DNA from: Gammaproteobacteria bacterium
Lineage (GTDB): Bacteria; Pseudomonadota; Gammaproteobacteria; Xanthomonadales; Wenzhouxiangellaceae
NCBI GenBank assembly: GCA_003567685.1
Contig: PWYW01000065.1
Coordinates: forward strand, 1-64,000
DNA: 64,000 nucleotides
Reading direction: 5' to 3'
This document shows positions 1 to 64,000 of this stretch, one piece after another. The number at the start of each line of letters is the position of its first letter. Within the stretch, counting starts at the first letter, position 1. The notes below the pieces were generated by a model that saw only the letters and a program-made list of their open reading frames with translations, ran no database searches and was not told the DNA's origin. The translations under genes and the position numbers were made by a program.

Positions 1-986
1 ACAGTGCCAGCGCCGTTGCTCACGGTACAAACCTGGTTCGGATCGGTCGGCTGAGCCAGCACAGTCACGTCGTAGCTGCTGCCATCCGCCAGCGCCGTCG
101 GGAACGTGAAGCTGCCGTCGGTACTCAAGCTCAGGTCGTCACCGCCGTTGTTCTGAAGAACAACCGAGTTACCAGAAGCCAAGCCGGACAACGTGCCGCC
201 AACTGTGTAGGTCTCGATCACACAGATAACTTCAATGTCAGTGACATTCGCACCGGCAATATCGCCAATACCGTTCGTCACAGAGCAGACCTGGTTCGGA
301 TCGGTCGGCTGCGTGAGCACAGTCACGTCGAAGGCGCTGCCATCAGCCAGCGCCGTCGGGAAGGTGAAGTTGCCGTCGGTACTCAAGCTCAGGTCGTCAC
401 CGCCGTTGTTCTGGAGAACGACCGTGTTACCCGACGCAAGGCCTGACAAGGTGCCACCCACCGTGTAGGTCTCGGTCACGCAGGTGACTTCCACATTGGT
501 GACATCGACACCTGCAAGGCTACCGGCACCGTTAGTGACGGTACAAACCTGGTTCGGGTCGGTCGGCTGAGCCAGCACGGTCACGTCGTAGGCGCTGCCG
601 TCGGCCAGCGCCGTGGCGAACGTGAAGCTGCCATCGGCACTCAGACTCAGGTCATCGCCGCCGTTGTTCTGAAGGACGACTGAGTTGCCTGCTGCCAGGC
701 CGGACAACATACCGCCCACCGTGTAGGTCTCGGTCACGCAGGTGACTTCCACATTGGTCACGTCAGCACCAGCAACAGTGCCAGCGCCGTTGGTCACAGT
801 ACAGATCTGGTTGGGCGACACCGGCTGACTAGCCACGGTTACATCGTAGGCACTGCCTGTTGAAAGAAGGTCACCAAACTCGAACATTCCGTTTGCACTG
901 AGCGTGAGATCGTCGCCGCCATTGTTTTGAAGGACCACGTCATTTCCGGGTGCCAGCCCCGAAAGCGTGCCGCCTACCCCAAAACC
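1..986 (-). repeat. 258-bp in-frame tandem repeat array
   Basis: Four consecutive copies of a 258-bp unit lie at about 986-729, 728-471, 470-213 and 212-1 (the last cut by the window edge). The period was measured from the recurring ACCTGGTTCG-type word at 31, 289 and 547 and its variant at 805. The copy nearest the N-terminus is the most diverged; the other three are nearly identical in DNA. Each unit encodes 86 residues of an Ig-like beta-sandwich type, so copy number can change without breaking the frame. Confidence 0.9.
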
Positions 987-1640
987 TTCCGTGCCGACGA
1001 ACAAACGATCGATGGTCGCCCAGCCTGCGTCCGGATCATTGGATGCGAGGATATCAATCGACAGGATTGGGTCGCTGGTGCTCACAAAGCCGGTGAAAGT
1101 CGAATCATCGCTGGGGTCCAGGACGACATTGGTTCCATCATCCAAGGTGATGGTCACAGCGTTGCCGTTGGCGTCAAAATCAAAATCGGTGGAAAAGAAG
1201 TAGCCACCCACGGCAAACACCGGCTCGCCAGTGAACGTAATCCGCAGGGAATCAGCCGCCGCATTCACCGACAGGAGTCCCGGCGAGTTGAACAGGGTGT
1301 TGGTTCCAGGCCCTTCTGCGGTAACCGTATAGCTCCAAATGCCGCCGGTGAAATCGATGGATGCCCCGGCGTCCCCAGTGGCAAGCCCGGAGAAATCCTC
1401 TTCGTAGAAATTAGCTGCAACTTCGGCCAAAAAAGCCGTTTCGTCGGTGAATGTGCTTATAACTCGACCAGCGCGGCACGCCGGTTGTTGATGCCCACCA
1501 CAACGAAAGACGTCAGCAGAGCGTGGTTCGGATAACCGCGCTTCGGATCCGTCCCGGTTGACCCTCGAGTCATCTATGGACCATGCGGCAGAACCCGCAC
1601 ACAAAACCGCTAAGGCCAGAAACGGCCGCAAATAGATCAT
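1..1640 (-). CDS. Secreted tandem-repeat protein, 5' part (runs off the left edge)
   Basis: The reading frame opens at the ATG at 1638-1640 behind a GGGGAGAG ribosome site and stays open to base 1, so at least 546 residues are visible and the C-terminus is outside the window. The first ~21 residues (MIYLRPFLALAVLCAGSAAW) look like a Sec signal peptide. Residues ~60-215 form a beta-rich, PEP/choice-of-anchor-like domain (FTDETAFLAEV... then Asp/Gly-rich strands). From about residue 218 the protein consists of near-identical 86-residue repeats (VGGTLSGLASGN... QNNGGDDLSLS...), each with two conserved cysteines (NQVC and VEVTC) that may form a disulfide. I infer an extracellular or surface protein; function, sorting signal and repeat number cannot be known from this part. 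Confidence 0.85.
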   Translation of the reverse strand, partial: MIYLRPFLALAVLCAGSAAWSIDDSRVNRDGSEARLSEPRSADVFRCGGHQQPACRAGRVISTFTDETAFLAEVAANFYEEDFSGLATGDAGASIDFTGGIWSYTVTAEGPGTNTLFNSPGLLSVNAAADSLRITFTGEPVFAVGGYFFSTDFDFDANGNAVTITLDDGTNVVLDPSDDSTFTGFVSTSDPILSIDILASNDPDAGWATIDRLFVGTEGFGVGGTLSGLAPGNDVVLQNNGGDDLTLSANGMFEFGDLLSTGSAYDVTVASQPVSPNQICTVTNGAGTVAGADVTNVEVTCVTETYTVGGMLSGLAAGNSVVLQNNGGDDLSLSADGSFTFATALADGSAYDVTVLAQPTDPNQVCTVTNGAGSLAGVDVTNVEVTCVTETYTVGGTLSGLASGNTVVLQNNGGDDLSLSTDGNFTFPTALADGSAFDVTVLTQPTDPNQVCSVTNGIGDIAGANVTDIEVICVIETYTVGGTLSGLASGNSVVLQNNGGDDLSLSTDGSFTFPTALADGSSYDVTVLAQPTDPNQVCTVSNGAGT

Positions 1641-1906
1641 GACTCTCCCCTTTTTTACGCTGTCAGCATCTGTACGTGATCATAGATTGCGCCCATTTGA
1701 GTGACGCAAAGCACGAAATGATAACGAAAATAGGCTTGCGGTCAAGTTCAGCCTTGTCCACTCCCCTGAAATGGAAGCTTGCGGGGAACTCAGGCAAGCA
1801 AGCTCACAAATGGTCCCGCAAACAGCACAGGCCATGAAAAAAGCCAGCGACGCACCATTTCTGACGTCTCTGTTAGTATTTTTTCTTGTTCAGAACTTGG
1901 TGTGCC

Positions 1907-2359
1907 ATGCGATATCAAACCGTACAGGAAATTCTCGACCACGCCCAAAAGTTGCATACCGTTGCGGCTGAGCAGGCTTTGTCGGCGGCATCCTCCCAGG
2001 CTGATGCCCGCCTGGAAGCTATTCTTGATTACCTCGCCGAGCACCAGACTCGACTGGCCAGAGCCATTGACGAATACCGACAAGATGCCAGCGAGGCCAC
2101 GCTGTCAACATGGTTCGATCGAACGCCGCCTTCACCGTCTGAAGGCCTCGATGACAGCATCCTGGCGAATTCCAGAACTACCGATGATCTGCTCGACCAG
2201 GTGACTGCCTTTCATGATGAGGTTGTCGCTCTCTACGCCAACCTTCGTGACCAGGCACGTTCCGAGAGCGTCCGCCAGGTCTTTGGCGATCTGGCAAGCA
2301 TCGAGCGCCACGAAGCCATGGAACTGGTGCAGTCTACGCGTCAGTTGGACGATATCTAG
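1907..2359 (+). CDS. Ferritin-like/rubrerythrin-like small helical protein
   Basis: A 150-residue cytosolic protein starting MRYQTVQEILDHAQ. The ATG at 1907 is preferred over the upstream one because the sequence becomes helix-like there; no strong ribosome site is visible. It is almost all alpha-helix, with Glu/His pairs at regular spacing (DHAQKLH near the start, FHDEVVALY near residue 105, SIERHEAMEL near the end). That resembles the four-helix ferritin-like fold, and the final E-R-H-E would be a natural metal site. No catalytic role can be assigned. It lies alone, divergent from the repeat protein and convergent with the PfpI gene, with a GC-rich hairpin at 2420-2450 between them. Confidence 0.65.
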   Translation: MRYQTVQEILDHAQKLHTVAAEQALSAASSQADARLEAILDYLAEHQTRLARAIDEYRQDASEATLSTWFDRTPPSPSEGLDDSILANSRTTDDLLDQVTAFHDEVVALYANLRDQARSESVRQVFGDLASIERHEAMELVQSTRQLDDI

Positions 2360-2419
2360 ATATCTGACGGGAATTGGCTTCTCGACCGACAGAAAAATTT
2401 TTTCAGCCAGAACGAACAA

Positions 2420-2450
2420 GGCCCGCGCATCCCTGGAGGGTGCGCGGGCC
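2420..2450. terminator. GC-rich hairpin between convergent genes
   Basis: The arms GGCCCGCGCA and TGCGCGGGCC are perfectly complementary around an 11-base loop. On the minus strand the stem is followed, about 10-20 bases on, by an A/T-rich stretch; on the plus strand there is no T-run. It lies between two converging coding regions and probably ends the PfpI transcript, perhaps both. Confidence 0.55.
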
Positions 2451-2476
2451 GGGTAGATGGGGACCGGGTGAATGCG

Positions 2477-3157
2477 TCAGGACCTCAACGCAGCAACCAC
2501 GGCTTCCGCCGTAGCGGCGGACGACGCCGGATTCTGCCCTGTGATCAATTTCCCGTCGATTACAACGTTCGAAGCCCAGTCACCGGCTCGGTGATAGCTG
2601 GCACCCTGTTTCTGCAGCTCGTCCTCCAGCAGGTAGGGCACTGTTTCGGTCAGTCCAACCGCCTCTTCTTCGCTATTGCTGAAGGCCGTCAGCTTTCGGC
2701 CTTTCAGAAAGGGCTCGCCTTGTGCCGTCTTCACCTTGAGAAATACCGCTGGAGCATGGCACACGGCCGAAACAACCTTGCCTTGAGCGGCAGCGCTTTT
2801 GATGAGTGCCTGGCTGTCGGTATCGGCGTACAGATCGTACAGGGGGCCGTGGCCACCAGGAAAGAATACGGCATCGAAACTGTCAATGGCTATATCGGCG
2901 AGCTTGTGCGTGGCCGATAATGCCTCCTTTGCCTTCTCATCGGCGGCGAAGCGACGCGTGTCTTCGGTCTGCGCGTCGTCATTTTCGCTGTTGGGATCGA
3001 TTGGCGGCTGGCCACCCGCCGGTGATGCCAGAGTGATGTCGGCACCGGCGTCCTTGAACACGTAGTACGGGGCAGCGAACTCTTCCAGCCAGAAGCCGGT
3101 CTTGTGCCCACTGTCGCCGAGCTCGGCATGGGAGGTCAGAATCATCAAAATCCTCAT
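2477..3157 (-). CDS. DJ-1/PfpI-family protein (Hsp31-like)
   Basis: A 226-residue protein of the type 1 glutamine amidotransferase-like DJ-1/PfpI superfamily. The start MRILMILTS is chosen because GGAG lies about 6 bases upstream. The nucleophile elbow A-V-C-H-A-P places the reactive cysteine at residue 133, the early acidic residue is in FWLEEF near residue 26, and FFPGGHGPLYD is the usual loop before the elbow. Length and the insert PIDPNSENDD resemble the HchA/Hsp31-like branch, whose members act as glyoxalase III or chaperone-like deglycases. It is the third gene in the same direction after the TonB receptor and the peptidase homologue, 72 bp behind the latter; whether it belongs to that pathway is unknown. 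Confidence 0.85.
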   Translation of the reverse strand: MRILMILTSHAELGDSGHKTGFWLEEFAAPYYVFKDAGADITLASPAGGQPPIDPNSENDDAQTEDTRRFAADEKAKEALSATHKLADIAIDSFDAVFFPGGHGPLYDLYADTDSQALIKSAAAQGKVVSAVCHAPAVFLKVKTAQGEPFLKGRKLTAFSNSEEEAVGLTETVPYLLEDELQKQGASYHRAGDWASNVVIDGKLITGQNPASSAATAEAVVAALRS

Positions 3158-3229
3158 ACGGTTCTCCATTGAATATCGACCCACCAGTGTGACGAAGCGC
3201 CGGTGAGCGCCCCGTTCAGGCAAGGCCAG

Positions 3230-4396
3230 TCAACAACGTTGAAGTCGAGCGGGTTCAGTCAGGTCCACCAACTGCCCCCCGGCCAGTGTGGCCACCCTCG
3301 ACAAATTGTCTTCGGTCAGCAACAAAGCATCGCCTCGCCCCCCTATATGCAGGCGACCGACATCGTTCAAGGCAAACAGTCGGGCCGGGTTGCGCGCTAC
3401 CACCGACAAGGCCACTGGAAGGGGCACGTTGTGATCGAGCACAGCCGACTGAAATGCCCGCAGCAGACTGCCGGGGTCAGCCACCTGGAAGCCAGTGAGC
3501 CGGCCATCGTCATCGAAGGCAGGCAGACTGGCCTGGCCGTCCGAGCTGAACGTGATTTGATCAGGCGGGATACCGTGGTCCAGGGCTCTTACAAGTGCTT
3601 GAGCTGCCGGCACTTCGCCAGCGTCAATAAATGCCTGGGTCGTGCTGGTGGTGAAATCGATGTGGCCGCCAGCCCGGGCGAACGCCAATGCCGCCTCAAA
3701 GGTGTGGGCGGTGCGATTGGCATGGGTTACCAGAAACGCCGAACGGGGAATCTCGGTGTGCTCAATCAGGGTCTCCAGACGTTCGAACGGCGCCAGGCCA
3801 TCACCCAGGTGCACGAGTACCATGCCGCGTTTGCCTGCCAGCAGGGCGCCCCGCCGGCATTCTGCGGTCAGCTCAGCCAGGGCACGCCAGTCAGACTGGG
3901 AGCCGCGATGGTCGGCAATGGCAACTTCGCCCAGACCGATCATTTCAGGAATCAGCAGCAGGTCACGTTCGACACTACCGATGAGTGTGGGGGGCGGCAC
4001 AGCGTAGGATCCGGTCAGGCAGAAGGCATTCAGCCCACGGCAGCGCAGCCCACGCACGGTGGCCAGCAGGTCGGCATGGCTGCGAGTGATGGCATCCGTG
4101 CCCAGGCAGCCAATGGCCGTGGTAATTCCGGCGGCAAATGCGGCTTCAGCCTCCAGCGGCCGGGTTCGACGGTCAAAGCCGCCCTCCCCGCCGCCGCCAG
4201 ACAAATGCACGAGGGGGTCGACCAGGCCAGGAACCAGCAAGCAACCCTGGCCGTCAAGTTGCCTGAGCGCCTGGCCAGGCAGGGAGGGCGGACTGATTGA
4301 GCCAGCCATGGAGACAATTCGTTCGTTGATGATCAAGACATCCATCGGGCCCTGGTCATCGGGCGCGAACACGTGCGCCTGCTTGATGAGGATCAT
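3230..4396 (-). CDS. Isoaspartyl dipeptidase (IadA) homologue lacking one metal-site histidine
   Basis: The 388 residues match the length and layout of IadA (beta-aspartyl dipeptidase, amidohydrolase superfamily, normally a binuclear zinc enzyme). Start MILIKQAH follows an AAAGGA site. Seen motifs: GGGGEGG with Glu71, LTGSYAVP with Tyr131, LLAGKRG with the bridging Lys189, LVHLGD with His196, VTHANR with His225 and SSDGQAS with Asp286. The HxH of strand 1, DQHVH in E. coli IadA, reads D-P-L-V-H here, so the first zinc-binding histidine is Leu62. It has no signal peptide, so it should be cytosolic, cleaving beta-Asp-X dipeptides if active. It lies 101 bp behind the TonB receptor, opposite a cyanophycinase gene. 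It could be an altered-metal enzyme, an inactive binding protein, or an assembly artefact. Confidence 0.88.
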   Translation of the reverse strand: MILIKQAHVFAPDDQGPMDVLIINERIVSMAGSISPPSLPGQALRQLDGQGCLLVPGLVDPLVHLSGGGGEGGFDRRTRPLEAEAAFAAGITTAIGCLGTDAITRSHADLLATVRGLRCRGLNAFCLTGSYAVPPPTLIGSVERDLLLIPEMIGLGEVAIADHRGSQSDWRALAELTAECRRGALLAGKRGMVLVHLGDGLAPFERLETLIEHTEIPRSAFLVTHANRTAHTFEAALAFARAGGHIDFTTSTTQAFIDAGEVPAAQALVRALDHGIPPDQITFSSDGQASLPAFDDDGRLTGFQVADPGSLLRAFQSAVLDHNVPLPVALSVVARNPARLFALNDVGRLHIGGRGDALLLTEDNLSRVATLAGGQLVDLTEPARLQRC

Positions 4397-4497
4397 GAGG
4401 TTCCTTTCTCTGGAAGCCAAAACAGCCGCCCGCCCCGGCTTGAGCCGGAGCGGGAGACGCCGGCAACCGTCTGCCGGACGCCAGGCGGATCGTACGC

Positions 4498-7308
4498 TCA
4501 GTCGAAGCGCTGGTTGAAACGCAACAGGAAGTAGCGACCCATGGTGTTGTGATTGACGAAGTCAACGCCGGCGGCGGAGCCGAACACCGACGGCGGCGAG
4601 CGATCAAGAATATTGTCCACATCCAGCGTCAACCAGGCACTCTGCGTGAGGTCGTAAGACACGCTGGCTCCAAAGGTCAGCCAGGAGCCCACATTGATTG
4701 GCGAATCCGGCGACAGGCCGAATTCGTCCAGCACGTCCTGGCGCAAGCCCTCCAGATCATCCTTGTAGCCATGGGTGTAGTTGGCGCGAACACGACCACC
4801 CCAGCGCTCCCCGCGCCAGCGCAGCGAAGCATTGGCCAGCCAGCGCGGATAGCGCCACTCGCCTGCCAGCGACTCCGAGCCAGAGGTCGGCGAGAACTCC
4901 CGGTCAAAGCGGTTCAGGTAAGTACCATCCACGACCAGGCGAAGCGTGCCGAAACGATCCGTGTGGAATCGGTGACCCAGCGAAATATCCACCCCGTCGG
5001 TGGTCTGGAAACCAAAATTCTGGAGCGGCACGTTGGCCTGGGCAATGGCGCCACCTTCAAGAATCAAGCCTGGCATGCCTTGCGGCAGAGGGGCATCGCC
5101 GGCATCCAGGTCGACCACATTGAACTCCCCGGCGAAGGCACGGCGAATGAAATCCAGCTCGTCCAGGCCAACCAGGTCTTCATGGCGGATGTACCAGTAG
5201 TCAACCGTCAGGTCAGTATCCTGGCCAATCTGCCAGAGGAAGCCCAGCCCGATGTTCTCAGCCGTTTCAGGGTTCAGGCTGGGGTTGCCAAGCAATTCGG
5301 TATCAATGGCGTTGGCACCGCTGGCCTGGCCGCCGCAGGCTTCCGGCACCTGGTCGCAGGGGATGGAAAACGACGACAGGGTAATGCCGGCGCCAGACTG
5401 GGCCAGCGACGGCGCACGGAAGGAGGTGGACCAGGAGCCGCGCAAAATCAAACGATCCAGCGCCTGCCAGCGGAAAGCAACCTTGGGGTTAAAATCCGAA
5501 CCGAAGTCGTCGTAATGGTCGAAGCGGCCAGCCAGTTGCAGCTCGAAGTCATCGCTCAGAGGTACGTACAGCTCACCATAGGCTGAGTTCTGCTGGCGCT
5601 TGGCCTGGGCCTCGGTAAAGCTGAAGCGAAGCGTGGGTTCCGGGTTGTCGGCAGTCGAACGCGCCTCGGCGCTCGGGTCATCGCGAATGTCCTCGCGCCG
5701 GTGCTCGTAACCGAAGGCGCCCTTGACCCAGCGACCGTTGAACTCGAACAGATCACCCGAAGTGCGAACATCGAAACTGACCATTTCCGACTTGCCGCGG
5801 CGCTGGGCCGGCGTTCGCAGCAGACTGTCGATCAGCGGGTCCTGGTCTACCTGGCCAAAAAACGGGTTGTAGACCACGGTGCGACGGCCCAGGTCTTCGC
5901 AACTGGGGCCACCGACGAAGCTGGGGTTGCGGCCCAAAACGTTGTCCCAACGCTGGCCAAAGCTGCCGTCATCACACAGATTGGCCAGCATGGCCTGGCG
6001 GAATTCCAGTGTTCGGTACAAGCCTGCCACACCATCCTGGGTGGATTCACTGCGGCCGTAGCTGAGCGCACTTTCCCAGTCCCACTGGCCGATATTGCCG
6101 CGCAGTCCACTGGTGAAGCGAAGGGCATCGGTCTGCACCTCTACCTGGCGCGGATCGGGAAAGGCGCCCCAGGCAAAGATCGGGAAGCCAAAAAACTCGC
6201 TGAAATCATCGACACCGCCCTCGGCGTTGATGTCCCGCACCAGACCGTCAGGCCAGTCAATGCGGGAAGGGTCAACGGGGATGCGCGAAAACGGTGCCGG
6301 TGAGCTGGTGCCGCGCGAATCGACCCGGGTAAAGGAAAATTCGTTGAACCACTCGGTGCTGGCCGTCACGTCGACATTGAACAAGGCAGTCAACGAGCGC
6401 GACTCGAACTTGTCCCGGGTGGTCACAATCTGCCCACGGTCCAGCTCGCAGTACTCGCCAAACACGCCGTCGCCAACGAACTGGTCAGCCGGGCAGCCAC
6501 CATCGTCAGGCTTTTCGGTGATGTCGTCGAACATCAGGAAGAGATCGTTGAAGCTGGGAAAGATACCTTGCTGGGCTGGCCGGATTTCATTGCGCGTTTC
6601 GCGCCGGTCACGATCAAACAGCGGCTCGCGCTTAAACCAGTCGGCAATCAGCGTCGTCCGGCTGCGCTCGGTGCTGAAGCCAGCCGCGATATTAACGTTG
6701 TACCGACCATCGTTGCTGGAAGCACCCGAGTTGCCATAGCTGGCGGCCAATTCGATACCGTCCAGGTCATTGCGCAGGATAATGTTGACCACGCCGGCCA
6801 CGGCATCGGCACCGTAGATGGCCGAGGCGCCACTGGGCAGCACTTCGATCCGGTCGACGGCGGCCAGCGGAATAGTGTTGATGTCGACGAAACTGGCCTG
6901 GCGGTTGGCAAAGGACGATACTGCCACGCGCCGGCCGTTGACCAGGGTCAGCGCCGAGGCCGTGCCCAGGCCGCGCAGCGACACTCCGGCCGAACCGACC
7001 GGAGATGAGCTGGACAGCGCTCCGGCTGTCCGGGTCGAGAAGGTACCCTCGCCGCCCCCGGCAACGCTTAGTGTTTCAAACAGGTCGATCAGGTTGTCGG
7101 CACCCGACATTTCGATCTCTTCGCGATCAATGATGATCAGCGGTTGGGCACCTTCCAGGTCAATACCCTGGATTCGGGTGCCGGTCACGGTGATGGTGTC
7201 GCGCTCGGCTTCGCCGGACACTTCGGAGGTTTGTCCGACAGCCAGTTGCGAACTACCAAGCATGGCCAGGGCAACGCCTGACGCGGTGAGGTGAATCAGT
7301 GTTTTCAT
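4498..7308 (-). CDS. TonB-dependent outer-membrane receptor, putative peptide/amino-acid polymer fragment importer
   Basis: A 936-residue receptor. Start MKTLIHLTASG sits behind GGAGAGAGT; residues 1-26 are a signal peptide ending in AVGQ. A TonB-box-like DTITVTG follows at about residue 37, then the plug (GAQPLIIIDREEIEMSGADNLIDLFETL, with LRGLGTASALTLVNGRRVA), then a 22-strand-sized barrel ending in the aromatic C-terminus FLLRFNQRFD. The family takes up ligands too large for porins using TonB/ExbBD energy. Size and the VTGTRI plug resemble receptors that import peptides or saccharides more than siderophore receptors. It is divergent from the cyanophycinase gene (266 bp apart) and leads the peptidase-homologue gene, which suggests import of cyanophycin dipeptides or oligomers. 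The substrate is inferred from context only. Confidence 0.9.
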   Translation of the reverse strand: MKTLIHLTASGVALAMLGSSQLAVGQTSEVSGEAERDTITVTGTRIQGIDLEGAQPLIIIDREEIEMSGADNLIDLFETLSVAGGGEGTFSTRTAGALSSSSPVGSAGVSLRGLGTASALTLVNGRRVAVSSFANRQASFVDINTIPLAAVDRIEVLPSGASAIYGADAVAGVVNIILRNDLDGIELAASYGNSGASSNDGRYNVNIAAGFSTERSRTTLIADWFKREPLFDRDRRETRNEIRPAQQGIFPSFNDLFLMFDDITEKPDDGGCPADQFVGDGVFGEYCELDRGQIVTTRDKFESRSLTALFNVDVTASTEWFNEFSFTRVDSRGTSSPAPFSRIPVDPSRIDWPDGLVRDINAEGGVDDFSEFFGFPIFAWGAFPDPRQVEVQTDALRFTSGLRGNIGQWDWESALSYGRSESTQDGVAGLYRTLEFRQAMLANLCDDGSFGQRWDNVLGRNPSFVGGPSCEDLGRRTVVYNPFFGQVDQDPLIDSLLRTPAQRRGKSEMVSFDVRTSGDLFEFNGRWVKGAFGYEHRREDIRDDPSAEARSTADNPEPTLRFSFTEAQAKRQQNSAYGELYVPLSDDFELQLAGRFDHYDDFGSDFNPKVAFRWQALDRLILRGSWSTSFRAPSLAQSGAGITLSSFSIPCDQVPEACGGQASGANAIDTELLGNPSLNPETAENIGLGFLWQIGQDTDLTVDYWYIRHEDLVGLDELDFIRRAFAGEFNVVDLDAGDAPLPQGMPGLILEGGAIAQANVPLQNFGFQTTDGVDISLGHRFHTDRFGTLRLVVDGTYLNRFDREFSPTSGSESLAGEWRYPRWLANASLRWRGERWGGRVRANYTHGYKDDLEGLRQDVLDEFGLSPDSPINVGSWLTFGASVSYDLTQSAWLTLDVDNILDRSPPSVFGSAAGVDFVNHNTMGRYFLLRFNQRFD

Positions 7309-7573
7309 GGGACTCTCTCCAGTCTGTTGACGAATGCCACCACCGGCCACAGGGCGGCAGGACGTCATTCGAAAAGGCATTGCAGACAGGCCACCGGGTG
7401 GTGGCAGAGAGCGATCTATTCGTCGAACCACTCGCTCAGGTAAAAGCTCCTGAGACGGAAGGCATGCGGCTCGGGTGGACGAACCGGCAGGGCGACAGAG
7501 GATTTCGTTGTCATGGCCCCGAGATTACAGTAGCGTGAAAAGCCAAGTCAACTGATTGCCCCGGTGTAGCCCC
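7309..7573. promoter_or_regulatory. Divergent control region between receptor and cyanophycinase genes
   Basis: This 265-bp stretch separates two divergent genes and must hold both promoters. I see a good ribosome site for the receptor (GGAGAGAG on the minus strand) but none for the cyanophycinase, and no clear -35/-10 pair. A CysB-type regulator gene follows the cyanophycinase, so this is the natural place for its operator; I could not identify one by eye. Confidence 0.4.
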
Positions 7574-9244
7574 TTGAACCGAGTTTCCGCCCCACTGTTT
7601 TACTCCGTCCTTGTTTTTGCAGGCATCGGCCTGGCCTGGCCGTTGGCGGCGAAGGCCACCGTGGTGCTGGTCGGTGGGCACCTGCCGGTTTGCACCTCGA
7701 TGACTCCGAGCCAATGCAAGGGCGAGCCAGATTGGCCCAGCGAGGCCCGTGCTGTGGATCATTTCCTGGTCGATGCCAAACGGATTGAAGCCTGGCAGTC
7801 CAGTGCCGCGGGGGTATTCAGCGAGCAAGACATCGACGCATGGACGCGACTGCTGCAGGCGATTGCCGAGGCGAATCCGAAGCAAGCGCTCAGCCGGCGG
7901 GAGCTAGGCGCGCAAATTCGACAGCACGACGAATCCAGGCTTGAAGATCGGGCGGATGACCGTCAGTGGAACCATCTATTCGACCATTTCCAACGGCCGA
8001 CCAGCGGTCAGCCGGAGCAGGTGCGACTGGCCGACAGCCAGAACCGCCATGCGGTCGAGGTTTTCGAACGCGTGGTAGCCCTTGCCGCCGACATCAGCGG
8101 CAAGGAGCGACCGGTGATCGCCGTGTCCACGGCATCAGCTCGTGACCCTTATGACGCGCTGGATTTCTATCTGCACGCTTTTGCCGAGGCCGGCGCCGAG
8201 GCGGTGTGGCTGCCACTGGATGCCGCAGTGCGCGCCGCGCGCGACAACGACGCTTGCGACCAGCTTGCCGACTACCAGGCCCGCGAGCTGGGAAGCTTCC
8301 GACGCGACGAGGTGTGGCCAGAACGTTTCGCTGAACAACAGGCGTTTTGTGCCAGCCCCTCTGCAGGCCTTGCCATGGTTTCCGCGATTGATGGCCTGTT
8401 TATCAACGGCGGCGACCAATGGCTGACCCTGCATGCTTTCAGGCACGAAGACGGCGAGGCCACACTGGAGCTTCGGCGCCTTCTGGAGCGCCTGAACAAG
8501 GGCCAACTACTCATTGGTGGCACCAGCGCGGGCGCGGCCGTCCAGTCAGGCGCCGACATGATTTCCAACGGTAGTAACCTGGCGGGACTGCGCGATGGCG
8601 CCATTGCCAGCCCGCCACCGCCGCCCGGCTGCGAGCGTTCCGGGAATTGTCCGGAGGGACTGCGCGGAGACAGCCTTACCTGGCATCCCGCCGGCGGCCT
8701 GGGCACGGTAACCGACGCCATCGTTGACACCCATTTCTCCGAGCGCCATCGCCAGCTTCGGCTATCCCGGCTGCTGATGGACAGCCAACGAACTCTCGGA
8801 GTTGGTGTGGATGAAACCACGGCCCTGGTGCTTCGCCGGGACCACGGTGAAGCGCATTTCGAGGTGGTTGGCGCCGGCGCTGCCTGGCTGGTGGACGCCA
8901 GCCAGGCCAAGTTGACGCGGCGCCAGGGTTCAGGACGGCACCTTGATGCCATTCACAATATCTCGCTGTTGTCACTGCCTGCTGGTAGCGTCGGTGCCTG
9001 GCCCGTCGACTTGCCGGCAACCGAGGCAGTGGCGACGAACCCCGGTATGACCTGCACGCCGCTGGACCAATGGCCATCTTTCAGCAGCTGGATCAACCAG
9101 CGCGCGACCGATGTTGGCTCCACCCAGTGCCTCAGCGTGGTCGACGCTTACCAGGCCTTGCTGACAGAATTTCGAACCGACAGGACGCTTCGCCGCTTTC
9201 AACTGGATATCGTTCCCGACGACCCGACCGACCAAGTCCCTTGA
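7574..9244 (+). CDS. Secreted cyanophycinase (peptidase family S51)
   Basis: About 556 residues, beginning at a TTG codon (7574; another in-frame TTG is at 7556; there is no nearby ATG). The N-terminus LFYSVLVFAGIGLAW...AKA is a signal peptide. Family S51 serine hydrolases cut cyanophycin, multi-L-arginyl-poly-L-aspartate, into beta-Asp-Arg dipeptides. The elbow G-G-T-S-A-G-A-A puts the nucleophile Ser at about residue 318; DTHFSERHRQLRL and GVDETTALVL are the other hallmark segments of cyanophycinases. The chain is longer than cytosolic CphB (~270 residues), with an extra N-terminal region of ~150 residues and a C-terminal tail, as in exported CphE-type enzymes. No cyanophycin synthetase gene is in the window, so degradation of foreign polymer is more likely than turnover of a store. 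Confidence 0.88.
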   Translation: MNRVSAPLFYSVLVFAGIGLAWPLAAKATVVLVGGHLPVCTSMTPSQCKGEPDWPSEARAVDHFLVDAKRIEAWQSSAAGVFSEQDIDAWTRLLQAIAEANPKQALSRRELGAQIRQHDESRLEDRADDRQWNHLFDHFQRPTSGQPEQVRLADSQNRHAVEVFERVVALAADISGKERPVIAVSTASARDPYDALDFYLHAFAEAGAEAVWLPLDAAVRAARDNDACDQLADYQARELGSFRRDEVWPERFAEQQAFCASPSAGLAMVSAIDGLFINGGDQWLTLHAFRHEDGEATLELRRLLERLNKGQLLIGGTSAGAAVQSGADMISNGSNLAGLRDGAIASPPPPPGCERSGNCPEGLRGDSLTWHPAGGLGTVTDAIVDTHFSERHRQLRLSRLLMDSQRTLGVGVDETTALVLRRDHGEAHFEVVGAGAAWLVDASQAKLTRRQGSGRHLDAIHNISLLSLPAGSVGAWPVDLPATEAVATNPGMTCTPLDQWPSFSSWINQRATDVGSTQCLSVVDAYQALLTEFRTDRTLRRFQLDIVPDDPTDQVP

Positions 9245-9302
9245 CAAGGCGGCGCGCATCGTTCAAATTGTTAGACAGCGCCGATTTGAGCCAGCTTGCG
9301 GG

Positions 9303-9326
9303 CGCTTTAGAAATTCAGCTAAAGCG
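9303..9326. promoter_or_regulatory. Inverted repeat upstream of the LysR-type gene
   Basis: CGCTTTAG and CTAAAGCG are perfect 8-bp arms around an 8-base spacer, about 100 bp before the regulator start. A TTGACA word at 9241-9246 overlaps the cyanophycinase stop codon and could be the -35 of a promoter reading into the regulator, though the matching -10 is poor. The repeat may be an autoregulatory operator or a weak attenuator. Confidence 0.3.
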
Positions 9327-9423
9327 GTCGGCAATCGTCGCCTTCCTCTTTGTTCCCTGAATTTCCAGTCCCCGCAGCCGCCCGGCGTCCTTGTCAATCG
9401 AGGTCGAGAGGAATGGGACCGTC

Positions 9424-10437
9424 ATGAAACTTCAGCAACTGCGCTTTTTCGTCGCCGTCATTGATCACGGACTGAACATCACCCAGGCTGCCGAGGCGCT
9501 GTATACCTCGCAACCGGGCGTGAGCAAACAGATCCGGCTGCTGGAAAGCGAGTTGGGCATGCGCCTGTTCGTTCGCCAGGGCAAACGCCTGGAAGCCTTG
9601 ACGCCAGCCGGGGAACGGGTGGCCGATCACGCCCGCCGCGTGCTGGATGAAGTAACCCGAATCAAACACTTGTCGTCGGCACTGCGCGAAGAGGAGCGCG
9701 GCACCATCCGGCTGGCTACCACCCACACCCAGGCCCGCTATGTGCTGCCGTCGGTGATTGATCGTTTCCGTCGCAAGCATGCCCAGGTGGATTTTCATCT
9801 GCACCAGGGTACGTCCGAGCAGATCGCCCGGATGATTGACGAGCGCCAGGTTGATTTCGCCCTGATATCCGGACAGGTGTCTGAACTGGGGCAGCTTCAG
9901 TCGATTCCCATTTACCAATGGGACCGGGTGGTGCTGGTGCCGGCAGACCACCCGTTGGCCCGTCATGAAGGCAAACCGGACCTGGCCACGCTGGCCGAGC
10001 ATCCGCTGGTGACCTATGTGCACAGCGACCGACCGGAATCTTCGCTGATGAAGAGTTTCAATGCCGAGGGTCTGTCGCCGCGGATTGCCTTTACTGCCCG
10101 CGATGCCGACATCATCAAGACCTATGTTCGTCTCGGGCTGGGCGTGGGCATCGTAGCGTCGATGGCAGTCGATGCAAAAGCCGACAGCGACTTGGTGGCC
10201 CTCGACGCGACCGGCCTTTTCCCGCGCCTGACCACCTGGCTGGCGTATCGCGATGACCTGGTTTTGAACACCTATCATTGCAATTTCATCCGGGAACTGG
10301 CCCCCCACTTACCCGATGCCCTGTTTACCGCCCTGAAGCGGGAAGGCCCGGATGCCGAACCGCACAAACATCTGGACGACGCACCACCGTTACACCAGCC
10401 CCATCGAAGCCTGTTGTGTGCTGGCGGACGCTGCTGA
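9424..10437 (+). CDS. LysR-family regulator, CysB/Cbl type
   Basis: A 337-residue regulator; the start MKLQQLRFF follows GAGAGGA. The winged HTH (residues 1-60) contains LYTSQPGVSKQIRLLE, and the effector domain carries the CysB signature ATTHTQARYVLP and TARDADIIKTYVRLGLGVG with IASMAVD, all close to enteric CysB. CysB proteins sense sulfur metabolites; close relatives sense other small molecules. The C-terminal ~25 residues (GPDAEPHKHLDD...) are a non-conserved tail. The gene follows the cyanophycinase by 179 bp on the same strand. Either it controls the polymer-scavenging genes, linking nitrogen or amino-acid supply, or it is the global cysteine regulator that happens to lie here. Context cannot decide. 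Confidence 0.88.
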   Translation: MKLQQLRFFVAVIDHGLNITQAAEALYTSQPGVSKQIRLLESELGMRLFVRQGKRLEALTPAGERVADHARRVLDEVTRIKHLSSALREEERGTIRLATTHTQARYVLPSVIDRFRRKHAQVDFHLHQGTSEQIARMIDERQVDFALISGQVSELGQLQSIPIYQWDRVVLVPADHPLARHEGKPDLATLAEHPLVTYVHSDRPESSLMKSFNAEGLSPRIAFTARDADIIKTYVRLGLGVGIVASMAVDAKADSDLVALDATGLFPRLTTWLAYRDDLVLNTYHCNFIRELAPHLPDALFTALKREGPDAEPHKHLDDAPPLHQPHRSLLCAGGRC

Positions 10438-10499
10438 TCAATTTCCGAACAACGCGATATTGCTACACTGAGAGGAGACTTGCCAAAGACGCCGTCGAA

Positions 10500-11078
10500 A
10501 TGAAGCATTTTTTCCTTGTCCTTATTTGCTTGCCCGCTTGGGCAATGGCTAACGACACGACGGCGCTGATCAGCGCCGGAGAGCGGGCCGTCATTGAATT
10601 CGAGTTCGATGCGCCTCCCGTTGCAAGCAATGGCGAGCCCGTCAACGTGTTGATTCTCTCCGCGGGCGGTGCCTACGTGGATTTCCTTGGGAACAGTCAG
10701 CTCCGCCAACAACTGTTCGACGGATCGACGCTGCTGGCCTCCCGAGAAGCCCTTCGCATGGATGGAATGTCTGCTCGGTTCATTGACGGCACCGTGCCGT
10801 GGTCAGGCGTCGAAACACCGTTCCCGAGCATCCAGGATGGCAGCATTGCCGGACGCCTGCTGATCGAGCCGCAGTTTGACCAGCCTGGATTCCAGTCACG
10901 CATTCGCCTGCGCGGCGAACTGCTCAGCGGTTGGGTGGACGAAGACGGGAGTTTCTCTCCAGGGCCAAGCGCCATCATCAATCAGTGCGCAATTCAATCG
11001 CGCCTGTTCGCTGACCGTTTTGACGGCTTGACCCGAGACCCACTGGCCGGTGGTAGCCTGCGGCCCTGCGACGGCTGA
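10500..11078 (+). CDS. Secreted protein of unknown function
   Basis: A 192-residue protein with a clear signal peptide (MKHFFLVLICLPAWAMA). The mature part has an early segment ISAGERAVIEFEFDAP, a beta-rich middle (LILSAGGAYVDFLG...), and a C-terminal section with two cysteines (NQCAIQSRLFADRF and LRPCDG) that may pair. The wording LFADRFDGL resembles endings of extracellular proteins in related bacteria, but I recognise no family. The ATG at 10500 is the first that gives a proper signal peptide. It is 8 bp upstream of the dioxygenase gene and probably cotranscribed with it. Confidence 0.65.
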   Translation: MKHFFLVLICLPAWAMANDTTALISAGERAVIEFEFDAPPVASNGEPVNVLILSAGGAYVDFLGNSQLRQQLFDGSTLLASREALRMDGMSARFIDGTVPWSGVETPFPSIQDGSIAGRLLIEPQFDQPGFQSRIRLRGELLSGWVDEDGSFSPGPSAIINQCAIQSRLFADRFDGLTRDPLAGGSLRPCDG

Positions 11079-11086
11079 AGGTCACC

Positions 11087-11857
11087 ATGGCGTCAGTCAC
11101 GCTTCCCCGCGCCAGCGGCTTCGCGCCGCCGTTCAACCAACTGTCGGAGCGAGACATTGCCTTGAGCAAAGATGGCTTTGCGCTTTTGAGCGGTCCGGAC
11201 GTTCTGGCCTGGCTGGAGGTCAGCGAGGCGGAACTGGCGTCATTGCACGAGGCCTGGCCCGCGCTCCCACCCGACCCACACCTGCTCGATGGCGGTCGCT
11301 ACCGGCGGCGACGCCATGCCTGCTACGTCGTTGATGACGAGCACGTGGAACGGCAACCACCGCGCCCGCATTGGCAGCCGGTGGTCTACAACGCCCTCCA
11401 TGGCGGCATCGAACGCTGGTTTGATCCGGTCGAAGAAACCACGGATAGCCTGCGGATCTGGCAGCGCCTGCTGCAACAACTCGCCGAGACCGCCAGCCGA
11501 TTGCACGGCCGCCAGCGCTGGTACCTGGAAGCCCATCCCTTCCGCATTGACACAGCCGATGGCATCGGGAGACCGACCCCGGAAGGCGCCCACCGGGACG
11601 GCGTGGATCTGGTCGCGGTAATGCTGCTGGACCGCCACAACATCAAAGGCGGAGAAAGCCGGATCTTTTCCGCTGACGGCCCCGACGGCAAGCGTTTTAC
11701 GCTGGAACAGCCGGGAGCCCTGATGCTGCTGGACGATCACAGAATTATCCACGAAACCACGCCAATTCAGCCGCTGGAACGCGACCAGCTGGGCTGGCGC
11801 GATACGCTGGTGTTGACCTGCCGGGCCGGCGGCTTCCAGGGCCCGAACGCATCCTGA
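11087..11857 (+). CDS. 2OG-Fe(II) dioxygenase of the free-amino-acid hydroxylase (IDO-like) family
   Basis: A 256-residue cytosolic protein. PTPEGAHRDGVDLVAVML carries the His-x-Asp metal pair, NIKGGESRIFSADG follows as in the 2OG-Fe dioxygenase family of L-isoleucine 4-hydroxylase (PF10014 type), LLDDHRIIHETTPI supplies the distal histidine and a late Arg (GWRDTLVLTCR) would bind 2-oxoglutarate. Enzymes of this family hydroxylate free aliphatic or sulfur amino acids while turning 2-oxoglutarate into succinate. Substrate is unknown. It follows the secreted protein gene closely and converges on the quinone reductase gene. Confidence 0.82.
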   Translation: MASVTLPRASGFAPPFNQLSERDIALSKDGFALLSGPDVLAWLEVSEAELASLHEAWPALPPDPHLLDGGRYRRRRHACYVVDDEHVERQPPRPHWQPVVYNALHGGIERWFDPVEETTDSLRIWQRLLQQLAETASRLHGRQRWYLEAHPFRIDTADGIGRPTPEGAHRDGVDLVAVMLLDRHNIKGGESRIFSADGPDGKRFTLEQPGALMLLDDHRIIHETTPIQPLERDQLGWRDTLVLTCRAGGFQGPNAS

Positions 11858-11869
11858 CACCTCGCAATA

Positions 11870-12850
11870 TCAGTCAGAAGCCGGGGTAATCACGATGCTG
11901 CCCATGGAGCGTCGTTCGAACAGCGCTGCGAAAGCGTCACCGGCCTTTTCCATCGAGTAGCTTGCCGCCGGGGCCGCATTGATTTTCCCGCTCAGCGTCC
12001 ATTCGCAAAGCGTTCTGATCACCGGCGCCACCACGGCTGGATCTGCCATCACCGAACCGCCCCAGTTGACCCCATGAATGCTGCAGCGTTTCAGCAACGT
12101 GAGATTCAAAGGCATGCTAGGGATACCGGCAACAAAGCCCACCACAAGAAAGCGCCCACCCGGCGCCAGCAATCTCAAGGCAGTTTCTGCCTGGGCACCG
12201 CCGACCGGGTCGTAGACGGCATTGACACCACCAGGCGCCAATGCCTTGACGCGCTCACGCCAGGTGCGCCCGGTGTAGTCAACCGTTTCGTCCGCGCCAA
12301 GGGAAAGACAGTGGTCACGCTTGGCCTCATTGCTGGCACAAGCAATCACTCGGGCGCCCAGCGCTTTTGCGCAGGCAATCGCGGTTGATCCGGTCGACCC
12401 GGAAGCGCCCATGACCAGCACGGTTTCATCCGCCTGAACCCTGCCAATCTCCCGCAAACCGTAAAGACTGGTTGCCCAGCCAATGAAAAAATTGGCCGCT
12501 GCGTCCAGGTCGATCCCAGGCGGCAGAGGAGCACAGCTTGAAGCCGGCAGGCACACCTGTTCTGCCAAACCTCCATGAAGACAGAACGCAGCAACATTGT
12601 CGCCAACGCTCAAGTGGCTGACGCCCTCGCCCACCGCGCTGACGGTTCCGGCCAACGAGCTACCCGGAATGAAGGGCCGCTCGGGACGAATCTGGTAATC
12701 ACCGCGAATCATCAATCCATCGAAATAGCCGACACCGACGGCGGCAACGTCCAGTATGACCTCGCCACGTCCGGGTGCTGACGGTTCGTCAACGTGGCTC
12801 ACAGTAATTCCGGCCGGGTCGCAAAATTCGGCGATTTTGATCGCGCGCAT
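11870..12850 (-). CDS. NADPH:quinone oxidoreductase-like medium-chain dehydrogenase
   Basis: A 326-residue zinc-independent MDR protein; the start MRAIKIAEF follows GAGGAA. Residues 1-120 form the GroES-like substrate domain (PGSSLAGTVSAVGEGVSHLSVGD), and a Rossmann domain follows with the cofactor motif VMGASGSTGSTAIACAKALG near residue 140. The catalytic zinc ligands of alcohol dehydrogenases are absent, as expected for quinone reductases. VYDPVGGAQAETALR and FLVVGFVAG are typical of this group. It probably reduces quinones or enals with NADPH. It stands alone between two genes of opposite direction. Confidence 0.85.
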   Translation of the reverse strand: MRAIKIAEFCDPAGITVSHVDEPSAPGRGEVILDVAAVGVGYFDGLMIRGDYQIRPERPFIPGSSLAGTVSAVGEGVSHLSVGDNVAAFCLHGGLAEQVCLPASSCAPLPPGIDLDAAANFFIGWATSLYGLREIGRVQADETVLVMGASGSTGSTAIACAKALGARVIACASNEAKRDHCLSLGADETVDYTGRTWRERVKALAPGGVNAVYDPVGGAQAETALRLLAPGGRFLVVGFVAGIPSMPLNLTLLKRCSIHGVNWGGSVMADPAVVAPVIRTLCEWTLSGKINAAPAASYSMEKAGDAFAALFERRSMGSIVITPASD

Positions 12851-12959
12851 GGGTGATTCCTCAGGCTGTGGAGACAGGGACAAGCTGATAACCTAGAGTA
12901 ACGTAGATATGGCCATCCCCGCTCAGGCGGGCGATCAGTGTTCGCCAAGGAGAGGCACC

Positions 12960-13241
12960 GTGCCCAACCCAGCCCACCGAGAAACCAATGCCCTGGCCAT
13001 CGTCAGCCTGGTGTTCGGAATTCTGTCATGGTTCATCCTGCCGCTGATCGGCAATCTCGTTGCCATCATCTGTGGCCACATCGCCCGAGCGCAGATTAAA
13101 GCGTCGCAAGGCCGCGAAGAAGGGGATGGCCTTGCCTTGGCCGGCTTGATTCTCGGCTACCTCGGCATCCTGCTCGGGGTCTTTGTTGTGCTGATGTTGA
13201 TTTTCGGCATCGGCATGATCGCCGCGCTTGCGAGCGTCTGA
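12960..13241 (+). CDS. Small DUF4190-type membrane protein
   Basis: A 93-residue protein. The GTG at 12960 is the likely start because AAGGAGAG lies about 6 bases before it; an upstream ATG at 12909 has no such site. NALAIVSLVFGILSWFILP and GLALAGLILGYLGILLGVF are two long hydrophobic segments separated by a short polar loop (ARAQIKASQGREEGDG), the hallmark pattern of DUF4190. Role unknown; it lies upstream of the pyrophosphatase gene, which has its own promoter. Confidence 0.75.
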   Translation: MPNPAHRETNALAIVSLVFGILSWFILPLIGNLVAIICGHIARAQIKASQGREEGDGLALAGLILGYLGILLGVFVVLMLIFGIGMIAALASV

Positions 13242-13271
13242 GCAGTGCATCGATAGTCTGCGTGGCTAACC

Positions 13272-13301
13272 TTGGCTTTTCGCAAAGCGCCTGTCTATAA
13301 T
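13272..13301 (+). promoter_or_regulatory. Sigma-70-type promoter for the pyrophosphatase gene
   Basis: TTGGCT at 13272-13277 and a perfect TATAAT at 13296-13301 are separated by 18 bases. They lie about 125 bp upstream of the hppA start, leaving a long leader whose function I cannot see. Confidence 0.6.
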
Positions 13302-13427
13302 CCACCGGTTACGAACCGAGCGGCGCCTGGGCGATCATTTCTCATGACGTTCGCCGGCGGATGATTTTCGCATCACTGCTTCGGGGTAGATCCACATTCA
13401 ACACAACGACAAGAGGGATAGAGCGAC

Positions 13428-15581
<2,154 letters not shown>

Positions 15582-15607
15582 TTTGCCACGGCAACGGGAG
15601 ATTTTCC

Positions 15608-16042
15608 ATGAACAACTATTTCAAGAGCATCCTGGTTCCGCTGGACGGGTCTGAAGGCGCCGAGCGCGCCGCCAGCTACGCGGTCGATCTGGCCAAGGCG
15701 GTCGACTGCCCGGTCGTCCTGCTGTATGTCTACCATCCCGATCCCAATCGGGTGATGGGCATGGCGGGCCTGCCGCGCGAGCGCATCCAGGAAATCAGCA
15801 AGGAAGCCGGCGCCAAGATCTTTGGCAGCGTCATGCCGCAGTTCCAGCAGGCCGGCGTGACGGTCGAAGAAAAAGTCGTCTGGGGCGACCCGCGCGAAGA
15901 GATCATTGCCCTGGCCAACCAACACGAGGCCATGATCGTGATGGGTCGCCGCGGCATGGGCCAGATGAAGCAGCTGATGGTCGGCAGCGTATCGGCCGGC
16001 GTGGTTCACAGCACCAAGCAACCGGTGACCATCGTCAACTGA
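15608..16042 (+). CDS. Universal stress protein, UspA family
   Basis: A 144-residue single-domain Usp. It starts MNNYFKSILVPLDGSEGAE, the usual first strand and loop, and contains the ATP-binding pattern G-x2-G-x9-G-S near the end (MGRRGMGQMKQLMVGSVS), so it is probably an ATP-binding Usp rather than a UspA-type non-binder. The start is preceded by ACGGGAGA. It follows hppA by 26 bp and is closed by a strong terminator, so it may act together with the pyrophosphatase under energy stress. Confidence 0.9.
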   Translation: MNNYFKSILVPLDGSEGAERAASYAVDLAKAVDCPVVLLYVYHPDPNRVMGMAGLPRERIQEISKEAGAKIFGSVMPQFQQAGVTVEEKVVWGDPREEIIALANQHEAMIVMGRRGMGQMKQLMVGSVSAGVVHSTKQPVTIVN

Positions 16043-16071
16043 TAACGCCGGGCCAAGGCCCTGCTGCATTC

Positions 16072-16104
16072 TGCAAAAAGCCGGCCTCTGGCCGGCTTTT
16101 TGCA
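16072..16104 (+). terminator. Intrinsic terminator after hppA-uspA
   Basis: Perfect 15-bp arms (TGCAAAAAGCCGGCC / GGCCGGCTTTTTGCA) around a TCT loop, with the T-run on the descending arm. It lies 30 bp after the uspA stop. Confidence 0.9.
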
Positions 16105-16196
16105 GCCAGGATCCGTTGGATTGGCATCGCAATGTCTTGATCCCTGGATTCATTGGTTAGGCTAAACTAGAGCAAGTTGTCCAAGGAAACATTCTC

Positions 16197-16508
16197 ATGC
16201 GCAATTTCGCCACTGCCCTTTTTGTCATGGCCCTGCTCTTTGTTGCCAATCCTGCACAGGCCACAGTCCCGATGCCCATTGAGGCAGATCAACAAGTCGT
16301 CTTGTCAGTCGACAACATGGTCTGCGTCTCCTGCGAAATGCGTATCGAGGAAGCGCTTGGTGCCGTCAACGGTGTCGCTTCGGTCAATGCAGACGCCGAA
16401 TCCAAGACTGTTCGGGTCAGCTTTGACAGTCAGAGAACCAACATTCGGGCAATCGTCGCGGCAAGCACGGAAGCTGGACACCCGGCCGAGGTCGTCACTG
16501 GTCGTTGA
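16197..16508 (+). CDS. Periplasmic heavy-metal-associated (MerP-like) protein
   Basis: A 103-residue protein with a signal peptide (MRNFATALFVMALLFVANPAQA) and one HMA domain. The metal motif is M-V-C-V-S-C rather than the usual MTCxxC, followed by the ferredoxin-like alpha-beta-beta pattern (EEALGAVNGVASVNAD...KTVRVSFD...). Such proteins bind soft metals (Hg, Cu, Zn) through the two cysteines. AAGGAAAC lies upstream of the start. No mer, cop or P-type ATPase gene is near, so the metal and the partner are unknown. Confidence 0.85.
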   Translation: MRNFATALFVMALLFVANPAQATVPMPIEADQQVVLSVDNMVCVSCEMRIEEALGAVNGVASVNADAESKTVRVSFDSQRTNIRAIVAASTEAGHPAEVVTGR

Positions 16509-16611
16509 ATCTGCGCCACCAGCTTGAAGTCGGGACCGCCTGGATAAGTGGCTCGGTCCACTAGCGCCCAATCGGACTGATCATTCAGAATTCAGCTAGC
16601 TTGTCAGCGTT

Positions 16612-16638
16612 CAGGGCAGGGCCTGCGGCCTTGCCCTG
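16612..16638. terminator. GC-rich hairpin between the HMA-protein and hydrolase genes
   Basis: Arms CAGGGCAGGGCC and GGCCTTGCCCTG pair with one G-T mismatch around a TGC loop. No T-run follows, so Rho-independent termination is uncertain. Confidence 0.4.
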
Positions 16639-16711
16639 GGCACCGCGCCCTTACAGCGAAGTGCCAAAGGAACGCTAACTCCCTGATTCTCAGATTGAAA
16701 GGCCCCTTGCA

Positions 16712-17590
16712 ATGCCCCACAACCAACCCGTTCTTGCCGTAGACACCAGGGACGGGCATCGCTTTGAACTGATTCGCGTTCCCTGCGCACAACCACGCCG
16801 TCGCCTGCTGTTGCTGCCCGGCATGGGCCTGACTGCTCGGCAGTATATTGCCTTTGCCAAAGCACTGGCCGACCGGGGCACCGAAGTCTGGATTCATGAA
16901 TGGCGGGGCCTTGGCTCTTCCAATGTGCGGGCCAGTCGCTCCAGCAACTGGGGCTACCGTACCCTGCTGGAAGTTGATCTGTCAGCCAGCCTGGCGGCAC
17001 TGGCCGCCGACCAGAACGAACCGCTGTTTTTCGCCGGTCACAGCCTGGGCTCGCAGTTTGCCTGTTTGCTGGCCGCCCGCCACCCGGACCAATGCCGTGG
17101 CATTGCCGTCATTGCCGGCGGCGCCCCCTACTGGCGACGGTTCCCGCTGTGGATGCAGACCGTGCTGATTCCGGCGTTTACCTTCATGCCCCTGGTTGCC
17201 AGGCTCGTCGGCCATTACCCGGGCTATCGTTTGGGCTTTGCCGGGCGCGAATCGCGCGATGTGATAGGTGATTGGGCCCGCACCGGTCGCACCGGCCGCT
17301 ACCACGCACCCGGCTTCGGCCAGGATATGGAGGTAGCCATGCAAACGCTGACACAGCCGGTGCTGGGCCTGCGCCTGGCCGACGACTGGTTTGTTCCCGA
17401 GACCTCGCTGCAATTCCTGCTGGACAAACTGCCGTCCGCCACGGCTAACACCGTGGTCGTCACAGGCCGCAACGGCGACAAGGCCGATCACTACAGCTGG
17501 CTGAAAGACCCGGCTGGCGCGGCCCAGGCGCTGGACGGTTGGCTGACACGCTACACGCCGGACAAGGCTGCGGCCAACAGCCGCGCATAA
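16712..17590 (+). CDS. Alpha/beta hydrolase, serine type
   Basis: A 292-residue cytosolic hydrolase. The oxyanion region is LLLLPGMGLTARQY, the nucleophile elbow is F-A-G-H-S-L-G-S-Q (Ser about residue 110), a candidate acid lies in LRLADDWFVP, and the histidine in GDKADHYSW. The substrate is not evident; the fold resembles lysophospholipase-like or depolymerase-like hydrolases. Its last 40 bp overlap the end of the converging acetyl-CoA hydrolase gene (17551-17590). Confidence 0.82.
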   Translation: MPHNQPVLAVDTRDGHRFELIRVPCAQPRRRLLLLPGMGLTARQYIAFAKALADRGTEVWIHEWRGLGSSNVRASRSSNWGYRTLLEVDLSASLAALAADQNEPLFFAGHSLGSQFACLLAARHPDQCRGIAVIAGGAPYWRRFPLWMQTVLIPAFTFMPLVARLVGHYPGYRLGFAGRESRDVIGDWARTGRTGRYHAPGFGQDMEVAMQTLTQPVLGLRLADDWFVPETSLQFLLDKLPSATANTVVVTGRNGDKADHYSWLKDPAGAAQALDGWLTRYTPDKAAANSRA

Positions 17591-19425
17591 AACCGCGCTT
17601 TCAAGCTGTCGGGCGAGTCCAATCCCATGCGCGCCAGCGCCTCGGAATGCTGTTCAGGCCGGCCCTGCCACCACGCTTTCAGCAACCAGCCTTTCGACTC
17701 GGACCCGGCCTTCAGCCGCTTCAGCGCCGGGATCAATTGGCGTTCTGTCGCATCGAAATCACTGCCAAAGGGGTAGTCCTCAAACCACGACGACTGGCCT
17801 GCCAGCACCGACTTGAGATGCTCGGGCGTATTCCGGCGGGCAGCATCCGGCACCTGCCATGACCGGTCGAGCTTGCCATGGCGCTTGGCCTTGGCAACCA
17901 GCTCGTCCTGGAAGCGGGCGTCCATGATCCCCACCAGGGCCTGGATGCACTCCTCATCGGTACGGCCCCGCAGCACGGCCACGCCGTACTCGGTAACCAC
18001 GATGTCGCGCAAATGCTTAGGGATGGTGGTGTGCGGGTATTCCCAGACAATGTTCGAGACCAGCCCGTCACGGCTGGTTCGGGTTGAACGCAGCAGCAGA
18101 ATCGACCGGCCATCATCCATGGCATGGGCCATGGCAACAAAGTTGTACTGACCGCCCACGCCCGACACCAATTGATGATTGGCCAAGCCGTCGGACACGG
18201 CCGCCCCGGTGGCCGTCACCATCATGCAGGTATTGACGAAACAGGCGTGGCGTCGCTGGGCAATTTCCAGGGCCTCTTGCCCGCCGTAGAGCTGGTTGAT
18301 GCGGCCAACGCCGTGCATGCGAAAGCGCGGCCGCTCCTGCTCGGACAAGCCGCGCAGGAATTTATAAAAGCCCTGGGTACCGAGAAAAAAGCCACCGTCC
18401 ATCAGGGCGCCGGTGCCCGCTTCTGCCAACGTCTCGCCGTTGTTCGCCCGCTGCTGCTGGTCGAGGTCATCAAACACTTCCCGCTTGAGAATGCCGGCCT
18501 GGTACAAGTGCATGAAGGCGTCCATGAACATTTCGCTGGCGCCATACAGGCCCTGCTCGAACGGCTCGCGATGGACCAGGTCGTCCGGCACTTCGGCGAG
18601 TTGGTCCAGCAGTTGCCCGTATGCCGCCGGCTGCTCATGCCGTCGGATCAGCGCGTTGACCAGGGCATCGCTGAGCGAGCCGATGCCGATTTGCAGGGTG
18701 CCACCGTCAGCAACCAGCTGGCTGGCCTGCAGACCAACGGCATGATCCTGAAAAGCAACCGGCATCCGCGGCAGGGCAAACAAGCGCTGGTCCGGGTCCG
18801 CATCGATCAAGGCGTCGAAGAAATCAGGGCCGACAACGGCATCGCCGTGCATGAAGGGCAAGTCCGGATGGACCTGGCCCACGGTGAACACCCGCTGACC
18901 GCGCTGTTGGGCCAATCGATGGAGATCCAGGCTCACGTCCGGGTTGCAGGACAGACTGTAGCGTCCGCCTTCCGGGCCGGCCACCAGTTGCAGGGCGATG
19001 TTCACCCCCCGGTCAAGCAGGTCACGCGCCACGTGGGTGTAGTTGGCCGAGATATAACGACGCTGGATGGCCGGCTTGCCCAGGCCGGAACCGGACTGCA
19101 AATAGAACTCGCTGACCTTGATGTTGGCCGGCAGTCGGTCGGCCTTCAGATCATCCAGCCAGGCCAGGCGGGGATAATCGCCGCCGAACTGGCGCTCCAG
19201 AATGGGCCCCATCAAGCGTGCTTCCAGCCAGTGGCCGGGCTGGGGCGGATCCAGACTGAGCGCCGTGACGATCTCCAGTGTGATCGAGTCATCCTCGCAG
19301 GCACAGGTATACAGGGCGTTGGCCAGGCGGTTCGGCTTGCCCAGCCCCAGCGGCAGGCCGACTACCCAGTGTCGACCCACTTCCTTGATCAGGGTATCGA
19401 TCAGCGCCTGATGGTCGAGTTTCAT
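17551..19425 (-). CDS. Acetyl-CoA hydrolase/transferase family protein
   Basis: A 624-residue protein of the class I CoA-transferase family. Start MKLDHQALIDTL lies behind GGAGCAAG. It has the N-terminal CoA-transferase-like fold, LQIGIGSLSDALVNALIRR in the middle, a segment with the likely catalytic glutamate (FEQGLYGASEMFMDAF), and the GVGGQYNFVAMAH and VVTEYGVAVLRGRTDEE motifs typical of acetyl-CoA hydrolase C-terminal domains. It is ~100 residues longer than bacterial succinyl-CoA:acetate transferases, as in a proteobacterial subfamily. It probably moves CoA between carboxylic acids; the natural acceptor is unknown. The 3' end overlaps the hydrolase gene and the 5' side faces the inverted-repeat element. 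Confidence 0.85.
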   Translation of the reverse strand: MKLDHQALIDTLIKEVGRHWVVGLPLGLGKPNRLANALYTCACEDDSITLEIVTALSLDPPQPGHWLEARLMGPILERQFGGDYPRLAWLDDLKADRLPANIKVSEFYLQSGSGLGKPAIQRRYISANYTHVARDLLDRGVNIALQLVAGPEGGRYSLSCNPDVSLDLHRLAQQRGQRVFTVGQVHPDLPFMHGDAVVGPDFFDALIDADPDQRLFALPRMPVAFQDHAVGLQASQLVADGGTLQIGIGSLSDALVNALIRRHEQPAAYGQLLDQLAEVPDDLVHREPFEQGLYGASEMFMDAFMHLYQAGILKREVFDDLDQQQRANNGETLAEAGTGALMDGGFFLGTQGFYKFLRGLSEQERPRFRMHGVGRINQLYGGQEALEIAQRRHACFVNTCMMVTATGAAVSDGLANHQLVSGVGGQYNFVAMAHAMDDGRSILLLRSTRTSRDGLVSNIVWEYPHTTIPKHLRDIVVTEYGVAVLRGRTDEECIQALVGIMDARFQDELVAKAKRHGKLDRSWQVPDAARRNTPEHLKSVLAGQSSWFEDYPFGSDFDATERQLIPALKRLKAGSESKGWLLKAWWQGRPEQHSEALARMGLDSPDSLKARFYARLLAAALSGV

Positions 19426-19476
19426 CGTGCTTGCTCCAAGTGCCAAAACAGACTCTGTGATACCACGGAATCGAGC

Positions 19477-19745
19477 CTAGTGGGCCATGCGGCAAATTAG
19501 GTAACACTCAGCCGTCGCACAAGCGTTGTGGGCAAGGCGCGCGAGCGCAGGACTGGCTGTCGCCAATTCAAGCGAGCGGAACACAGCCCGCGGCGCTTGT
19601 GCGGCGGCCCTCCGGGAGCCACTGTGCTGGCGCGACTCTGCGTTGCGTTCCTTGGAAAGGGCTTGCCATTCCCTGCGGAACGCGCCTTGATTCGCGCCAG
19701 CACAGTGGCTCTGAGCGTTACCTAATTAGCCGCATGGCCCACTAG
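19477..19745. mobile_element. 269-bp MITE-like element with long terminal inverted repeats
   Basis: The outer ends are inverted repeats of 29 bp with one mismatch (19477-19505 and 19717-19745), both opening CTAGTGGGCCATGCGGC. Inside are two further stems: 19511-19525 with 19594-19608 (one mismatch) and 19616-19635 with 19692-19711 (20 bp, perfect). No protein is encoded. The layout (outer repeats plus two internal hairpins) fits a non-autonomous transposable element or a REP-like structured repeat. With its flanks it fills the gap 19426-19793. No target-site duplication is clear. Confidence 0.7.
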
Positions 19746-19754
19746 TGGGCCATG
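19733..19754. repeat. 22-bp perfect palindrome at the element's right end
   Basis: CATGGCCCACT and AGTGGGCCATG form an uninterrupted palindrome centred on CTAG. It spans the right end of the 269-bp element and continues into the neighbouring sequence, reaching the first possible start codon (19752) of the next gene. It could be a junction of two element ends or an operator. Confidence 0.6.
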
Positions 19755-19793
19755 GCATACTTTCCGGCTGATCCAAGACTTCTGCTTTCCGAT

Positions 19794-20969
19794 ATGGCCA
19801 GACCCGTACTGCCTGATGCGCCGATCACGCCCTGCCTGGTGGTTGAACCGACGCGAATGAAGCGCAATATCGACAGGCTCGCCGGGCACCTGGATCATCA
19901 TGGGGTGACCCTGCGGCCCCATTTGAAAACTTGCAAGAACATCGACATTGCCAAGCTTCTGCTGGCCGGCCAGGCTGGTGGGGCGACGGTCTCGACGCTG
20001 GCCGAAGCCGACTATTTCCACGCCCACGGCATCAGCGATCTGCTCTATGCCGTGGGCATTGCGCCCGGCAAATTGCCGGCGGTGATCGAGCGGCTGAATG
20101 CCGGCATGCAACTCAGCCTGATTCTGGACCATGTCGACACCGCCCGGGCCTGCGCCCAGGCTGCTCGACAGAGCGGCCATCGGCTGAAGCTGTTGCTTGA
20201 GATTGATGCCGACGGTCAACGCGCCGGCCTGCGCCCCAACAGCCCGATGATTTCGGCCATCGTTGATGCGCTGGGAAGCGATTGCGAGCTGGCCGGCGTC
20301 ATGGTTCACGCGGGCGGCTCGTATGCTTGCACCAGCACGGCCGATATTACGGCCATGGCCGAAACCGAACGCCTGGCGGCGCTGGACGCGGTGGGCCGCC
20401 TGCGAGCGCTTGGCCTGGAGGCACCGGTGGTCAGCGTCGGCTCCACCCCAACGGCCAGCCTTGGCCAGTGTTTCGATGGCATTACCGAGGTGCGCGCCGG
20501 CGTTCATGTCTTCCAGGACCTGGTCATGGCCGGGCTGGGCGTGTGTTCGGTCGACGACATTGCCCTGTCGGTGATGACCGAGGTGATCGGCCATCGTCCG
20601 GAGCACAATCGGCTGATCATTGATGCCGGCTGGATGGCATTGTCGCGTGATCTGGGGCGGGCGCCTGATGCACCGGACCTGGGCTACGGCCTGGTCTGCG
20701 ATGATCAATGGGCGTCCCGGGAATCGCTGGTGGTGGCGGCCTGCAACCAGGAACATGGCCTGGTCAGCACCCGCGACGGTAAAGCGCTGGATTTTGCCCG
20801 CTACCCGATTGGAACGGTGCTGCGTGTTCTGCCCAACCACGCCTGCGCGACTGCCGCGCAGCACGCCGGTTACTGGCTGGAAAACGAATGCTCACCGACA
20901 GCTAACGACGCTAACCGGCCGGGCCGGTTTACTGAGTGGCGTTGGCTTCCTCGATGCCATGGCTGGTAG
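19794..20969 (+). CDS. DSD1/D-threonine aldolase-family PLP enzyme
   Basis: 391 residues from the ATG at 19794; another ATG at 19752 would add 14 residues that derive from the repeat flank, so the shorter form is preferred, though neither has a good ribosome site. The N-terminal alanine-racemase-like barrel has LRPHLKTCKN with the PLP lysine; the C-terminal domain has VLPNHACATAAQH, whose His and Cys are the metal ligands of D-serine dehydratase (DSD1) and D-threonine aldolase relatives. The chain ends ...RCHGW, as family members end in NGW. It probably cleaves or dehydrates a beta-hydroxy D-amino acid; exact substrate unknown. Confidence 0.82.
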   Translation: MARPVLPDAPITPCLVVEPTRMKRNIDRLAGHLDHHGVTLRPHLKTCKNIDIAKLLLAGQAGGATVSTLAEADYFHAHGISDLLYAVGIAPGKLPAVIERLNAGMQLSLILDHVDTARACAQAARQSGHRLKLLLEIDADGQRAGLRPNSPMISAIVDALGSDCELAGVMVHAGGSYACTSTADITAMAETERLAALDAVGRLRALGLEAPVVSVGSTPTASLGQCFDGITEVRAGVHVFQDLVMAGLGVCSVDDIALSVMTEVIGHRPEHNRLIIDAGWMALSRDLGRAPDAPDLGYGLVCDDQWASRESLVVAACNQEHGLVSTRDGKALDFARYPIGTVLRVLPNHACATAAQHAGYWLENECSPTANDANRPGRFTEWRWLPRCHGW

Positions 20970-21073
20970 CCTGATCGACGCGGCAGTCCACTGGATCGCC
21001 GGGCTCATGAACCACGGTCAAGCGCCGACTTGACTCACTATCAAGGTTGCGCTTGCGAGTCAACGGCCTGCAA

Positions 21074-21847
21074 TCACCAGGGAATGTCCTCGCCGTCCCA
21101 GGCACGAAAGATGCCGCTTTGACCCGGCTCGATTTCGGCCAGAACCTCCAGCATGCGGGCAACTGCGTAGCGTCGGGAAAAAAGCTTGTCCTCCGGCACG
21201 TTAGCCTGGAAAGGCCTGGAAAGATCGGTGTCGGTGGTACCGGGATGCAAGGCCACAAGACTGACCGACTTGAATCGACGCCTGGCCTCAACGGCGGCAG
21301 TCTTGATCAATTGATTCAGCGCAGCCTTGCTGGATCGGTAGGCATACCAACCGCCCAGCCGGTTGTCGCTGATTGAGCCCACCCGTGCGGATAGAACGGC
21401 AAAAAGGGCATGGCCGTCACGACGCATGCGTGGCAGAAAATGCTTGAGCATGAGCGCAGGCCCCAGCGTGTTGACGGCAAAGACCCGCGACAGCGACTCC
21501 CAGTCCAGGTCTTCGATCCTTTTCTCGGGATGGACACGATCGGACTCATGCAGCAAGCCGCTGACGTTCAACAGCAGATCCAGTTCAATCTGCTCCTCGG
21601 TAAGTCGTTCGGCCAACTCTTCAATGGCCGAAGGCTGGGTGACATCCAGCCCCTCAAGCCGCAGTCGCTCACCAAAGCGCTGCTGCAAATCAATCAGTGC
21701 ATCGGCGTATTCCGGTAGTCTGCAACAAGCGATGACCAGTCCGCAGCGGCTGTCCTCAAGCAAGGACTCAACAAACCCCAGCCCAATACCGCGGCTGGCA
21801 CCCTGGATGAGCACGTGATACGCGTCAGGCAGGCTGTTGATGCTCAT
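21074..21847 (-). CDS. Short-chain dehydrogenase/reductase (C-factor/CsgA-like)
   Basis: A 257-residue SDR. The cofactor motif IQGASRGIGLGF begins at residue 14, LLLNVSGLLH replaces the usual NNAG, and the active-site pair is Y-A-Y-R-S-S-K. VSLVALHPGTTDTDLSRPF is the typical loop of the CsgA/C-factor-like branch of classical SDRs. The start MSINSLPDAYH follows GAGGAG. Substrate unknown. It is divergent from the lipoprotein gene with about 80 bp between them. Confidence 0.85.
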   Translation of the reverse strand: MSINSLPDAYHVLIQGASRGIGLGFVESLLEDSRCGLVIACCRLPEYADALIDLQQRFGERLRLEGLDVTQPSAIEELAERLTEEQIELDLLLNVSGLLHESDRVHPEKRIEDLDWESLSRVFAVNTLGPALMLKHFLPRMRRDGHALFAVLSARVGSISDNRLGGWYAYRSSKAALNQLIKTAAVEARRRFKSVSLVALHPGTTDTDLSRPFQANVPEDKLFSRRYAVARMLEVLAEIEPGQSGIFRAWDGEDIPW

Positions 21848-21928
21848 GATCGACTCCTCGGTTCGAGCGGTGGGGAATTGCCCGATCCAGTATCATGTGC
21901 CTTCGTGAGCAAGGCGACAGGACAACCG

Positions 21929-22414
21929 ATGAGAACACGCTTACCCAAAGTGCAAAGCTTGCATCTCCTGGCTTTGGCTTTGTTGCTGTGCCTGGCCGGC
22001 TGCGCCAGCGGGCCACGAACCGTATCTGGCCAGTTGCCGTTGGTCAACCTTGAGGGTTTGGAACTGCAAGGCCAGCGGCTGCTGATTGATCTGAGCGTTC
22101 GAAATCTGAATGACCAGCGCCTGGAAAGCCCTTTGAACGAGGCCAGCCTGACCATTGACGGCCAGCCGGCGCGCTTCGAAGGCGTCTTTCCACAGGCCAT
22201 CAACATCCCGGCACGCGGGCGCGAAAGCCTGCGCTTGTCGGCAACCGCAGACAGCCCTGTCCTGGAAGCACTGCAAGCCCTGGATCAGTCACGCGGGCAA
22301 TCGCTGCCGTATCAAATCAAACTGACCTTTGACGGTCGCCGTGCCGGCCGCAACCCGGTCGAACAAGTCGGTTTCTTGCATCCGGTGCCGGGCCAGCCCG
22401 GCCGTTTCCGCTGA
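21929..22414 (+). CDS. LEA type 2-family lipoprotein
   Basis: A 161-residue protein whose start MRTRLPKVQSLH leads into a lipoprotein signal (LALALLLCLAGC) with the lipobox Cys at about residue 26. The rest forms one LEA14/WHy-type beta-sandwich (LVNLEGLELQGQRLLIDLSV, then RNLNDQRL and ARFEGVFPQAINIPARG). Such domains bind no known ligand and occur in stress-linked envelope proteins. It is followed after 7 bp by the deacetylase gene in the same direction, so the two are probably cotranscribed. Confidence 0.82.
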   Translation: MRTRLPKVQSLHLLALALLLCLAGCASGPRTVSGQLPLVNLEGLELQGQRLLIDLSVRNLNDQRLESPLNEASLTIDGQPARFEGVFPQAINIPARGRESLRLSATADSPVLEALQALDQSRGQSLPYQIKLTFDGRRAGRNPVEQVGFLHPVPGQPGRFR

Positions 22415-22421
22415 TCCGCCA

Positions 22422-23252
22422 ATGAATTCCCCCGTCTTCCCGATTCTGACGTGGCACTCGGTCAACGTGCACAGCCATGACTACGCCGGCAACGATTTGC
22501 TGGCTTTCGAGCTGGATATCGACACATTGAATCGCCGGGGATGGACCATCACCAGTCTCGAGGATGCGCTGGACAGGCTGGCACGGGGCGAACTGCAGCC
22601 AAGAACTGCCGTGCTCACGGCAGACGACGGCTGCCTGCTTGACTGGGAAGATTTCGACCATCCGAACCTGGGCAGGCAAGGTAATTTGCAAAAAATCCTG
22701 GCGGATTTCAGGGCTCGGCATATTGCATCAGCCCGCCACCGAGTGCACTTGAGCGCCTTTGTGATCGCCTCGCCCCAGGCACGGAAGGAGCTGGACCAGA
22801 CGGACTATCAAGGTCTTGGTCTCTGGCCAGACCACTGGTGGCACGCAGCCAATCAGTCGGGTCTGATCAGCATCGAAAACCACAGTTGGGACCATAACCA
22901 TGGTTCGCTCGCAAGAACGGTTCAAAAGGACAATCGCCGCGGTGATTTCCGCTGGATTGCCAGCGAATCGGAATGCCGCGCCGAAATCGACCAGGCCAGT
23001 GACTTCATCGAACACCAAAGCGGGCGCCGGCCGAGATTCTTTGCCTACCCCTATGGTCAAAGCAGCGATTACCTGCGTGACGAGTATTTACCCCGCTTTG
23101 GCGCCGATATTGGACTGAGGGCAGCACTTTCCTGCGAGCCGGAACCGGTCACCACCTCGTCTAACCCTTGGCTCCTGCCCCGTTTCGTCTGTGGACGCGA
23201 CTGGAACAGCCCGGATGCCTTCGAGCAACTCCTGGCAGACCTCGAGCGCTGA
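22422..23252 (+). CDS. Polysaccharide deacetylase-like protein
   Basis: A 276-residue protein starting MNSPVFPILTWHSVNV. NodB-type motifs are visible: T-A-D-D-G-C for the metal/catalytic aspartates, H-S-W-D-H-N-H for the zinc histidines, and FFAYPYGQSSDYL for the third motif. There is no signal peptide, so it may act in the cytosol or be exported another way. The family removes acetyl groups from polysaccharides or cleaves related C-N bonds. The downstream LPRFVCGRDW is conserved in this subgroup. It is likely in one operon with the LEA-type lipoprotein. Confidence 0.8.
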   Translation: MNSPVFPILTWHSVNVHSHDYAGNDLLAFELDIDTLNRRGWTITSLEDALDRLARGELQPRTAVLTADDGCLLDWEDFDHPNLGRQGNLQKILADFRARHIASARHRVHLSAFVIASPQARKELDQTDYQGLGLWPDHWWHAANQSGLISIENHSWDHNHGSLARTVQKDNRRGDFRWIASESECRAEIDQASDFIEHQSGRRPRFFAYPYGQSSDYLRDEYLPRFGADIGLRAALSCEPEPVTTSSNPWLLPRFVCGRDWNSPDAFEQLLADLER

Positions 23253-23265
23253 GCGCCAGAACGCG

Positions 23266-23796
23266 TCAGAACGGACCAATGGCTTTCATTCGCTCGATCA
23301 TGTCTGACACTACTTCGTCATCGGCCGGTTTTTGATGCCAACAAACGATCAGATAGGGATGATCCAGGCGCTCGTAGCCAACATGGTCGACAACCGCCAT
23401 CGCTCGAGCATCGCCGCAGTAGCTGAAGGTTGCCGGAAAATGCGCCGCCAAGGTCCGTTCGGCATATCGCATGCAGGACATCAGCAAACCACCGGCGTCG
23501 TTGACGGCCTGCTGTTGATCGGCTGACATCAATCGCAAGACGCGCCCGTCCGTGCAAGCACCTCCGGAGAGCATCACGTCCTCGTGTTCCCAGTATTTGA
23601 CGTAAGTCGCGGGCAACCAGCCAAGCTCGCCATGTCGATACAAGGCCAGGATATGGTGTCCGAATTCGGGACAAGGCTGGGCGAATTTTCGCTCGAAAAT
23701 CGGGTTGGCCAGGCGATGTCCCTCGCTCACTTCGGTAATCAGGATGAAATCCTGCAGGCTGGGATCAACGCCAGGTTGTTCAGGGATGGCTGTCAT
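23266..23796 (-). CDS. Conserved hypothetical cytosolic protein
   Basis: A 176-residue protein from MTAIPEQPGVDPSL. I do not recognise a family. Visible features are an early HRLANPIFERKF segment, a tryptophan-rich middle (GELGWLPATYVKYWEHED), a short Cys-Gly loop (LSGGACTDGRVLRLM), a helix (LLMSCMRYAERTL) and a C-terminus LIVCWHQKPADDEVV. No signal peptide or membrane segment. It stands between genes on the other strand. Confidence 0.6.
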   Translation of the reverse strand: MTAIPEQPGVDPSLQDFILITEVSEGHRLANPIFERKFAQPCPEFGHHILALYRHGELGWLPATYVKYWEHEDVMLSGGACTDGRVLRLMSADQQQAVNDAGGLLMSCMRYAERTLAAHFPATFSYCGDARAMAVVDHVGYERLDHPYLIVCWHQKPADDEVVSDMIERMKAIGPF

Positions 23797-23919
23797 GAAG
23801 TGTTCTTCGTATGGGTCGATGAACGGCGGGGATGATCGCGTGCCTGCTGGATCATGGCACTGGTCGGCCCCGCGTTGATGCCGTAGCATAAACGCTCACC
23901 CACGCGGATACGAGAACCA

Positions 23920-24294
23920 ATGACCCTTGCCTTCTGGTGTGTTCTGATTGCCGGACTGATGCCGATTGCACTGGCTGGCATCGCAAAAGCCGGCGACCGC
24001 TCATTCGACAACCGACAGCCACGCGCCTGGTACGAGCGGGTTGGTGGCTACCGCCAGCGCGCCTGGTGGGCCCAGCAAAACAGCTTCGAAGCCTTGCCGC
24101 TTTTTGCTGCCGCGGTCATCATCGCCCACATAGCAGGCGCTTCGCCGGGCGTTATCAACACGCTGGCCCTGGTGTTCATCGCTGCACGGGTGGCGTTTGC
24201 TGCTTTTTACCTGGCGGATTGGTCGACCCCGCGCTCGATTGCCTGGCTGGTTGGCATGGGCGCCTGTATTGGTTTGTTCATCGCAGCAGTCTGA
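23920..24294 (+). CDS. MAPEG-family membrane protein
   Basis: A 124-residue protein with four hydrophobic segments. The polar stretch WYERVGGYRQRAWWAQQNSFEALPLFAAAVI is the MAPEG hallmark (N-S-F-E-x-L-P), where the Arg and Glu residues lie near the glutathione site in eukaryotic relatives. AFYLADWSTPRSIAWLVGMG is the last conserved part. Small bacterial members have no proven activity; some resemble microsomal glutathione transferases. Confidence 0.85.
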   Translation: MTLAFWCVLIAGLMPIALAGIAKAGDRSFDNRQPRAWYERVGGYRQRAWWAQQNSFEALPLFAAAVIIAHIAGASPGVINTLALVFIAARVAFAAFYLADWSTPRSIAWLVGMGACIGLFIAAV

Positions 24295-24379
24295 CCGTGT
24301 CCCCCAGACCGGTTATTATCTACTGAGACCTTCTTAAAACCTATCTGGTCTCTCAAAAATCTGGACAAAAGGATTACCA

Positions 24380-24943
24380 ATGAGCTTGCGCGTTACCCTC
24401 GATTTCACCGAAAAGGACCTGGAACATTTCCGCAACCTGGCCCGCACAGCCATGGAAAACACCGATGAACAACCGCGTGAGGCCATCATCGCCAATGCTC
24501 GCAGCCTGCTGGCCGAGGTGGATGCCAACGTCGAAACCGACTATATTCGCTCGCGCCTTGCTCAACTCCAGGTACTGATCGACATGCTCGAAGATACGGG
24601 CTGGGGCATGATGGAAGTCGGCCAAAAACGCGTATTGGCCGCGCTGGCGTATTTCAACAATCCCGATGACCTCATTCCGGACAACATTCCGGGCCTTGGT
24701 TTCCTGGACGATGCCATCATGGTCGAGTTGTTGTGCCGCGAACTCAAGCCCGAAATCGAAGCCTACCGGGACTTCGTCCAGTACCGTGCTGCGGCAGCAA
24801 AACGCCGAGGCGTGGATCCATCTGAACTGAATCGCTCCGACTTCCTGAAAACGCGCGAGCAGGCCCTGCTGGCAAGAATGCGCCGGCGCCGGCGTGGCGG
24901 CGGTGGCAGCAGCGGTGGCCGCAAACCATTCCAGCTGTTCTGA
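24380..24943 (+). CDS. DUF1232 (YkvA-like) protein
   Basis: A 187-residue protein. The N-terminal ~75 residues are a charged helical region (FTEKDLEHFRNLARTAMEN...). The DUF1232 core is ALAYFNNPDDLIPDNIPGLG followed by FLDDAIMVELL, normally a membrane-interacting hairpin but quite polar here. The tail ends in a basic R/G-rich stretch (RMRRRRRGGGG). Function unknown. AAAGGA precedes the start. Its stop abuts the stop of the opposite GNAT gene with no spare base. Confidence 0.8.
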   Translation: MSLRVTLDFTEKDLEHFRNLARTAMENTDEQPREAIIANARSLLAEVDANVETDYIRSRLAQLQVLIDMLEDTGWGMMEVGQKRVLAALAYFNNPDDLIPDNIPGLGFLDDAIMVELLCRELKPEIEAYRDFVQYRAAAAKRRGVDPSELNRSDFLKTREQALLARMRRRRRGGGGSSGGRKPFQLF

Positions 24944-25426
24944 TCAGCCGGCTCGGCGAAACATTTCCTGGTGGGGGATGTCATCCTCCAGGTATTGCTC
25001 CCCCACCGCCTCAAACCCGAAAGCGGCATAAAAGTGCTCGAGGTAGCACTGGGCTGAAATGCGGATACCGGTTCTGCCGAACTGGTCTTCGGCAACACGG
25101 ATGGCGCGCGCCATGAGCTGCCTGCCCAGCCCCTGGCCACGGGCCGCCTCAGTGGTAAGAACCCGGCCAATCGATGCCTCGGCAAAGCGCTTCCCCGGAG
25201 GCAGAATCCGTGCGTAGGCCAAAACGCCGGTTTCCGGCGCGGCGCACCATAAATGCAAGCCAGGCGCATCCAGTCCGTCCAGTTCCTGGTAAGCGCAGGC
25301 CTGCTCCAGAACGAAAACCGAGACGCGAGCTTGAAGCAGGGCATACAGTTCTGTGTTAGAAAGCATGCCGAATGGTTTCAACTGCCACTCTGCCATCGAC
25401 TGATCGAATCTTTGTTGCTGCGACAA
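24944..25426 (-). CDS. GNAT N-acetyltransferase, ElaA type
   Basis: A 160-residue acetyltransferase. MAEWQLKPFGMLSNTELYALLQARVSVFVLEQ is the ElaA-type N-terminus, IGRVLTTEAARGQGLGRQLM contains the acetyl-CoA loop (R-G-Q-G-L-G), and CYLEHFYAAFGFEAVGEQYLEDDIPHQEM is the characteristic C-terminal motif. Acetylates an unknown small molecule or protein. The gene starts only 13 bp from the next, divergent gene. Confidence 0.88.
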   Translation of the reverse strand: MSQQQRFDQSMAEWQLKPFGMLSNTELYALLQARVSVFVLEQACAYQELDGLDAPGLHLWCAAPETGVLAYARILPPGKRFAEASIGRVLTTEAARGQGLGRQLMARAIRVAEDQFGRTGIRISAQCYLEHFYAAFGFEAVGEQYLEDDIPHQEMFRRAG

Positions 25427-25438
25427 GGCCCATCATCC

Positions 25439-26527
25439 TTGATTGAAAAACCTCATCATATCTTCTTGCTGGCCGGTTTCGAGCTGAAACCCGGACCCGG
25501 AATACCGCGACTGCTTGACCGCGAATTCACTCAGGCCCTGGCTCAGGCGCTCGCCCGTGACCTGAGCCGGGTGTGTCCGGAAGCGGAACAGGGCATGCTG
25601 GTGCTCGGCGGCAGCTTGCTTGAGCCCGCCGAATTGCTCAGGCCCGGCAACCCGGCATGGAATGCGCTGGCTGACCTGGCCCGTCCGGTTGTTCGCGAGC
25701 GCGGATTTCAGAGCCAGATCCTGGCCATTGGCAGCCACCGTGGCCAAACGCCGGACCGCCGGTTGGCCAGCGACCAGAAGGAGCCGCAGGGTGCCTTTCT
25801 GGCGCTACCCATTCTGCTGATCGTGGATGCGGTTGATGCCGAAGCAATCACTCGCTCGCTGGAAGCTACGTTGTTCGAAAAAGGCAGCATCGACCCGCCA
25901 GCACGGGCACTGCTGGGTGATCGAGCCGGCATCGATACCGTGCACGGCCAGTTGCTTACACGAAACGATCTGATGGCCATTCAACATGTCCAGATGGACA
26001 CGGCCGGCCTGGGTGCCTTCTGGCCGCTGGTCGAAAACATCCTGATTGATCCCGGGCAAAATCATGAGCTGACCCTGCCCGGTGGACTTAGCGCGCGTTG
26101 GGAGGCCGCCGGGCAGGACGTTTCCTTGCCGTTCAGCACATTTGACGAGTCCGACCTCGACCTTGATGCTTACGCCCAGCAACTGGCTGCCTTCCGCGCC
26201 GTTCAGTCTTTGCTCGCGCTGCACGGCATTCCCTGGACCTGTCAAAGCGCGAATACCGGCGCCCACCTACCCAGCGACCAGATCCGCGAACCCGGGCAAT
26301 CAACCCGCTGCGAGGACGGCGTAACCATGCAGCTTCCCCCCGCCTGCGGACTGCTTGCCTGGACGGTTTGCCGCGCCGGTCAACTGGAAAACTGGTATCC
26401 GCTCAGCCCGACCGGCTTCCAGGCACTGCAAAAGGACATCCAGGCACTTGAACTGCCTATGCATCGTCTTGAACTCGCTGCCGTCCGCGAGGGACGGTTG
26501 ACCCCCCAGCCGGATGAGACACAATGA
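25439..26527 (+). CDS. Hypothetical protein, operon partner of a SET-domain gene
   Basis: The likely start is a TTG at 25439, just outside the divergent GNAT gene, giving 362 residues (MIEKPHHIFLLAGFEL). I do not recognise the family. It has no signal or membrane segment; hydrophobic strands alternate with acidic loops (EATLFEKGSIDPPAR, FDESDLDLDAYAQQL), and the C-terminal third is a mixed fold with several cysteines (TRCEDGVTMQLPPACG). Its last four bases ATGA are the start of the SET-domain gene, which implies coupled translation and possibly a shared role. Confidence 0.65.
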   Translation: MIEKPHHIFLLAGFELKPGPGIPRLLDREFTQALAQALARDLSRVCPEAEQGMLVLGGSLLEPAELLRPGNPAWNALADLARPVVRERGFQSQILAIGSHRGQTPDRRLASDQKEPQGAFLALPILLIVDAVDAEAITRSLEATLFEKGSIDPPARALLGDRAGIDTVHGQLLTRNDLMAIQHVQMDTAGLGAFWPLVENILIDPGQNHELTLPGGLSARWEAAGQDVSLPFSTFDESDLDLDAYAQQLAAFRAVQSLLALHGIPWTCQSANTGAHLPSDQIREPGQSTRCEDGVTMQLPPACGLLAWTVCRAGQLENWYPLSPTGFQALQKDIQALELPMHRLELAAVREGRLTPQPDETQ

Positions 26528-26871
26528 GCACCAAGCGCTACGACAACAACCCCCTGGCCTTTGTCGACACATCACCGATCCATGGCCGCGGCCTGTTTGC
26601 GCGCAGGGCCATTGCCGTTGACACGCTGATTGGCGAATACCTTGGCCCGACGACGCTGAAAAACGGCATGCACGTGCTGTGGGTCTGGAGCGAGGAACGC
26701 GAGCGCTGGGAAGGCATCGACGGCAAGAATGAAATGCGCTTCCTGAACCATTCCGACACGCCCAATGCCGACTGGTGGGGCACCGAACTTTACGCCATCA
26801 AACCGATTGCTGCCGGTGAGGAAATCACCTTCGACTACGGCTGGGGCGACGACGATGAGGAAGAACACTGA
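26524..26871 (+). CDS. SET-domain protein
   Basis: A compact 115-residue SET domain. Seen motifs: SPIHGRGLFARRAI (SAM-binding start), EMRFLNHSDTPNADWW (the N-H-S core) and AGEEITFDYGWG (the catalytic Tyr motif). Pre- and post-SET zinc regions are absent, as in stand-alone bacterial SET proteins that methylate lysines on unknown targets. The acidic tail GDDDEEEH is unusual. Overlaps the upstream gene by 4 bp and the DarP gene by one base, so the three form an operon. Confidence 0.88.
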   Translation: MSTKRYDNNPLAFVDTSPIHGRGLFARRAIAVDTLIGEYLGPTTLKNGMHVLWVWSEERERWEGIDGKNEMRFLNHSDTPNADWWGTELYAIKPIAAGEEITFDYGWGDDDEEEH

Positions 26872-27413
26872 TGGCCCGTCGCAAGAAGAAACCCGGTCGT
26901 GAGGCCGGCGCGGGTCCGACCGACGAACCGCGCCCCAGCAAGACCGCACTGAAGGAAGAAGCCAACCGCCGCCAGAAGCTGGGCGAGGCCCTGGCCGCCC
27001 TTCCCACCAGCCGTCGGGCAGCTATTCCGATTGACGAAGCGCTGGACGAGGCCATCACCCTGTATCTCGGCATGCGGGCCAACGAAGCCAAGCGTCGCCA
27101 ACGCCAGTACATCGGCCGATTGCTGCGCGACGTGGACATCAGCCCGATTGAAAAAGCCATTGACGATTTCAACGCCGGCCGGGCGGCCAACGCTGAAGAT
27201 CTGCACCGCGCAGAACACTGGCGAGAAGAACTGATTGGCAGTGACGAGGCGGTGACCCGCTGGCTCAGTCAATTCCCGGAGACAGACGTCCAGCATCTGC
27301 GAAGCCTCGTCCGCCAGGCTCGAAAGGCCGGCGACCAGGCCGATCCTGAAGCTCGCAAGTCGCGCAGTTACCGGGACTTATTCAAGCTGATTCGAAACGC
27401 GCTCCACGCATAA
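26871..27413 (+). CDS. darP: DarP/YjgA ribosome biogenesis factor
   Basis: A 180-residue, highly charged helical protein of the DUF615 family. RPSKTALKEEANRRQKLGEAL is the conserved N-terminus, the centre holds RRQRQYIGRLLRD, and the C-terminus reads KAGDQADPEARKSRSYRDLFKLIR. E. coli DarP/YjgA binds the 50S subunit during late assembly. Its position behind a SET methyltransferase hints that a ribosomal or assembly protein might be the methylation target, but this is inference. Confidence 0.92.
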   Translation: MARRKKKPGREAGAGPTDEPRPSKTALKEEANRRQKLGEALAALPTSRRAAIPIDEALDEAITLYLGMRANEAKRRQRQYIGRLLRDVDISPIEKAIDDFNAGRAANAEDLHRAEHWREELIGSDEAVTRWLSQFPETDVQHLRSLVRQARKAGDQADPEARKSRSYRDLFKLIRNALHA

Positions 27414-27428
27414 TTGCTCAGAGGTTCC

Positions 27429-28670
27429 CTAGGAGTCTGCGCGGATGAAATCCCGCACCTTTGGATAGACCTGGGTGCGCCAGCGCCGGCCACTGAAGAT
27501 GCCATAGTGGCCGGCACCCTCGATCTCCTCGTGGCGTTTGGCCTCGTCTGGCAACCCCAGACAAAGATCGTGCGCGGCACGGGTCTGGCCAAGACCGGAA
27601 ATATCGTCCAGTTCACCTTCGATGGTTAGCAAGCGGGTGTTGCTAATGGCCTCGGGCCGCACGGTTTCGCCGGCCACTTCCCACTGCCCCTTGGGCAGCA
27701 GGTGCTCCTTGAACACCACGCGAACCGTATCCAGGTAGTACTCGCCCGGCATGTCCAGCACGGCGTTGTACTCATCGTAGAAGCGCCGATGCGACTCGGC
27801 ATCTTCCAGATCACCGGCCAGCAGGTGCTTGTAGAAATCCCAGTGTGAGCTCAGGTGGCGTCGCGGGTTCATCGCCATAAAGCCGGCATGCTGCATGAAG
27901 CCGGGGTAAACCCGGCGTCCGACGCCGGGATAGTTGGCCGGCACCGGGTGAACCAACTGGCTGCTGAACCAGCGCATCGAGCGGGTGGCGGCCAGATCGT
28001 TGACGCCGGTCGGGCTGCTGCGGCCATCGACCGGTCCGCCCATCAGCGTCAGGCTGCGCGGCGTCGGCTCGCCGCGCGCGGCCATCAGGCTGATCGCGCC
28101 CAGCACCGGCACTACCGGTTGGCAAACCGCCATCACGTGCAGCGATTCAGTGCCGATATGACGAATGAACTGCTCGATGTAGTCGACGTAGTCGTCGAGG
28201 TGAAACGGACCTTCCGAAAGCGGCACCATGCGGGCGTCGACCCAGTCGGTGACATAGACCTTGTGATCGGGCAGCAAGGTGCGCACGGTATCGCGCAGCA
28301 GCGTGGCATGGTGGCCGGATAGTGGCGCTACAACCAGCACGGTAGGGTCATCTTTCAGGTCAGCGATCACCTTGGCATCGTCGCTGTAACGCTTCATGCG
28401 CTTGAGCTTGCAAAACGGCAAGTCCATGGCGGTCAGCTCGACGACCGGCAATTCGTGACCATGCGCGCAGATCCGGTCAATGCCGAATTCAGGTTTGCTG
28501 TAGGCCTTGCCCAGCCGGTACATCAGCTCGTAACCGGCGGCCATCTGGTCAGCGCCCGGCAATTGCCGCCAGATGCTGTCAGGCTCGGAAAGCATGCGGG
28601 CACTGGCTTCAGCCCAAATGCTGAAAGGACTTAGCCAGGCGCGTTGGGCTTCGTGAATCTGATACAGCAT
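27429..28670 (-). CDS. phaZ: Intracellular polyhydroxyalkanoate depolymerase
   Basis: 413 residues from MLYQIHEAQRAW, behind GGAGAACG. It matches intracellular PHB depolymerases of the R. eutropha PhaZ1 type. The nucleophile is the cysteine in V-M-A-V-C-Q-P-V-V-P (not a lipase-box Ser), DWVDARMVPLSEGPFHLDDY is the hallmark region and GAGHYGIFSGRRWR carries the catalytic His. No signal peptide. It converts stored polymer to hydroxyacyl units in the cytosol. The synthesis cluster is ~10 kb away (38017-42426), so mobilisation is encoded apart from synthesis. Confidence 0.93.
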   Translation of the reverse strand: MLYQIHEAQRAWLSPFSIWAEASARMLSEPDSIWRQLPGADQMAAGYELMYRLGKAYSKPEFGIDRICAHGHELPVVELTAMDLPFCKLKRMKRYSDDAKVIADLKDDPTVLVVAPLSGHHATLLRDTVRTLLPDHKVYVTDWVDARMVPLSEGPFHLDDYVDYIEQFIRHIGTESLHVMAVCQPVVPVLGAISLMAARGEPTPRSLTLMGGPVDGRSSPTGVNDLAATRSMRWFSSQLVHPVPANYPGVGRRVYPGFMQHAGFMAMNPRRHLSSHWDFYKHLLAGDLEDAESHRRFYDEYNAVLDMPGEYYLDTVRVVFKEHLLPKGQWEVAGETVRPEAISNTRLLTIEGELDDISGLGQTRAAHDLCLGLPDEAKRHEEIEGAGHYGIFSGRRWRTQVYPKVRDFIRADS

Positions 28671-28827
28671 GGAAACGTTCTCCGGACAATAAGACCCCCA
28701 GTGTAATGCACCGCACAAAAATCTGCCGACTCGAGCTTGACAGCCGGACTTGAGAGTCTTTGTCCACGGTTGGCAAGGCGGGGTTGGGTAGACTATGCGC
28801 TGTCTTGTCTCATCGCGATGGATGACC

Positions 28828-30612
28828 ATGAAGAACCGATTCTTTCCCGCCTCTGGGCCCTTTCGTCTTTTCAGCCTGCTCGGTGCGCTGGCGTTGGCTA
28901 CCGTCGCCTGCAGCCCGACCGAACCACCCCAGGACGAAACGCCTGCAACGACTGCGTCATCAGCCACCAGCGACGATGGGGCCGACCTGATCCTGACCGG
29001 CGGCACCATCATTACCGTCGATGCTGATGGGTCGACCGCCAGCGCGCTGGCCATCCGTCATGGACGGATTCTGGCCCTGGGCGACGAGGCCGAAATTGCC
29101 TCGCTGGCCGGACCGGCCACCCAGCGCATCGAGCTGAACGGGCGCACCGTCATTCCGGGCTTCATCGAAGGTCATGGACATTTCCTCGGCCTGGGGGAAT
29201 CCCGACTGATCCTGGATTTGCAGGCGGTCACCGAATTCGACGAGCTGATCGACCAGGTCGCCAGTGCCGTGGCCGAGGCACAGCCTGGCGAATGGATTCT
29301 GGGCCGCGGCTGGCACCAGGAGCGCTGGATTGACGATGGGCGGGCACGCTTTGACGGAGTGCCCCGACACGATGACCTCTCGGCCATCAGCCCCGACAAC
29401 CCGGTGCTGCTGACCCACGCCAGCGGTCACGCCTCGTTCGCCAATGCCCAGGCTCTGGCCCTGGCCGGCATTGATCGCGACACCGCCGACCCGGAAGGCG
29501 GCACCATCGTGCGCGATGACAACGGCGAGGCGACCGGTTTCCTGCGCCAGGCCGCACAGCTGAAGGCACGCCGTGCCCACGCCGACAGCGAGGCCGATCG
29601 AACCGACGAGGAGATCGAAGCGCGATTCCTGCGCCAGGTGGAACTGGCTGGTGAAGAAGCGCTTCGCCACGGCATTACCTCATTCCACGACCAGGGCGCG
29701 AGCTTTGACGAGATTGAACGCCTGCGCCGCCTGAGCAACGCCGACCAGTTGCCGATTCGCCTGCACATGGCCGTGCGCGGCGAGAGCAACGAGGCGATGG
29801 CCGAACGACTCGCCGATTTCCGACAGGTTGGCGATGGAAACGACTTTCTGACCGTCCGCGCCATCAAGCGCCAGATCGACGGCGCGCTGGGCACCCACGG
29901 CGCCTGGATGCTGGCCCCCTACAGCGACAAGCCCGATACCGCCGGCCTGCCGCAAACGCCCATTGATTCACTGCGCCAAACCGCCGAAATTGCCCTGGCG
30001 CAGGGCTTCCAGCTCAACACTCACGCCATTGGCGATCGCGGCGCGCGCGAGGCGCTGGACCTTTACGAAGCACTGTTCACCGAGCACGAGGCATCGGATC
30101 TGCGCTGGCGCATCGAACATGCCCAGAACCTGAACCCGGATGAGATTCCCCGTTTCGCCGAGCTGGGGGTGATCGCCTCCATGCAGGGTATTCACGCCAC
30201 CTCGGACGGCCCCTGGGTGCCCCAGCGCATCGGCGAGGAGCGGGCCCGTCGTGGCGCTTACGTCTGGCGCGCACTGATTGATGCCGAGGCAGTCATCTGC
30301 AACGGCACCGACGTGCCGGTCGAGCCGATTTCCGCCATCGCCTCGTACCACGCCTCGGTGACCCGGCGCATGCCCAACGGTGAGGCCTTCTTCCCCGAAC
30401 AAGCCATGACCCGCATGGAGGCGCTCAAGTCCTACACCATCAACTGCGCCTATGCGGTCTTTGACGAACATCGCCTGGGCAGCCTGGAAGTCGGCAAACT
30501 GGCCGACCTGGTGGTACTGGATCGCAACCCGCTGGAGGTGGACGACGACGCCCTGGCCGATACTCAGGTTGACATGACCCTGGTCGGCGGCGAGATTCGC
30601 TTCCAGCGATGA
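28828..30612 (+). CDS. Amidohydrolase_3 (YtcJ-like) lipoprotein
   Basis: About 594 residues (start 28828; an ATG 6 bases earlier is possible). Lipoprotein signal RLFSLLGALALATVACSP with lipobox Cys. The mature protein is a YtcJ-type amidohydrolase: GGTIITVDADG, VIPGFIEGHGHFLGLG (H-G-H metal pair), NTHAIGDRGAREALDLY, WRIEHAQNLNPDE and GTDVPVEPISAIASYH. The family splits C-N bonds of N-acyl or cyclic amides; the substrate is unknown. A periplasm- or outer-membrane-anchored member is notable. The thioredoxin-fusion gene follows after 10 bp. Confidence 0.88.
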   Translation: MKNRFFPASGPFRLFSLLGALALATVACSPTEPPQDETPATTASSATSDDGADLILTGGTIITVDADGSTASALAIRHGRILALGDEAEIASLAGPATQRIELNGRTVIPGFIEGHGHFLGLGESRLILDLQAVTEFDELIDQVASAVAEAQPGEWILGRGWHQERWIDDGRARFDGVPRHDDLSAISPDNPVLLTHASGHASFANAQALALAGIDRDTADPEGGTIVRDDNGEATGFLRQAAQLKARRAHADSEADRTDEEIEARFLRQVELAGEEALRHGITSFHDQGASFDEIERLRRLSNADQLPIRLHMAVRGESNEAMAERLADFRQVGDGNDFLTVRAIKRQIDGALGTHGAWMLAPYSDKPDTAGLPQTPIDSLRQTAEIALAQGFQLNTHAIGDRGAREALDLYEALFTEHEASDLRWRIEHAQNLNPDEIPRFAELGVIASMQGIHATSDGPWVPQRIGEERARRGAYVWRALIDAEAVICNGTDVPVEPISAIASYHASVTRRMPNGEAFFPEQAMTRMEALKSYTINCAYAVFDEHRLGSLEVGKLADLVVLDRNPLEVDDDALADTQVDMTLVGGEIRFQR

Positions 30613-30622
30613 TGGCCCAGGC

Positions 30623-31435
30623 GTGAGCGCCCTCTCCCAGGGGGTTTCGCTCGGGCCACTGGGGCTCAACCTTGGCTTGTTGCTGGGGTTGGCTGCCTTG
30701 CTGGCCGCTGGCCTGGTGGCCTGGGCGCTGGATCGCCGACGCGAACTCGGCCTGGTCGACAGCCTGTTCAACCTGCTGCTTGGGGCGTTGCTGCTGGGAC
30801 GGCTGGTGATGATCATTCGTCACGGCGACCGTTTCGATGGTTTTTGGTCGATGATCGACATCCGAGACCGGGGCTTCGACCCGGCCGGCATGGCACTGGG
30901 CGCCGGTCTGTACCTGGCGTGGCTGGCCTGGCGCGACCGGCCGCGCCTGGGCTGGACATCAGTCAGCCTGGCCGTGGGGGTGGGCTTGTTTGGCCTGACC
31001 GCCTTGATCGTTGCCCATTGGCAGGAACTGCCCGACGAACTGCCGGATCTCGTTCTGCACGATATTCACGGCCAACCGGCGGCCTTGAGCGAGTGGCGGG
31101 ATAATTCCCGCCCGCTGGTGGTCAATGTATGGGCAACCTGGTGCCCACCGTGCCGACGCGAAATGCCGGCCCTGGCCCAGGCCCGGCTTGATCATCCCGG
31201 CGAGGATTTCCTGCTGATCAACCAAGCTGAAGACAGCGCGGTGATCATCGAGTTTTTAACCAGGGAACAACTGCTGGACGAACCCGTTCTGATGGACGCG
31301 CACAATGCCTTCTCGGATGCCCTGAACATTCGGGTACTGCCAACCACACTGTTTTTCGACGAGGACGGCCGACTCAATGGCCAGCACGTCGGTGAAATAT
31401 CCCGGGCCGTGATCAGTCAACGCCTGGGTCGATAA
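30623..31435 (+). CDS. Membrane-anchored TlpA-like thioredoxin with polytopic N-terminal domain
   Basis: A 270-residue fusion starting at GTG 30623. Residues 1-135 hold about four membrane segments (LGLLLGLAALLAAGLVAWAL, LLLGALLLGRLVMII, MALGAGLYLAWLAW, VGVGLFGLTALIVA); their arrangement, with D-R-R-R-E-L after the first and G-R-L after the second, recalls the start of prolipoprotein diacylglyceryl transferase. Residues 140-270 are a TlpA/ResA-type domain with W-C-P-P-C. It should sit on the periplasmic side and reduce or isomerise disulfides. It is between two export-linked genes in one direction. Confidence 0.85.
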   Translation: MSALSQGVSLGPLGLNLGLLLGLAALLAAGLVAWALDRRRELGLVDSLFNLLLGALLLGRLVMIIRHGDRFDGFWSMIDIRDRGFDPAGMALGAGLYLAWLAWRDRPRLGWTSVSLAVGVGLFGLTALIVAHWQELPDELPDLVLHDIHGQPAALSEWRDNSRPLVVNVWATWCPPCRREMPALAQARLDHPGEDFLLINQAEDSAVIIEFLTREQLLDEPVLMDAHNAFSDALNIRVLPTTLFFDEDGRLNGQHVGEISRAVISQRLGR

Positions 31436-31470
31436 GCCTTCAATCCAGCTTTCATCGGAGCGCCGCCGAC

Positions 31471-32532
31471 ATGGAAAAACGCAACAAACGCAAGCGGCGC
31501 TGGCTGCTGCTTCTGGTGTTACTGCCTCTGGTGGCGGTTGTGCTGCCTACCGGCATCTGGACCGGCTGGGCTGAACGCAACCCTGAGCAAGAGCGCGAGT
31601 TTCGCCTGACGGTACAGGACCGCCTGAACGAGTGGTTCCCGGAACAGATGGCCCTGCCCGACGATATTTTCGGCTTTCATCCGGTCACAGGTGCCGCCGA
31701 GAGCCATCCGCCGGCGGTGATTCTCATCCATGGCCTGGACGAGCCGGGCGGCATCTGGGATGAACTGGCAACGGCCCTGGATGAGCGGGGCGTTTCTGCC
31801 TGGAAACTCCGCTACCCGAATGACCAGGCGATTGATCACAGCGCCGACTTCCTGGCCGAGCGCTGGGACGAGATCAAGCCTGGGCAGGCCGTTGTGCTGA
31901 TTGGCCACAGCATGGGCGGACTGGTCATTCGCGATTTTGTCACCCGTGCCCTGCCCCTGCTGGAACCCGAAGGCCATGATGCCGCCGCCTCCGTCGCCGG
32001 TGTGATTCAGGTTGGCACGCCCAACCAGGGCTCGGAGTGGTCGCGCCTGCGCGCCTGGCTGGAAGTGCGCGAAACCTTCGCCGACATCCAGGCGGGCCGC
32101 TTCTCGCTGTTTGCCGGCCTGCGCGACGGCACCGGGGCGGCCAAAATCGACTTGCGTCCCGGCAGTCGTTTCCTTGAGGAACTCAACCAGCGCACCTGGC
32201 CGGACCAGATTCCGATCCGAATCATCGGCGGTGTGATTACCGCGCCCAGCCAGCGGATGCTCGACAGCGTGGACGCGCTGATCCAGGAACTGGGGGATGA
32301 AGGCCTGACCGACGACATTGAACAGTGGTGGGCAACCGCCGGCGAATCCCTCGGTGACGGCGCAGTACCCGTCGAGTCCCTGGCGTTGCCGGGACATGAG
32401 GAACCGCTCATTCTCGAAGCCAGCCATCGCGGGCTGCTGGTCCGCCTGGGCGGCGGCGACGAACCGGCCCCGGCTATCGAACCGATCCTGGGCATCCTTG
32501 ACGACTGGGACGTCGAAACTTCGGAACACTGA
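31471..32532 (+). CDS. Membrane-anchored alpha/beta hydrolase
   Basis: A 353-residue protein with one N-terminal membrane anchor (RWLLLLVLLPLVAVVLPTGIW) after a basic cytosolic stub, so the catalytic part should face the periplasm. The active site is VLIGHSMGGLVIRDFVTRAL with Ser in G-H-S-M-G; AVILIHGLDEPGG is the oxyanion strand, and SHRGLLVR near the end holds the likely His. VGTPNQGSEWSRL is a PGAP1/lipase-like feature, so a lipase or esterase acting on lipid-linked substrates is plausible. It is the third gene of the amidohydrolase-thioredoxin operon. Confidence 0.82.
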   Translation: MEKRNKRKRRWLLLLVLLPLVAVVLPTGIWTGWAERNPEQEREFRLTVQDRLNEWFPEQMALPDDIFGFHPVTGAAESHPPAVILIHGLDEPGGIWDELATALDERGVSAWKLRYPNDQAIDHSADFLAERWDEIKPGQAVVLIGHSMGGLVIRDFVTRALPLLEPEGHDAAASVAGVIQVGTPNQGSEWSRLRAWLEVRETFADIQAGRFSLFAGLRDGTGAAKIDLRPGSRFLEELNQRTWPDQIPIRIIGGVITAPSQRMLDSVDALIQELGDEGLTDDIEQWWATAGESLGDGAVPVESLALPGHEEPLILEASHRGLLVRLGGGDEPAPAIEPILGILDDWDVETSEH

Positions 32533-32546
32533 CCGAATGAGCACAC

Positions 32547-32786
32547 TGCCGGGTAAGCGCAGGGGGCGGGGGCGTTCCGTACAGGCCACGGTTCGTCGCC
32601 CGCCTTCAAAGGCGGGCGATCCCCTCCAGTGCTCGGTTCGGCCGGGAGCCGCCGAAACTCACTCCGCGCCGCATACGGCGCTACGCTCAAACAGGCGGCG
32701 GCTCTATTTCCGCCCGACCCTGCGCGCTTCCGGCTTCACCTACACGGCCTGTACGGAACACCCCCGCCCCCTGCACTCACCCGGCA
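32547..32786. mobile_element. 240-bp MITE-like element with ~43-bp terminal inverted repeats
   Basis: The ends 32547-32589 and 32744-32786 are inverted copies with about four mismatches, beginning TGCCGGGT and including GCAGGGGGCGGGGG and GTTCCGTACAGGCC. Inside lies a perfect hairpin CGCCCGCC-TTCAAA-GGCGGGCG (32597-32618) and a second stem AGCCGCCG/CGGCGGCT. There is no coding content. It occupies most of the 422-bp gap between the hydrolase gene and minC; the remainder (32787-32954) should contain the minC promoter. Confidence 0.7.
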
Positions 32787-32954
32787 CATCACGAACAAAC
32801 CCTGATCAACCACTTCCTGTCGTGCTTGCCAAATTACTGGCCTGGCCGTACTCGCCGCACCCGCCAAGCCCACCACTCCAACCGTCACCGATCACTTGCG
32901 CTAAACTCTGGCGCGGTCGACTTCAGGCCAAAAAGATAGGGAGAACCCGCACCA

Positions 32955-33707
32955 ATGTCATCGGCAGCAGAACTGCGCTTTATCCAACTGGGCGCCTTGT
33001 CGCTTCGGCTCAACGCCATTGACGTCGACCAGATCATCAGCGAATTGCTGACCCATCAGCAACAAGCACCCGACCTGATGACCCGCGCCCGGCTGGTGCT
33101 GGATGTTTCCCAGTTGGGCGACGAACCGATCGCCGAGACAGACCTGCAAGCCCTGGCCGCTGCGCTGAACGAGCACAAACTCGGCCTGGTTGGCGTGGTC
33201 GCGGGCGGGCAGGCGGCGGCGGTAGCATCGGCACTGAGGCTGCCGGTATTGCGCTCGGTGGGCGAAATTCGGCTGGCCGCGGCGGATGCCAGACGGGCCC
33301 AGACAACCAACGAGCCAGCAGAAAGCCCTGCCCAGGACGATGTTGCCGCGCCGGTTGAAACCGAAGACGCTGACTATCGCCCCACCCGCTTCATCGACCG
33401 AACCATTCGCTCCGGGCAACAGGTGTATGCCCGCGATGCCGATCTGGTTGTGGTCGGCAGCGTCAGCCCGGGCGCGGAAATCATCGCCGACGGCAGCATT
33501 CACGTGTATGGCACCCTGCGCGGCCGCGCCCTGGCCGGCGCCACCGGGGATGAACAAGCCCGCGTATTCTGCCGTGACTTCCGGGCCGAACTCGTCTCGG
33601 TGGCCGGGCACTACAAGGTGCTGGAAGCCCTTCCGGAGGGGCTCAAGGGCAGCGCGGTCCAGGTCTGGCTGCAGGATGGCCAACTAAAGCTCGACCCCCT
33701 CGACTGA
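32955..33707 (+). CDS. minC: Septum-site determining protein MinC
   Basis: A 250-residue division inhibitor. The N-terminal domain (residues 1-110) is followed by a linker (NEPAESPAQDDVAAPVETED) and the C-terminal beta-helix with R-S-G-Q-Q-V-Y, GSVSPGAEIIADGSIHVYG and LRGRALAGATGD. It blocks FtsZ assembly when recruited by MinD. GGGAGAA precedes the start. It is separated from minD by about 120 bp rather than the few bases seen in many operons. Confidence 0.93.
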   Translation: MSSAAELRFIQLGALSLRLNAIDVDQIISELLTHQQQAPDLMTRARLVLDVSQLGDEPIAETDLQALAAALNEHKLGLVGVVAGGQAAAVASALRLPVLRSVGEIRLAAADARRAQTTNEPAESPAQDDVAAPVETEDADYRPTRFIDRTIRSGQQVYARDADLVVVGSVSPGAEIIADGSIHVYGTLRGRALAGATGDEQARVFCRDFRAELVSVAGHYKVLEALPEGLKGSAVQVWLQDGQLKLDPLD

Positions 33708-33761
33708 CGCTGTCCCGAAGTTTTGCAGACGTACGGTTTTTTCCGCGTTATCCTTGTTCAT

Positions 33762-33784
33762 CGACGTTTCCAGGGTGAACGTCG
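33762..33784. promoter_or_regulatory. Small hairpin in the minC-minD gap
   Basis: CGACGTT and AACGTCG form a 7-bp perfect stem with a 9-base loop, about 45 bp before the minD start. It may be an operator or a leader structure that sets the MinC:MinD ratio. Confidence 0.3.
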
Positions 33785-33827
33785 TCTAACTACCATCTAA
33801 CCGTCCTTGCTTCAGGAAAATTTCAAA

Positions 33828-34637
33828 TTGGCCGAAATCATCGTCGTTACCTCCGGTAAGGGAGGCGTAGGCAAAACCACCACCAGCGCCAGCATCGCCA
33901 TGGGCCTGGCCGAACGCGGCAAGAAAGTGGCCGTGGTCGACTTCGACGTGGGCTTGCGCAACCTGGATCTGATCATGGGCTGCGAGCGCCGCGTCGTTTA
34001 TGACTTCGTCAACGTCATCCAGGGCGAGTGCACGCTCAAACAGGCTTTGATCAAGGACAAGCGCAACGAAAAGCTGTTCGTCCTGGCAGCCTCGCAGACC
34101 CGCGACAAGGACGCCCTGACGCCGGAAGGCGTCGAAAAAGTGCTCGATGAATTACGCCAGGACTTCGACTTCGTGATTTGCGATTCACCCGCCGGTATTG
34201 AACGCGGTGCCCACCTGGCCATGTATTTCGCTGATCGCGCGGTGGTCGTAGTCAACCCCGAAGTGTCGTCGGTGCGTGATTCAGACCGGGTGCTGGGCAT
34301 CATGGCCAGCAAATCCCGCAAGGCCGAACGCGGCGATGGCACGATCAAGGAGCACCTGCTGATCACCCGCTACTCGCCCAAGCGCGTCGCCGACGGCGAC
34401 ATGATGAGCATCGCCGACATCGAAGAAATCCTCGGCCTGCCCATCATCGGCGTGATTCCAGAGTCTGAGCTGGTTCTGCAATCGTCCAACGCCGGCGTAC
34501 CGGTGATCCTCGATAACCAGGCGCCCGCCGGACAGGCCTATGCCGACGCCGTGGCCCGCTTGCTGGGCGAAGACCGTCCGATGCGCTTCACGGAGGCCGA
34601 CAAGAAAGGCCTGCTTAAACGACTGTTCGGGAGCTGA
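33828..34637 (+). CDS. minD: Septum-site determining ATPase MinD
   Basis: 269 residues if translation begins at the TTG at 33828, giving [10 protein letters not shown] as in other MinD proteins; an upstream TTG (33807) would add LQENFK-type residues and lies on the AGGA that serves the later start. Walker A is [11 protein letters not shown], the deviant switch regions are [12 protein letters not shown] and [11 protein letters not shown], and the C-terminal membrane helix is [11 protein letters not shown]. It cycles on the membrane with MinE and recruits MinC. Confidence 0.95.
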
Positions 34638-34894
34638 TGATGGGATTGCTGGACGTATTCAGAAAACGCAAGCCCGCCAGCGCCAACGTCGCCAAGGAGC
34701 GGTTGATGATCCTGGTCGCCCAGGAACGCGCCACTCGCGGCGGGCCGGACTACCTGCCCCTGCTCCAGCGCGAGCTGCTGGAAGTGATCCGCAAGTACGT
34801 CAATGTGGACAACGAAGCCGTGCAGGTTCGGGTTGACAAGGACGGCGAGCAGGATGTGCTGGAGTTGAACGTCACCCTGCCCGACGGCGACTGA
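34637..34894 (+). CDS. minE: Cell division topological factor MinE
   Basis: An 85-residue protein: amphipathic N-terminal membrane-binding segment [11 protein letters not shown], MinD-contact helix ([15 protein letters not shown]), and a dimerisation domain ([19 protein letters not shown]...VLELNVTLP). Its ATG overlaps the minD stop by one base and GGGAG lies upstream, so it is coupled to minD. Confidence 0.95.
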
Positions 34895-34900
34895 CGCCGG

Positions 34901-35380
34901 TCAGCAGCTTCGGCAGGCCTCGGTGGGCAATCCGCTGGGTATCCAGCCTGGCCCGAAGCGGCTGCCGATCATGCCCTCGGGCACGTGGTAAACCTCGCTG
35001 AATCCCCACTCGCGCAGCGCCCTGAGCACCTGGCCCGTGCGGTTGCCCGTGCGACAGATCAGAATGATGGTGGCATCGGTCTGGTTATCCACAGCCAGGT
35101 TCAAATCGCGCAGAAAACCCGGACCGCCCTCGGCGTGCAGCATGCTGATGCCCACCGCATCTTCAGCCATGCCGGTTTCGCGCCATTCCTCTGGCTGACG
35201 AATATCCACCAGCACCGCCTGACCGGAGGTGACCAGCTCACGCGCCTGCGATGCGGTCAAGGTGTAGTCGGCCGACGTCTGGGCCTTGAGCGATGCCGGA
35301 CCCAGGGCACCAGCCAGAGCAAGCAGGCCGGCCAACAGCGCCAGCGTGATCGAAGCGGGAGAAATGGTCTTTATATTCAT
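34901..35380 (-). CDS. Secreted rhodanese-domain protein
   Basis: 159 residues from MNIKTISPASIT, preceded by AGAGGG. Residues 1-32 are a signal peptide (ITLALLAGLLALAGALGPASLKA). The rhodanese domain has VLVDIRQPEEWRETGM and the active-site loop C-R-T-G-N-R-T; the protein ends in ACRSC, an extra C-x-x-C-like pair that could form a disulfide. It probably handles sulfur or acts as a thiol-binding protein in the periplasm. It converges on minE with 6 bp between stops and is divergent from the nuclease gene. Confidence 0.85.
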   Translation of the reverse strand: MNIKTISPASITLALLAGLLALAGALGPASLKAQTSADYTLTASQARELVTSGQAVLVDIRQPEEWRETGMAEDAVGISMLHAEGGPGFLRDLNLAVDNQTDATIILICRTGNRTGQVLRALREWGFSEVYHVPEGMIGSRFGPGWIPSGLPTEACRSC

Positions 35381-35441
35381 ACCCTCTAATAATACTGCAT
35401 CCCGGCTTGCCGTGACAGGCCGCTGGGTTGACAATGCAGAC

Positions 35442-36329
35442 ATGAAAAATCCAAGCCTCTTTTTGCCGCTCAGTGCGCTGGTCGGCTGTCTGTTGGTCGC
35501 CTTGAGCACTCCGGCGCAAGCCTGGGGTCGCTACGGCCATGCGGTGACCGGCTACGTTGCCGAAGCGCATCTCAGCCCGGCCAGCCGGGATGCCGTGGCT
35601 GCCCTGCTCGACGGCCAATCGCTGGCCGAGGTCGCCAGTTGGGCCGACCAGGTGCGCCCGGACTGGCCGGAAACCGCGCCGTTTCATTTCATCAACGGCC
35701 CAACGGACGCCCTGGAGCCCACCGACGCTCACTGGCACCTGGAACGCGGCAATGCTCACTCGGCGATCCTGGCGTACGCCGAGGTGCTGGCCAATTCGGA
35801 CAATGCGGCCGACGATCGCCGCGAGGCACTGAAGTTTCTGGTGCATTTCATCGGCGACCTCCACCAGCCGCTGCATGCCGGCTTTGCCGAAGACCGCGGC
35901 GGCAACAACGCCGTGATCCTTCACCAGGGCGAATTGAGCAATCTCCACCGCTACTGGGACGTCGGCATTCTGGACAGCCACGCCAGCCGGCTGGACGCGC
36001 GCCAACTGGCCACCGTACTTCAGGATCGCTACCGCCACGAGCTGGAGACGCTGGGCGAACCGGAGCTGAACAGCCGGGAGTGGGTACGGGAAGCGCGCGG
36101 TTACCTGTTCAGCGGCCTATATCCACTGCCACGCAACGATCACGGGCACGAAGACCTCGACCAGCCCGTACTGATCATCGACGAAGCCTACGAATCGGTC
36201 TGGTTGCCGGTGGCCGAACGCCAGCTGTTGCGCGCCGGACTGCGCCTGGCCGCCACCCTGAACGCTATTGTCGAGACGGGTGAATCGCCCTTCGAGCCCG
36301 CACCGATTGCCCCGCCCGCCCGACCATGA
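35442..36329 (+). CDS. Secreted S1/P1-type nuclease
   Basis: 295 residues. The signal peptide ends ...STPAQA, so the mature protein starts with Trp (WGRYGHAVTGYVAE), whose N-terminal amine is a zinc ligand in the S1/P1 family. Further zinc sites are visible: VASWADQVRP, HFIGDLHQPLHAGFAED, GNNAVILH and LHRYWD. Such tri-zinc nucleases hydrolyse single-stranded nucleic acids and 3'-nucleotides, giving phosphate and nucleosides. The DUF1415 gene overlaps its end by 4 bp. Confidence 0.92.
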   Translation: MKNPSLFLPLSALVGCLLVALSTPAQAWGRYGHAVTGYVAEAHLSPASRDAVAALLDGQSLAEVASWADQVRPDWPETAPFHFINGPTDALEPTDAHWHLERGNAHSAILAYAEVLANSDNAADDRREALKFLVHFIGDLHQPLHAGFAEDRGGNNAVILHQGELSNLHRYWDVGILDSHASRLDARQLATVLQDRYRHELETLGEPELNSREWVREARGYLFSGLYPLPRNDHGHEDLDQPVLIIDEAYESVWLPVAERQLLRAGLRLAATLNAIVETGESPFEPAPIAPPARP

Positions 36330-36880
36330 GCGCAGCCAACAACGACCCGGCCACCGTCATCGCGGCCACGGAAGCCTGGCTGGATGAAGCCGTAATCGGC
36401 CTGAATCTGTGCCCCTTTGCCGGTCCGGTTCGTGCCCAGGGCCGAATCGGGCTGTCGGTGAGCACGGCCCGGTCTGTCGAAGCGCTGGCCGAAGAGCTTT
36501 GGCTGGCGCTGGATGCGCTGGTCACTACCCCGCGCGAGCAGCGAGAGACCCAGCTGCTGATTCACCCCGACGTGCTGACGAACTTCGACGACTACCTCGA
36601 CTTCCTGGCGCTGGCCGACGACCTGCTGGTCGAAGCCGGTCATGAAGGCGTGATCCAGATTGCCAGCTTCCACCCCGATTACTGCTTCGCCGATAGCCAA
36701 GCCGATGACCCGGCCAACTTCAGCAATCGCTCGCCCTACCCCATGCTGCACCTGTTGCGCGAGGCCAGCATTGCCGAGTTGAACCTGAGTGAAAACCAGT
36801 CGCGCCAGATCTATGAGCGCAACATCCAGCGCTTGCGGGCGCTGGACGAGAAAAGCCTGAAAGCGCTGCGGCCGTCCTGA
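36326..36880 (+). CDS. DUF1415 family protein
   Basis: A 184-residue cytosolic protein. The family core is visible: WLDEAVIGLNLCPFAGPVRAQ, TQLLIHPDVLTNFDDYLDFL, IQIASFHPDYCFADSQADD and NRSPYPMLHLLREASI. Conserved Cys, His and Asp residues suggest metal or substrate binding but no activity is known. Its start overlaps the nuclease stop (ATGA). Confidence 0.88.
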   Translation: MSAANNDPATVIAATEAWLDEAVIGLNLCPFAGPVRAQGRIGLSVSTARSVEALAEELWLALDALVTTPREQRETQLLIHPDVLTNFDDYLDFLALADDLLVEAGHEGVIQIASFHPDYCFADSQADDPANFSNRSPYPMLHLLREASIAELNLSENQSRQIYERNIQRLRALDEKSLKALRPS

Positions 36881-36935
36881 CGATTTCTTGCAGCCCCTTA
36901 ATCAGCAACCCTTAATTACAGGAAAACACCCGACC

Positions 36936-37916
36936 ATGAACTGGAAAACCTTGAGTCTTGCCCTTGGCGCCAGCCTGCTGGGCAGCAGTGCCCTGCTCGC
37001 CCAGGACCGCGTCTGGCTGGACACCGACCTGGGCCCGATCTTCATCCAGCTCGACCGCGAGAACACGCCGATTACCAGCCAGAACTTTCTCGATTATGTC
37101 GAAGCGGGTTACTACGACGGTATTGTGTTCCACCGGGTCATCAATAATTTCGTGATCCAGGCCGGTGGCTTTGACCGCAATCTCCAAGCCAGGACACCAA
37201 TCGGCCCGACCATCCCCAGCGAATCGGCCAGCGGCGGCGACAATCTGCCCGGCAGCATTGCCATGGCGCTTAGAGGTGGTGATGCGAACTCAGGACAAAA
37301 CGAGTTTTACATCAACACTCGGCCCAACCCCAACCTGGACGAGCTTTTCACGGTATTTGGCCAGGTGGTTTATGGTCAGTCAACCGTGACTGCCATTGAA
37401 CAGTTGGGAACGGCAACCAGTTTCGTCGGAAACCGCCGATTCGACGACGTGCCGGCGTCACCACCCGCCATTCAACGCGCCTCGATCATCAACGGCGACG
37501 GCTTTCCAATCATGCCGGCGCTGGCCGGTTCATGGTTCGAAAACAGCAATCCCGGCTTCGGCTTCAATGTGGAAGTCGCTCAGGATATCTTCAGCGATGA
37601 CGGTGCCCGCCTGGTCGTCTACTGGTACGACTACATCGATGGCGAGCAACTCTGGCTGGCCGGAAACGGCAGCTATACCTACGGGGATACCGAAGTAACC
37701 ATGGAATTGACCACTTGGGATGGCTTTGGCGAGGTCGGGTTCCAGGCACCACCGCCGGGCGACCAGATCATTTCTGTTGGGACTCTGACAGTGCGCTTTT
37801 TGTCATGCAATGCGGCCGAGTTCAGCTATGAGATCACCGGTCTGGGTTCTGCCTCGGATGCCTTCGAAGTCAGCCGACTAAGCCTGCCGGAAAGCGGTGG
37901 CTGCCCAGCCGACTAG
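36936..37916 (+). CDS. Secreted cyclophilin-type peptidyl-prolyl isomerase with extra C-terminal domain
   Basis: 326 residues from MNWKTLSLALGAS, behind AGGAAAA, with a signal peptide ending in LLAQ. Residues 24-190 are a cyclophilin domain (YYDGIVFHRVINNFVIQAGG, and GQNEFYINTRPNPNLDELFTVFGQV). The remaining ~135 residues (MPALAGSWFENSNPGFGFNVEV... VVYWYDYIDGEQLWLAGNG) form a beta-rich domain also found on other secreted proteins in related genera. It likely folds periplasmic or outer-membrane proteins; the C-terminal domain may anchor or bind clients. Confidence 0.87.
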   Translation: MNWKTLSLALGASLLGSSALLAQDRVWLDTDLGPIFIQLDRENTPITSQNFLDYVEAGYYDGIVFHRVINNFVIQAGGFDRNLQARTPIGPTIPSESASGGDNLPGSIAMALRGGDANSGQNEFYINTRPNPNLDELFTVFGQVVYGQSTVTAIEQLGTATSFVGNRRFDDVPASPPAIQRASIINGDGFPIMPALAGSWFENSNPGFGFNVEVAQDIFSDDGARLVVYWYDYIDGEQLWLAGNGSYTYGDTEVTMELTTWDGFGEVGFQAPPPGDQIISVGTLTVRFLSCNAAEFSYEITGLGSASDAFEVSRLSLPESGGCPAD

Positions 37917-37948
37917 TCGGCCACCAGCTACGACCGAGTACGACCAAG

Positions 37949-37971
37949 GCCCAATGACAATGTCATTGGGC
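37949..37971. terminator. Perfect 11-bp inverted repeat after the cyclophilin gene
   Basis: GCCCAATGACA and TGTCATTGGGC are exact arms around one base, followed by CTTTC. It lies 32 bp after the isomerase stop and 45 bp before phaB. It may be a short terminator, but the small loop and palindromic form also suit an operator for phaB. Confidence 0.5.
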
Positions 37972-38016
37972 TTTCGGCACAATGGGGGCCGTTTTCATCA
38001 TAACGGGAGTAGCGGC

Positions 38017-38739
38017 ATGGAACGCATAGCCATTGTTACCGGGGGCACGCGCGGCATCGGCGCGGCCATTTCAGAAGCCTTGCTGGCCCAGGGCTTCAAG
38101 GTCGCAGCAGCCTTTGGCGGCGATGTCGATTCGGCCAAAGCCTTTGCCGAACGCACCGGTGCCTCGGTCTATCAGTGGGACGTCAGCGATTACGAGGCCT
38201 GTCGAGCCGGCGTCATGCGGGTGGAAGAGGAAATGGGGCCGGTCAGCGTACTGGTGAACAATGCCGGCATCACCCGCGACGGCACCCTGCACAAGATGAC
38301 CCCTGAGCGCTGGCAACAGGTCATCCAGACCAATCTGAGCAGCTGCTTCAACATGTGCCGTGCGGTCATCGAAGGCATGCGCGAGCGCCAGTACGGCAGA
38401 ATCGTGAATATCGGCTCGATCAATGGGCAGGCCGGTCAGTACGGCCAAGTCAACTACGCCGCGGCAAAATCCGGCATCCACGGATTTACCAAGGCGCTGG
38501 CCCAGGAAAGTGCCGCGCTGGGTATTACCGTCAACGCCATTGCCCCCGGGTACATCGAAACCAGCATGGTCCAGGCCGTACCTGACCGGGTGCTGGAAAA
38601 AATCGTTGCCGGCATCCCGGTAGGCCGTCTTGGCCAACCCGAAGAAATAGCCCGCGCAGTGAACTTCCTGGTCGATGAACAAGCCGGATTCATCACCGGA
38701 TCGACGCTGTCGATCAATGGCGGCCAGCACATGTACTAG
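38017..38739 (+). CDS. phaB: Acetoacetyl-CoA reductase
   Basis: A 240-residue SDR close to PhaB. Start MERIAIVTGGTRGIG lies behind GGGAG. Seen: TGGTRGIG cofactor loop, VLVNNAGITRDGTLHKM, the Ser-Tyr-Lys site (NIGSINGQAGQYGQVNYAAAK is spread over residues ~138-158), and the PhaB-type ending STLSINGGQHMY. Reduces acetoacetyl-CoA to (R)-3-hydroxybutyryl-CoA with NADPH. Its stop codon TAG is supplied by the left end of the inverted-repeat element that follows. Confidence 0.92.
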   Translation: MERIAIVTGGTRGIGAAISEALLAQGFKVAAAFGGDVDSAKAFAERTGASVYQWDVSDYEACRAGVMRVEEEMGPVSVLVNNAGITRDGTLHKMTPERWQQVIQTNLSSCFNMCRAVIEGMRERQYGRIVNIGSINGQAGQYGQVNYAAAKSGIHGFTKALAQESAALGITVNAIAPGYIETSMVQAVPDRVLEKIVAGIPVGRLGQPEEIARAVNFLVDEQAGFITGSTLSINGGQHMY

Positions 38740-38904
38740 CCCGGACAATTCATGAACATACGCGCGCCCTCGCTAGTCCATTGTCCGCACAGCGGATTTT
38801 CCTCAGTCGGCCGTATGGCTCGATACGGCACTCCATCGGAAAATCCACTGTGCGAACACTCTCCTGCGCGATCATCGCGCGAGTTCATGAATTAACCGGG
38901 CTAG
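38736..38904. mobile_element. 169-bp nested inverted-repeat element (MITE/REP-like)
   Basis: Outer repeats of 22 bp (38736-38757 and 38883-38904, 20 matches) begin CTAGCCCGG. A second pair, 38788-38803 with 38838-38853, matches 15 of 16; a central hairpin GCCGTAT-GGCTCG-ATACGGC sits at 38810-38829. The whole unit can fold into one long stem. It opens with CTAG, like the 269-bp element at 19477, and lies between phaB and the phasin promoter. No protein is encoded. Confidence 0.7.
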
Positions 38905-38911
38905 CCCGCTC

Positions 38912-38960
38912 TTGTTGCAGTGCACAAATTTCTTTGGTACAGTGTTTGTGCGCTGCACAA
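38912..38960 (+). promoter_or_regulatory. Phasin-operon promoter with two PhaR-like operators
   Basis: TTGCAG (38915-38920) and TACAGT (38938-38943) are spaced by 17 bases, a good sigma-70 promoter. Two palindromes cover it: TTGTTGC-AGT-GCACAA (38912-38927, overlapping the -35) and TTGTGC-GCT-GCACAA (38946-38960, near the start point). Both share TGC-N3-GCA, like the TGC/GCA palindromes bound by PhaR in other bacteria, and their centres are 33 bp apart, about three helix turns. phaR is the second gene downstream. Confidence 0.65.
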
Positions 38961-39001
38961 TTCGGCAACGCATTGACCGCACCCCAACTGAGGTTTCCGC
39001 C

Positions 39002-39373
39002 ATGAATCAGCACTCCTACATCGACGACATCAAGAAAGCCCACGACATCCTGATGGATGCCTTTGACAAATCCGCCCGCGCACATCTGGACACCGCCGAA
39101 AAGGTGCTGGCCATGAACCGCCAGCGCATCGAGAGCATGAGCAAGATCACCAACCCCGGTGACTTCATGACCGACCAGACCAGTGCCGCCCGGGATTATG
39201 CCGAGCAATTCAGCGCGCACATCCAGGCGCTGACCGCGATTGGCAACGAATCCCGCGAGCAGCTCACCGAGCTGTCGCAAGAGTTCGCCAAGGGCGTGGA
39301 TTTTTCGCTGTTCACCCCGTTCGGCGAAGCGCCGGCCAAGCCCAAGAGCAAAGCCAGCAGCAAATCCAGCTAA
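39002..39373 (+). CDS. phaP: Phasin (PHA granule-associated protein)
   Basis: 123 residues from MNQHSYIDDIKKAHDI, preceded by GAGG. Nearly all amphipathic helix with heptad-like spacing (MDAFDKSARAHLDTAEKVLA, DYAEQFSAHIQALTAIG) and a Lys/Ala/Ser tail (KPKSKASSKSS), the usual phasin pattern. Phasins coat polymer granules and set their number and size. First gene behind the operator-rich promoter, 79 bp before phaR. Confidence 0.85.
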   Translation: MNQHSYIDDIKKAHDILMDAFDKSARAHLDTAEKVLAMNRQRIESMSKITNPGDFMTDQTSAARDYAEQFSAHIQALTAIGNESREQLTELSQEFAKGVDFSLFTPFGEAPAKPKSKASSKSS

Positions 39374-39452
39374 ACTGGGTTCGCAGAAAACACCCGGCCG
39401 CCGACAGCCCCCCCTGTCGGCGGCGCTTTCACGAACCCCTGAAGACATTGAC

Positions 39453-39845
39453 ATGGCCCGGACTCCGCGCATCATCAAGAAATACGCCAACCGGCGCCTT
39501 TACGACACCGAAACCAGCCAGAGCATCACCCTGAACGACGTCGCCCGATTGATTGGCCAGGGCATTGACGTGCAAGTGGTCGAAGCCAAGGGCGGCCAGG
39601 ACATTACCCGAAGCGTGCTGCTACAGATCGTCGCCGACCAGGAAATGCTCGGCCAACCGATTCTCAGCAATGCCTTTTTGAGCGCGATCATTCGCCTTAA
39701 CGCCAACCCCGTCAACGAACTGGCGAACGACTTCCTGGAGCGCGCCGTGGCCGGTTTTGAGCAGGCCTCGAAAACCGCGACGCTGGGTGGCCCCGATTTG
39801 TTCAAGCAGTGGTTCAGCCACTGGACAGGCAACACCAAAGACTAA
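39453..39845 (+). CDS. phaR: PHA synthesis repressor PhaR
   Basis: 130 residues. The N-terminal DNA-binding domain starts ARTPRIIKKYANRRLYDTET, the signature of PhaR, followed by the polymer-accumulation regulatory domain (LLQIVADQEMLGQPILS...). PhaR binds the surface of nascent granules and phasin promoters; when granules form it leaves the DNA. The promoter at 38912-38960 carries two palindromes suited to a dimer, so repression of phaP and its own gene is likely. Confidence 0.93.
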   Translation: MARTPRIIKKYANRRLYDTETSQSITLNDVARLIGQGIDVQVVEAKGGQDITRSVLLQIVADQEMLGQPILSNAFLSAIIRLNANPVNELANDFLERAVAGFEQASKTATLGGPDLFKQWFSHWTGNTKD

Positions 39846-39862
39846 GGATTGATACCCGACCC

Positions 39863-40618
39863 ATGAACATTGCAGACAGCAGAATCATCATCACCGGTGC
39901 CGCCCGCGGGCTTGGCAAGGCGATGGCGCGACAATTGGCCGGCGAAGGCGCCTGCCTGGGCCTGATCGACCTGGATGAGGACGCCTTGTCTGCCACGCTC
40001 AAGGCCCTGCCCGGCACCGGGCACGGCATGGCGGTGGCCAACGTCGCCGATGAAACCGCGATAGAAAAAGCCTTCGACGAGCTGCTGGCCACGCTGGGCG
40101 GCCTGGACGTGCTGGTCAACAATGCCGGTATCACCCGCGACGGCCTGCTGCTGAAGGTGCGCGACGGCGAGGTTGAAAGCCGCTTGTCGCTGGCCGACTG
40201 GCAGGCCGTGATCGACGTCAACCTGACCGGCACCTTCCTGTGTGCCCGACGCGCTGCCGAGGCGATGATCCAGGGCGCGAAAGGCGGCCTGATCATCAAC
40301 ATCTCAAGCATTTCCAAGGCCGGCAACTTCGGCCAGAGCAACTATTCGGCCGCCAAGGCCGGGGTGGCCGCCATGGCCGTTACCTGGGCGCGCGAGCTGG
40401 CCCGCTACGGCATCCGCTCGGTATCGCTGTCGCCCGGCTTCACCCGCACCGAACTGGTCGCGGCCATGCCGGAAAAGGCCATTGAACGCATCAGCGCCCA
40501 GATCCCGGTCAAGCGTCTGGCCGAGCCCGACGAGATGTCCAGCGCCATCAAATTCCTGATCGAACACGAGTACTTCAACGGCCGCGACCTGGCCGTTGAC
40601 GGCGGCCTGAGACTGTAG
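39863..40618 (+). CDS. FabG/PhaB-like 3-oxoacyl-CoA/ACP reductase
   Basis: A 251-residue SDR starting MNIADSRIIITGAARGLG. It has VLVNNAGITRDGLLLKVRDGE with an insert typical of this PHA-linked branch, an active site S-N-Y-S-A-A-K and ends YFNGRDLAVDGGLRL. It differs from PhaB at 38017 in the cofactor loop and end, so it may reduce longer 3-oxoacyl-CoAs or serve as a second reductase. It lies between phaR and phaC in one direction with gaps of 17 and 26 bp. Confidence 0.85.
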   Translation: MNIADSRIIITGAARGLGKAMARQLAGEGACLGLIDLDEDALSATLKALPGTGHGMAVANVADETAIEKAFDELLATLGGLDVLVNNAGITRDGLLLKVRDGEVESRLSLADWQAVIDVNLTGTFLCARRAAEAMIQGAKGGLIINISSISKAGNFGQSNYSAAKAGVAAMAVTWARELARYGIRSVSLSPGFTRTELVAAMPEKAIERISAQIPVKRLAEPDEMSSAIKFLIEHEYFNGRDLAVDGGLRL

Positions 40619-40644
40619 GCAAAACCAATCCAGGGAGCCCTGCC

Positions 40645-42426
40645 ATGAGCGACGAGAAAACCGAACGCGCCCTCAGCGAAGACCTGGCCAAGGCCAGTGG
40701 CGAGCTGCTGAAAATTTCCCAACTGTCGGCCGGTCTGACGCTGAAGCTGGCCCGGCGCTGGGAGCTGCCGGATGTTGATCCGCTCAACCTGCGCCGACCG
40801 CTGCTGGCGGCCACCTGGAATACGGTACGCCCCCCCAGCCGCATCCTAGCCGCCCAATGGGACCTGGCGCGGCGTTACCTGGCTTTGCTGAAGTATCTGG
40901 GCCTGAAAGCGGTCGGACGCGGCCCGGCGCCTGCCGCCAGCCCCGGCAAGGGCGACCGGCGTTTTCGTTCCGAGGCCTGGGATGAAAAGCTGATTTTCGA
41001 CCTGCTCAAGCAGGTCTATCTGCTGGTTTCCGGCTGGATGCTCGACAACGTGGCGCGGATGAAGGAAGTCGCGCCCGAAGATCGCATGCGCATTGCCTTC
41101 TACACCCGCCAGTTTGCCGATGCGCTCAGCCCCAGCAATTTTGTTCTGACCAACCCGGATGTCCTGGCGACGACCCGCGAGGAACGCGGGGTGAACCTGC
41201 TGCGCGGCTTCCGCCAGTTGCTGGAAGACCTGCACCAGGGCGACGGCCAACTGCAGATTTCCATGACCGACTCGTCGGCCTTTTCGGTCGGCCGCAACAT
41301 TGCGACCACCGCCGGCTCGGTAGTGTTCGAAAACGACATGATGCAGCTGATCCAGTACGCCCCGCGTACCAAAACGGCCTACACCCGTCCGCTGCTGATC
41401 GTGCCGCCGTGGATCAACAAGTTCTACATTCTTGACCTGCAGCCAAAGAACTCCTTCATTCGCTGGGCGGTGGAGCGTGGCTATACGGTGTTCGTCATCT
41501 CCTGGATCAACCCGGACGAAACCCTGCGCTACAAGGGCTTCGAGGACTACATGCACGAAGGCATCCTGGCCGCGCTGGACGCCATCGAAGCGGCCACCGG
41601 CCAGCGCGAGGTCAACACCATCGGCTACTGCATTGGCGGCACCCTGCTGGCAGCCACCCTGGCCTGGATGAAAGCGCATGATGACCAGCGCATTCAATCC
41701 GCTACCTTCTTTACGGCCCAGGTGGATTTTGCCGACGCCGGCGAAATCAAGGTGTTCATCGACGACAAGCAACTGAAAAGCCTGGAAAAGCGCATGCGCG
41801 CCAAAGGCTATCTGGACGGCAAGGACATGGCCCTCAGCTTCAACATGCTGCGAGCCAACGACCTGATCTGGTCATACGTGATCAACAACTACCTGCTGGG
41901 CAAGAAACCGGCCAGGTTTGACCTGCTGTACTGGAACAGCGACAGCACCCGTCTGCCGGAAACCATGCACCAGTGGTATTTGAAAAACCTGTACCTGGAG
42001 AATCGCCTGGTCGAGCCCGGTGGCGTCACCATGGACGGCGTACCGATTGACCTGTCGACTATCGACCTGCCGGTCTACATTCAGTCCAGCCGCGAGGACC
42101 ACATTGCACCCTACCCGTCGGTGTACAAGGCCACCCAGATCTACAGCGGCGATGTCACCTTCATGCTGGCCGGCTCAGGCCATATCGCCGGCGTGATCAA
42201 CCCGCCCAAGGCCCAAAAGTATGGCTACTGGACCAACGAGGCACTGCCGGCAGACCCGGAAGAGTGGATTGCCGGGGCCGAGCAGCACGAAGGTTCCTGG
42301 TGGCCGCATTGGGATGCCTGGCTGCGCCAGCATTCGGGACGGCGGATTGCCGCCCGCGAGCCCGGGGACGGTGACCTGCCCATCATTGAACCGGCACCGG
42401 GGCGTTACGTGCGCAACGAACGCTGA
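40645..42426 (+). CDS. phaC: Class I polyhydroxyalkanoate synthase
   Basis: 593 residues. The lipase-box-like motif is G-Y-C-I-G-G-T with nucleophile Cys329; the N-terminal PhaC domain (residues ~75-250) precedes the alpha/beta hydrolase core (LIVPPWINKFYILDLQPKNS, and VFVISWINPDE). The catalytic Asp lies in SSREDHIAPYPSVY and His in GSGHIAGVINPP. No phaE or phaR-type subunit of class III/IV is needed. It polymerises 3-hydroxyacyl-CoA on granules. Last gene of the cluster. Confidence 0.95.
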   Translation: MSDEKTERALSEDLAKASGELLKISQLSAGLTLKLARRWELPDVDPLNLRRPLLAATWNTVRPPSRILAAQWDLARRYLALLKYLGLKAVGRGPAPAASPGKGDRRFRSEAWDEKLIFDLLKQVYLLVSGWMLDNVARMKEVAPEDRMRIAFYTRQFADALSPSNFVLTNPDVLATTREERGVNLLRGFRQLLEDLHQGDGQLQISMTDSSAFSVGRNIATTAGSVVFENDMMQLIQYAPRTKTAYTRPLLIVPPWINKFYILDLQPKNSFIRWAVERGYTVFVISWINPDETLRYKGFEDYMHEGILAALDAIEAATGQREVNTIGYCIGGTLLAATLAWMKAHDDQRIQSATFFTAQVDFADAGEIKVFIDDKQLKSLEKRMRAKGYLDGKDMALSFNMLRANDLIWSYVINNYLLGKKPARFDLLYWNSDSTRLPETMHQWYLKNLYLENRLVEPGGVTMDGVPIDLSTIDLPVYIQSSREDHIAPYPSVYKATQIYSGDVTFMLAGSGHIAGVINPPKAQKYGYWTNEALPADPEEWIAGAEQHEGSWWPHWDAWLRQHSGRRIAAREPGDGDLPIIEPAPGRYVRNER

Positions 42427-42462
42427 AGCCATTGGCGCGGTAATTCGCGTTTGAGGGACGAT

Positions 42463-43260
42463 TTACAGCCAGAAGGCCAGAATGACCAGTCCGAGAATGA
42501 CGCGGTAAGCAACGAAGGGCTGCATGCCGATGCGTTTGATGAACAGCAGGAAGTAATGGATGCAGGCGTAGGTGCTGATCGCGGCAACCACGAACCCGAC
42601 CAGCAGCGGCAGCCACTCGGTCTCGATGCCGTTGCGTCCGATGTCGCGCGCCCCCAGCAAACTGGCTGCCGCAATGATCGGCACCGACAGCAGGAAGGAA
42701 AACCGCGCAGCGGCTTCCCGGCTCAGGCCCAGGAACAGCGCCGCGGTCATGGTGATGCCCGAGCGTGAGGTGCCGGGAATCAGCGCCAGCGCCTGGGCAA
42801 AACCGATCACCAGCACGTCTTTCAGGCCCAGTGAGTACTCATCGCGCTCGCCGCGGTGACGCCAGTCTGCCAGGCCCAATAACAGACCGAATCCAATCAG
42901 CGCCAGGGCCATGATCAGCGGGCTTCTGAGCGCTTCCTCGGCCAGATCCTTGAACAGCAGTCCGATCACGCTGGCCGGAATCGTGCCGATGATGATCAGC
43001 CAGGCCAGGCGGGCGTCGGCGCTGTCGCGTCCGGCAAAGACCGCGCCCAGCCAGGCCCGGGCCATGCTGAGCAGCTCGCGGCGAAAATAAGTCACCACGG
43101 CGACCAGCGAGCCGGCATGCAGGATGATGTCGAAGTCCAGGCCCTGGTAGTCCTGTCCGGTGAATAGTGCCCACAACACCAGGTGAGCCTGGCTGGAAAT
43201 CGGCAAAAACTCGGTCAGGCCCTGCACCAGGGCCAGAATGGCAGCTTGAATCCAATTCAT
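42463..43260 (-). CDS. uppP: Undecaprenyl-diphosphatase UppP (BacA)
   Basis: A 265-residue polytopic inner-membrane enzyme that recycles the lipid carrier of cell-wall synthesis. Seen: the conserved N-terminal loop VQGLTEFLPISSQAHLVL, and ALIPGTSRSGITMTAALFLG with the second conserved Arg/Ser motif. The protein ends LVILAFWL. It stands alone between converging phaC and the downstream MltF-like gene. A conserved Ser/His pair in the first loop and the Arg in the second are both intact. Confidence 0.94.
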   Translation of the reverse strand: MNWIQAAILALVQGLTEFLPISSQAHLVLWALFTGQDYQGLDFDIILHAGSLVAVVTYFRRELLSMARAWLGAVFAGRDSADARLAWLIIIGTIPASVIGLLFKDLAEEALRSPLIMALALIGFGLLLGLADWRHRGERDEYSLGLKDVLVIGFAQALALIPGTSRSGITMTAALFLGLSREAAARFSFLLSVPIIAAASLLGARDIGRNGIETEWLPLLVGFVVAAISTYACIHYFLLFIKRIGMQPFVAYRVILGLVILAFWL

Positions 43261-43358
43261 GGACGGGGATGGTAACGCAGCTATTTAAGCAGACGAATCT
43301 GTCGTGATGGTCATTGCGATTTATTGACTAAGCCATTCACATTCAAAGCCTCATCGAG

Positions 43359-44831
43359 TTAGTAGTACGGCGCGGTTGGCTCGAGTGCCCCGGGCGCAGT
43401 CAGCCCCTGAGCTTCGGCAATCAGTGTAAAAGCCACGTGGTACTTGAAAATGTTGCTGACGTACTGAACCGTTTCACGGCCGATCACCCGGGCAGCAATG
43501 ATTTCGACATTATCGAACCAGATGTTGGGATCCAGGCCCTCGGCTTCAGCCTGCTGGCGCATCTGGCGCACCCGGCGAGGCCCAGCGTTGTACGAGGCCA
43601 GGGCAAACAAAAGCCGGTTGTTTTCATCCATCCCGTCTTCGGCGTAATACCGGTCCATCAGCCAGCGCAGGTAGCGCGCGCCAGCGTGGATGTTGTTGTC
43701 CAACTCCATGATATTTTCAATGCCCACATCCGCTGCGGTGGTTGGCAGCAACTGCATCACGCCAATGGCGCCCACGGGGGAACGTGCCGCCTGATTCAGG
43801 CGTGATTCCTGGTAACCCAGGGCGATCAACAGCAGCCAGTCCAGTTCATAGGATTGACCGAACTGCTGAAACAATGCGGCCTTTCGACGAAACCGCTCCA
43901 TCGCCTCGTCGCGTCCTCCGTCCATCACCCATCGGGTATCACGCAGGAAGCGCTCAAAGGTGACGTTGCCGAACAGGGTACCGGCCCGATGGTCATCCAG
44001 GAACTCGCTCAGGCTGGCTTGCAGCTCCGGGCTATCCGGCCGAACGGCAAAAGCGATATTCGCTCCCTCTCGAAGCACCACGGAGTCATGGATGACGAGA
44101 TCTGGCAATACGCGCGCCCAGAATTCGGCCAGGTAATCATCACTGACGGCGTATGGCACAACACCTGCACTCACCAGTTCAAGCAGATCGCCGGTTTCGA
44201 AATGGTCGGGCGCCATCACCAACTCGATCCGGGTCATGCCGCGCTCTCGGAATTGGTTGTTCAGAGCCGTCAGGCTTTCAAAAGCACTGGAGTGGCGGCG
44301 AACAAAAACCCGACGTCCCGACAGTTCGTGGAGCGACTCGATCGGCTCGCCTGCGGGCCCGGACACCAGCAACTCTCGCACATCACGCACCAGCGGTTGA
44401 GTAAAAGCCACTTGTGCCTCGCGCGATGGGGTGGCGGTCAGGTTGGCGGCGATCACGTCACCGCGGCCTTCCAGCAGCCAGGGAATCAAGCGGTCGCGGG
44501 TGATTGGCACGTAGACAACCTGAACACGCAGATGACCGCTGCCGAGCTCCTGGTTAAGCCGGTTCTCGAAGGCTTCCATGAAGGCGTGCGACAAGCCACG
44601 CTGAGAGCCATTTTCATCAATAAAAAAGAAGGTGCGACTGTAGGGCACCAGCGCGCGGATCTGGCGACGCTCGATCATGCCGTCAAGATCACCGTGCCAG
44701 CGGCCCAACAAGGGGTCGGCCAAGTCTCCGAGTGTGTCGGGTTCGGAGCTGCCGCAGGCACTCAACAGCATCATCACGGCCAACAGCAGGGCAGATCGCT
44801 TCAAGCGGCGGGTGCTTCGGCAACAATTCAT
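43359..44831 (-). CDS. MltF-like membrane-bound lytic transglycosylase (lipoprotein)
   Basis: 490 residues from MNCCRSTRRLKRSALL. Lipoprotein signal ends L-S-A-C. Residues ~60-310 are a periplasmic solute-binding (SBP_bac_3) module (LIPWLLEGRGDVIAANLTAT...), and ~340-490 form the SLT domain with IALGYQESRLNQAARSPVGA (catalytic Glu in Q-E-S) and LFALASYNAGPRRV. The order matches E. coli MltF, where the first module senses muropeptides. The start overlaps the stop of the upstream ligase gene by one base, so translation is coupled. Confidence 0.9.
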   Translation of the reverse strand: MNCCRSTRRLKRSALLLAVMMLLSACGSSEPDTLGDLADPLLGRWHGDLDGMIERRQIRALVPYSRTFFFIDENGSQRGLSHAFMEAFENRLNQELGSGHLRVQVVYVPITRDRLIPWLLEGRGDVIAANLTATPSREAQVAFTQPLVRDVRELLVSGPAGEPIESLHELSGRRVFVRRHSSAFESLTALNNQFRERGMTRIELVMAPDHFETGDLLELVSAGVVPYAVSDDYLAEFWARVLPDLVIHDSVVLREGANIAFAVRPDSPELQASLSEFLDDHRAGTLFGNVTFERFLRDTRWVMDGGRDEAMERFRRKAALFQQFGQSYELDWLLLIALGYQESRLNQAARSPVGAIGVMQLLPTTAADVGIENIMELDNNIHAGARYLRWLMDRYYAEDGMDENNRLLFALASYNAGPRRVRQMRQQAEAEGLDPNIWFDNVEIIAARVIGRETVQYVSNIFKYHVAFTLIAEAQGLTAPGALEPTAPYY

Positions 44832-47512
44832 CAATCTTGAGGCTCCGGGTTCAATGTGAGTATGACTTCGCAAACGCCATCGCGTGGCGGCTTCTGCCGG
44901 AAGCCCAGGTCGTCGGCCAGCGACAGCATCCGTTGGTTGTCAGCCAGCACCTGGCCCAGTAGTTCTACCACGCCGGTGTCTCGACAGTAGCGAATCAGCT
45001 TCTCCAGCAGCAGCCGGCCCAGGCCGCGGCCCTTGATATCCGAACGGACAACCACGGCAAACTCGGCGCGGCGGTAGCTGCTGTCGAATACGGCCCGCAC
45101 CACGCCCAGCGTTTCGTTGCCCGGAGGCTTCTCGACGGCAACAAAGGCCATTTCCCGGTCGTAGTCGATCTGGGTATAGCGGGCCATCTGGCCATGCTCC
45201 AGTTCCCGAATCAGGCCGAAGAAGCGAAAGCGAACGTCTTCCTGGGCCAGGCGCTGGAAAAAGGCCTGGTGGGCCGGCTCGTCTTCCGGCCGAATCGGCC
45301 GCAGCACGATGCTTTGATCATTGAAGGCCACGGTCTCGACCAGTTGAGACGGATACGGCGTGATGGCGGGCACCGGACGCGGGCCCGCCTTGGGGTCACG
45401 CAGCTCGATCCGGGCATCCAGTGCAACCAGGCCATCCGCCGAGGCCAGCAGCGGGTTGATATCCAGCGATTCGACGCTGGTTTGTTCGGTCATCAGGCAG
45501 GCAATACGGGTAAGCACGTCGGCGACCGGCCCGGTCGGAATGGCCGCCTGCGACCTGTAACCGGCCATCAGGCGAGACACCCGGGTTCGGGCAATCTGGC
45601 GACCGGCCAGGTGGTCGTTCAGTGGCGGCAAGGCCAGGGCATGATCCTTGAGTACCTCCACGGCCGTGCCACCCTGGCCAAACAGAACCACCGGGCCAAA
45701 CACCGGGTCGGTGCTGGCACCGACGATCAGTTCCAGGGCGTTTCGCTGCCGCACCATGGCCTGCACGGCCCAGCCAGTCAGACTGGCCTGCCCGTGCTCG
45801 GCCAGGCGCTGCTCGATGGCCGCAATGGCCTGACGCAGGCCCGCTTCGTCATCAATATTCAACACCACGCCGCCCACGTCGGATTTATGGGTGATGTCGG
45901 GAGAAACCACCTTGACGGCCACGGGATAGCCAATGGCCTTTGCCAGATGCGCGGCTTGATCGGTGTTTTCGGCCAGACGGGTGTCCACCACCGGCACGCC
46001 GTAAGCCATCAGTACTGCTTTGGCGTCAACCTCATTAAGCCAGCGCTGGCCCTGTTTGGCCGCTTTGTTGATTCGTTCGCGAGCACCGTCGGTGTCGTAA
46101 CGCTGGCCTTCCGGCGCGCGGGCGGGTACCTGAGTCAGCGATTCCTGATTGACCCGATACTCCACCAGGCGCAAAAAGGCCTGCACCGCTTCCTCAGGCT
46201 GCGAAAAGCTGGCCAGACCGGCATCGGAAAAGCGCCGCGAGGCTGCCCTGGCAGAGGCCCCACCCAGCCAGCAGGCAATCACCGGTTGACGCAGCGCGCG
46301 GGCCGGTTCAATCAATTCCGCCGCAATGGATTCGCTGTCGGCCAGCGCAGTGGGCGCATGAATGATCAGTACGGCATCGACTGCCGGGTCGTCGCCGAGA
46401 ATTTCCAAGGCTTTCTGGTAGCGCGCTGCCCCGGCGTCGCCGATGATGTCAACCGGGTTGGCACCCGACCAGTTGGCCGGCAAACACTGATTCAAGCGGG
46501 CAACGGTGGTCTCGCCCAACCGGGCCAGATGGCCACCGGCCAGGACCAGCGCATCGGTTGCCATTACGCCGGGACCACCACCATTGGTCAGGATGGCCAG
46601 ACCGGGACCCTTGATCGGGCGCGGTCGGGCCAGCAGTTCGGCGGTGGCGAACAAGTCGCCGATGGAGTGCACGCGCAAGGCACCGGCGCGGCGGATCACC
46701 GAATCGAACACCTCATCGCTGCCTGACAATGCCCCGGTGTGCGAGGCCGCCGCCGCCGCACCTTCAGGCGCGCGGCCAGACTTGACCACGATGATGGGCT
46801 TGTTGCGAGCCGCAGCGCGCGCCGCCGACATGAATTTCCGGCCCTGGTAGACCGACTCCAGGTATAGAAGGATGGCGCGCGTTCGACTGTCGGCGCCGAG
46901 AAAATCGATCACGTCGGCCACGTCCACGTCCAGGGCATTGCCCAGCGATACGAAACCGGAAAAACCGATACCGCGCTCGCTGGCCCAGTCCAGCACGGCG
47001 GTGGCCATGGCGCCGGATTGGGTAACAAAGGCCAACTGGCCCGCTTGGGCCATGCCCGGCGCGAAACTGGCATTCAAACCGATGGGAGGAACAATCAGCC
47101 CGACGCAGTTGGGGCCCAGCAGGCGCATACCCCAGCGACCGGCCCGCTTAAGCAACTCAGAGCTGGCCACAGCACCCGGCTGATCATCCGAACCCTGGCC
47201 AAAGCCGGCACTGATGATCACGGCAGCGCGGGTGCCGCGCTCGCCCAGCTCGTCGAGCAGATCCGGCACGGTGTCGGGCGGGGTACAGATCACGCCCAGA
47301 TCAGGCCCTTCCGGCAAATCCTTGACGTGTTTGTAGGCAGGCTGTCCTGCCACTTCGCGATGCCGTTTGTTGACCGCCCAGATCGGCCCTTCGAAGCCGC
47401 CGGCCATCAGGTTCGCCATCACTGCCCGGCCGACGCTGCCTTCACGATCACTGGCGCCAATCAAGGCCACCGAGGCGGGCCGAAAGAGTTTGTCCAGGTT
47501 GCGAGTCGACAT
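44831..47512 (-). CDS. Pat-like acyl-CoA ligase (ADP-forming) fused to GNAT acetyltransferase
   Basis: 893 residues; the start MSTRNLDKLFRPASVALIG follows AAAGGAAC. Residues 1-~690 have the layout of ADP-forming acetate-CoA ligase: CoA-binding GASDREGSVGRAVMANLM, the SHTGALSGSDEVFDSV loop, and an ATP-grasp part (YPVAVKVVSPDITHKSDVGG). Residues ~720-893 are a GNAT domain (DIKGRGLGRLLLEKLIRYC). This is the Pat/YfiQ type of lysine acetyltransferase that modifies enzymes such as acetyl-CoA synthetase. The histidine of SHTG is kept, so ligase-like chemistry is not excluded. Upstream of and coupled to the MltF-like gene. Confidence 0.9.
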   Translation of the reverse strand: MSTRNLDKLFRPASVALIGASDREGSVGRAVMANLMAGGFEGPIWAVNKRHREVAGQPAYKHVKDLPEGPDLGVICTPPDTVPDLLDELGERGTRAAVIISAGFGQGSDDQPGAVASSELLKRAGRWGMRLLGPNCVGLIVPPIGLNASFAPGMAQAGQLAFVTQSGAMATAVLDWASERGIGFSGFVSLGNALDVDVADVIDFLGADSRTRAILLYLESVYQGRKFMSAARAAARNKPIIVVKSGRAPEGAAAAASHTGALSGSDEVFDSVIRRAGALRVHSIGDLFATAELLARPRPIKGPGLAILTNGGGPGVMATDALVLAGGHLARLGETTVARLNQCLPANWSGANPVDIIGDAGAARYQKALEILGDDPAVDAVLIIHAPTALADSESIAAELIEPARALRQPVIACWLGGASARAASRRFSDAGLASFSQPEEAVQAFLRLVEYRVNQESLTQVPARAPEGQRYDTDGARERINKAAKQGQRWLNEVDAKAVLMAYGVPVVDTRLAENTDQAAHLAKAIGYPVAVKVVSPDITHKSDVGGVVLNIDDEAGLRQAIAAIEQRLAEHGQASLTGWAVQAMVRQRNALELIVGASTDPVFGPVVLFGQGGTAVEVLKDHALALPPLNDHLAGRQIARTRVSRLMAGYRSQAAIPTGPVADVLTRIACLMTEQTSVESLDINPLLASADGLVALDARIELRDPKAGPRPVPAITPYPSQLVETVAFNDQSIVLRPIRPEDEPAHQAFFQRLAQEDVRFRFFGLIRELEHGQMARYTQIDYDREMAFVAVEKPPGNETLGVVRAVFDSSYRRAEFAVVVRSDIKGRGLGRLLLEKLIRYCRDTGVVELLGQVLADNQRMLSLADDLGFRQKPPRDGVCEVILTLNPEPQD

Positions 47513-47645
47513 CCGGTTCCTTTCCCCATCGGACAACGGCCATGATGACGGATTGACCCAGTCGAGTCCAGACCGGAAAGGATCGCGACCGGCCATCGCG
47601 TCCGATCAGATACACTTCCCCGCTGGATTCCCACAACACCGATTC

Positions 47646-48416
47646 ATGAAGATTGCCAGCTGGAACGTCAACTCGCTCAAAGTCCGTCTCGACCAGGTGC
47701 GCGACTGGCTCGTTCATCAACAACCGGATGTGTTGGGTCTGCAGGAAACCAAGCTGACCGACGACAAGTTTCCCGTCGAGGCATTGGCCGAGGTCGGCTA
47801 TCAGGTCATTTACAGCGGCCAGCCCACCTATAACGGCGTGGCCCTGCTGGCACGCGAGCCGCTGGAAGACCCGGTACTAGGCATTCCCGGCTACCAGGAT
47901 GAACAAAAGCGCGCCATTGCCGCCACCGTCAACGGCGTTCGGGTGATCAATCTGTACGTGGTCAACGGCAAGGAAGTGGGCTCGGACAAATACGCCTACA
48001 AGCTCGACTGGTTGAAAGCCGTGAATGCCTGGGTGGCCGATGAAATCAAGCGGCACCCCAAGCTGGTGGTGATGGGCGACTTCAATATCGCGCCCGACGA
48101 TCGTGATGTGCACGATCCGGAAGCCTGGCATGAAAAAATTCTCTGCTCGACGCCCGAGCGTGATGCCCTGCAAGCTCTGCTGGATCACGGTCTGCACGAC
48201 AGTTTCCGGCTGTTCGACCAGCCCGAAAGCGTGTTTTCCTGGTGGGATTACCGCGCGGCGATGTTCCGCCGCGGCCTGGGCCTGAGAATTGACCTGGTGT
48301 TGTGCTCGGACGCACTGAAGCCCCTGTGCACCACCAGCTATGTCGACAAGGAACCGCGCAAGCTGGAGCGCCCCTCCGACCACGCGCCTGCCGTGGCCGA
48401 GTTCAGCCTGGACTGA
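47646..48416 (+). CDS. xthA: Exodeoxyribonuclease III
   Basis: A 256-residue DNA repair nuclease of the Xth/APE family: MKIASWNVNSLKVRLDQV, LGLQETKLTD (metal Glu), GDFNIAPDDRDVHDPEAW, RIDLVLCSD, and SDHAPAVAEF (Asp-His pair). It removes 3' blocking groups and acts at abasic sites. The MKIASWN start is the first residue conserved in the family. Divergent from the Pat-like gene; followed by a 688-bp gene-free region. Confidence 0.95.
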   Translation: MKIASWNVNSLKVRLDQVRDWLVHQQPDVLGLQETKLTDDKFPVEALAEVGYQVIYSGQPTYNGVALLAREPLEDPVLGIPGYQDEQKRAIAATVNGVRVINLYVVNGKEVGSDKYAYKLDWLKAVNAWVADEIKRHPKLVVMGDFNIAPDDRDVHDPEAWHEKILCSTPERDALQALLDHGLHDSFRLFDQPESVFSWWDYRAAMFRRGLGLRIDLVLCSDALKPLCTTSYVDKEPRKLERPSDHAPAVAEFSLD

Positions 48417-48505
48417 CGAGTAGCTGAAATTCTTTTCCTGATGACGCCTTTCACTCGACGGGTGTGCTGAACGGGCCACTGAGCAACTCAGCCTAGGGTT
48501 TCAAT

Positions 48506-49010
48506 GCCTGTAGCGGACTCCGAGCATCCGGTGGCGCCAGGCGCTTCGGGCCAACCAGGGCGTTCGGCTTGCCTGCCAGGTGCAGGCTCGCGGGAGCTTG
48601 GGTGACCTCGAGATCACACTGTCGGAGCGGATGGGTATGCGACCTCGTTGAGCTTTGTGCCAGCGAATGGAAGCTGAGGGCTTCCTGAAAGCGTCCGCGC
48701 CCCGGCCGACCCGAATCCCCTAACGCCCCCCGATGCAGCAGGCTGAAAGATCGCAAGGGGGGCATGCCCGCCCTTGCCTCAAAACTATCAGCGGTAAGTA
48801 GTGTTGTCTGATGGTGGCGCCAGCGTCGCGGCGGCGGCCCGGGAACCTTCAGCGACCAGCACACCGGCGTGAAACAAACGATATGGCAACCCGGGCCGAC
48901 CATGCCTTTGTCAATCCATTGATCGCCCAAGCCCCCGGAAATCCTCGGCCTTTGACGATGCCGATCTGACGCTGGCGCCGCCAGCAGGCGGCACCACTTG
49001 CCGCCTGGCA
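48506..49010. repeat. Dispersed modular repeat, copy 1 (plus orientation)
   Basis: This stretch fills most of the gene-free gap 48417-49104. Its first ~300 bp (GCCTGTAG-GGACTCCGAGCATC..., through AACGCCCCCCGATGCAGC and AGGCTGAAAGATCGCA) recur at 53872 in the same direction; its second half, from GATGCAGCAGGCTGAAAG to about 49010, recurs inverted at 56737-57015. It carries a near-palindrome GTGACCTCGAGATCAC at 48602-48617. Open frames here are not conserved between copies, so I treat it as non-coding. Confidence 0.75.
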
Positions 49011-49104
49011 ACAAACTCAAACAAACAAGAATTGAAGGCACACGGCTTCATCAGCCGCCAGTACGAACCCGGCAGGGCTGTACCCTGCCAGGTCAGAAAA
49101 GTGC

Positions 49105-50007
49105 TCAGCCGAGCAGCCCCTGTACGCCGCCATCGAGATTGTAGATCTGGGTAAAGCCCTGCTTGCGATAGTGTTCGGCCACGGCCTGGCTGGACACACC
49201 CACGTTGCACATGAAGACCAGCGGCAGATCCCGGTCAGCGTCTTTCAGTTCAGCCATCAAATCGGCATCCAGCGGGCGGGCGAATTCCACCGGACGGGTC
49301 TGACGATCGCCCTCCGAGCGGGTGTCCACCACCAGCAGATGCTCGCCCGCATTGAGGCGGTCCTGCAGTTCGGCCGGGGTCAGGCTCTTGACCGGCGGCG
49401 GCGCGCCGGGCAGATCCAGCGACAAGCCTTCGCCCTGAACCGATACCGTCCAGTCGATGGTTGCACCCTTGGCCCGCTGGGCCGTGACCAGGTCCATCAG
49501 AACGGTGATGCCAGCGCTTTCGGTCATGATTTCATGGCCCTGGCGCGGACCGACCTGGAACTGGGCATCCCAATCCGAACCGATGGTGAAGTGCAGATGC
49601 TGGCCCGGATAGGCGGCCAGAAATTCATTGACCTTGGCGGCCGCCTTGTCGGTGATGGTGATCTCCGGCGGGGTCCGATCGGGCTTGTCCAGCCCGAACA
49701 GCTCGTGCAGCTCACCGGCATTGAACATCTCGGTGATGATGTCGCAGCCGCCAATCAATTCGCCCTTGACGTAAAGCTGGGGAATGGTTGGCCAGTTGCC
49801 GAATACTTTGATGCCCTCGCGAATGGATTCGTCTTCCAGCACGTTGAAGCTGGCGTAAGCGCCGGCCAGCAGGCTGTCGAGCATGCCGGCCGTCTTGGCC
49901 GAAAAACCGCACTGCGGCATCTTGGGCGTGCCCTTCATGTAAAGCACGACATCGTGGGAGGCGACTTGCTGCTCAATGCGCTCGCGAACGCTGGGATCAA
50001 GGGTCAT
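49105..50007 (-). CDS. Monothiol glutaredoxin - cysteine-less A-type Fe-S-carrier-like domain - rhodanese fusion
   Basis: A 300-residue, three-domain protein. Residues 1-105 match GrxD (VVLYMKGTPKMPQCGFSAK with the CGFS Fe-S/glutathione site, NWPTIPQLYVKGELIGGCD). Residues ~112-205 resemble the HesB/IscA fold (ITDKAAAKVNEFLAAYPG...) but contain no cysteine, whereas true A-type carriers have C-x(n)-C-x-C. Residues ~208-300 are a rhodanese with VVDTRSEGDRQ and the active loop F-M-C-N-V-G-V-S-S. It probably links sulfur transfer to iron-sulfur cluster handling. The gene converges on xthA across the repeat. Confidence 0.88.
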   Translation of the reverse strand: MTLDPSVRERIEQQVASHDVVLYMKGTPKMPQCGFSAKTAGMLDSLLAGAYASFNVLEDESIREGIKVFGNWPTIPQLYVKGELIGGCDIITEMFNAGELHELFGLDKPDRTPPEITITDKAAAKVNEFLAAYPGQHLHFTIGSDWDAQFQVGPRQGHEIMTESAGITVLMDLVTAQRAKGATIDWTVSVQGEGLSLDLPGAPPPVKSLTPAELQDRLNAGEHLLVVDTRSEGDRQTRPVEFARPLDADLMAELKDADRDLPLVFMCNVGVSSQAVAEHYRKQGFTQIYNLDGGVQGLLG

Positions 50008-50096
50008 TTAAGGTAATCCGGAGTGATTTGGTCTTATTTTACAGAGTCGGGGCATCCGGCTGGATGTTCAAGGTTCGATCCGCCTATCATTGACCC

Positions 50097-51332
50097 ATGA
50101 AACCCAACTTCCAGACGGCGAGCCGGGTCCGTGAGGTTCGCTACGAAATTCGAGGCGCCCTGGCCCGACGAGCAAGAGAGCTCGAACAGCAGGGGCACGA
50201 CATCCTGCACCTGAACATCGGCAACCCCGGCGCCTTCGGTTTGCGCACGCCAGAGACCATGCGCCGGGCCGTGGTTCGCAACCTGAAATACAGCGAAGCC
50301 TATGGCCCGCAGACCGGGATTTTCCCCGCCCGGGAAGCCGTGGCCATGCAGTTCCAGGGACGCGGCCTTACCGATACCCGCTTTGACCAGGTGATGATCG
50401 GCAACGGCGTGTCGGAACTGGTCGACCTGGTCTTGCGCTCGCTGCTTGAGCCCGGTGATGAGGTGCTGGTGCCGGCCCCCGACTACCCGTTGTGGACCGC
50501 CGCCGTGGTGCTCAATGGCGGCCGCGCCGTGCACTACCCCTGCCGGGCGGAAAACGCCTTCATGCCGGATGTGTCCGAGCTGGAAAAGCTGATCACCGCC
50601 AAGACCCGCGCGCTGGTCGTCATCAACCCCAACAACCCGACCGGCGCCGTCTATTCCGAGGAAACGCTACGAGCCCTCGCCGACCTGGCTGCCCGCCATG
50701 ACCTGATCCTGTTTTCCGACGAAATCTACGATTCGATCTGCTTCGACGAGGCCCGGTTTATCCCGATGGCTCCGCTGGCCAGCGACACGCTCTGCGTCAG
50801 CTTTGGCGGCCTGTCCAAGGTGTACCGGGCCTGTGGCTGGCGGGTTGGCTGGGCCGTGTTCACCGGCCAGCTTGAGCGCGCCGAAGATTATCGCCTGGCC
50901 GTCGAAAAGCTGGCCGCCCTGCGTCTGTCGGCCAATGTGCCCGGCCAGTGGGCCGTGCAAACGGCCCTGGGCGGCTACCAGTCGATTGCCGATCTGGTCA
51001 CGACCGGCGGCCGACTGCATGCCTCGCGCCAGGCCGTGATTGATGCCGTTGAGGCCAGCGACTTTCTCGATCTGGTCACGCCGATGGGGGCAATGTACGC
51101 CTTCCCGTCAATTCGACGAGACCGCCTGCCCGAACTGGATGATCACCGCTTTGCCGCCGAATTGTTGGAGCGAAAGCATATTCTCGTCGTGCCGGGCAGC
51201 AGCTTCAACATCGAAGACCGGCATTATTTCCGCATCACCCTGCTGCCGGAAGCCGAGCAGCTCGAAGAGGCCTTCGAAGCCATCGATGAGCTGTTGACTG
51301 AAATGGCCGAGAGCCAAGAGTCCACCACGTGA
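50097..51332 (+). CDS. alaA: Alanine-synthesising aminotransferase, AlaA type
   Basis: A 411-residue fold-type I PLP enzyme close to E. coli AlaA (YfbQ). Matches include LNIGNPGAFGL, the segment VPAPDYPLWTAAVVLNGG, INPNNPTGAVYS, SDEIYD and the PLP lysine in FGGLSKVYRACGWRVGW. It makes alanine from pyruvate and glutamate. The peptidase gene overlaps its stop by four bases (GTGA), so they form an operon. Confidence 0.9.
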   Translation: MKPNFQTASRVREVRYEIRGALARRARELEQQGHDILHLNIGNPGAFGLRTPETMRRAVVRNLKYSEAYGPQTGIFPAREAVAMQFQGRGLTDTRFDQVMIGNGVSELVDLVLRSLLEPGDEVLVPAPDYPLWTAAVVLNGGRAVHYPCRAENAFMPDVSELEKLITAKTRALVVINPNNPTGAVYSEETLRALADLAARHDLILFSDEIYDSICFDEARFIPMAPLASDTLCVSFGGLSKVYRACGWRVGWAVFTGQLERAEDYRLAVEKLAALRLSANVPGQWAVQTALGGYQSIADLVTTGGRLHASRQAVIDAVEASDFLDLVTPMGAMYAFPSIRRDRLPELDDHRFAAELLERKHILVVPGSSFNIEDRHYFRITLLPEAEQLEEAFEAIDELLTEMAESQESTT

Positions 51333-53386
51333 GCGACACCACCATCGAGAACAATCCGCTGCTGGCCTCAGGGCTGCCGCGTTTCGACGCGATCAAACCC
51401 GAACATGCCGAGCCGGCCCTATGCTTCCTGCTGACCGACTATCAGGCACTGATCAAGCAGCTGACAGAACCGGGCCGAGTGCCCGACTATGCGGAACTGG
51501 TCGAGGGCGAAGCGCTGGCTAATGCTGCGCTGTCCGATTGCTGGTCGACCATTTCCCACCTGCATTCGGTCTGCAACACCCCGGACTGGCGTAAGGCCTA
51601 TGGGCGTTGCCTGGAACACCTGACTGCCTTCCACACCGAACGTGGCCAGAATCGCCGGCTGTACGAGGCCTATCGGCAGCTGGCCGAGCGCGATGACTTT
51701 CTTGAGCAAAGCGCCGCCCTCCAGGCCGCCGTCCGCCACGAGTTGCAGGCGTTCGAGCTCTCGGGTGTCGGTCTGGATGGAGAGGCCAGGGAGCGTTTCG
51801 CCCGGACCAGCCTGCGCCTGTCGGCGCTGGGCAACCAGTTTGGCAACCACGTCCTTGATGCCACCGAAGGCTTCGAGGTGGTTTTTGACAACGAACAGGC
51901 ATTGTCCGGCCTGCCCGAAGACGAGCTGGCCCTGCTGGCCGAAATGGCCCGTCAGAAAGACCGTGAAGGCTGGCTGGCGAACCTGAGCTATCCGGCCTAT
52001 CGGGCCATCATCACCTACGCTGATGACCGAGCACTTCGGGAGCGTTTTTACCGGGCTCACACCAGCCGCGCCTCCGATACCGGGCCGCAAGCCGGGCGCT
52101 TCGACAACACGCCCGTTGTCGGCGAAATGCTCACGCTGCGCCAGGAACAGGCCGAACTGCTGGGGTTCGACAATCACGCCGCCGTCAAACTGTCAACGCG
52201 CATGGCCGACAGCACCGACCAGGTTGAACATTTCCTTCAGGACCTGGCCCAACGCGCCCGCCCCCAGGCCGTCACCGAACTGGAGACCTTGAGCGAATTT
52301 GCCGCCGGCCAGGGCGCGCCGCTGCCGCTGGCCCCTTGGGACATCGCCTACTACAGCGAAAAACTTCGCCAGGCCACGCTGGGCCTCAGCCAGGAGACGC
52401 TCAAACCGTATTTTGAGCTGGAGCGCTGCTTCGACGCGCTGTTCACCGTTGCTGCCGAGCTTTTCGGCCTGAGCTTCCAGCGCGATGATCAGGCACCTGG
52501 CTGGCACGAGACGGTTCGCTACTACCGCGTCTGTGATCGCGAGGGCCGTGCCTTCGCCGGCCTGTATCTGGACCTTTATGCCCGCACGGGTAAATCCGGT
52601 GGCGCCTGGATGGGCGTCTGTCGCTCACGGCTGCGACTGAGTACCACACAAGCCTCACGCCAGCAGCAACCCGTTGCCTACCTGACCTGCAATTTTGCTC
52701 CGCCGGCACCCAACCGACCCAGCCTGCTTACCCACGATGACGTGGTCACGCTGTTCCACGAGTTCGGCCACTGCCTGCACCATCTGCTCACCCGCATCGA
52801 CTTGCCGGCCGTGGGCGGCATCAGCGGCGTGGAATGGGACGCCGTCGAATTACCCAGCCAGTTGCTGGAGGGCTGGGCCTGGGAAGCGGAGGCCCTGAAT
52901 CGGTACGCCCGCCACATTGAAACCGGCCAGCCACTGCCGTCCGATCTGCTGGAGGCGATGCAGGCCGACCGCTGTTTTCAGGGTGCCCTGGCGCTATTGC
53001 GGCAGATCGAGTTCGCCCTGACTGATCTGCGCCTGCATGCGCGACCGGGTGCAGAGCCGCTGTCGGTCATGGCCGAGGTCAACCGCGAAGTCGGGCTGAT
53101 GCCGTTGATTGAGGACAATCGCTACCTGATGAGTTTCAGCCATCTGTTCGATGGCGGCTATTCAGCCGGCTATTACAGCTATTTGTGGGCCGAACAACTG
53201 GCCCGCGATGCCTTCGAGCTCTTTCGCCAACAGGGCTTGTTCAGCCCGACGGCCGGCAAGCACCTCGCGGATGAAATTCTGTCGATGGGCGCCAGTCGCC
53301 CGATGAGCGAATCCTGGCAGGCCTTTCGTGGCCGACCGGCCCGCCTTGAGCCACTGTTGCAAAGCTACGGCATTACTGCGGCTTGA
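51329..53386 (+). CDS. prlC: Oligopeptidase A (M3 metallopeptidase)
   Basis: A 685-residue cytosolic zinc peptidase from a GTG start that overlaps the alaA stop. Zinc motif is H-E-F-G-H (VVTLFHEFGHCLHHLLTR), with the third ligand in the segment ELPSQLLEGWAWE. SGGAWMGVCRSRLRL and GYYSYLWAEQLARDAFELF are M3A hallmarks. It degrades short peptides, including cleaved signal peptides. Its stop overlaps the first possible start of dgkA. Confidence 0.92.
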   Translation: MSDTTIENNPLLASGLPRFDAIKPEHAEPALCFLLTDYQALIKQLTEPGRVPDYAELVEGEALANAALSDCWSTISHLHSVCNTPDWRKAYGRCLEHLTAFHTERGQNRRLYEAYRQLAERDDFLEQSAALQAAVRHELQAFELSGVGLDGEARERFARTSLRLSALGNQFGNHVLDATEGFEVVFDNEQALSGLPEDELALLAEMARQKDREGWLANLSYPAYRAIITYADDRALRERFYRAHTSRASDTGPQAGRFDNTPVVGEMLTLRQEQAELLGFDNHAAVKLSTRMADSTDQVEHFLQDLAQRARPQAVTELETLSEFAAGQGAPLPLAPWDIAYYSEKLRQATLGLSQETLKPYFELERCFDALFTVAAELFGLSFQRDDQAPGWHETVRYYRVCDREGRAFAGLYLDLYARTGKSGGAWMGVCRSRLRLSTTQASRQQQPVAYLTCNFAPPAPNRPSLLTHDDVVTLFHEFGHCLHHLLTRIDLPAVGGISGVEWDAVELPSQLLEGWAWEAEALNRYARHIETGQPLPSDLLEAMQADRCFQGALALLRQIEFALTDLRLHARPGAEPLSVMAEVNREVGLMPLIEDNRYLMSFSHLFDGGYSAGYYSYLWAEQLARDAFELFRQQGLFSPTAGKHLADEILSMGASRPMSESWQAFRGRPARLEPLLQSYGITAA

Positions 53387-53795
53387 GCGCTGGCCCTCAC
53401 AAACCCGGCAAGCCGGACAACGAGCTCAAACGCTGGTGGTTTGCCACCCGAAATTCCTGGCAGGGCTATCCCGGGTATTTGCCGATGAGGCGGCCTTTCG
53501 AGCGCAGTGCGTGGTTTTACTGCTGTTGCTGCCGCTGGCCGCCGGGCTGGCCAGAAGCGCGCTCGAATTCTCTCTGCTCGTCGGTATGTGGTTGCTGGTG
53601 CTGGCCGGTGAGTTGATCAATTCGGCCATCGAAGCCGCCATAGATCGGGTCGGGCCCGAGATTCACCCGCTGTCGGCCAAGGCCAAGGACGCCGGCTCGG
53701 CCATGGTGCTGACCCTGATGGTCCTGGCCGGCCTGGTCTGGCTGGCCGTTATCGTGGACCGCTTTATCGCCCGCGCTCCCACTCAAACTTACTAA
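53383..53795 (+). pseudogene. dgkA: Diacylglycerol kinase DgkA, frameshifted near residue 28
   Basis: The N-terminus of a DgkA reads in one frame from the TTG at 53383 (MSAGPHKPGKPDNELKRWW, then F-A-T-R-N-S-W-Q-G), and the rest reads in the -1 frame (L-S-R-V-F-A-D-E-A-A-F-R-A-Q, then ELINSAIEAAIDRVGPEIHP and AKDAGSAMVL). Joining them at 53464-53468 restores the family alignment (A-x-x-S-W-x-G-L...EAAFR). One base appears to be missing after CAGGGC. A shorter protein from a GTG at 53436 could still hold all three membrane segments and the catalytic Glu region, so partial function is possible. It could also be an assembly error. Confidence 0.85.
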
Positions 53796-53871
53796 AACTT
53801 TTCCTGATTACATCGATGACTCAGCCATTGCGGTGGCCACTTATCCGAAGAAATCAGCCGGGAGATTTGGC

Positions 53872-54190
53872 GCCTGTAGAGGACTCCGAGCATCCGGTGG
53901 CGCCAGGTGCTTCGGGCCAACCGGGGCGTTCGGTTGGCTTGCCGGGTGAAGGTTCTCGGGAGCTGGGTGATCTCGAGATCACATTGTCAATGCGGACAGC
54001 TTCTCGCCCTCATTGAACTCACATCCAGCGGATGGAGGTAGAGGGCTACCGGGAAGCGTCCGCGCCCCGGCCGGCCCGAAGCACCTAACGCCCCCCGATG
54101 CAGCAGGCTGAAAGATCGCAGGGGGACCAAACCCGCCCTTCGCTCCTGACCATCAGCGAGGAGCGGTCTTGGCTGATGGCGAGCGCTGGC
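53872..54190. repeat. Dispersed modular repeat, copy 2 (plus orientation)
   Basis: It fills the gap 53796-54205 between the dgkA and proA stops, which converge. It matches copy 1 from GCCTGTAG-GGACTCC through CGATGCAGCAGGCTGAAAG with scattered changes and small gaps, then diverges. It contains an exact 16-bp palindrome GTGATCTCGAGATCAC at 53967-53982. The end of the repeat lies within about 15 bp of the proA stop codon. Confidence 0.75.
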
Positions 54191-54205
54191 GCAGTCCCGG
54201 GCGGG

Positions 54206-55468
54206 TCAAGGCCGGGTATGCCCGGCGCCGACCAAACGATACTGGAAGGTGGTGAGTTGCTCCAGGCCCACCGGACCTCGGGCATGCAGACGGCCGGTGG
54301 CGATGCCAAGTTCGGCACCGAAGCCGAATTCGCCGCCATCGGCGAACTGGGTGGAGGCGTTGTGGACAGCGATGGCGCTGTCCAGGCGGGCCATGAATTG
54401 CTCGGCCACCGTGGCGTCATTTGCGACGAGTCCATCGGTGTGGCCTGATCCGTAGCGTTGAATGTGGTCGAGTGCCGCTTCCGGGCCATCGACGGCCTTG
54501 ATCGCCAGCACGGGCGCCAGATATTCGGTCTGCCAGTCTTGCTCGGTAGCCGGCGTCTGGCCAGGATAAACGGCATCGACGGCCTCATCCACCCGCAGCT
54601 CGCAGCCGCCTTTGACCAGTGCTTCGAGCAAGGGCGGAAGTTTTTCGAGCCAGGCCCGGTCAACCAGCAAGGTTTCCAGCGCGCCACAAATTCCCGGCCG
54701 CCTCATCTTGGCGTTTACCACCACATCCACCGCCATGCCAGGGTCGGCACTGGCGTGGATATACAGATGGTTATTGCCGTCCAGATGGGCCAGTACTGGA
54801 ACGCGCGCCTCTTGCTGGACGCGGGCAACAAGGCGCTTGCCACCGCGTGGCACCAGCATGTCCAGCCATTGATGCGCGGTGAGCAGGCTGCCAACGGCGG
54901 CGTGGTCTTGCGTGGGCAATAGCTGAACGGCCGAGGCGGGCAGCCCGGCAGCCGCATTGCCCTCGGTGATCGCCCGGTGGATGGCCCGGTTGCTGTTGAC
55001 CGCCTCGGAACCCCCGCGAAGAATTACCGCGTTGCCCGCTTTCAGGCACAGGGCCGCGGCATCGGCCGTCACGTTCGGACGGCTCTCGTAGATTACCCCG
55101 ACTACGCCGATCGGCACGGCCACCCGACGGATGCGCAGACCATTCGGGCGTGTCCACTCGCCCAGGTCACGCGCCAGCGGATCTGGCAAGCCGGCCACCA
55201 CTTCCAGTCCGGCGGCCATCGCTTCGATACGATCAGCATCCAGCCGGAGCCGATCCAGCAGGGCCTCGGTCAGCCCACGCTCCCGGCCAAATTCAAGATC
55301 GAGCCGGTTCTGGCCAATCAGGTCCGCTGCCCGATCACGCAGTGCGGTCGCCGCCAGGGCCAGCGCGCGATTTCGCAAATCGACGCTGGATGATGCCAGT
55401 TGCCGGAACGATTCACGGCCCGCCTGGCCCATTTCGGCAATCAATTGATCAAAGTCGGTCCGTGGCAT
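54206..55468 (-). CDS. proA: Gamma-glutamyl phosphate reductase
   Basis: 420 residues from MPRTDFDQLIAEM. Aldehyde dehydrogenase-like fold: PIGVVGVIYESRPNVTADAA, CLKAGNAVILRGGSEA, and the catalytic Cys in MRRPGICGALETLLVD. Converts gamma-glutamyl phosphate to glutamate semialdehyde with NADPH, the second step of proline synthesis. It follows proB by 54 bp in the same direction. Confidence 0.94.
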   Translation of the reverse strand: MPRTDFDQLIAEMGQAGRESFRQLASSSVDLRNRALALAATALRDRAADLIGQNRLDLEFGRERGLTEALLDRLRLDADRIEAMAAGLEVVAGLPDPLARDLGEWTRPNGLRIRRVAVPIGVVGVIYESRPNVTADAAALCLKAGNAVILRGGSEAVNSNRAIHRAITEGNAAAGLPASAVQLLPTQDHAAVGSLLTAHQWLDMLVPRGGKRLVARVQQEARVPVLAHLDGNNHLYIHASADPGMAVDVVVNAKMRRPGICGALETLLVDRAWLEKLPPLLEALVKGGCELRVDEAVDAVYPGQTPATEQDWQTEYLAPVLAIKAVDGPEAALDHIQRYGSGHTDGLVANDATVAEQFMARLDSAIAVHNASTQFADGGEFGFGAELGIATGRLHARGPVGLEQLTTFQYRLVGAGHTRP

Positions 55469-55522
55469 GGGCAGAACTCGCAGCAAATTAACAGTGTAAT
55501 ACCAGCAACAACGGCATCTGGA

Positions 55523-56617
55523 TCAATCCAGCACCAGATCGTCGCGGTGAATCACCAGCGGGCGAGCGCGATGCTCGGGATCGTCCATCAGAGCATGAAG
55601 TTCGTCGCTGTCGCAGGCGCTCAAGCCCTGCCCAAATGGGCCTTCGGGGCCCAGCAAGACCAGCAGGTCGCCACGCTGGAAGCGGCCTTGAACGTTTTGG
55701 ACGCCGACGGCCAGCAAGCTGGCACCACGCCGCAGCGCGGCCACGGCGCCGGCATCGATGGCCAACTGACCCTTGGGGCTGGCCAGGCCGCGCAGCCACT
55801 GCTTGCGGGCGGCCTGGCGTTTGCGGCCCGGCTGAAATCGAGTGTGTCGGGCACCCGCCAGCAACTCGCCAACCGGGTCGTCTGCCTGGCCGGAAGCCAG
55901 CACCACGGTGACCCCGCCCACCGCAGCGATGCGGGCAGCATCGAGCTTGCTGCGCATACCGCCGGTGCCCACGCCGCTGGCTACCGTGGAGCCCGCCAGA
56001 GCCTCGATCTCGGGCGTCAATTCGGCTACCTCTGGAATGTGAACAGCCTCGGCCGACTGGCGCGGATCCGCGCTGTACAAGCCATCGACATCGCTTAGCA
56101 GCAGCAGATGACTGGCATCGACCAGCTGAGCCACGCGGGCGGCCAGCCGATCGTTGTCGCCAAAGCGAATTTCCTCGGTGGCCACGGTGTCGTTCTCATT
56201 GATAATGGGCACGATGCGACGCGCCAAGAGGGTAGAGAGCGTGGCCCGGGCGTTCAGGTAACGGGCTCGATCATCCAGGTCGCCAAGGGTGAGCAACACC
56301 TGGGCTGCCACCCGCCCCTGCCCACCCCAGGCCTCGCGCCAGCGCTGGGCCAGTTCAATCTGGCCGACCGCGGCAGCCGCCTGGGCTTCCGCCAACACGC
56401 GGGGCCGACGAGTCAGCCCAAGGGCGCCACGGCCGATGGCAATGGCGCCCGAGGAAACCACCACGACCGGGCCTGGGCGATCAGACAGACGACGCACCAG
56501 CGTTTCCATCCAGGCCATTCGCGGCTGTCCGCCCGCATCCAGCAGCAGCGAAGACCCTACCTTGACGACCAGGCCCGAGGAGCCGTGCAGCCAGTCGTTT
56601 ACCCCATCGGTCGTCAT
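55523..56617 (-). CDS. proB: Glutamate 5-kinase
   Basis: A 364-residue kinase with the amino acid kinase domain (VVKVGSSLLLDAGG, PVVVVSSGAIAIGRGALG, PIINENDTVATEEIRFGDND) and a C-terminal PUA domain (KGQLAIDAGAVAALRRGASLLA). First committed step of proline synthesis, feedback-inhibited by proline in relatives. Forms a proBA operon with the gene downstream. The region upstream (56618-57051) is occupied by an inverted copy of the dispersed repeat. Confidence 0.94.
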   Translation of the reverse strand: MTTDGVNDWLHGSSGLVVKVGSSLLLDAGGQPRMAWMETLVRRLSDRPGPVVVVSSGAIAIGRGALGLTRRPRVLAEAQAAAAVGQIELAQRWREAWGGQGRVAAQVLLTLGDLDDRARYLNARATLSTLLARRIVPIINENDTVATEEIRFGDNDRLAARVAQLVDASHLLLLSDVDGLYSADPRQSAEAVHIPEVAELTPEIEALAGSTVASGVGTGGMRSKLDAARIAAVGGVTVVLASGQADDPVGELLAGARHTRFQPGRKRQAARKQWLRGLASPKGQLAIDAGAVAALRRGASLLAVGVQNVQGRFQRGDLLVLLGPEGPFGQGLSACDSDELHALMDDPEHRARPLVIHRDDLVLD

Positions 56618-56736
56618 ATTGGCTCAAGCGCCCGTGGTCATTGCCAATTCCAGATGGCAGATTATCGCGCCGCCAGGGGTAAAAACAATGCTGGTTGCGG
56701 AGATGGCTCAGCCAAGGTATTGGGTTTGGGTGGTTT

Positions 56737-57015
56737 TGGTGGTCGGCGGCGAGTGGTGCCGACTGCTGGCGAGCGCTGGCACTATCCGGCGGTGTCGATT
56801 CTGCGGATTCAAGGGAGCTTGGCTGCCAACGAATTCCATCACGGCGATTGAGTGCTCAGCGGTTTCAGGGTGGGTCCCGGGCGCCTGAAACGGCTGAAAC
56901 ATCGTGGCCGCCGCCGCGCGACAGCACTCGCCATCAGCCAACACCACTCCCCGCTGATGGTTTAGAGCAGAGGGAGGGTTTGGAACCCTGCGATCTTTCA
57001 GGCTGCGTTCATCGA
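56737..57015. repeat. Dispersed modular repeat, copy 3 (inverted)
   Basis: It lies in the gap 56618-57051 between the proB start and the TonB receptor stop. Read on the minus strand, 57015-56931 matches copies 1 and 2 around GCCTGAAAGATCGCAGGG and the ...ATCAGCG...GGCTGATGGCGAG part, and about 56737-56775 matches the right end of copy 1 (GAGTGGTGCCG / CTGCTGGCG). The left module of the other copies is absent, so this copy is partial. The proB promoter must lie in or beside it. Confidence 0.65.
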
Positions 57016-57051
57016 ATGCGCGGGCTGCCGATTATTGGAGGAGTCGCGACG

Positions 57052-59082
57052 TTACCACTGGCGCGCCAGGTTGACGAACAGAGAGCGGCCCGGACCGGGG
57101 AAATAGCGGAAGTCGCCAAAGGCGAAGTCGGCCCGTTCGGCGTAGCGGCGATCAAGCAGGTTGCGTACGCGCACACCCGCCACCCAGCCATCGTCAAAGC
57201 GCCGCTCGGCATAGGCGTGCCACAGTCGATGTCCTTCGTAGCGCCGCTCATTGGCGGCATCCAGCCAGTAGGGCCCGGTGGACTCGAACGCCAACTGCGC
57301 CAGCCAGCGATGGTCGGGGCGCCAGGTCAGGTCGGTGCTGTAAACGCGTCGGGGCGCCGAAGGAATATCCAGGCCGGCAATGATCTGCTCGCCTCCCAGG
57401 TCGCGGTCAAAACGGTATTCATGAATGGCCCAGGTGCCGCGACCGGCCAGGGACAGGCTGGGGCTGATGGCATAGTCGGCGGCCAGTTCAATGCCCTGCC
57501 CCCGCGTGCGGCCGTCGCTGACGTTGAAGCCCACGGCGTCACGGAAGATGAAGTTTTCCTTGCGCTGGACAAAGGCCACCGCTTCCCAGCGAAGTCCATC
57601 GGCGGTGCCGCCTCGAACACCGAGCTCCACCGAATCCAGGCGTTCGGAATCCAGATCCGCTACCGACTGCCCGCTCTGCAGACGGTACAACTCGGTTGCC
57701 TGGGGCGCGCGATAGCCGCGGGCAACGCGCAACCAGGCCTGAGCCTGATCAAAACGGCGGGTCAGCGTCACTTCCGGGGCAAAATCCAGAAAATCATCGC
57801 GCCGATCATCCGGACGGGTGTAGAGGCAACCACCAAACCCGCAGGGTTCGCCGGCGTCGGTGAGGTTGCCAGGCTCCATGGCATTGTCGTATTGGTAGCG
57901 TATGTAATCCGCGTTCAGACCGGCACGCAGTGACCAGTCGTTGGCCCATTCGAAGGTTCCGGCGACATACCCTCCAAGGCGTTGACCGGTGACTTCGTAG
58001 TCATAGTGCCGTCCGACTGGCCGGGTCGCCACCAGAAACGGCGTGCCAACTGCCGGTGCTGCTTGTGATTGGAACAGGAACCCCTTGAACCACTCGACAT
58101 CAACGCCCCAGTCCCAATCCACTACTTCGCCGAAGCGTGTCTGGTCCAGCTGAAGACCGCTTGAGACCTGGCCATTCCTCTCCAGCGGCTGGCCGGGAAG
58201 AAAATGCTGAAGAAAAGTCATCCTCGAGCGGCGAGCGTAAGCACTCAAACGGGTTTCGTTGCCCTGGGCATCGACCCATTCGCCTCGGCTCAACAAGCGC
58301 ACGGCCGTGCCCTGGCGGAAGGCCTCGGGGTTCAGGTTCTCGCGGCGCAAATCGGGGGCACGGAAGCTGTCGCGCCCGATAATGAAGCCAGCGGTGTCCT
58401 GGTCCAGGCGGGCGGCTGAAAGGGTCGTGCGCCACTGGCCATTTTCGATGGGAACAACGTGGTTCAGGGTGACGAACTGATGATCGTAACCCTCGTCCTG
58501 GCGAAAGCTGCCGCTATCGGTGAATTGGGCATCCAGCCCAAGCGCCCCCTCGCCGACGTTCTCGGTCAGGCTGACGCCAAGCCGGTAAAAATCGTCACTG
58601 CCGGCTTCCATGCGCACTTCGTTCAGCGGATTGACCAATGGCGAGCGCGTGCGCACGTCGACCACGCCATGCAAGCCACCAGACGCATGACCGATCCCCC
58701 CGGGACCGCGCAGCACGTTGACCGAGTCAGCCTGTAGCAGGTTGATCTCGAAGAAACCGTTGACGTTGCAAAAGCCGGGCGGCCGGACTGGAATGCCGTC
58801 TTCGAGCAACAGCAAGGCTCCGCAGGCACCTGCGCCGGCCAGAAGCGGCGAGCGAACCGCCGACAGGTGCTCCTGACCCGAGCCGCGCGTCACCCAGGTG
58901 CCTGGCAAGCGGGCGAAGATTTCCGAAGGATGGGTCGGGCGAATCAGCGCAATGGCTTCTTCGTCGAGGCGAGCCGTGGATTCCGAGGCCGTGGCATCAA
59001 TATCGCGCCCGCGAACTTCAATGCGATCCGGTTCGGCATCGGCCGAGGCGATCACCGCCGCCAGCAAGGACTCAATCAGCAT
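57052..59082 (-). CDS. TonB-dependent outer-membrane receptor
   Basis: 676 residues from MLIESLLAAVIASADA, a short signal peptide. RIEVRGRDIDATA follows as a TonB-box/plug start, then plug motifs (VNVLRGPGGIGHASGGLHGVV) and a barrel that ends FVNLARQW. The plug has several cysteines (GACGALLLLEDG, PPGFCNVNG), and CGFGGCLYTRPDD in a barrel loop suggests disulfides. The sequence is of the FecA/Fe-citrate-like size class, with no N-terminal signalling domain. It lies 61 bp behind an MFS gene, so outer and inner membrane transport may be paired; the ligand is unknown. Confidence 0.88.
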   Translation of the reverse strand: MLIESLLAAVIASADAEPDRIEVRGRDIDATASESTARLDEEAIALIRPTHPSEIFARLPGTWVTRGSGQEHLSAVRSPLLAGAGACGALLLLEDGIPVRPPGFCNVNGFFEINLLQADSVNVLRGPGGIGHASGGLHGVVDVRTRSPLVNPLNEVRMEAGSDDFYRLGVSLTENVGEGALGLDAQFTDSGSFRQDEGYDHQFVTLNHVVPIENGQWRTTLSAARLDQDTAGFIIGRDSFRAPDLRRENLNPEAFRQGTAVRLLSRGEWVDAQGNETRLSAYARRSRMTFLQHFLPGQPLERNGQVSSGLQLDQTRFGEVVDWDWGVDVEWFKGFLFQSQAAPAVGTPFLVATRPVGRHYDYEVTGQRLGGYVAGTFEWANDWSLRAGLNADYIRYQYDNAMEPGNLTDAGEPCGFGGCLYTRPDDRRDDFLDFAPEVTLTRRFDQAQAWLRVARGYRAPQATELYRLQSGQSVADLDSERLDSVELGVRGGTADGLRWEAVAFVQRKENFIFRDAVGFNVSDGRTRGQGIELAADYAISPSLSLAGRGTWAIHEYRFDRDLGGEQIIAGLDIPSAPRRVYSTDLTWRPDHRWLAQLAFESTGPYWLDAANERRYEGHRLWHAYAERRFDDGWVAGVRVRNLLDRRYAERADFAFGDFRYFPGPGRSLFVNLARQW

Positions 59083-59143
59083 GGTGTGTTCATAACCGGG
59101 TTTTAGTGAGTGGGTGGACGTAGCAACGGGCCGTGCGAGTGGT

Positions 59144-60466
59144 TCACGCCGCGATTTCGCGCCGTCGCAGGGCAGCCAGCACGACAAAGGTGATGGCTCC
59201 GCCCAGTGTCAGCGCAAATGGCAGCAGCAGTACCCATCGGCCAGAACCAGGCTGAGCCGCCTCCAGATGCTGATAAACCAACACACCGACCAGCGGCGCC
59301 AAGAGTCCACGAATACCGGTCAGGGTGACGTGAATCCCCATGTAAAGCGTTGATTGATCGTCGCTGGCAAAATCGTTATGACCAAGATTCCAGCCCAATT
59401 TGCCACCGGCAAACGCGGCGCCCAGGGCCAACGAGCCAATCCAGAACAAAACGGCCCAACCGCTGATGGCAGCGATGGTAAACAGGCCCAGCGCCAGCAC
59501 GAAACTCCAGGCCTGGCGCGAGCGGTAGTCAAGAATGTGACCGGCATCCAGACGGCGCGCCCAGATGGGAGTGAAGATGGCCAGGGTAATCAACGGCAAG
59601 GTGGTCGTGATCAACACCTGCTCGAAGCGGCCAAAGGCAAACTGCTCGTTCAACAGGATGACCAGCAGGCTGATCACCATGAGATTGCCCGAGCCGAAAG
59701 CGAACATGGTGAGCATGTAGCGGCGATACCAGCGGTCAGTGGCCAGGATGCGCAGGCTGGCAGCAAACTGGCCGCCTTGCCGATTGTGACGCTCTTGCTG
59801 TTCATGGCGACGCAAGCGACCGCCACCTCGAATTCGGGTTCTCAGATAGGCACGGGCGGCGAACATGCCGACCAGCGCGGCCAAGGGAAACGCCAGCCGC
59901 CAGGCGTCTTGCCAGACGGCCATGGCCATCCCCAGCAGCGCGGCCGTGACGGCAATAATCAGTGAATAAATCACGGTGATGCGACCGGTGATTGTTGCTC
60001 GAACATGCCGTGGAAAGTTGGCCCGCCAGATTGCCGCACGCAGGGTAATGACGCCGGCCCAGGCCAAACGCGCCATGACCATGCAGGCCGTCATTAACAC
60101 CAGGCCCAGTGCATTGACCGGTAAAAGGGCCATAAGCAACAAGGCGATGGCAGTCAGCAGCATCAAGGCCGATACCCAGGCCGTCTTGTCTTTGCCTTCG
60201 GACAGACCGGCGAACCATAAGGAGGCCATATTGGCAAAGGCCGGTGCCCCCGCGACCAGCGCGACCGCGAGGTTAACCATGGCCGGGCTGGCCACGTCAT
60301 CGAACTGGGTTTTCACGACGACCGCGACAACGCCGCCCTCCAGCGCCCCAAGAGCGACTGCCATCGTGGCGTTGGCATTAATCTCGCGCGGCATCAGGGT
60401 GCGCGCGACGAAAGGTAATCGGTTGGCGGTGTTGGCGGGCATCGCGCTATTGTAGGCGCTGGCCAT
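59144..60466 (-). CDS. MFS transporter
   Basis: About 440 residues (start at MASAYNSAMPAN; a later ATG at 60442 is possible), with 12 hydrophobic segments in two halves separated by the basic loop RTRIRGGGRLRRHEQQERHNRQ. Motifs such as RATITGRITVIYSL and the later GGKLGWNLGHNDFASDDQST fit a major facilitator with a long central loop, but the substrate is not readable. It precedes the TonB receptor gene in the same direction, making a likely two-step uptake or uptake/efflux pair. It is divergent from a thioesterase gene with only 26 bp between. Confidence 0.83.
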   Translation of the reverse strand: MASAYNSAMPANTANRLPFVARTLMPREINANATMAVALGALEGGVVAVVVKTQFDDVASPAMVNLAVALVAGAPAFANMASLWFAGLSEGKDKTAWVSALMLLTAIALLLMALLPVNALGLVLMTACMVMARLAWAGVITLRAAIWRANFPRHVRATITGRITVIYSLIIAVTAALLGMAMAVWQDAWRLAFPLAALVGMFAARAYLRTRIRGGGRLRRHEQQERHNRQGGQFAASLRILATDRWYRRYMLTMFAFGSGNLMVISLLVILLNEQFAFGRFEQVLITTTLPLITLAIFTPIWARRLDAGHILDYRSRQAWSFVLALGLFTIAAISGWAVLFWIGSLALGAAFAGGKLGWNLGHNDFASDDQSTLYMGIHVTLTGIRGLLAPLVGVLVYQHLEAAQPGSGRWVLLLPFALTLGGAITFVVLAALRRREIAA

Positions 60467-60492
60467 CACGACCAAGCGTGTTCTGCATTGAC

Positions 60493-60948
60493 ATGACCGA
60501 CGAAAAAACCTGGCTGCAAGCCACTCTTACCGACAAAATTCCCATGGCCCGTGCCATGGGTGTCCAGATTGAACGCCTTGACGACATCGGGCTCTGTATC
60601 AGCCTGCCGCTGGCTCCCAACATCAACGACAAGGGCACGGCTTTTGGCGGCGCCATGAGCAGCGCCATGATCCTGGCTGGCTGGTCGCTGCCGCGCCTGT
60701 TGCTTCGGCGTGCAGGTGTCGTCGCCGACCTGGTAATCGGGCGCTGCGAAGTGCGCTTCCTCGCGCCGGTGGACGGCCCTTTTCAGACACTCTGTCTCTG
60801 GCCCGACGAAACCGCCTGCAAGGCCTTTCTGGCGGATGTTCAGGCGGGCCGGCGGGGCCGGCTGGCACTCGAGCCACACATCCTTCACAATAACCAACAG
60901 TGCGCGACGCTGGCGGCCCGCTACACCGCGCTGCCGTCCACCGCCTGA
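60493..60948 (+). CDS. YiiD-type thioesterase domain protein
   Basis: A 151-residue hot-dog fold protein starting MTDEKTWLQATLTDKIP. NDKGTAFGGAMSSAMILAGW is the conserved helix start of the YiiD C-terminal thioesterase family, preceded by LCISLPLAPNI and followed by EVRFLAPVDGPF. The acetyltransferase half found in E. coli YiiD is absent. It probably hydrolyses an acyl-CoA or acyl-ACP; the substrate is unknown. Confidence 0.8.
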   Translation: MTDEKTWLQATLTDKIPMARAMGVQIERLDDIGLCISLPLAPNINDKGTAFGGAMSSAMILAGWSLPRLLLRRAGVVADLVIGRCEVRFLAPVDGPFQTLCLWPDETACKAFLADVQAGRRGRLALEPHILHNNQQCATLAARYTALPSTA

Positions 60949-61049
60949 ACCTTATGTCTTTCAACCGGAATGCGCGAATACTTCATGAACCAACGCATGC
61001 CTTCGATCGCTTTTTGCCCGCCCGGAAAATCATTCGGACGAGCCTGGCC

Positions 61050-61490
61050 ATGAACCGACTGCCTGCTTCGATGATCCGCGGGAGCCTGATTCTGCTCTGT
61101 TTGCTGCTGGCGGCGGCATGTGGCACCAGTTCCTCGGCCAGGGAACGCCAACAGGCGATGGACCGCTGGGAAGTGCTGGTTCGCTGGAACCAGTTCGACA
61201 ACCTCATCGACTTTATTCATCCGGACTATCTGGCCGAGAACCCGGTCACCAATCTGGATATCGACCGATTGAACCAGTTCCGCGTCACCGAGTACCGGGT
61301 TCGCCAGGTACTGGTCAGCCCGGACAGCGATGAAATCGAGCGGTTGGCTCGCATTCGTCTTTATCACGTCCACAGCGGCCGGGAGCGCGTCGTTGACTAC
61401 CGTGAGATCTGGCGCCTGGACGACGACCTGGGGGTTTGGCTGCTGCATTCCGGCCTCCCCGATCCTAGGCGCAATCAGGACCGTCGCTGA
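61050..61490 (+). CDS. Small lipoprotein of unknown function
   Basis: 146 residues from MNRLPASMIRGSLILL. Lipoprotein signal LLCLLLAAACGTSS with the lipobox Cys at about residue 24. The mature part is mixed alpha/beta (AMDRWEVLVRWNQFDNLIDF, EYRVRQVLVSPDSDEIERLA, REIWRLDDDLGVWLL), resembling small NTF2-like lipoproteins. Stop and the next start are adjacent (TGA then ATG), so it is coupled to the ParA-like gene. Confidence 0.7.
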   Translation: MNRLPASMIRGSLILLCLLLAAACGTSSSARERQQAMDRWEVLVRWNQFDNLIDFIHPDYLAENPVTNLDIDRLNQFRVTEYRVRQVLVSPDSDEIERLARIRLYHVHSGRERVVDYREIWRLDDDLGVWLLHSGLPDPRRNQDRR

Positions 61491-62198
61491 ATGCACACCA
61501 TCGCCATCGTTAACGCCAAGGGCGGTTGCGGAAAGTCGACCATCGCCACGGGGCTGGCCTCTGCGCTAGCCTGGGAAGGCGAAACCGTGGCCCTGGCCGA
61601 CATGGACCCGCAGCAGTCGGCCAATGACTGGCTGTCATTGCGCCCGGCGGATTACCCGGAAATCCTGAGCGTCAACGCTGACGGCGGCCCGATTCACGCG
61701 CCGCAAGGAACCACCAGTCTGGTCATCGACACCCCGGCCGGCCTGCACGGCCCAAGCCTGAGCCATGTTTTGCAAAGGGCCGACCTGGTGCTTGTGCCGG
61801 TTCTGCCATCGCCGGTTGACATGCGCGCAGCCTGGCGTTTCCTGGAGCGCCTGGTCGAATTACGGCCGGTGCGCGAGGGTCGACTTCAGTGCGGTCTGAT
61901 CGCCAACCGGGTCAAACCACACACCATCATCTATCGCGAACTGACCGGTTTCCTCAACGGCTTTCGCATACCGGTCGTGGCCCAGTTCCGTGACAGCATG
62001 AATTATGTGCGCGCCTTCGAACGCGGTTTGAGCGTCTCGGACTTGCCGGAGTACCAGGCTGCCAGTGATTGGGCCGATTGGGCCCGCCTGCTGGAATGGG
62101 TCAACGGCCAGGAAACCACGCGCAGCGCCATCGGCCACTGGTTGAGTACCGCCATCAAGCTGGCCATGCCCTGCGGCGACGACGAGAAGAAGGCCTGA
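61491..62198 (+). CDS. ParA/MinD-family ATPase (orphan)
   Basis: A 235-residue ATPase. Walker A is N-A-K-G-G-C-G-K-S-T, with the signature lysine; DMDPQQSANDWLSLRP is the switch I region and VIDTPAG the Walker B. No ParB gene and no plasmid or conjugation gene is near, so a chromosome-partition role is unlikely to be encoded here. Orphan ParA-like proteins place protein complexes such as envelope machines or chemotaxis arrays. Its coupling to a lipoprotein gene suggests an envelope role. Confidence 0.88.
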   Translation: MHTIAIVNAKGGCGKSTIATGLASALAWEGETVALADMDPQQSANDWLSLRPADYPEILSVNADGGPIHAPQGTTSLVIDTPAGLHGPSLSHVLQRADLVLVPVLPSPVDMRAAWRFLERLVELRPVREGRLQCGLIANRVKPHTIIYRELTGFLNGFRIPVVAQFRDSMNYVRAFERGLSVSDLPEYQAASDWADWARLLEWVNGQETTRSAIGHWLSTAIKLAMPCGDDEKKA

Positions 62199-62218
62199 CT
62201 GGCCCCTCAAGTCCCGGA

Positions 62219-63082
62219 TCAGGGGTCGACCGGCAGGTTATCGATCAAGCGGGCCTTGCCCAACCAGGCAGCCACCAGCAATCGCTGTGGCGAACCCGGG
62301 CGCGGGGGTCCAAGATCTTCGGCAGAGCACCAAACCAGGTATTGCGGCTTGAGCCCCGCCTTCTCCAGGGCTGAAAGAGCCGTATCCTTCAGACTGGACC
62401 AGTCCCTCCCGGCTTTAAGACCCTCGACCAGGTCACACAGGCACCGGTGTAACAAGGGTGCCTTGGCGCGCTCGCTGTCACTGAGATACTGATTGCGCGA
62501 GCTCAGGGCCAGGCCATCATGATCACGCTGCGTGGGATGGCCGTGGACCTCGATCGGCAACGATAAATCTCGCGCCAGCCAGCGCAAGATCAGCAATTGC
62601 TGGAAATCCTTTTCACCAAACACGGCCAGATCAGGCTGCACCTGGTTGAACAACCGAAGCACCACGCTGGCGACACCGTCAAAGTGACCGGGGCGGTAAC
62701 GCCCACAGAGGGTATCGGCCAGGCCTGCCGGCACTTTCACCATGAAACCGCCGTCAAGTGGATACATGACCTGTCTTTCCGGGCACCACGCCATGTCGCA
62801 ACCTGCTTGACCCAGCGCCTGCAGGTCCTGTTCAAGCGTGCGCGGGTAAGCGTCGAAGTCTTCGTTCGGACCGAATTGGGTCGGATTGACGAAAATACTC
62901 ACAACCACCCGGTCGGCCTGTCGCCGGGCCGCGTCAACCAGTGCCAGGTGACCAGCATGCAGATTGCCCATGGTCGGCACCAGGGCAACGCGCTCGCCAG
63001 CATCGCGCCAGCACCGAACCCGGGCTCGCAATTCGTCAAGGCAAGTGACAGCCGGGGTCTTCCCCGGCGACTGTTCAGTCAT
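62219..63082 (-). CDS. panC: Pantothenate synthetase
   Basis: 287 residues from MTEQSPGKTPAVTC. PTMGNLHAGHLALVDAARR holds the H-x-G-H signature, SIFVNPTQFGPNEDFDAYPRT and FGEKDFQQLLIL are further family marks, and ALSSRNQYLS is the KMSKS-like loop. It joins pantoate and beta-alanine with ATP. Its start lies inside the last 8 bp of panB, so translation is coupled. Confidence 0.94.
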   Translation of the reverse strand: MTEQSPGKTPAVTCLDELRARVRCWRDAGERVALVPTMGNLHAGHLALVDAARRQADRVVVSIFVNPTQFGPNEDFDAYPRTLEQDLQALGQAGCDMAWCPERQVMYPLDGGFMVKVPAGLADTLCGRYRPGHFDGVASVVLRLFNQVQPDLAVFGEKDFQQLLILRWLARDLSLPIEVHGHPTQRDHDGLALSSRNQYLSDSERAKAPLLHRCLCDLVEGLKAGRDWSSLKDTALSALEKAGLKPQYLVWCSAEDLGPPRPGSPQRLLVAAWLGKARLIDNLPVDP

Positions 63083-63881
63083 AGACATGCTCCGGCCCGG
63101 GGAATCGGCGCTCTGCCACCGCTTCAACGTAGGCAGTCAACGCCTGTTGCACACTATCGCTGCCTGGCATGAAGTTGCGAACGAATTTTGGCGCGCGGCC
63201 CGAGCCGATACCCAGCATGTCGTACAGCACCAGCACCTGTCCATCAACCTGAGCACCCGCGCCGATGCCAATTACCGGGACCGGCAACGCCGAAGCTACC
63301 CGCCCGGCCAGTTTTTGCGGGACACATTCCAGCACCAACAGGCCGATGCCGGCATCGACCAGGGCCAGCGCATCGTCCATCAATTGTTGGGCCGGGCCCT
63401 GGCCGCGCGCCTGTACCCGGTAGCCACCAAGCTGGTGGACGTGCTGCGGTGTCAGGCCCAGGTGGCCACAGACCGGCACGCCATTGGCAACCAGCCCGCG
63501 AACGGTTTCAGATAGCGCCTGGCCACCCTCCAGCTTGACCATTTCGGCACCTGCCCGCATCAACCGGGCGGCCGAAACCATGGCGGTGGTGGTGTCGAAA
63601 TAGCTCATGAACGGCAAATCAGCGACCAGCAAGGCGCGATCGAGTCCGCGCTTTACCGCCGCAACGTGGTAGGCGACGTCATCGACGGTCACCGGCACGG
63701 TGCTGGTCTGACCCTGAATCACATTGCCCAGGGAATCGCCCACCAGTACGCAATCCACCCCTGCCTGATCGAGCAAACGGGCAAAGCTGGCATCGTAGGC
63801 CGTCAGCATGGTGATTGGCTGGCCTTCGGTCTTGCGCGCCGAAAGTCCCGGCACGGTCACTTTTTGATTCCATTGGGTCAT
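63075..63881 (-). CDS. panB: 3-methyl-2-oxobutanoate hydroxymethyltransferase
   Basis: 268 residues from MTQWNQKVTVPGL, behind AGGGA. TAYDASFARLLDQAGVDCVLVGDSLG contains the metal-binding Asp, and PVCGHLGLTPQHVHQLGGY, LLVLECVPQKLAG and GIGAGAQVDGQVLVLYDMLG are strongly conserved. It makes ketopantoate from ketoisovalerate. It overlaps panC downstream and the folK-like gene upstream (ATGA). Confidence 0.95.
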   Translation of the reverse strand: MTQWNQKVTVPGLSARKTEGQPITMLTAYDASFARLLDQAGVDCVLVGDSLGNVIQGQTSTVPVTVDDVAYHVAAVKRGLDRALLVADLPFMSYFDTTTAMVSAARLMRAGAEMVKLEGGQALSETVRGLVANGVPVCGHLGLTPQHVHQLGGYRVQARGQGPAQQLMDDALALVDAGIGLLVLECVPQKLAGRVASALPVPVIGIGAGAQVDGQVLVLYDMLGIGSGRAPKFVRNFMPGSDSVQQALTAYVEAVAERRFPGPEHVYD

Positions 63882-64000
63882 GTGTCTTTTCCCTGTAAAG
63901 AGTCTTGCCACTCGGAAGGTCCCGCCAAACGCTCCAGACCTTTCCGCTCGGAATCCGGCAGCGCATCCAGCAAGTCCGCCAGACGACCAAGCCCCGGCAC
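63878..64000 (-). CDS. C-terminus of an upstream gene, possibly folK
   Basis: The last 40 residues of a protein whose 5' part lies beyond the right edge: PGLGRLADLLDALPDSERKG, ending QGKDT. Its stop overlaps the panB start by four bases. In many gammaproteobacteria folK precedes panB, and a Pro-Gly-x-Gly-x-(L/V)-A-x-L-L segment is found at FolK C-termini, so this is the likely identity, but the fragment is too short to be sure. Confidence 0.5.
   Translation of the reverse strand: MPGLGRLADLLDALPDSERKGLERLAGPSEWQDSLQGKDT

Follow-up and report, generated by a model that had tools for sequence, protein, structure and literature searches.

We have identified a branch of the isoaspartyl dipeptidases (IadA), a well-studied family of binuclear zinc peptidases, in which the first histidine of the HxH zinc motif is replaced by leucine. 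The replacement goes back to a single change and is conserved in all 28 sequences of the branch, with the rest of the active site intact. The member described here lies in a stretch of 64,000 nt analysed as a whole (the window). Judging from sequence and gene context, we consider it likely that the 'Leu-type' proteins are a subfamily of type I IadA active on beta-aspartyl dipeptides from scavenged cyanophycin, with an alpha-metal that is weakly held or absent.

The gene and the Leu62 position

The gene and the codon in question are located as follows:

3230..4396, minus strand: Leu-type isoaspartyl dipeptidase (iadA homologue), 388 aa, ATG at 4396
4211..4213, minus strand: Leu62, codon CTC, at the first-His position of the HxH zinc motif (E. 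coli H68, FiBAP H61, LmIadA H64)

This iadA gene is the sole IadA match in the genome of the window (G000; 2.7 Mb, 99.6% complete). Its product has no signal peptide by eye and passes the NCBIfam equivalog model TIGR01975 (357.5 bits; cut-off 331.25). An AF2 model, built from 12 sequences, reached a mean pLDDT of 87.6 and a pTM of 0.91; local pLDDT was moderate near the metal site (∼78 for residues 61–70, 63 for 71–80 and 61 for 161–170). The top fold match was 8dqn (LmIadA; Z 52.1, rmsd 1.9, 373 aligned). The 14 best solved fold matches were all IadA structures (Z 48.1–52.1), the next superfamily member having Z 31.0.

On the minus strand, positions 4225–4202 read ctg gtc gac ccc ctc gtg cat ttg (L-V-D-P-L-V-H-L). 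In HMMER alignments Leu62 faces, within a gapless block, the first HxH His of E. coli IadA (1onw) and of Fervidobacterium FiBAP (7cdh). The codon and the alignments agree that the replacement of the first zinc His, read earlier in the motif D-P-L-V-H, is real. The canonical HxH of beta-strand 1 is not present in the window protein or in 27 relatives, all of which have LxH. A misalignment at residue 62 was considered and rejected: the block D-x-[LH]-x-H-x-x-GGGGE is gapless in all full-length rows listed.

Distribution, phylogeny and selection

Homologues were searched for in 61 relatives, in samples of the order, class and phylum (398, 369 and 299 genomes, respectively) and in one genome collection (12 loci). 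The sets overlap; in the order, class and phylum samples scoring was confined to a few top candidates per genome, and absences there are accordingly not strict. Deduplicated IadA proteins, together with E. coli K-12 IadA as a yardstick, gave 105 non-redundant homologues; tblastn matches weaker than E 1e-20 and contig-end fragments were omitted. Residue 62 is Leu in 28 of these homologues, His in 77 ('His-type') and any other residue in none. Three omitted partial matches cover residue 62, with Leu in G118 (DVLTHPC) and His in G139 and G147; fragments lacking the residue (G005, G168 and a second one in G147) are not informative on this point. The G139 match (L197, G139:C109) is a His-type IadA whose coding sequence, close to a contig end, is divided between two frames and, for this reason, appears to be broken or misassembled. 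The earlier note had named orthologues all carrying His as the outcome that would mark Leu62 as an error or a strain mutation; instead, 28/28 clade members carry Leu and 77/77 others His.

Pairwise identity among the Leu-type proteins is 38–97% (median 49), and 30–48% between them and the His-type proteins (28 versus 77 sequences). Named hosts are Wenzhouxiangella, Lysobacteraceae, Silanimonas, Exilibacterium and Kangiellaceae. The remaining members all belong to the class of the window, and the phylum sample added none beyond it, so that in our sample the LxH type is confined to one proteobacterial class. The carriers include genomes of one to three contigs (G039, G236, G976 and G958, the last two being one-contig genomes). 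Loci L125–L128 (G067, G051, G211 and G214) and L196 (G118) are set apart within the Leu-type by the motif D[AV]LTHPCGGGGEG and are referred to below as the LTHPC subgroup.

An IQ-TREE tree was built for 88 of the homologues with column 62 left out. The Leu-type sequences make up one side of one branch (support 100/98; 100% of 200 bootstrap trees), and one change is enough to account for residue 62. We take His as ancestral because E. coli, Bacillota and other His-type rows surround the Leu clade, outgroup rooting being imperfect (1 of 3 outgroup rows fell on the wrong side). The internal branch length of the clade is 13.2 substitutions per site, with 53 of 394 columns invariant; across the 88 sequences, column 62 is the sole column that is invariant in both groups and yet different between them. 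Leu is encoded by five codons in the 28 members (CTG 16, CTC 7, TTA 2, CTT 2, TTG 1), and dN/dS (NG86) is 0.075–0.178 in six close Leu-type pairs, a seventh pair giving no value; it is therefore the amino acid that is held, not the DNA. At the level of sequence, Leu62 has the appearance of a stable remodelling of the metal site that a whole branch of the family shares.

The remainder of the active site

The other residues of the site map to the minus strand of the window:

4205..4207, minus strand: His64, the second motif His, retained as an alpha-metal ligand; the same in 28/28 Leu-type and 77/77 His-type sequences
4184..4186, minus strand: Glu71, substrate-binding Glu (E. coli E77); invariant in 105/105
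4004..4006, minus strand: Tyr131, catalytic Tyr (E. coli Y137, CpsIadA Y140; role from the part of PMC5517026 available); invariant in 105/105
3926..3928, minus strand: Glu157, metal-bridging, in GLGEVAIADHR; Glu in 28/28 Leu-type sequences
3809..3811, minus strand: His196, beta-metal ligand; invariant in 105/105
3722..3724, minus strand: His225, beta-metal ligand; invariant in 105/105
3539..3541, minus strand: Asp286, alpha-metal ligand (E. coli D285; a ligand in FiBAP and CpsIadA according to excerpts of their descriptions); invariant in 105/105

His64, Glu71, Thr100, Tyr131, Glu157, Arg164, His196, His225, Arg228 and Asp286 are identical in 28/28 Leu-type proteins. Asp286 we take to be the general base. 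The ligand list of the earlier note holds for His64, Glu71, Tyr131, His196, His225 and Asp286; it fails for Lys189, which is ruled out as the bridging ligand, as Glu157 aligns with the bridging position of known IadA enzymes. That position is occupied by carbamylated Lys162 in E. coli IadA and by Glu166 in CpsIadA (PMC5517026), Glu159 in LmIadA and Glu156 in FiBAP (PMC7774594). With Glu157 as the bridging residue, the window protein is thus a type I (Glu) IadA.

In FiBAP the zinc called alpha in the older naming has the ligands H61, H63, E156 and D285; E156 is shared with the second zinc, whose remaining ligands are H195 and H224 (excerpts of PMC7774594). By this ligand set, the Leu-type proteins have exactly one of four alpha ligands replaced. 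The available text on CpsIadA gives only His73, Glu166 and Asp293 as ligands of ZN1 (PMC5517026), which hints, by analogy, that the first His may count less in some type I enzymes; the corresponding passages on FiBAP (PMC7774594) and LmIadA both give the first and the second His as ligands.

Besides column 62, the columns conserved in the Leu-type and rare in the His-type proteins are D19, A29, S130, G183, G244, S251, G260, S310, A318 and L359 (the Ala of column 29 is Ser in the window protein). S130 adjoins the catalytic Tyr, and S251 and G260 are situated in the loop after strand 245–249. No His, Cys or Glu that might serve as a replacement ligand occurs among the Leu-type-specific columns, the sole acidic residue, D19, sitting in an N-terminal strand; water or the backbone may still supply a ligand to the alpha-metal.

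Gene neighbourhood

Upstream of iadA, the window contains

4498..7308, minus strand: TonB-dependent receptor (Pfam Plug and TonB barrel domains), same strand as iadA and immediately upstream of it
7556..9244, plus strand: long cyanophycinase-like S51 protein, 562 aa, showing by eye a signal-like N-terminus and a GTSAG motif; its gene and the TonB gene are divergent
9391..10437, plus strand: LysR-type regulator, CysB-like, beside the cluster

The S51 gene is 3.2 kb from iadA, with the TonB gene between them. Its product scores 24.9 bits against PF03575, over the cut-off of 23.9, and 102.4 bits against TIGR02069; the latter score is below the cut-off of 126.6, so its assignment as a cyanophycinase is tentative. 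No match to CphA1 (TIGR02068) over cut-off was found in the window genome. The LysR gene had no tblastn match in other Leu-type neighbourhoods. A DJ-1/PfpI-family gene (2477–3163) comes after iadA on the same strand; it too was not seen by tblastn as a neighbour at other Leu-type loci.

Among the 28 Leu-type loci (the window counted whole), an S51 homologue was found at 20, a TonB receptor, by tblastn, at 22 (including one match at 26% identity and one partial match at a contig end) and both at 19. The TonB receptor of the window was matched in 0/39 His-type neighbourhoods (tblastn). The Leu-type S51 ORFs uncut by a contig end are 432–780 aa long (mechanical calls), and a signal-like N-terminus was recognized by eye in 18 of the 19 S51 ORFs listed, the start of the one at L120 being ambiguous. 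A DcuC-like carrier ORF is found beside iadA in nine Leu-type loci, with PF03606 detected in 3/3 tested. Genome G871 has two Leu-type IadA copies (L131 and L134), each accompanied by a separate S51 gene.

No S51 gene was found within the fetched DNA at 8/28 Leu-type loci (L116, L119, L123, L125–L128 and L132), and hence context does not indicate cyanophycin as the substrate in all of them. Locus L116 ends at a contig end, and L125–L128 belong to the LTHPC subgroup, for which a different substrate is possible. At L125 iadA is located between a DcuC-like carrier gene and a TonB gene, and at L126 near a DUF885 gene. At locus L123 (G362) the gene for arginine N-succinyltransferase (AstA) is found near a Leu-type iadA and a distantly related TonB gene, an arrangement that fits arginine catabolism.

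Cyanophycinase genes were searched for in 59 His-type and 21 Leu-type genomes, with distances measured match to match. A cyanophycinase over the TIGR02069 cut-off is situated within 350 bp of iadA in 54/59 His-type genomes and 2.7–2.9 kb off in three (G551, G661 and G835); G902 and G906 have none over this cut-off. In the 21 Leu-type genomes, none of the S51 proteins beside iadA reaches the TIGR02069 cut-off; a further cyanophycinase over the cut-off is encoded elsewhere in 8/21 (G016, G039, G051, G059, G067, G073, G211 and G214). The cyanophycinase beside a His-type iadA is short, whereas the S51 gene of the Leu-type loci is long and secreted-looking. By their sequences, the long cyanophycinase-like proteins look like a separate secreted branch of S51 that annotation may overlook.

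CphA1 was found over cut-off in only 7/21 Leu-type genomes (the CphA model gives matches in 14/14 control genomes, and only those over cut-off, 1/14 in the controls, were counted). IaaA (PF01112) is present in 18/21 Leu-type genomes, including that of the window, and PF24827 proteins in 20/21, where the family could conceal an M14-type cyanophycin dipeptide hydrolase; another enzyme could thus do the job of IadA, the PF24827 count itself telling little about alternative dipeptidases because AstE/AspA-like proteins score as well. Two genomes, G016 and G028, have both IadA types. Another two, G067 and G051, have cphA and cphB with no IaaA, no second IadA among the candidates scored and no PF24827 match on the contig of cphA/cphB; the Leu-type protein is therefore their only dipeptidase seen from the IaaA and IadA families.

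Comparison with known systems

The window protein shares with the type I enzymes FiBAP (7cdh/7cf6), CpsIadA (5xgw/5xgx) and LmIadA (8dqn) the fold, the family model and the Glu bridge, and the Tyr, Arg, Thr, Glu and beta-metal His residues of these enzymes are all kept. FiBAP is the top solved match by sequence (281.6 bits); LmIadA tops the fold list, several E. coli IadA entries following at a Z difference of no more than 1. The differences are LxH in place of HxH; the loop that follows strand 245–249, with S251 and G260 where His-type homologues mostly have F and D; and a location beside a long cyanophycinase-like gene and a TonB receptor gene rather than beside cphB and cphA. The type II enzyme of E. 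coli has the family and the active-site layout in common with the window protein (38–39% identity in structural alignment) but has carbamylated Lys162 and both His residues where the window protein has Glu157 and Leu62.

A parallel loss of HxH is known in N-acetylglucosamine-6-phosphate deacetylase (NagA), whose two-metal HXH motif is QXN in the single-metal enzymes of E. coli and V. cholerae; a mutant with HXH changed to QXN lost stability but remained active, with a 7-fold higher Km (excerpts of PMC6016474). NagA thus retains activity on one metal. However, in the single-metal NagA enzymes both HxH residues are changed, whereas in the Leu-type proteins only the first is, with the beta-metal ligands kept; moreover, NagA acts on another substrate and its kinship to IadA is at the level of fold only.

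Clusters that scavenge cyanophycin, with genes for cyanophycinase, isoaspartyl dipeptidase and transport together and often without cphA1, have been described (excerpts of PMC10206079). A TonB gene is adjacent to a cyanophycinase gene in Citromicrobium (PMC3400609, in part), and Pseudoalteromonas tunicata has a secreted putative cyanophycinase (PMC2536512, in part). In a soda-lake consortium Wenzhouxiangella took up cyanobacterial carbon and six members encode cyanophycinase, Wenzhouxiangella not being identified among these six in the available part of the account (PMC8880816). A changed metal ligand of the dipeptidase is not mentioned in the excerpts of the scavenging-cluster accounts (PMC10206079, PMC3400609).

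Proposed function and alternative explanations

The sequences show that the first alpha-metal His was replaced by Leu once, that the Leu has been kept since and that the remaining site is invariant. For activity, substrate, transport and metal number we infer the following scheme. The secreted cyanophycinase would cut foreign cyanophycin, the TonB receptor, joined in some loci by the DcuC-family carrier, would import the dipeptides and the cytosolic Leu-type IadA would split them, chiefly beta-Asp-Arg. In the active site, the beta-metal on His196, His225 and Glu157 would polarize the amide together with Tyr131, and Asp286 would activate the water; the alpha-metal, down to His64, Glu157 and Asp286, would be weak and exchangeable, or absent. 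Of the three readings offered in the earlier note (an error, a binding protein and an enzyme with a changed metal site), the sequence evidence leaves the last as the favoured one.

As a special case of this explanation, the enzyme may be strictly single-metal, with the alpha site empty and the beta-metal working alone as in E. coli NagA. The amide is polarized by the beta-metal in E. coli IadA, the lost residue is a ligand of the alpha-metal only and all beta ligands are invariant; the QXN enzymes set a single-metal precedent within the superfamily (PMC6016474, in part). Yet His64 is invariant in 28/28, whereas the single-metal NagA enzymes changed both motif residues, and three alpha ligands remain (His64, Glu157 and Asp286), the same set that the available text on CpsIadA gives for ZN1 (PMC5517026). 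The invariant His64 argues for a weak alpha-metal and the NagA precedent for an absent one; we regard a strictly empty site as possible but somewhat doubtful.

A second alternative is an active enzyme that now prefers something other than cyanophycin dipeptides, such as isoaspartyl peptides from proteins, with Leu62 as part of a reshaped pocket. Consistent with such a shift are the covarying S130 beside the catalytic Tyr, S251 and G260 around the position of the LmIadA loop T251–Y262 (described as near the active-site opening in the available part of the LmIadA text), the LTHPC loci L125–L128 with no S51 gene nearby and the description, in the same source, of LmIadA, itself from a cyanophycin cluster, as unspecific. 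Against it, an S51 gene is present at 20/28 Leu-type loci and the residues binding the Asp moiety of the substrate have stayed the same, which makes a general shift unlikely.

Loss of metal ligands gave rise to non-enzymatic relatives in the superfamily (the CRMP proteins), and most Leu-type genomes hold IaaA as a possible substitute; an IadA descendant that has lost catalysis and serves as a sensor or, as the earlier note had entertained, as a binding protein would be in line with both. Nevertheless, only one ligand is changed; Asp286, Tyr131, both beta-metal His and the other ligands are invariant in 28/28 sequences over 13.2 substitutions per site, dN/dS stays at 0.075–0.178 in the six pairs, and G067 and G051, despite their cphA and cphB genes, yielded neither IaaA nor, among the candidates scored, a His-type IadA. 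We consider a dead protein quite improbable. Finally, a sequencing error or a recent strain mutation, suggested by CTC being one base from CAC, is virtually excluded by Leu in 28/28 non-redundant clade members with five different codons, 13.2 substitutions per site and two one-contig genomes.

Novelty and implications

Cyanophycin-scavenging clusters as such are already known (PMC10206079, in part); as far as the open-access full-text literature searched is concerned, what is new is that a putatively scavenging branch of IadA has lost a metal ligand and that this loss is fixed. In that literature, a search for a mononuclear isoaspartyl dipeptidase matched, by title, only work on L-asparaginase. 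Going further, we would tentatively suggest that LxH marks a third natural type of isoaspartyl dipeptidase, with one firm metal, which might have evolved once along with an outer-membrane route for taking up foreign cyanophycin, the two-metal type being left for the cell's own polymer.

TIGR01975 cannot separate Leu-type from His-type proteins, the window protein itself passing the equivalog cut-off, while a single residue marks the IadA of clusters that look polymer-scavenging as opposed to polymer-storing. The Leu clade, with the rest of the site kept, is a natural experiment on the need for the second metal. Its sequences and gene context suggest that the Leu-type IadA probably completes the degradation of a polymer in which other microbes store nitrogen.
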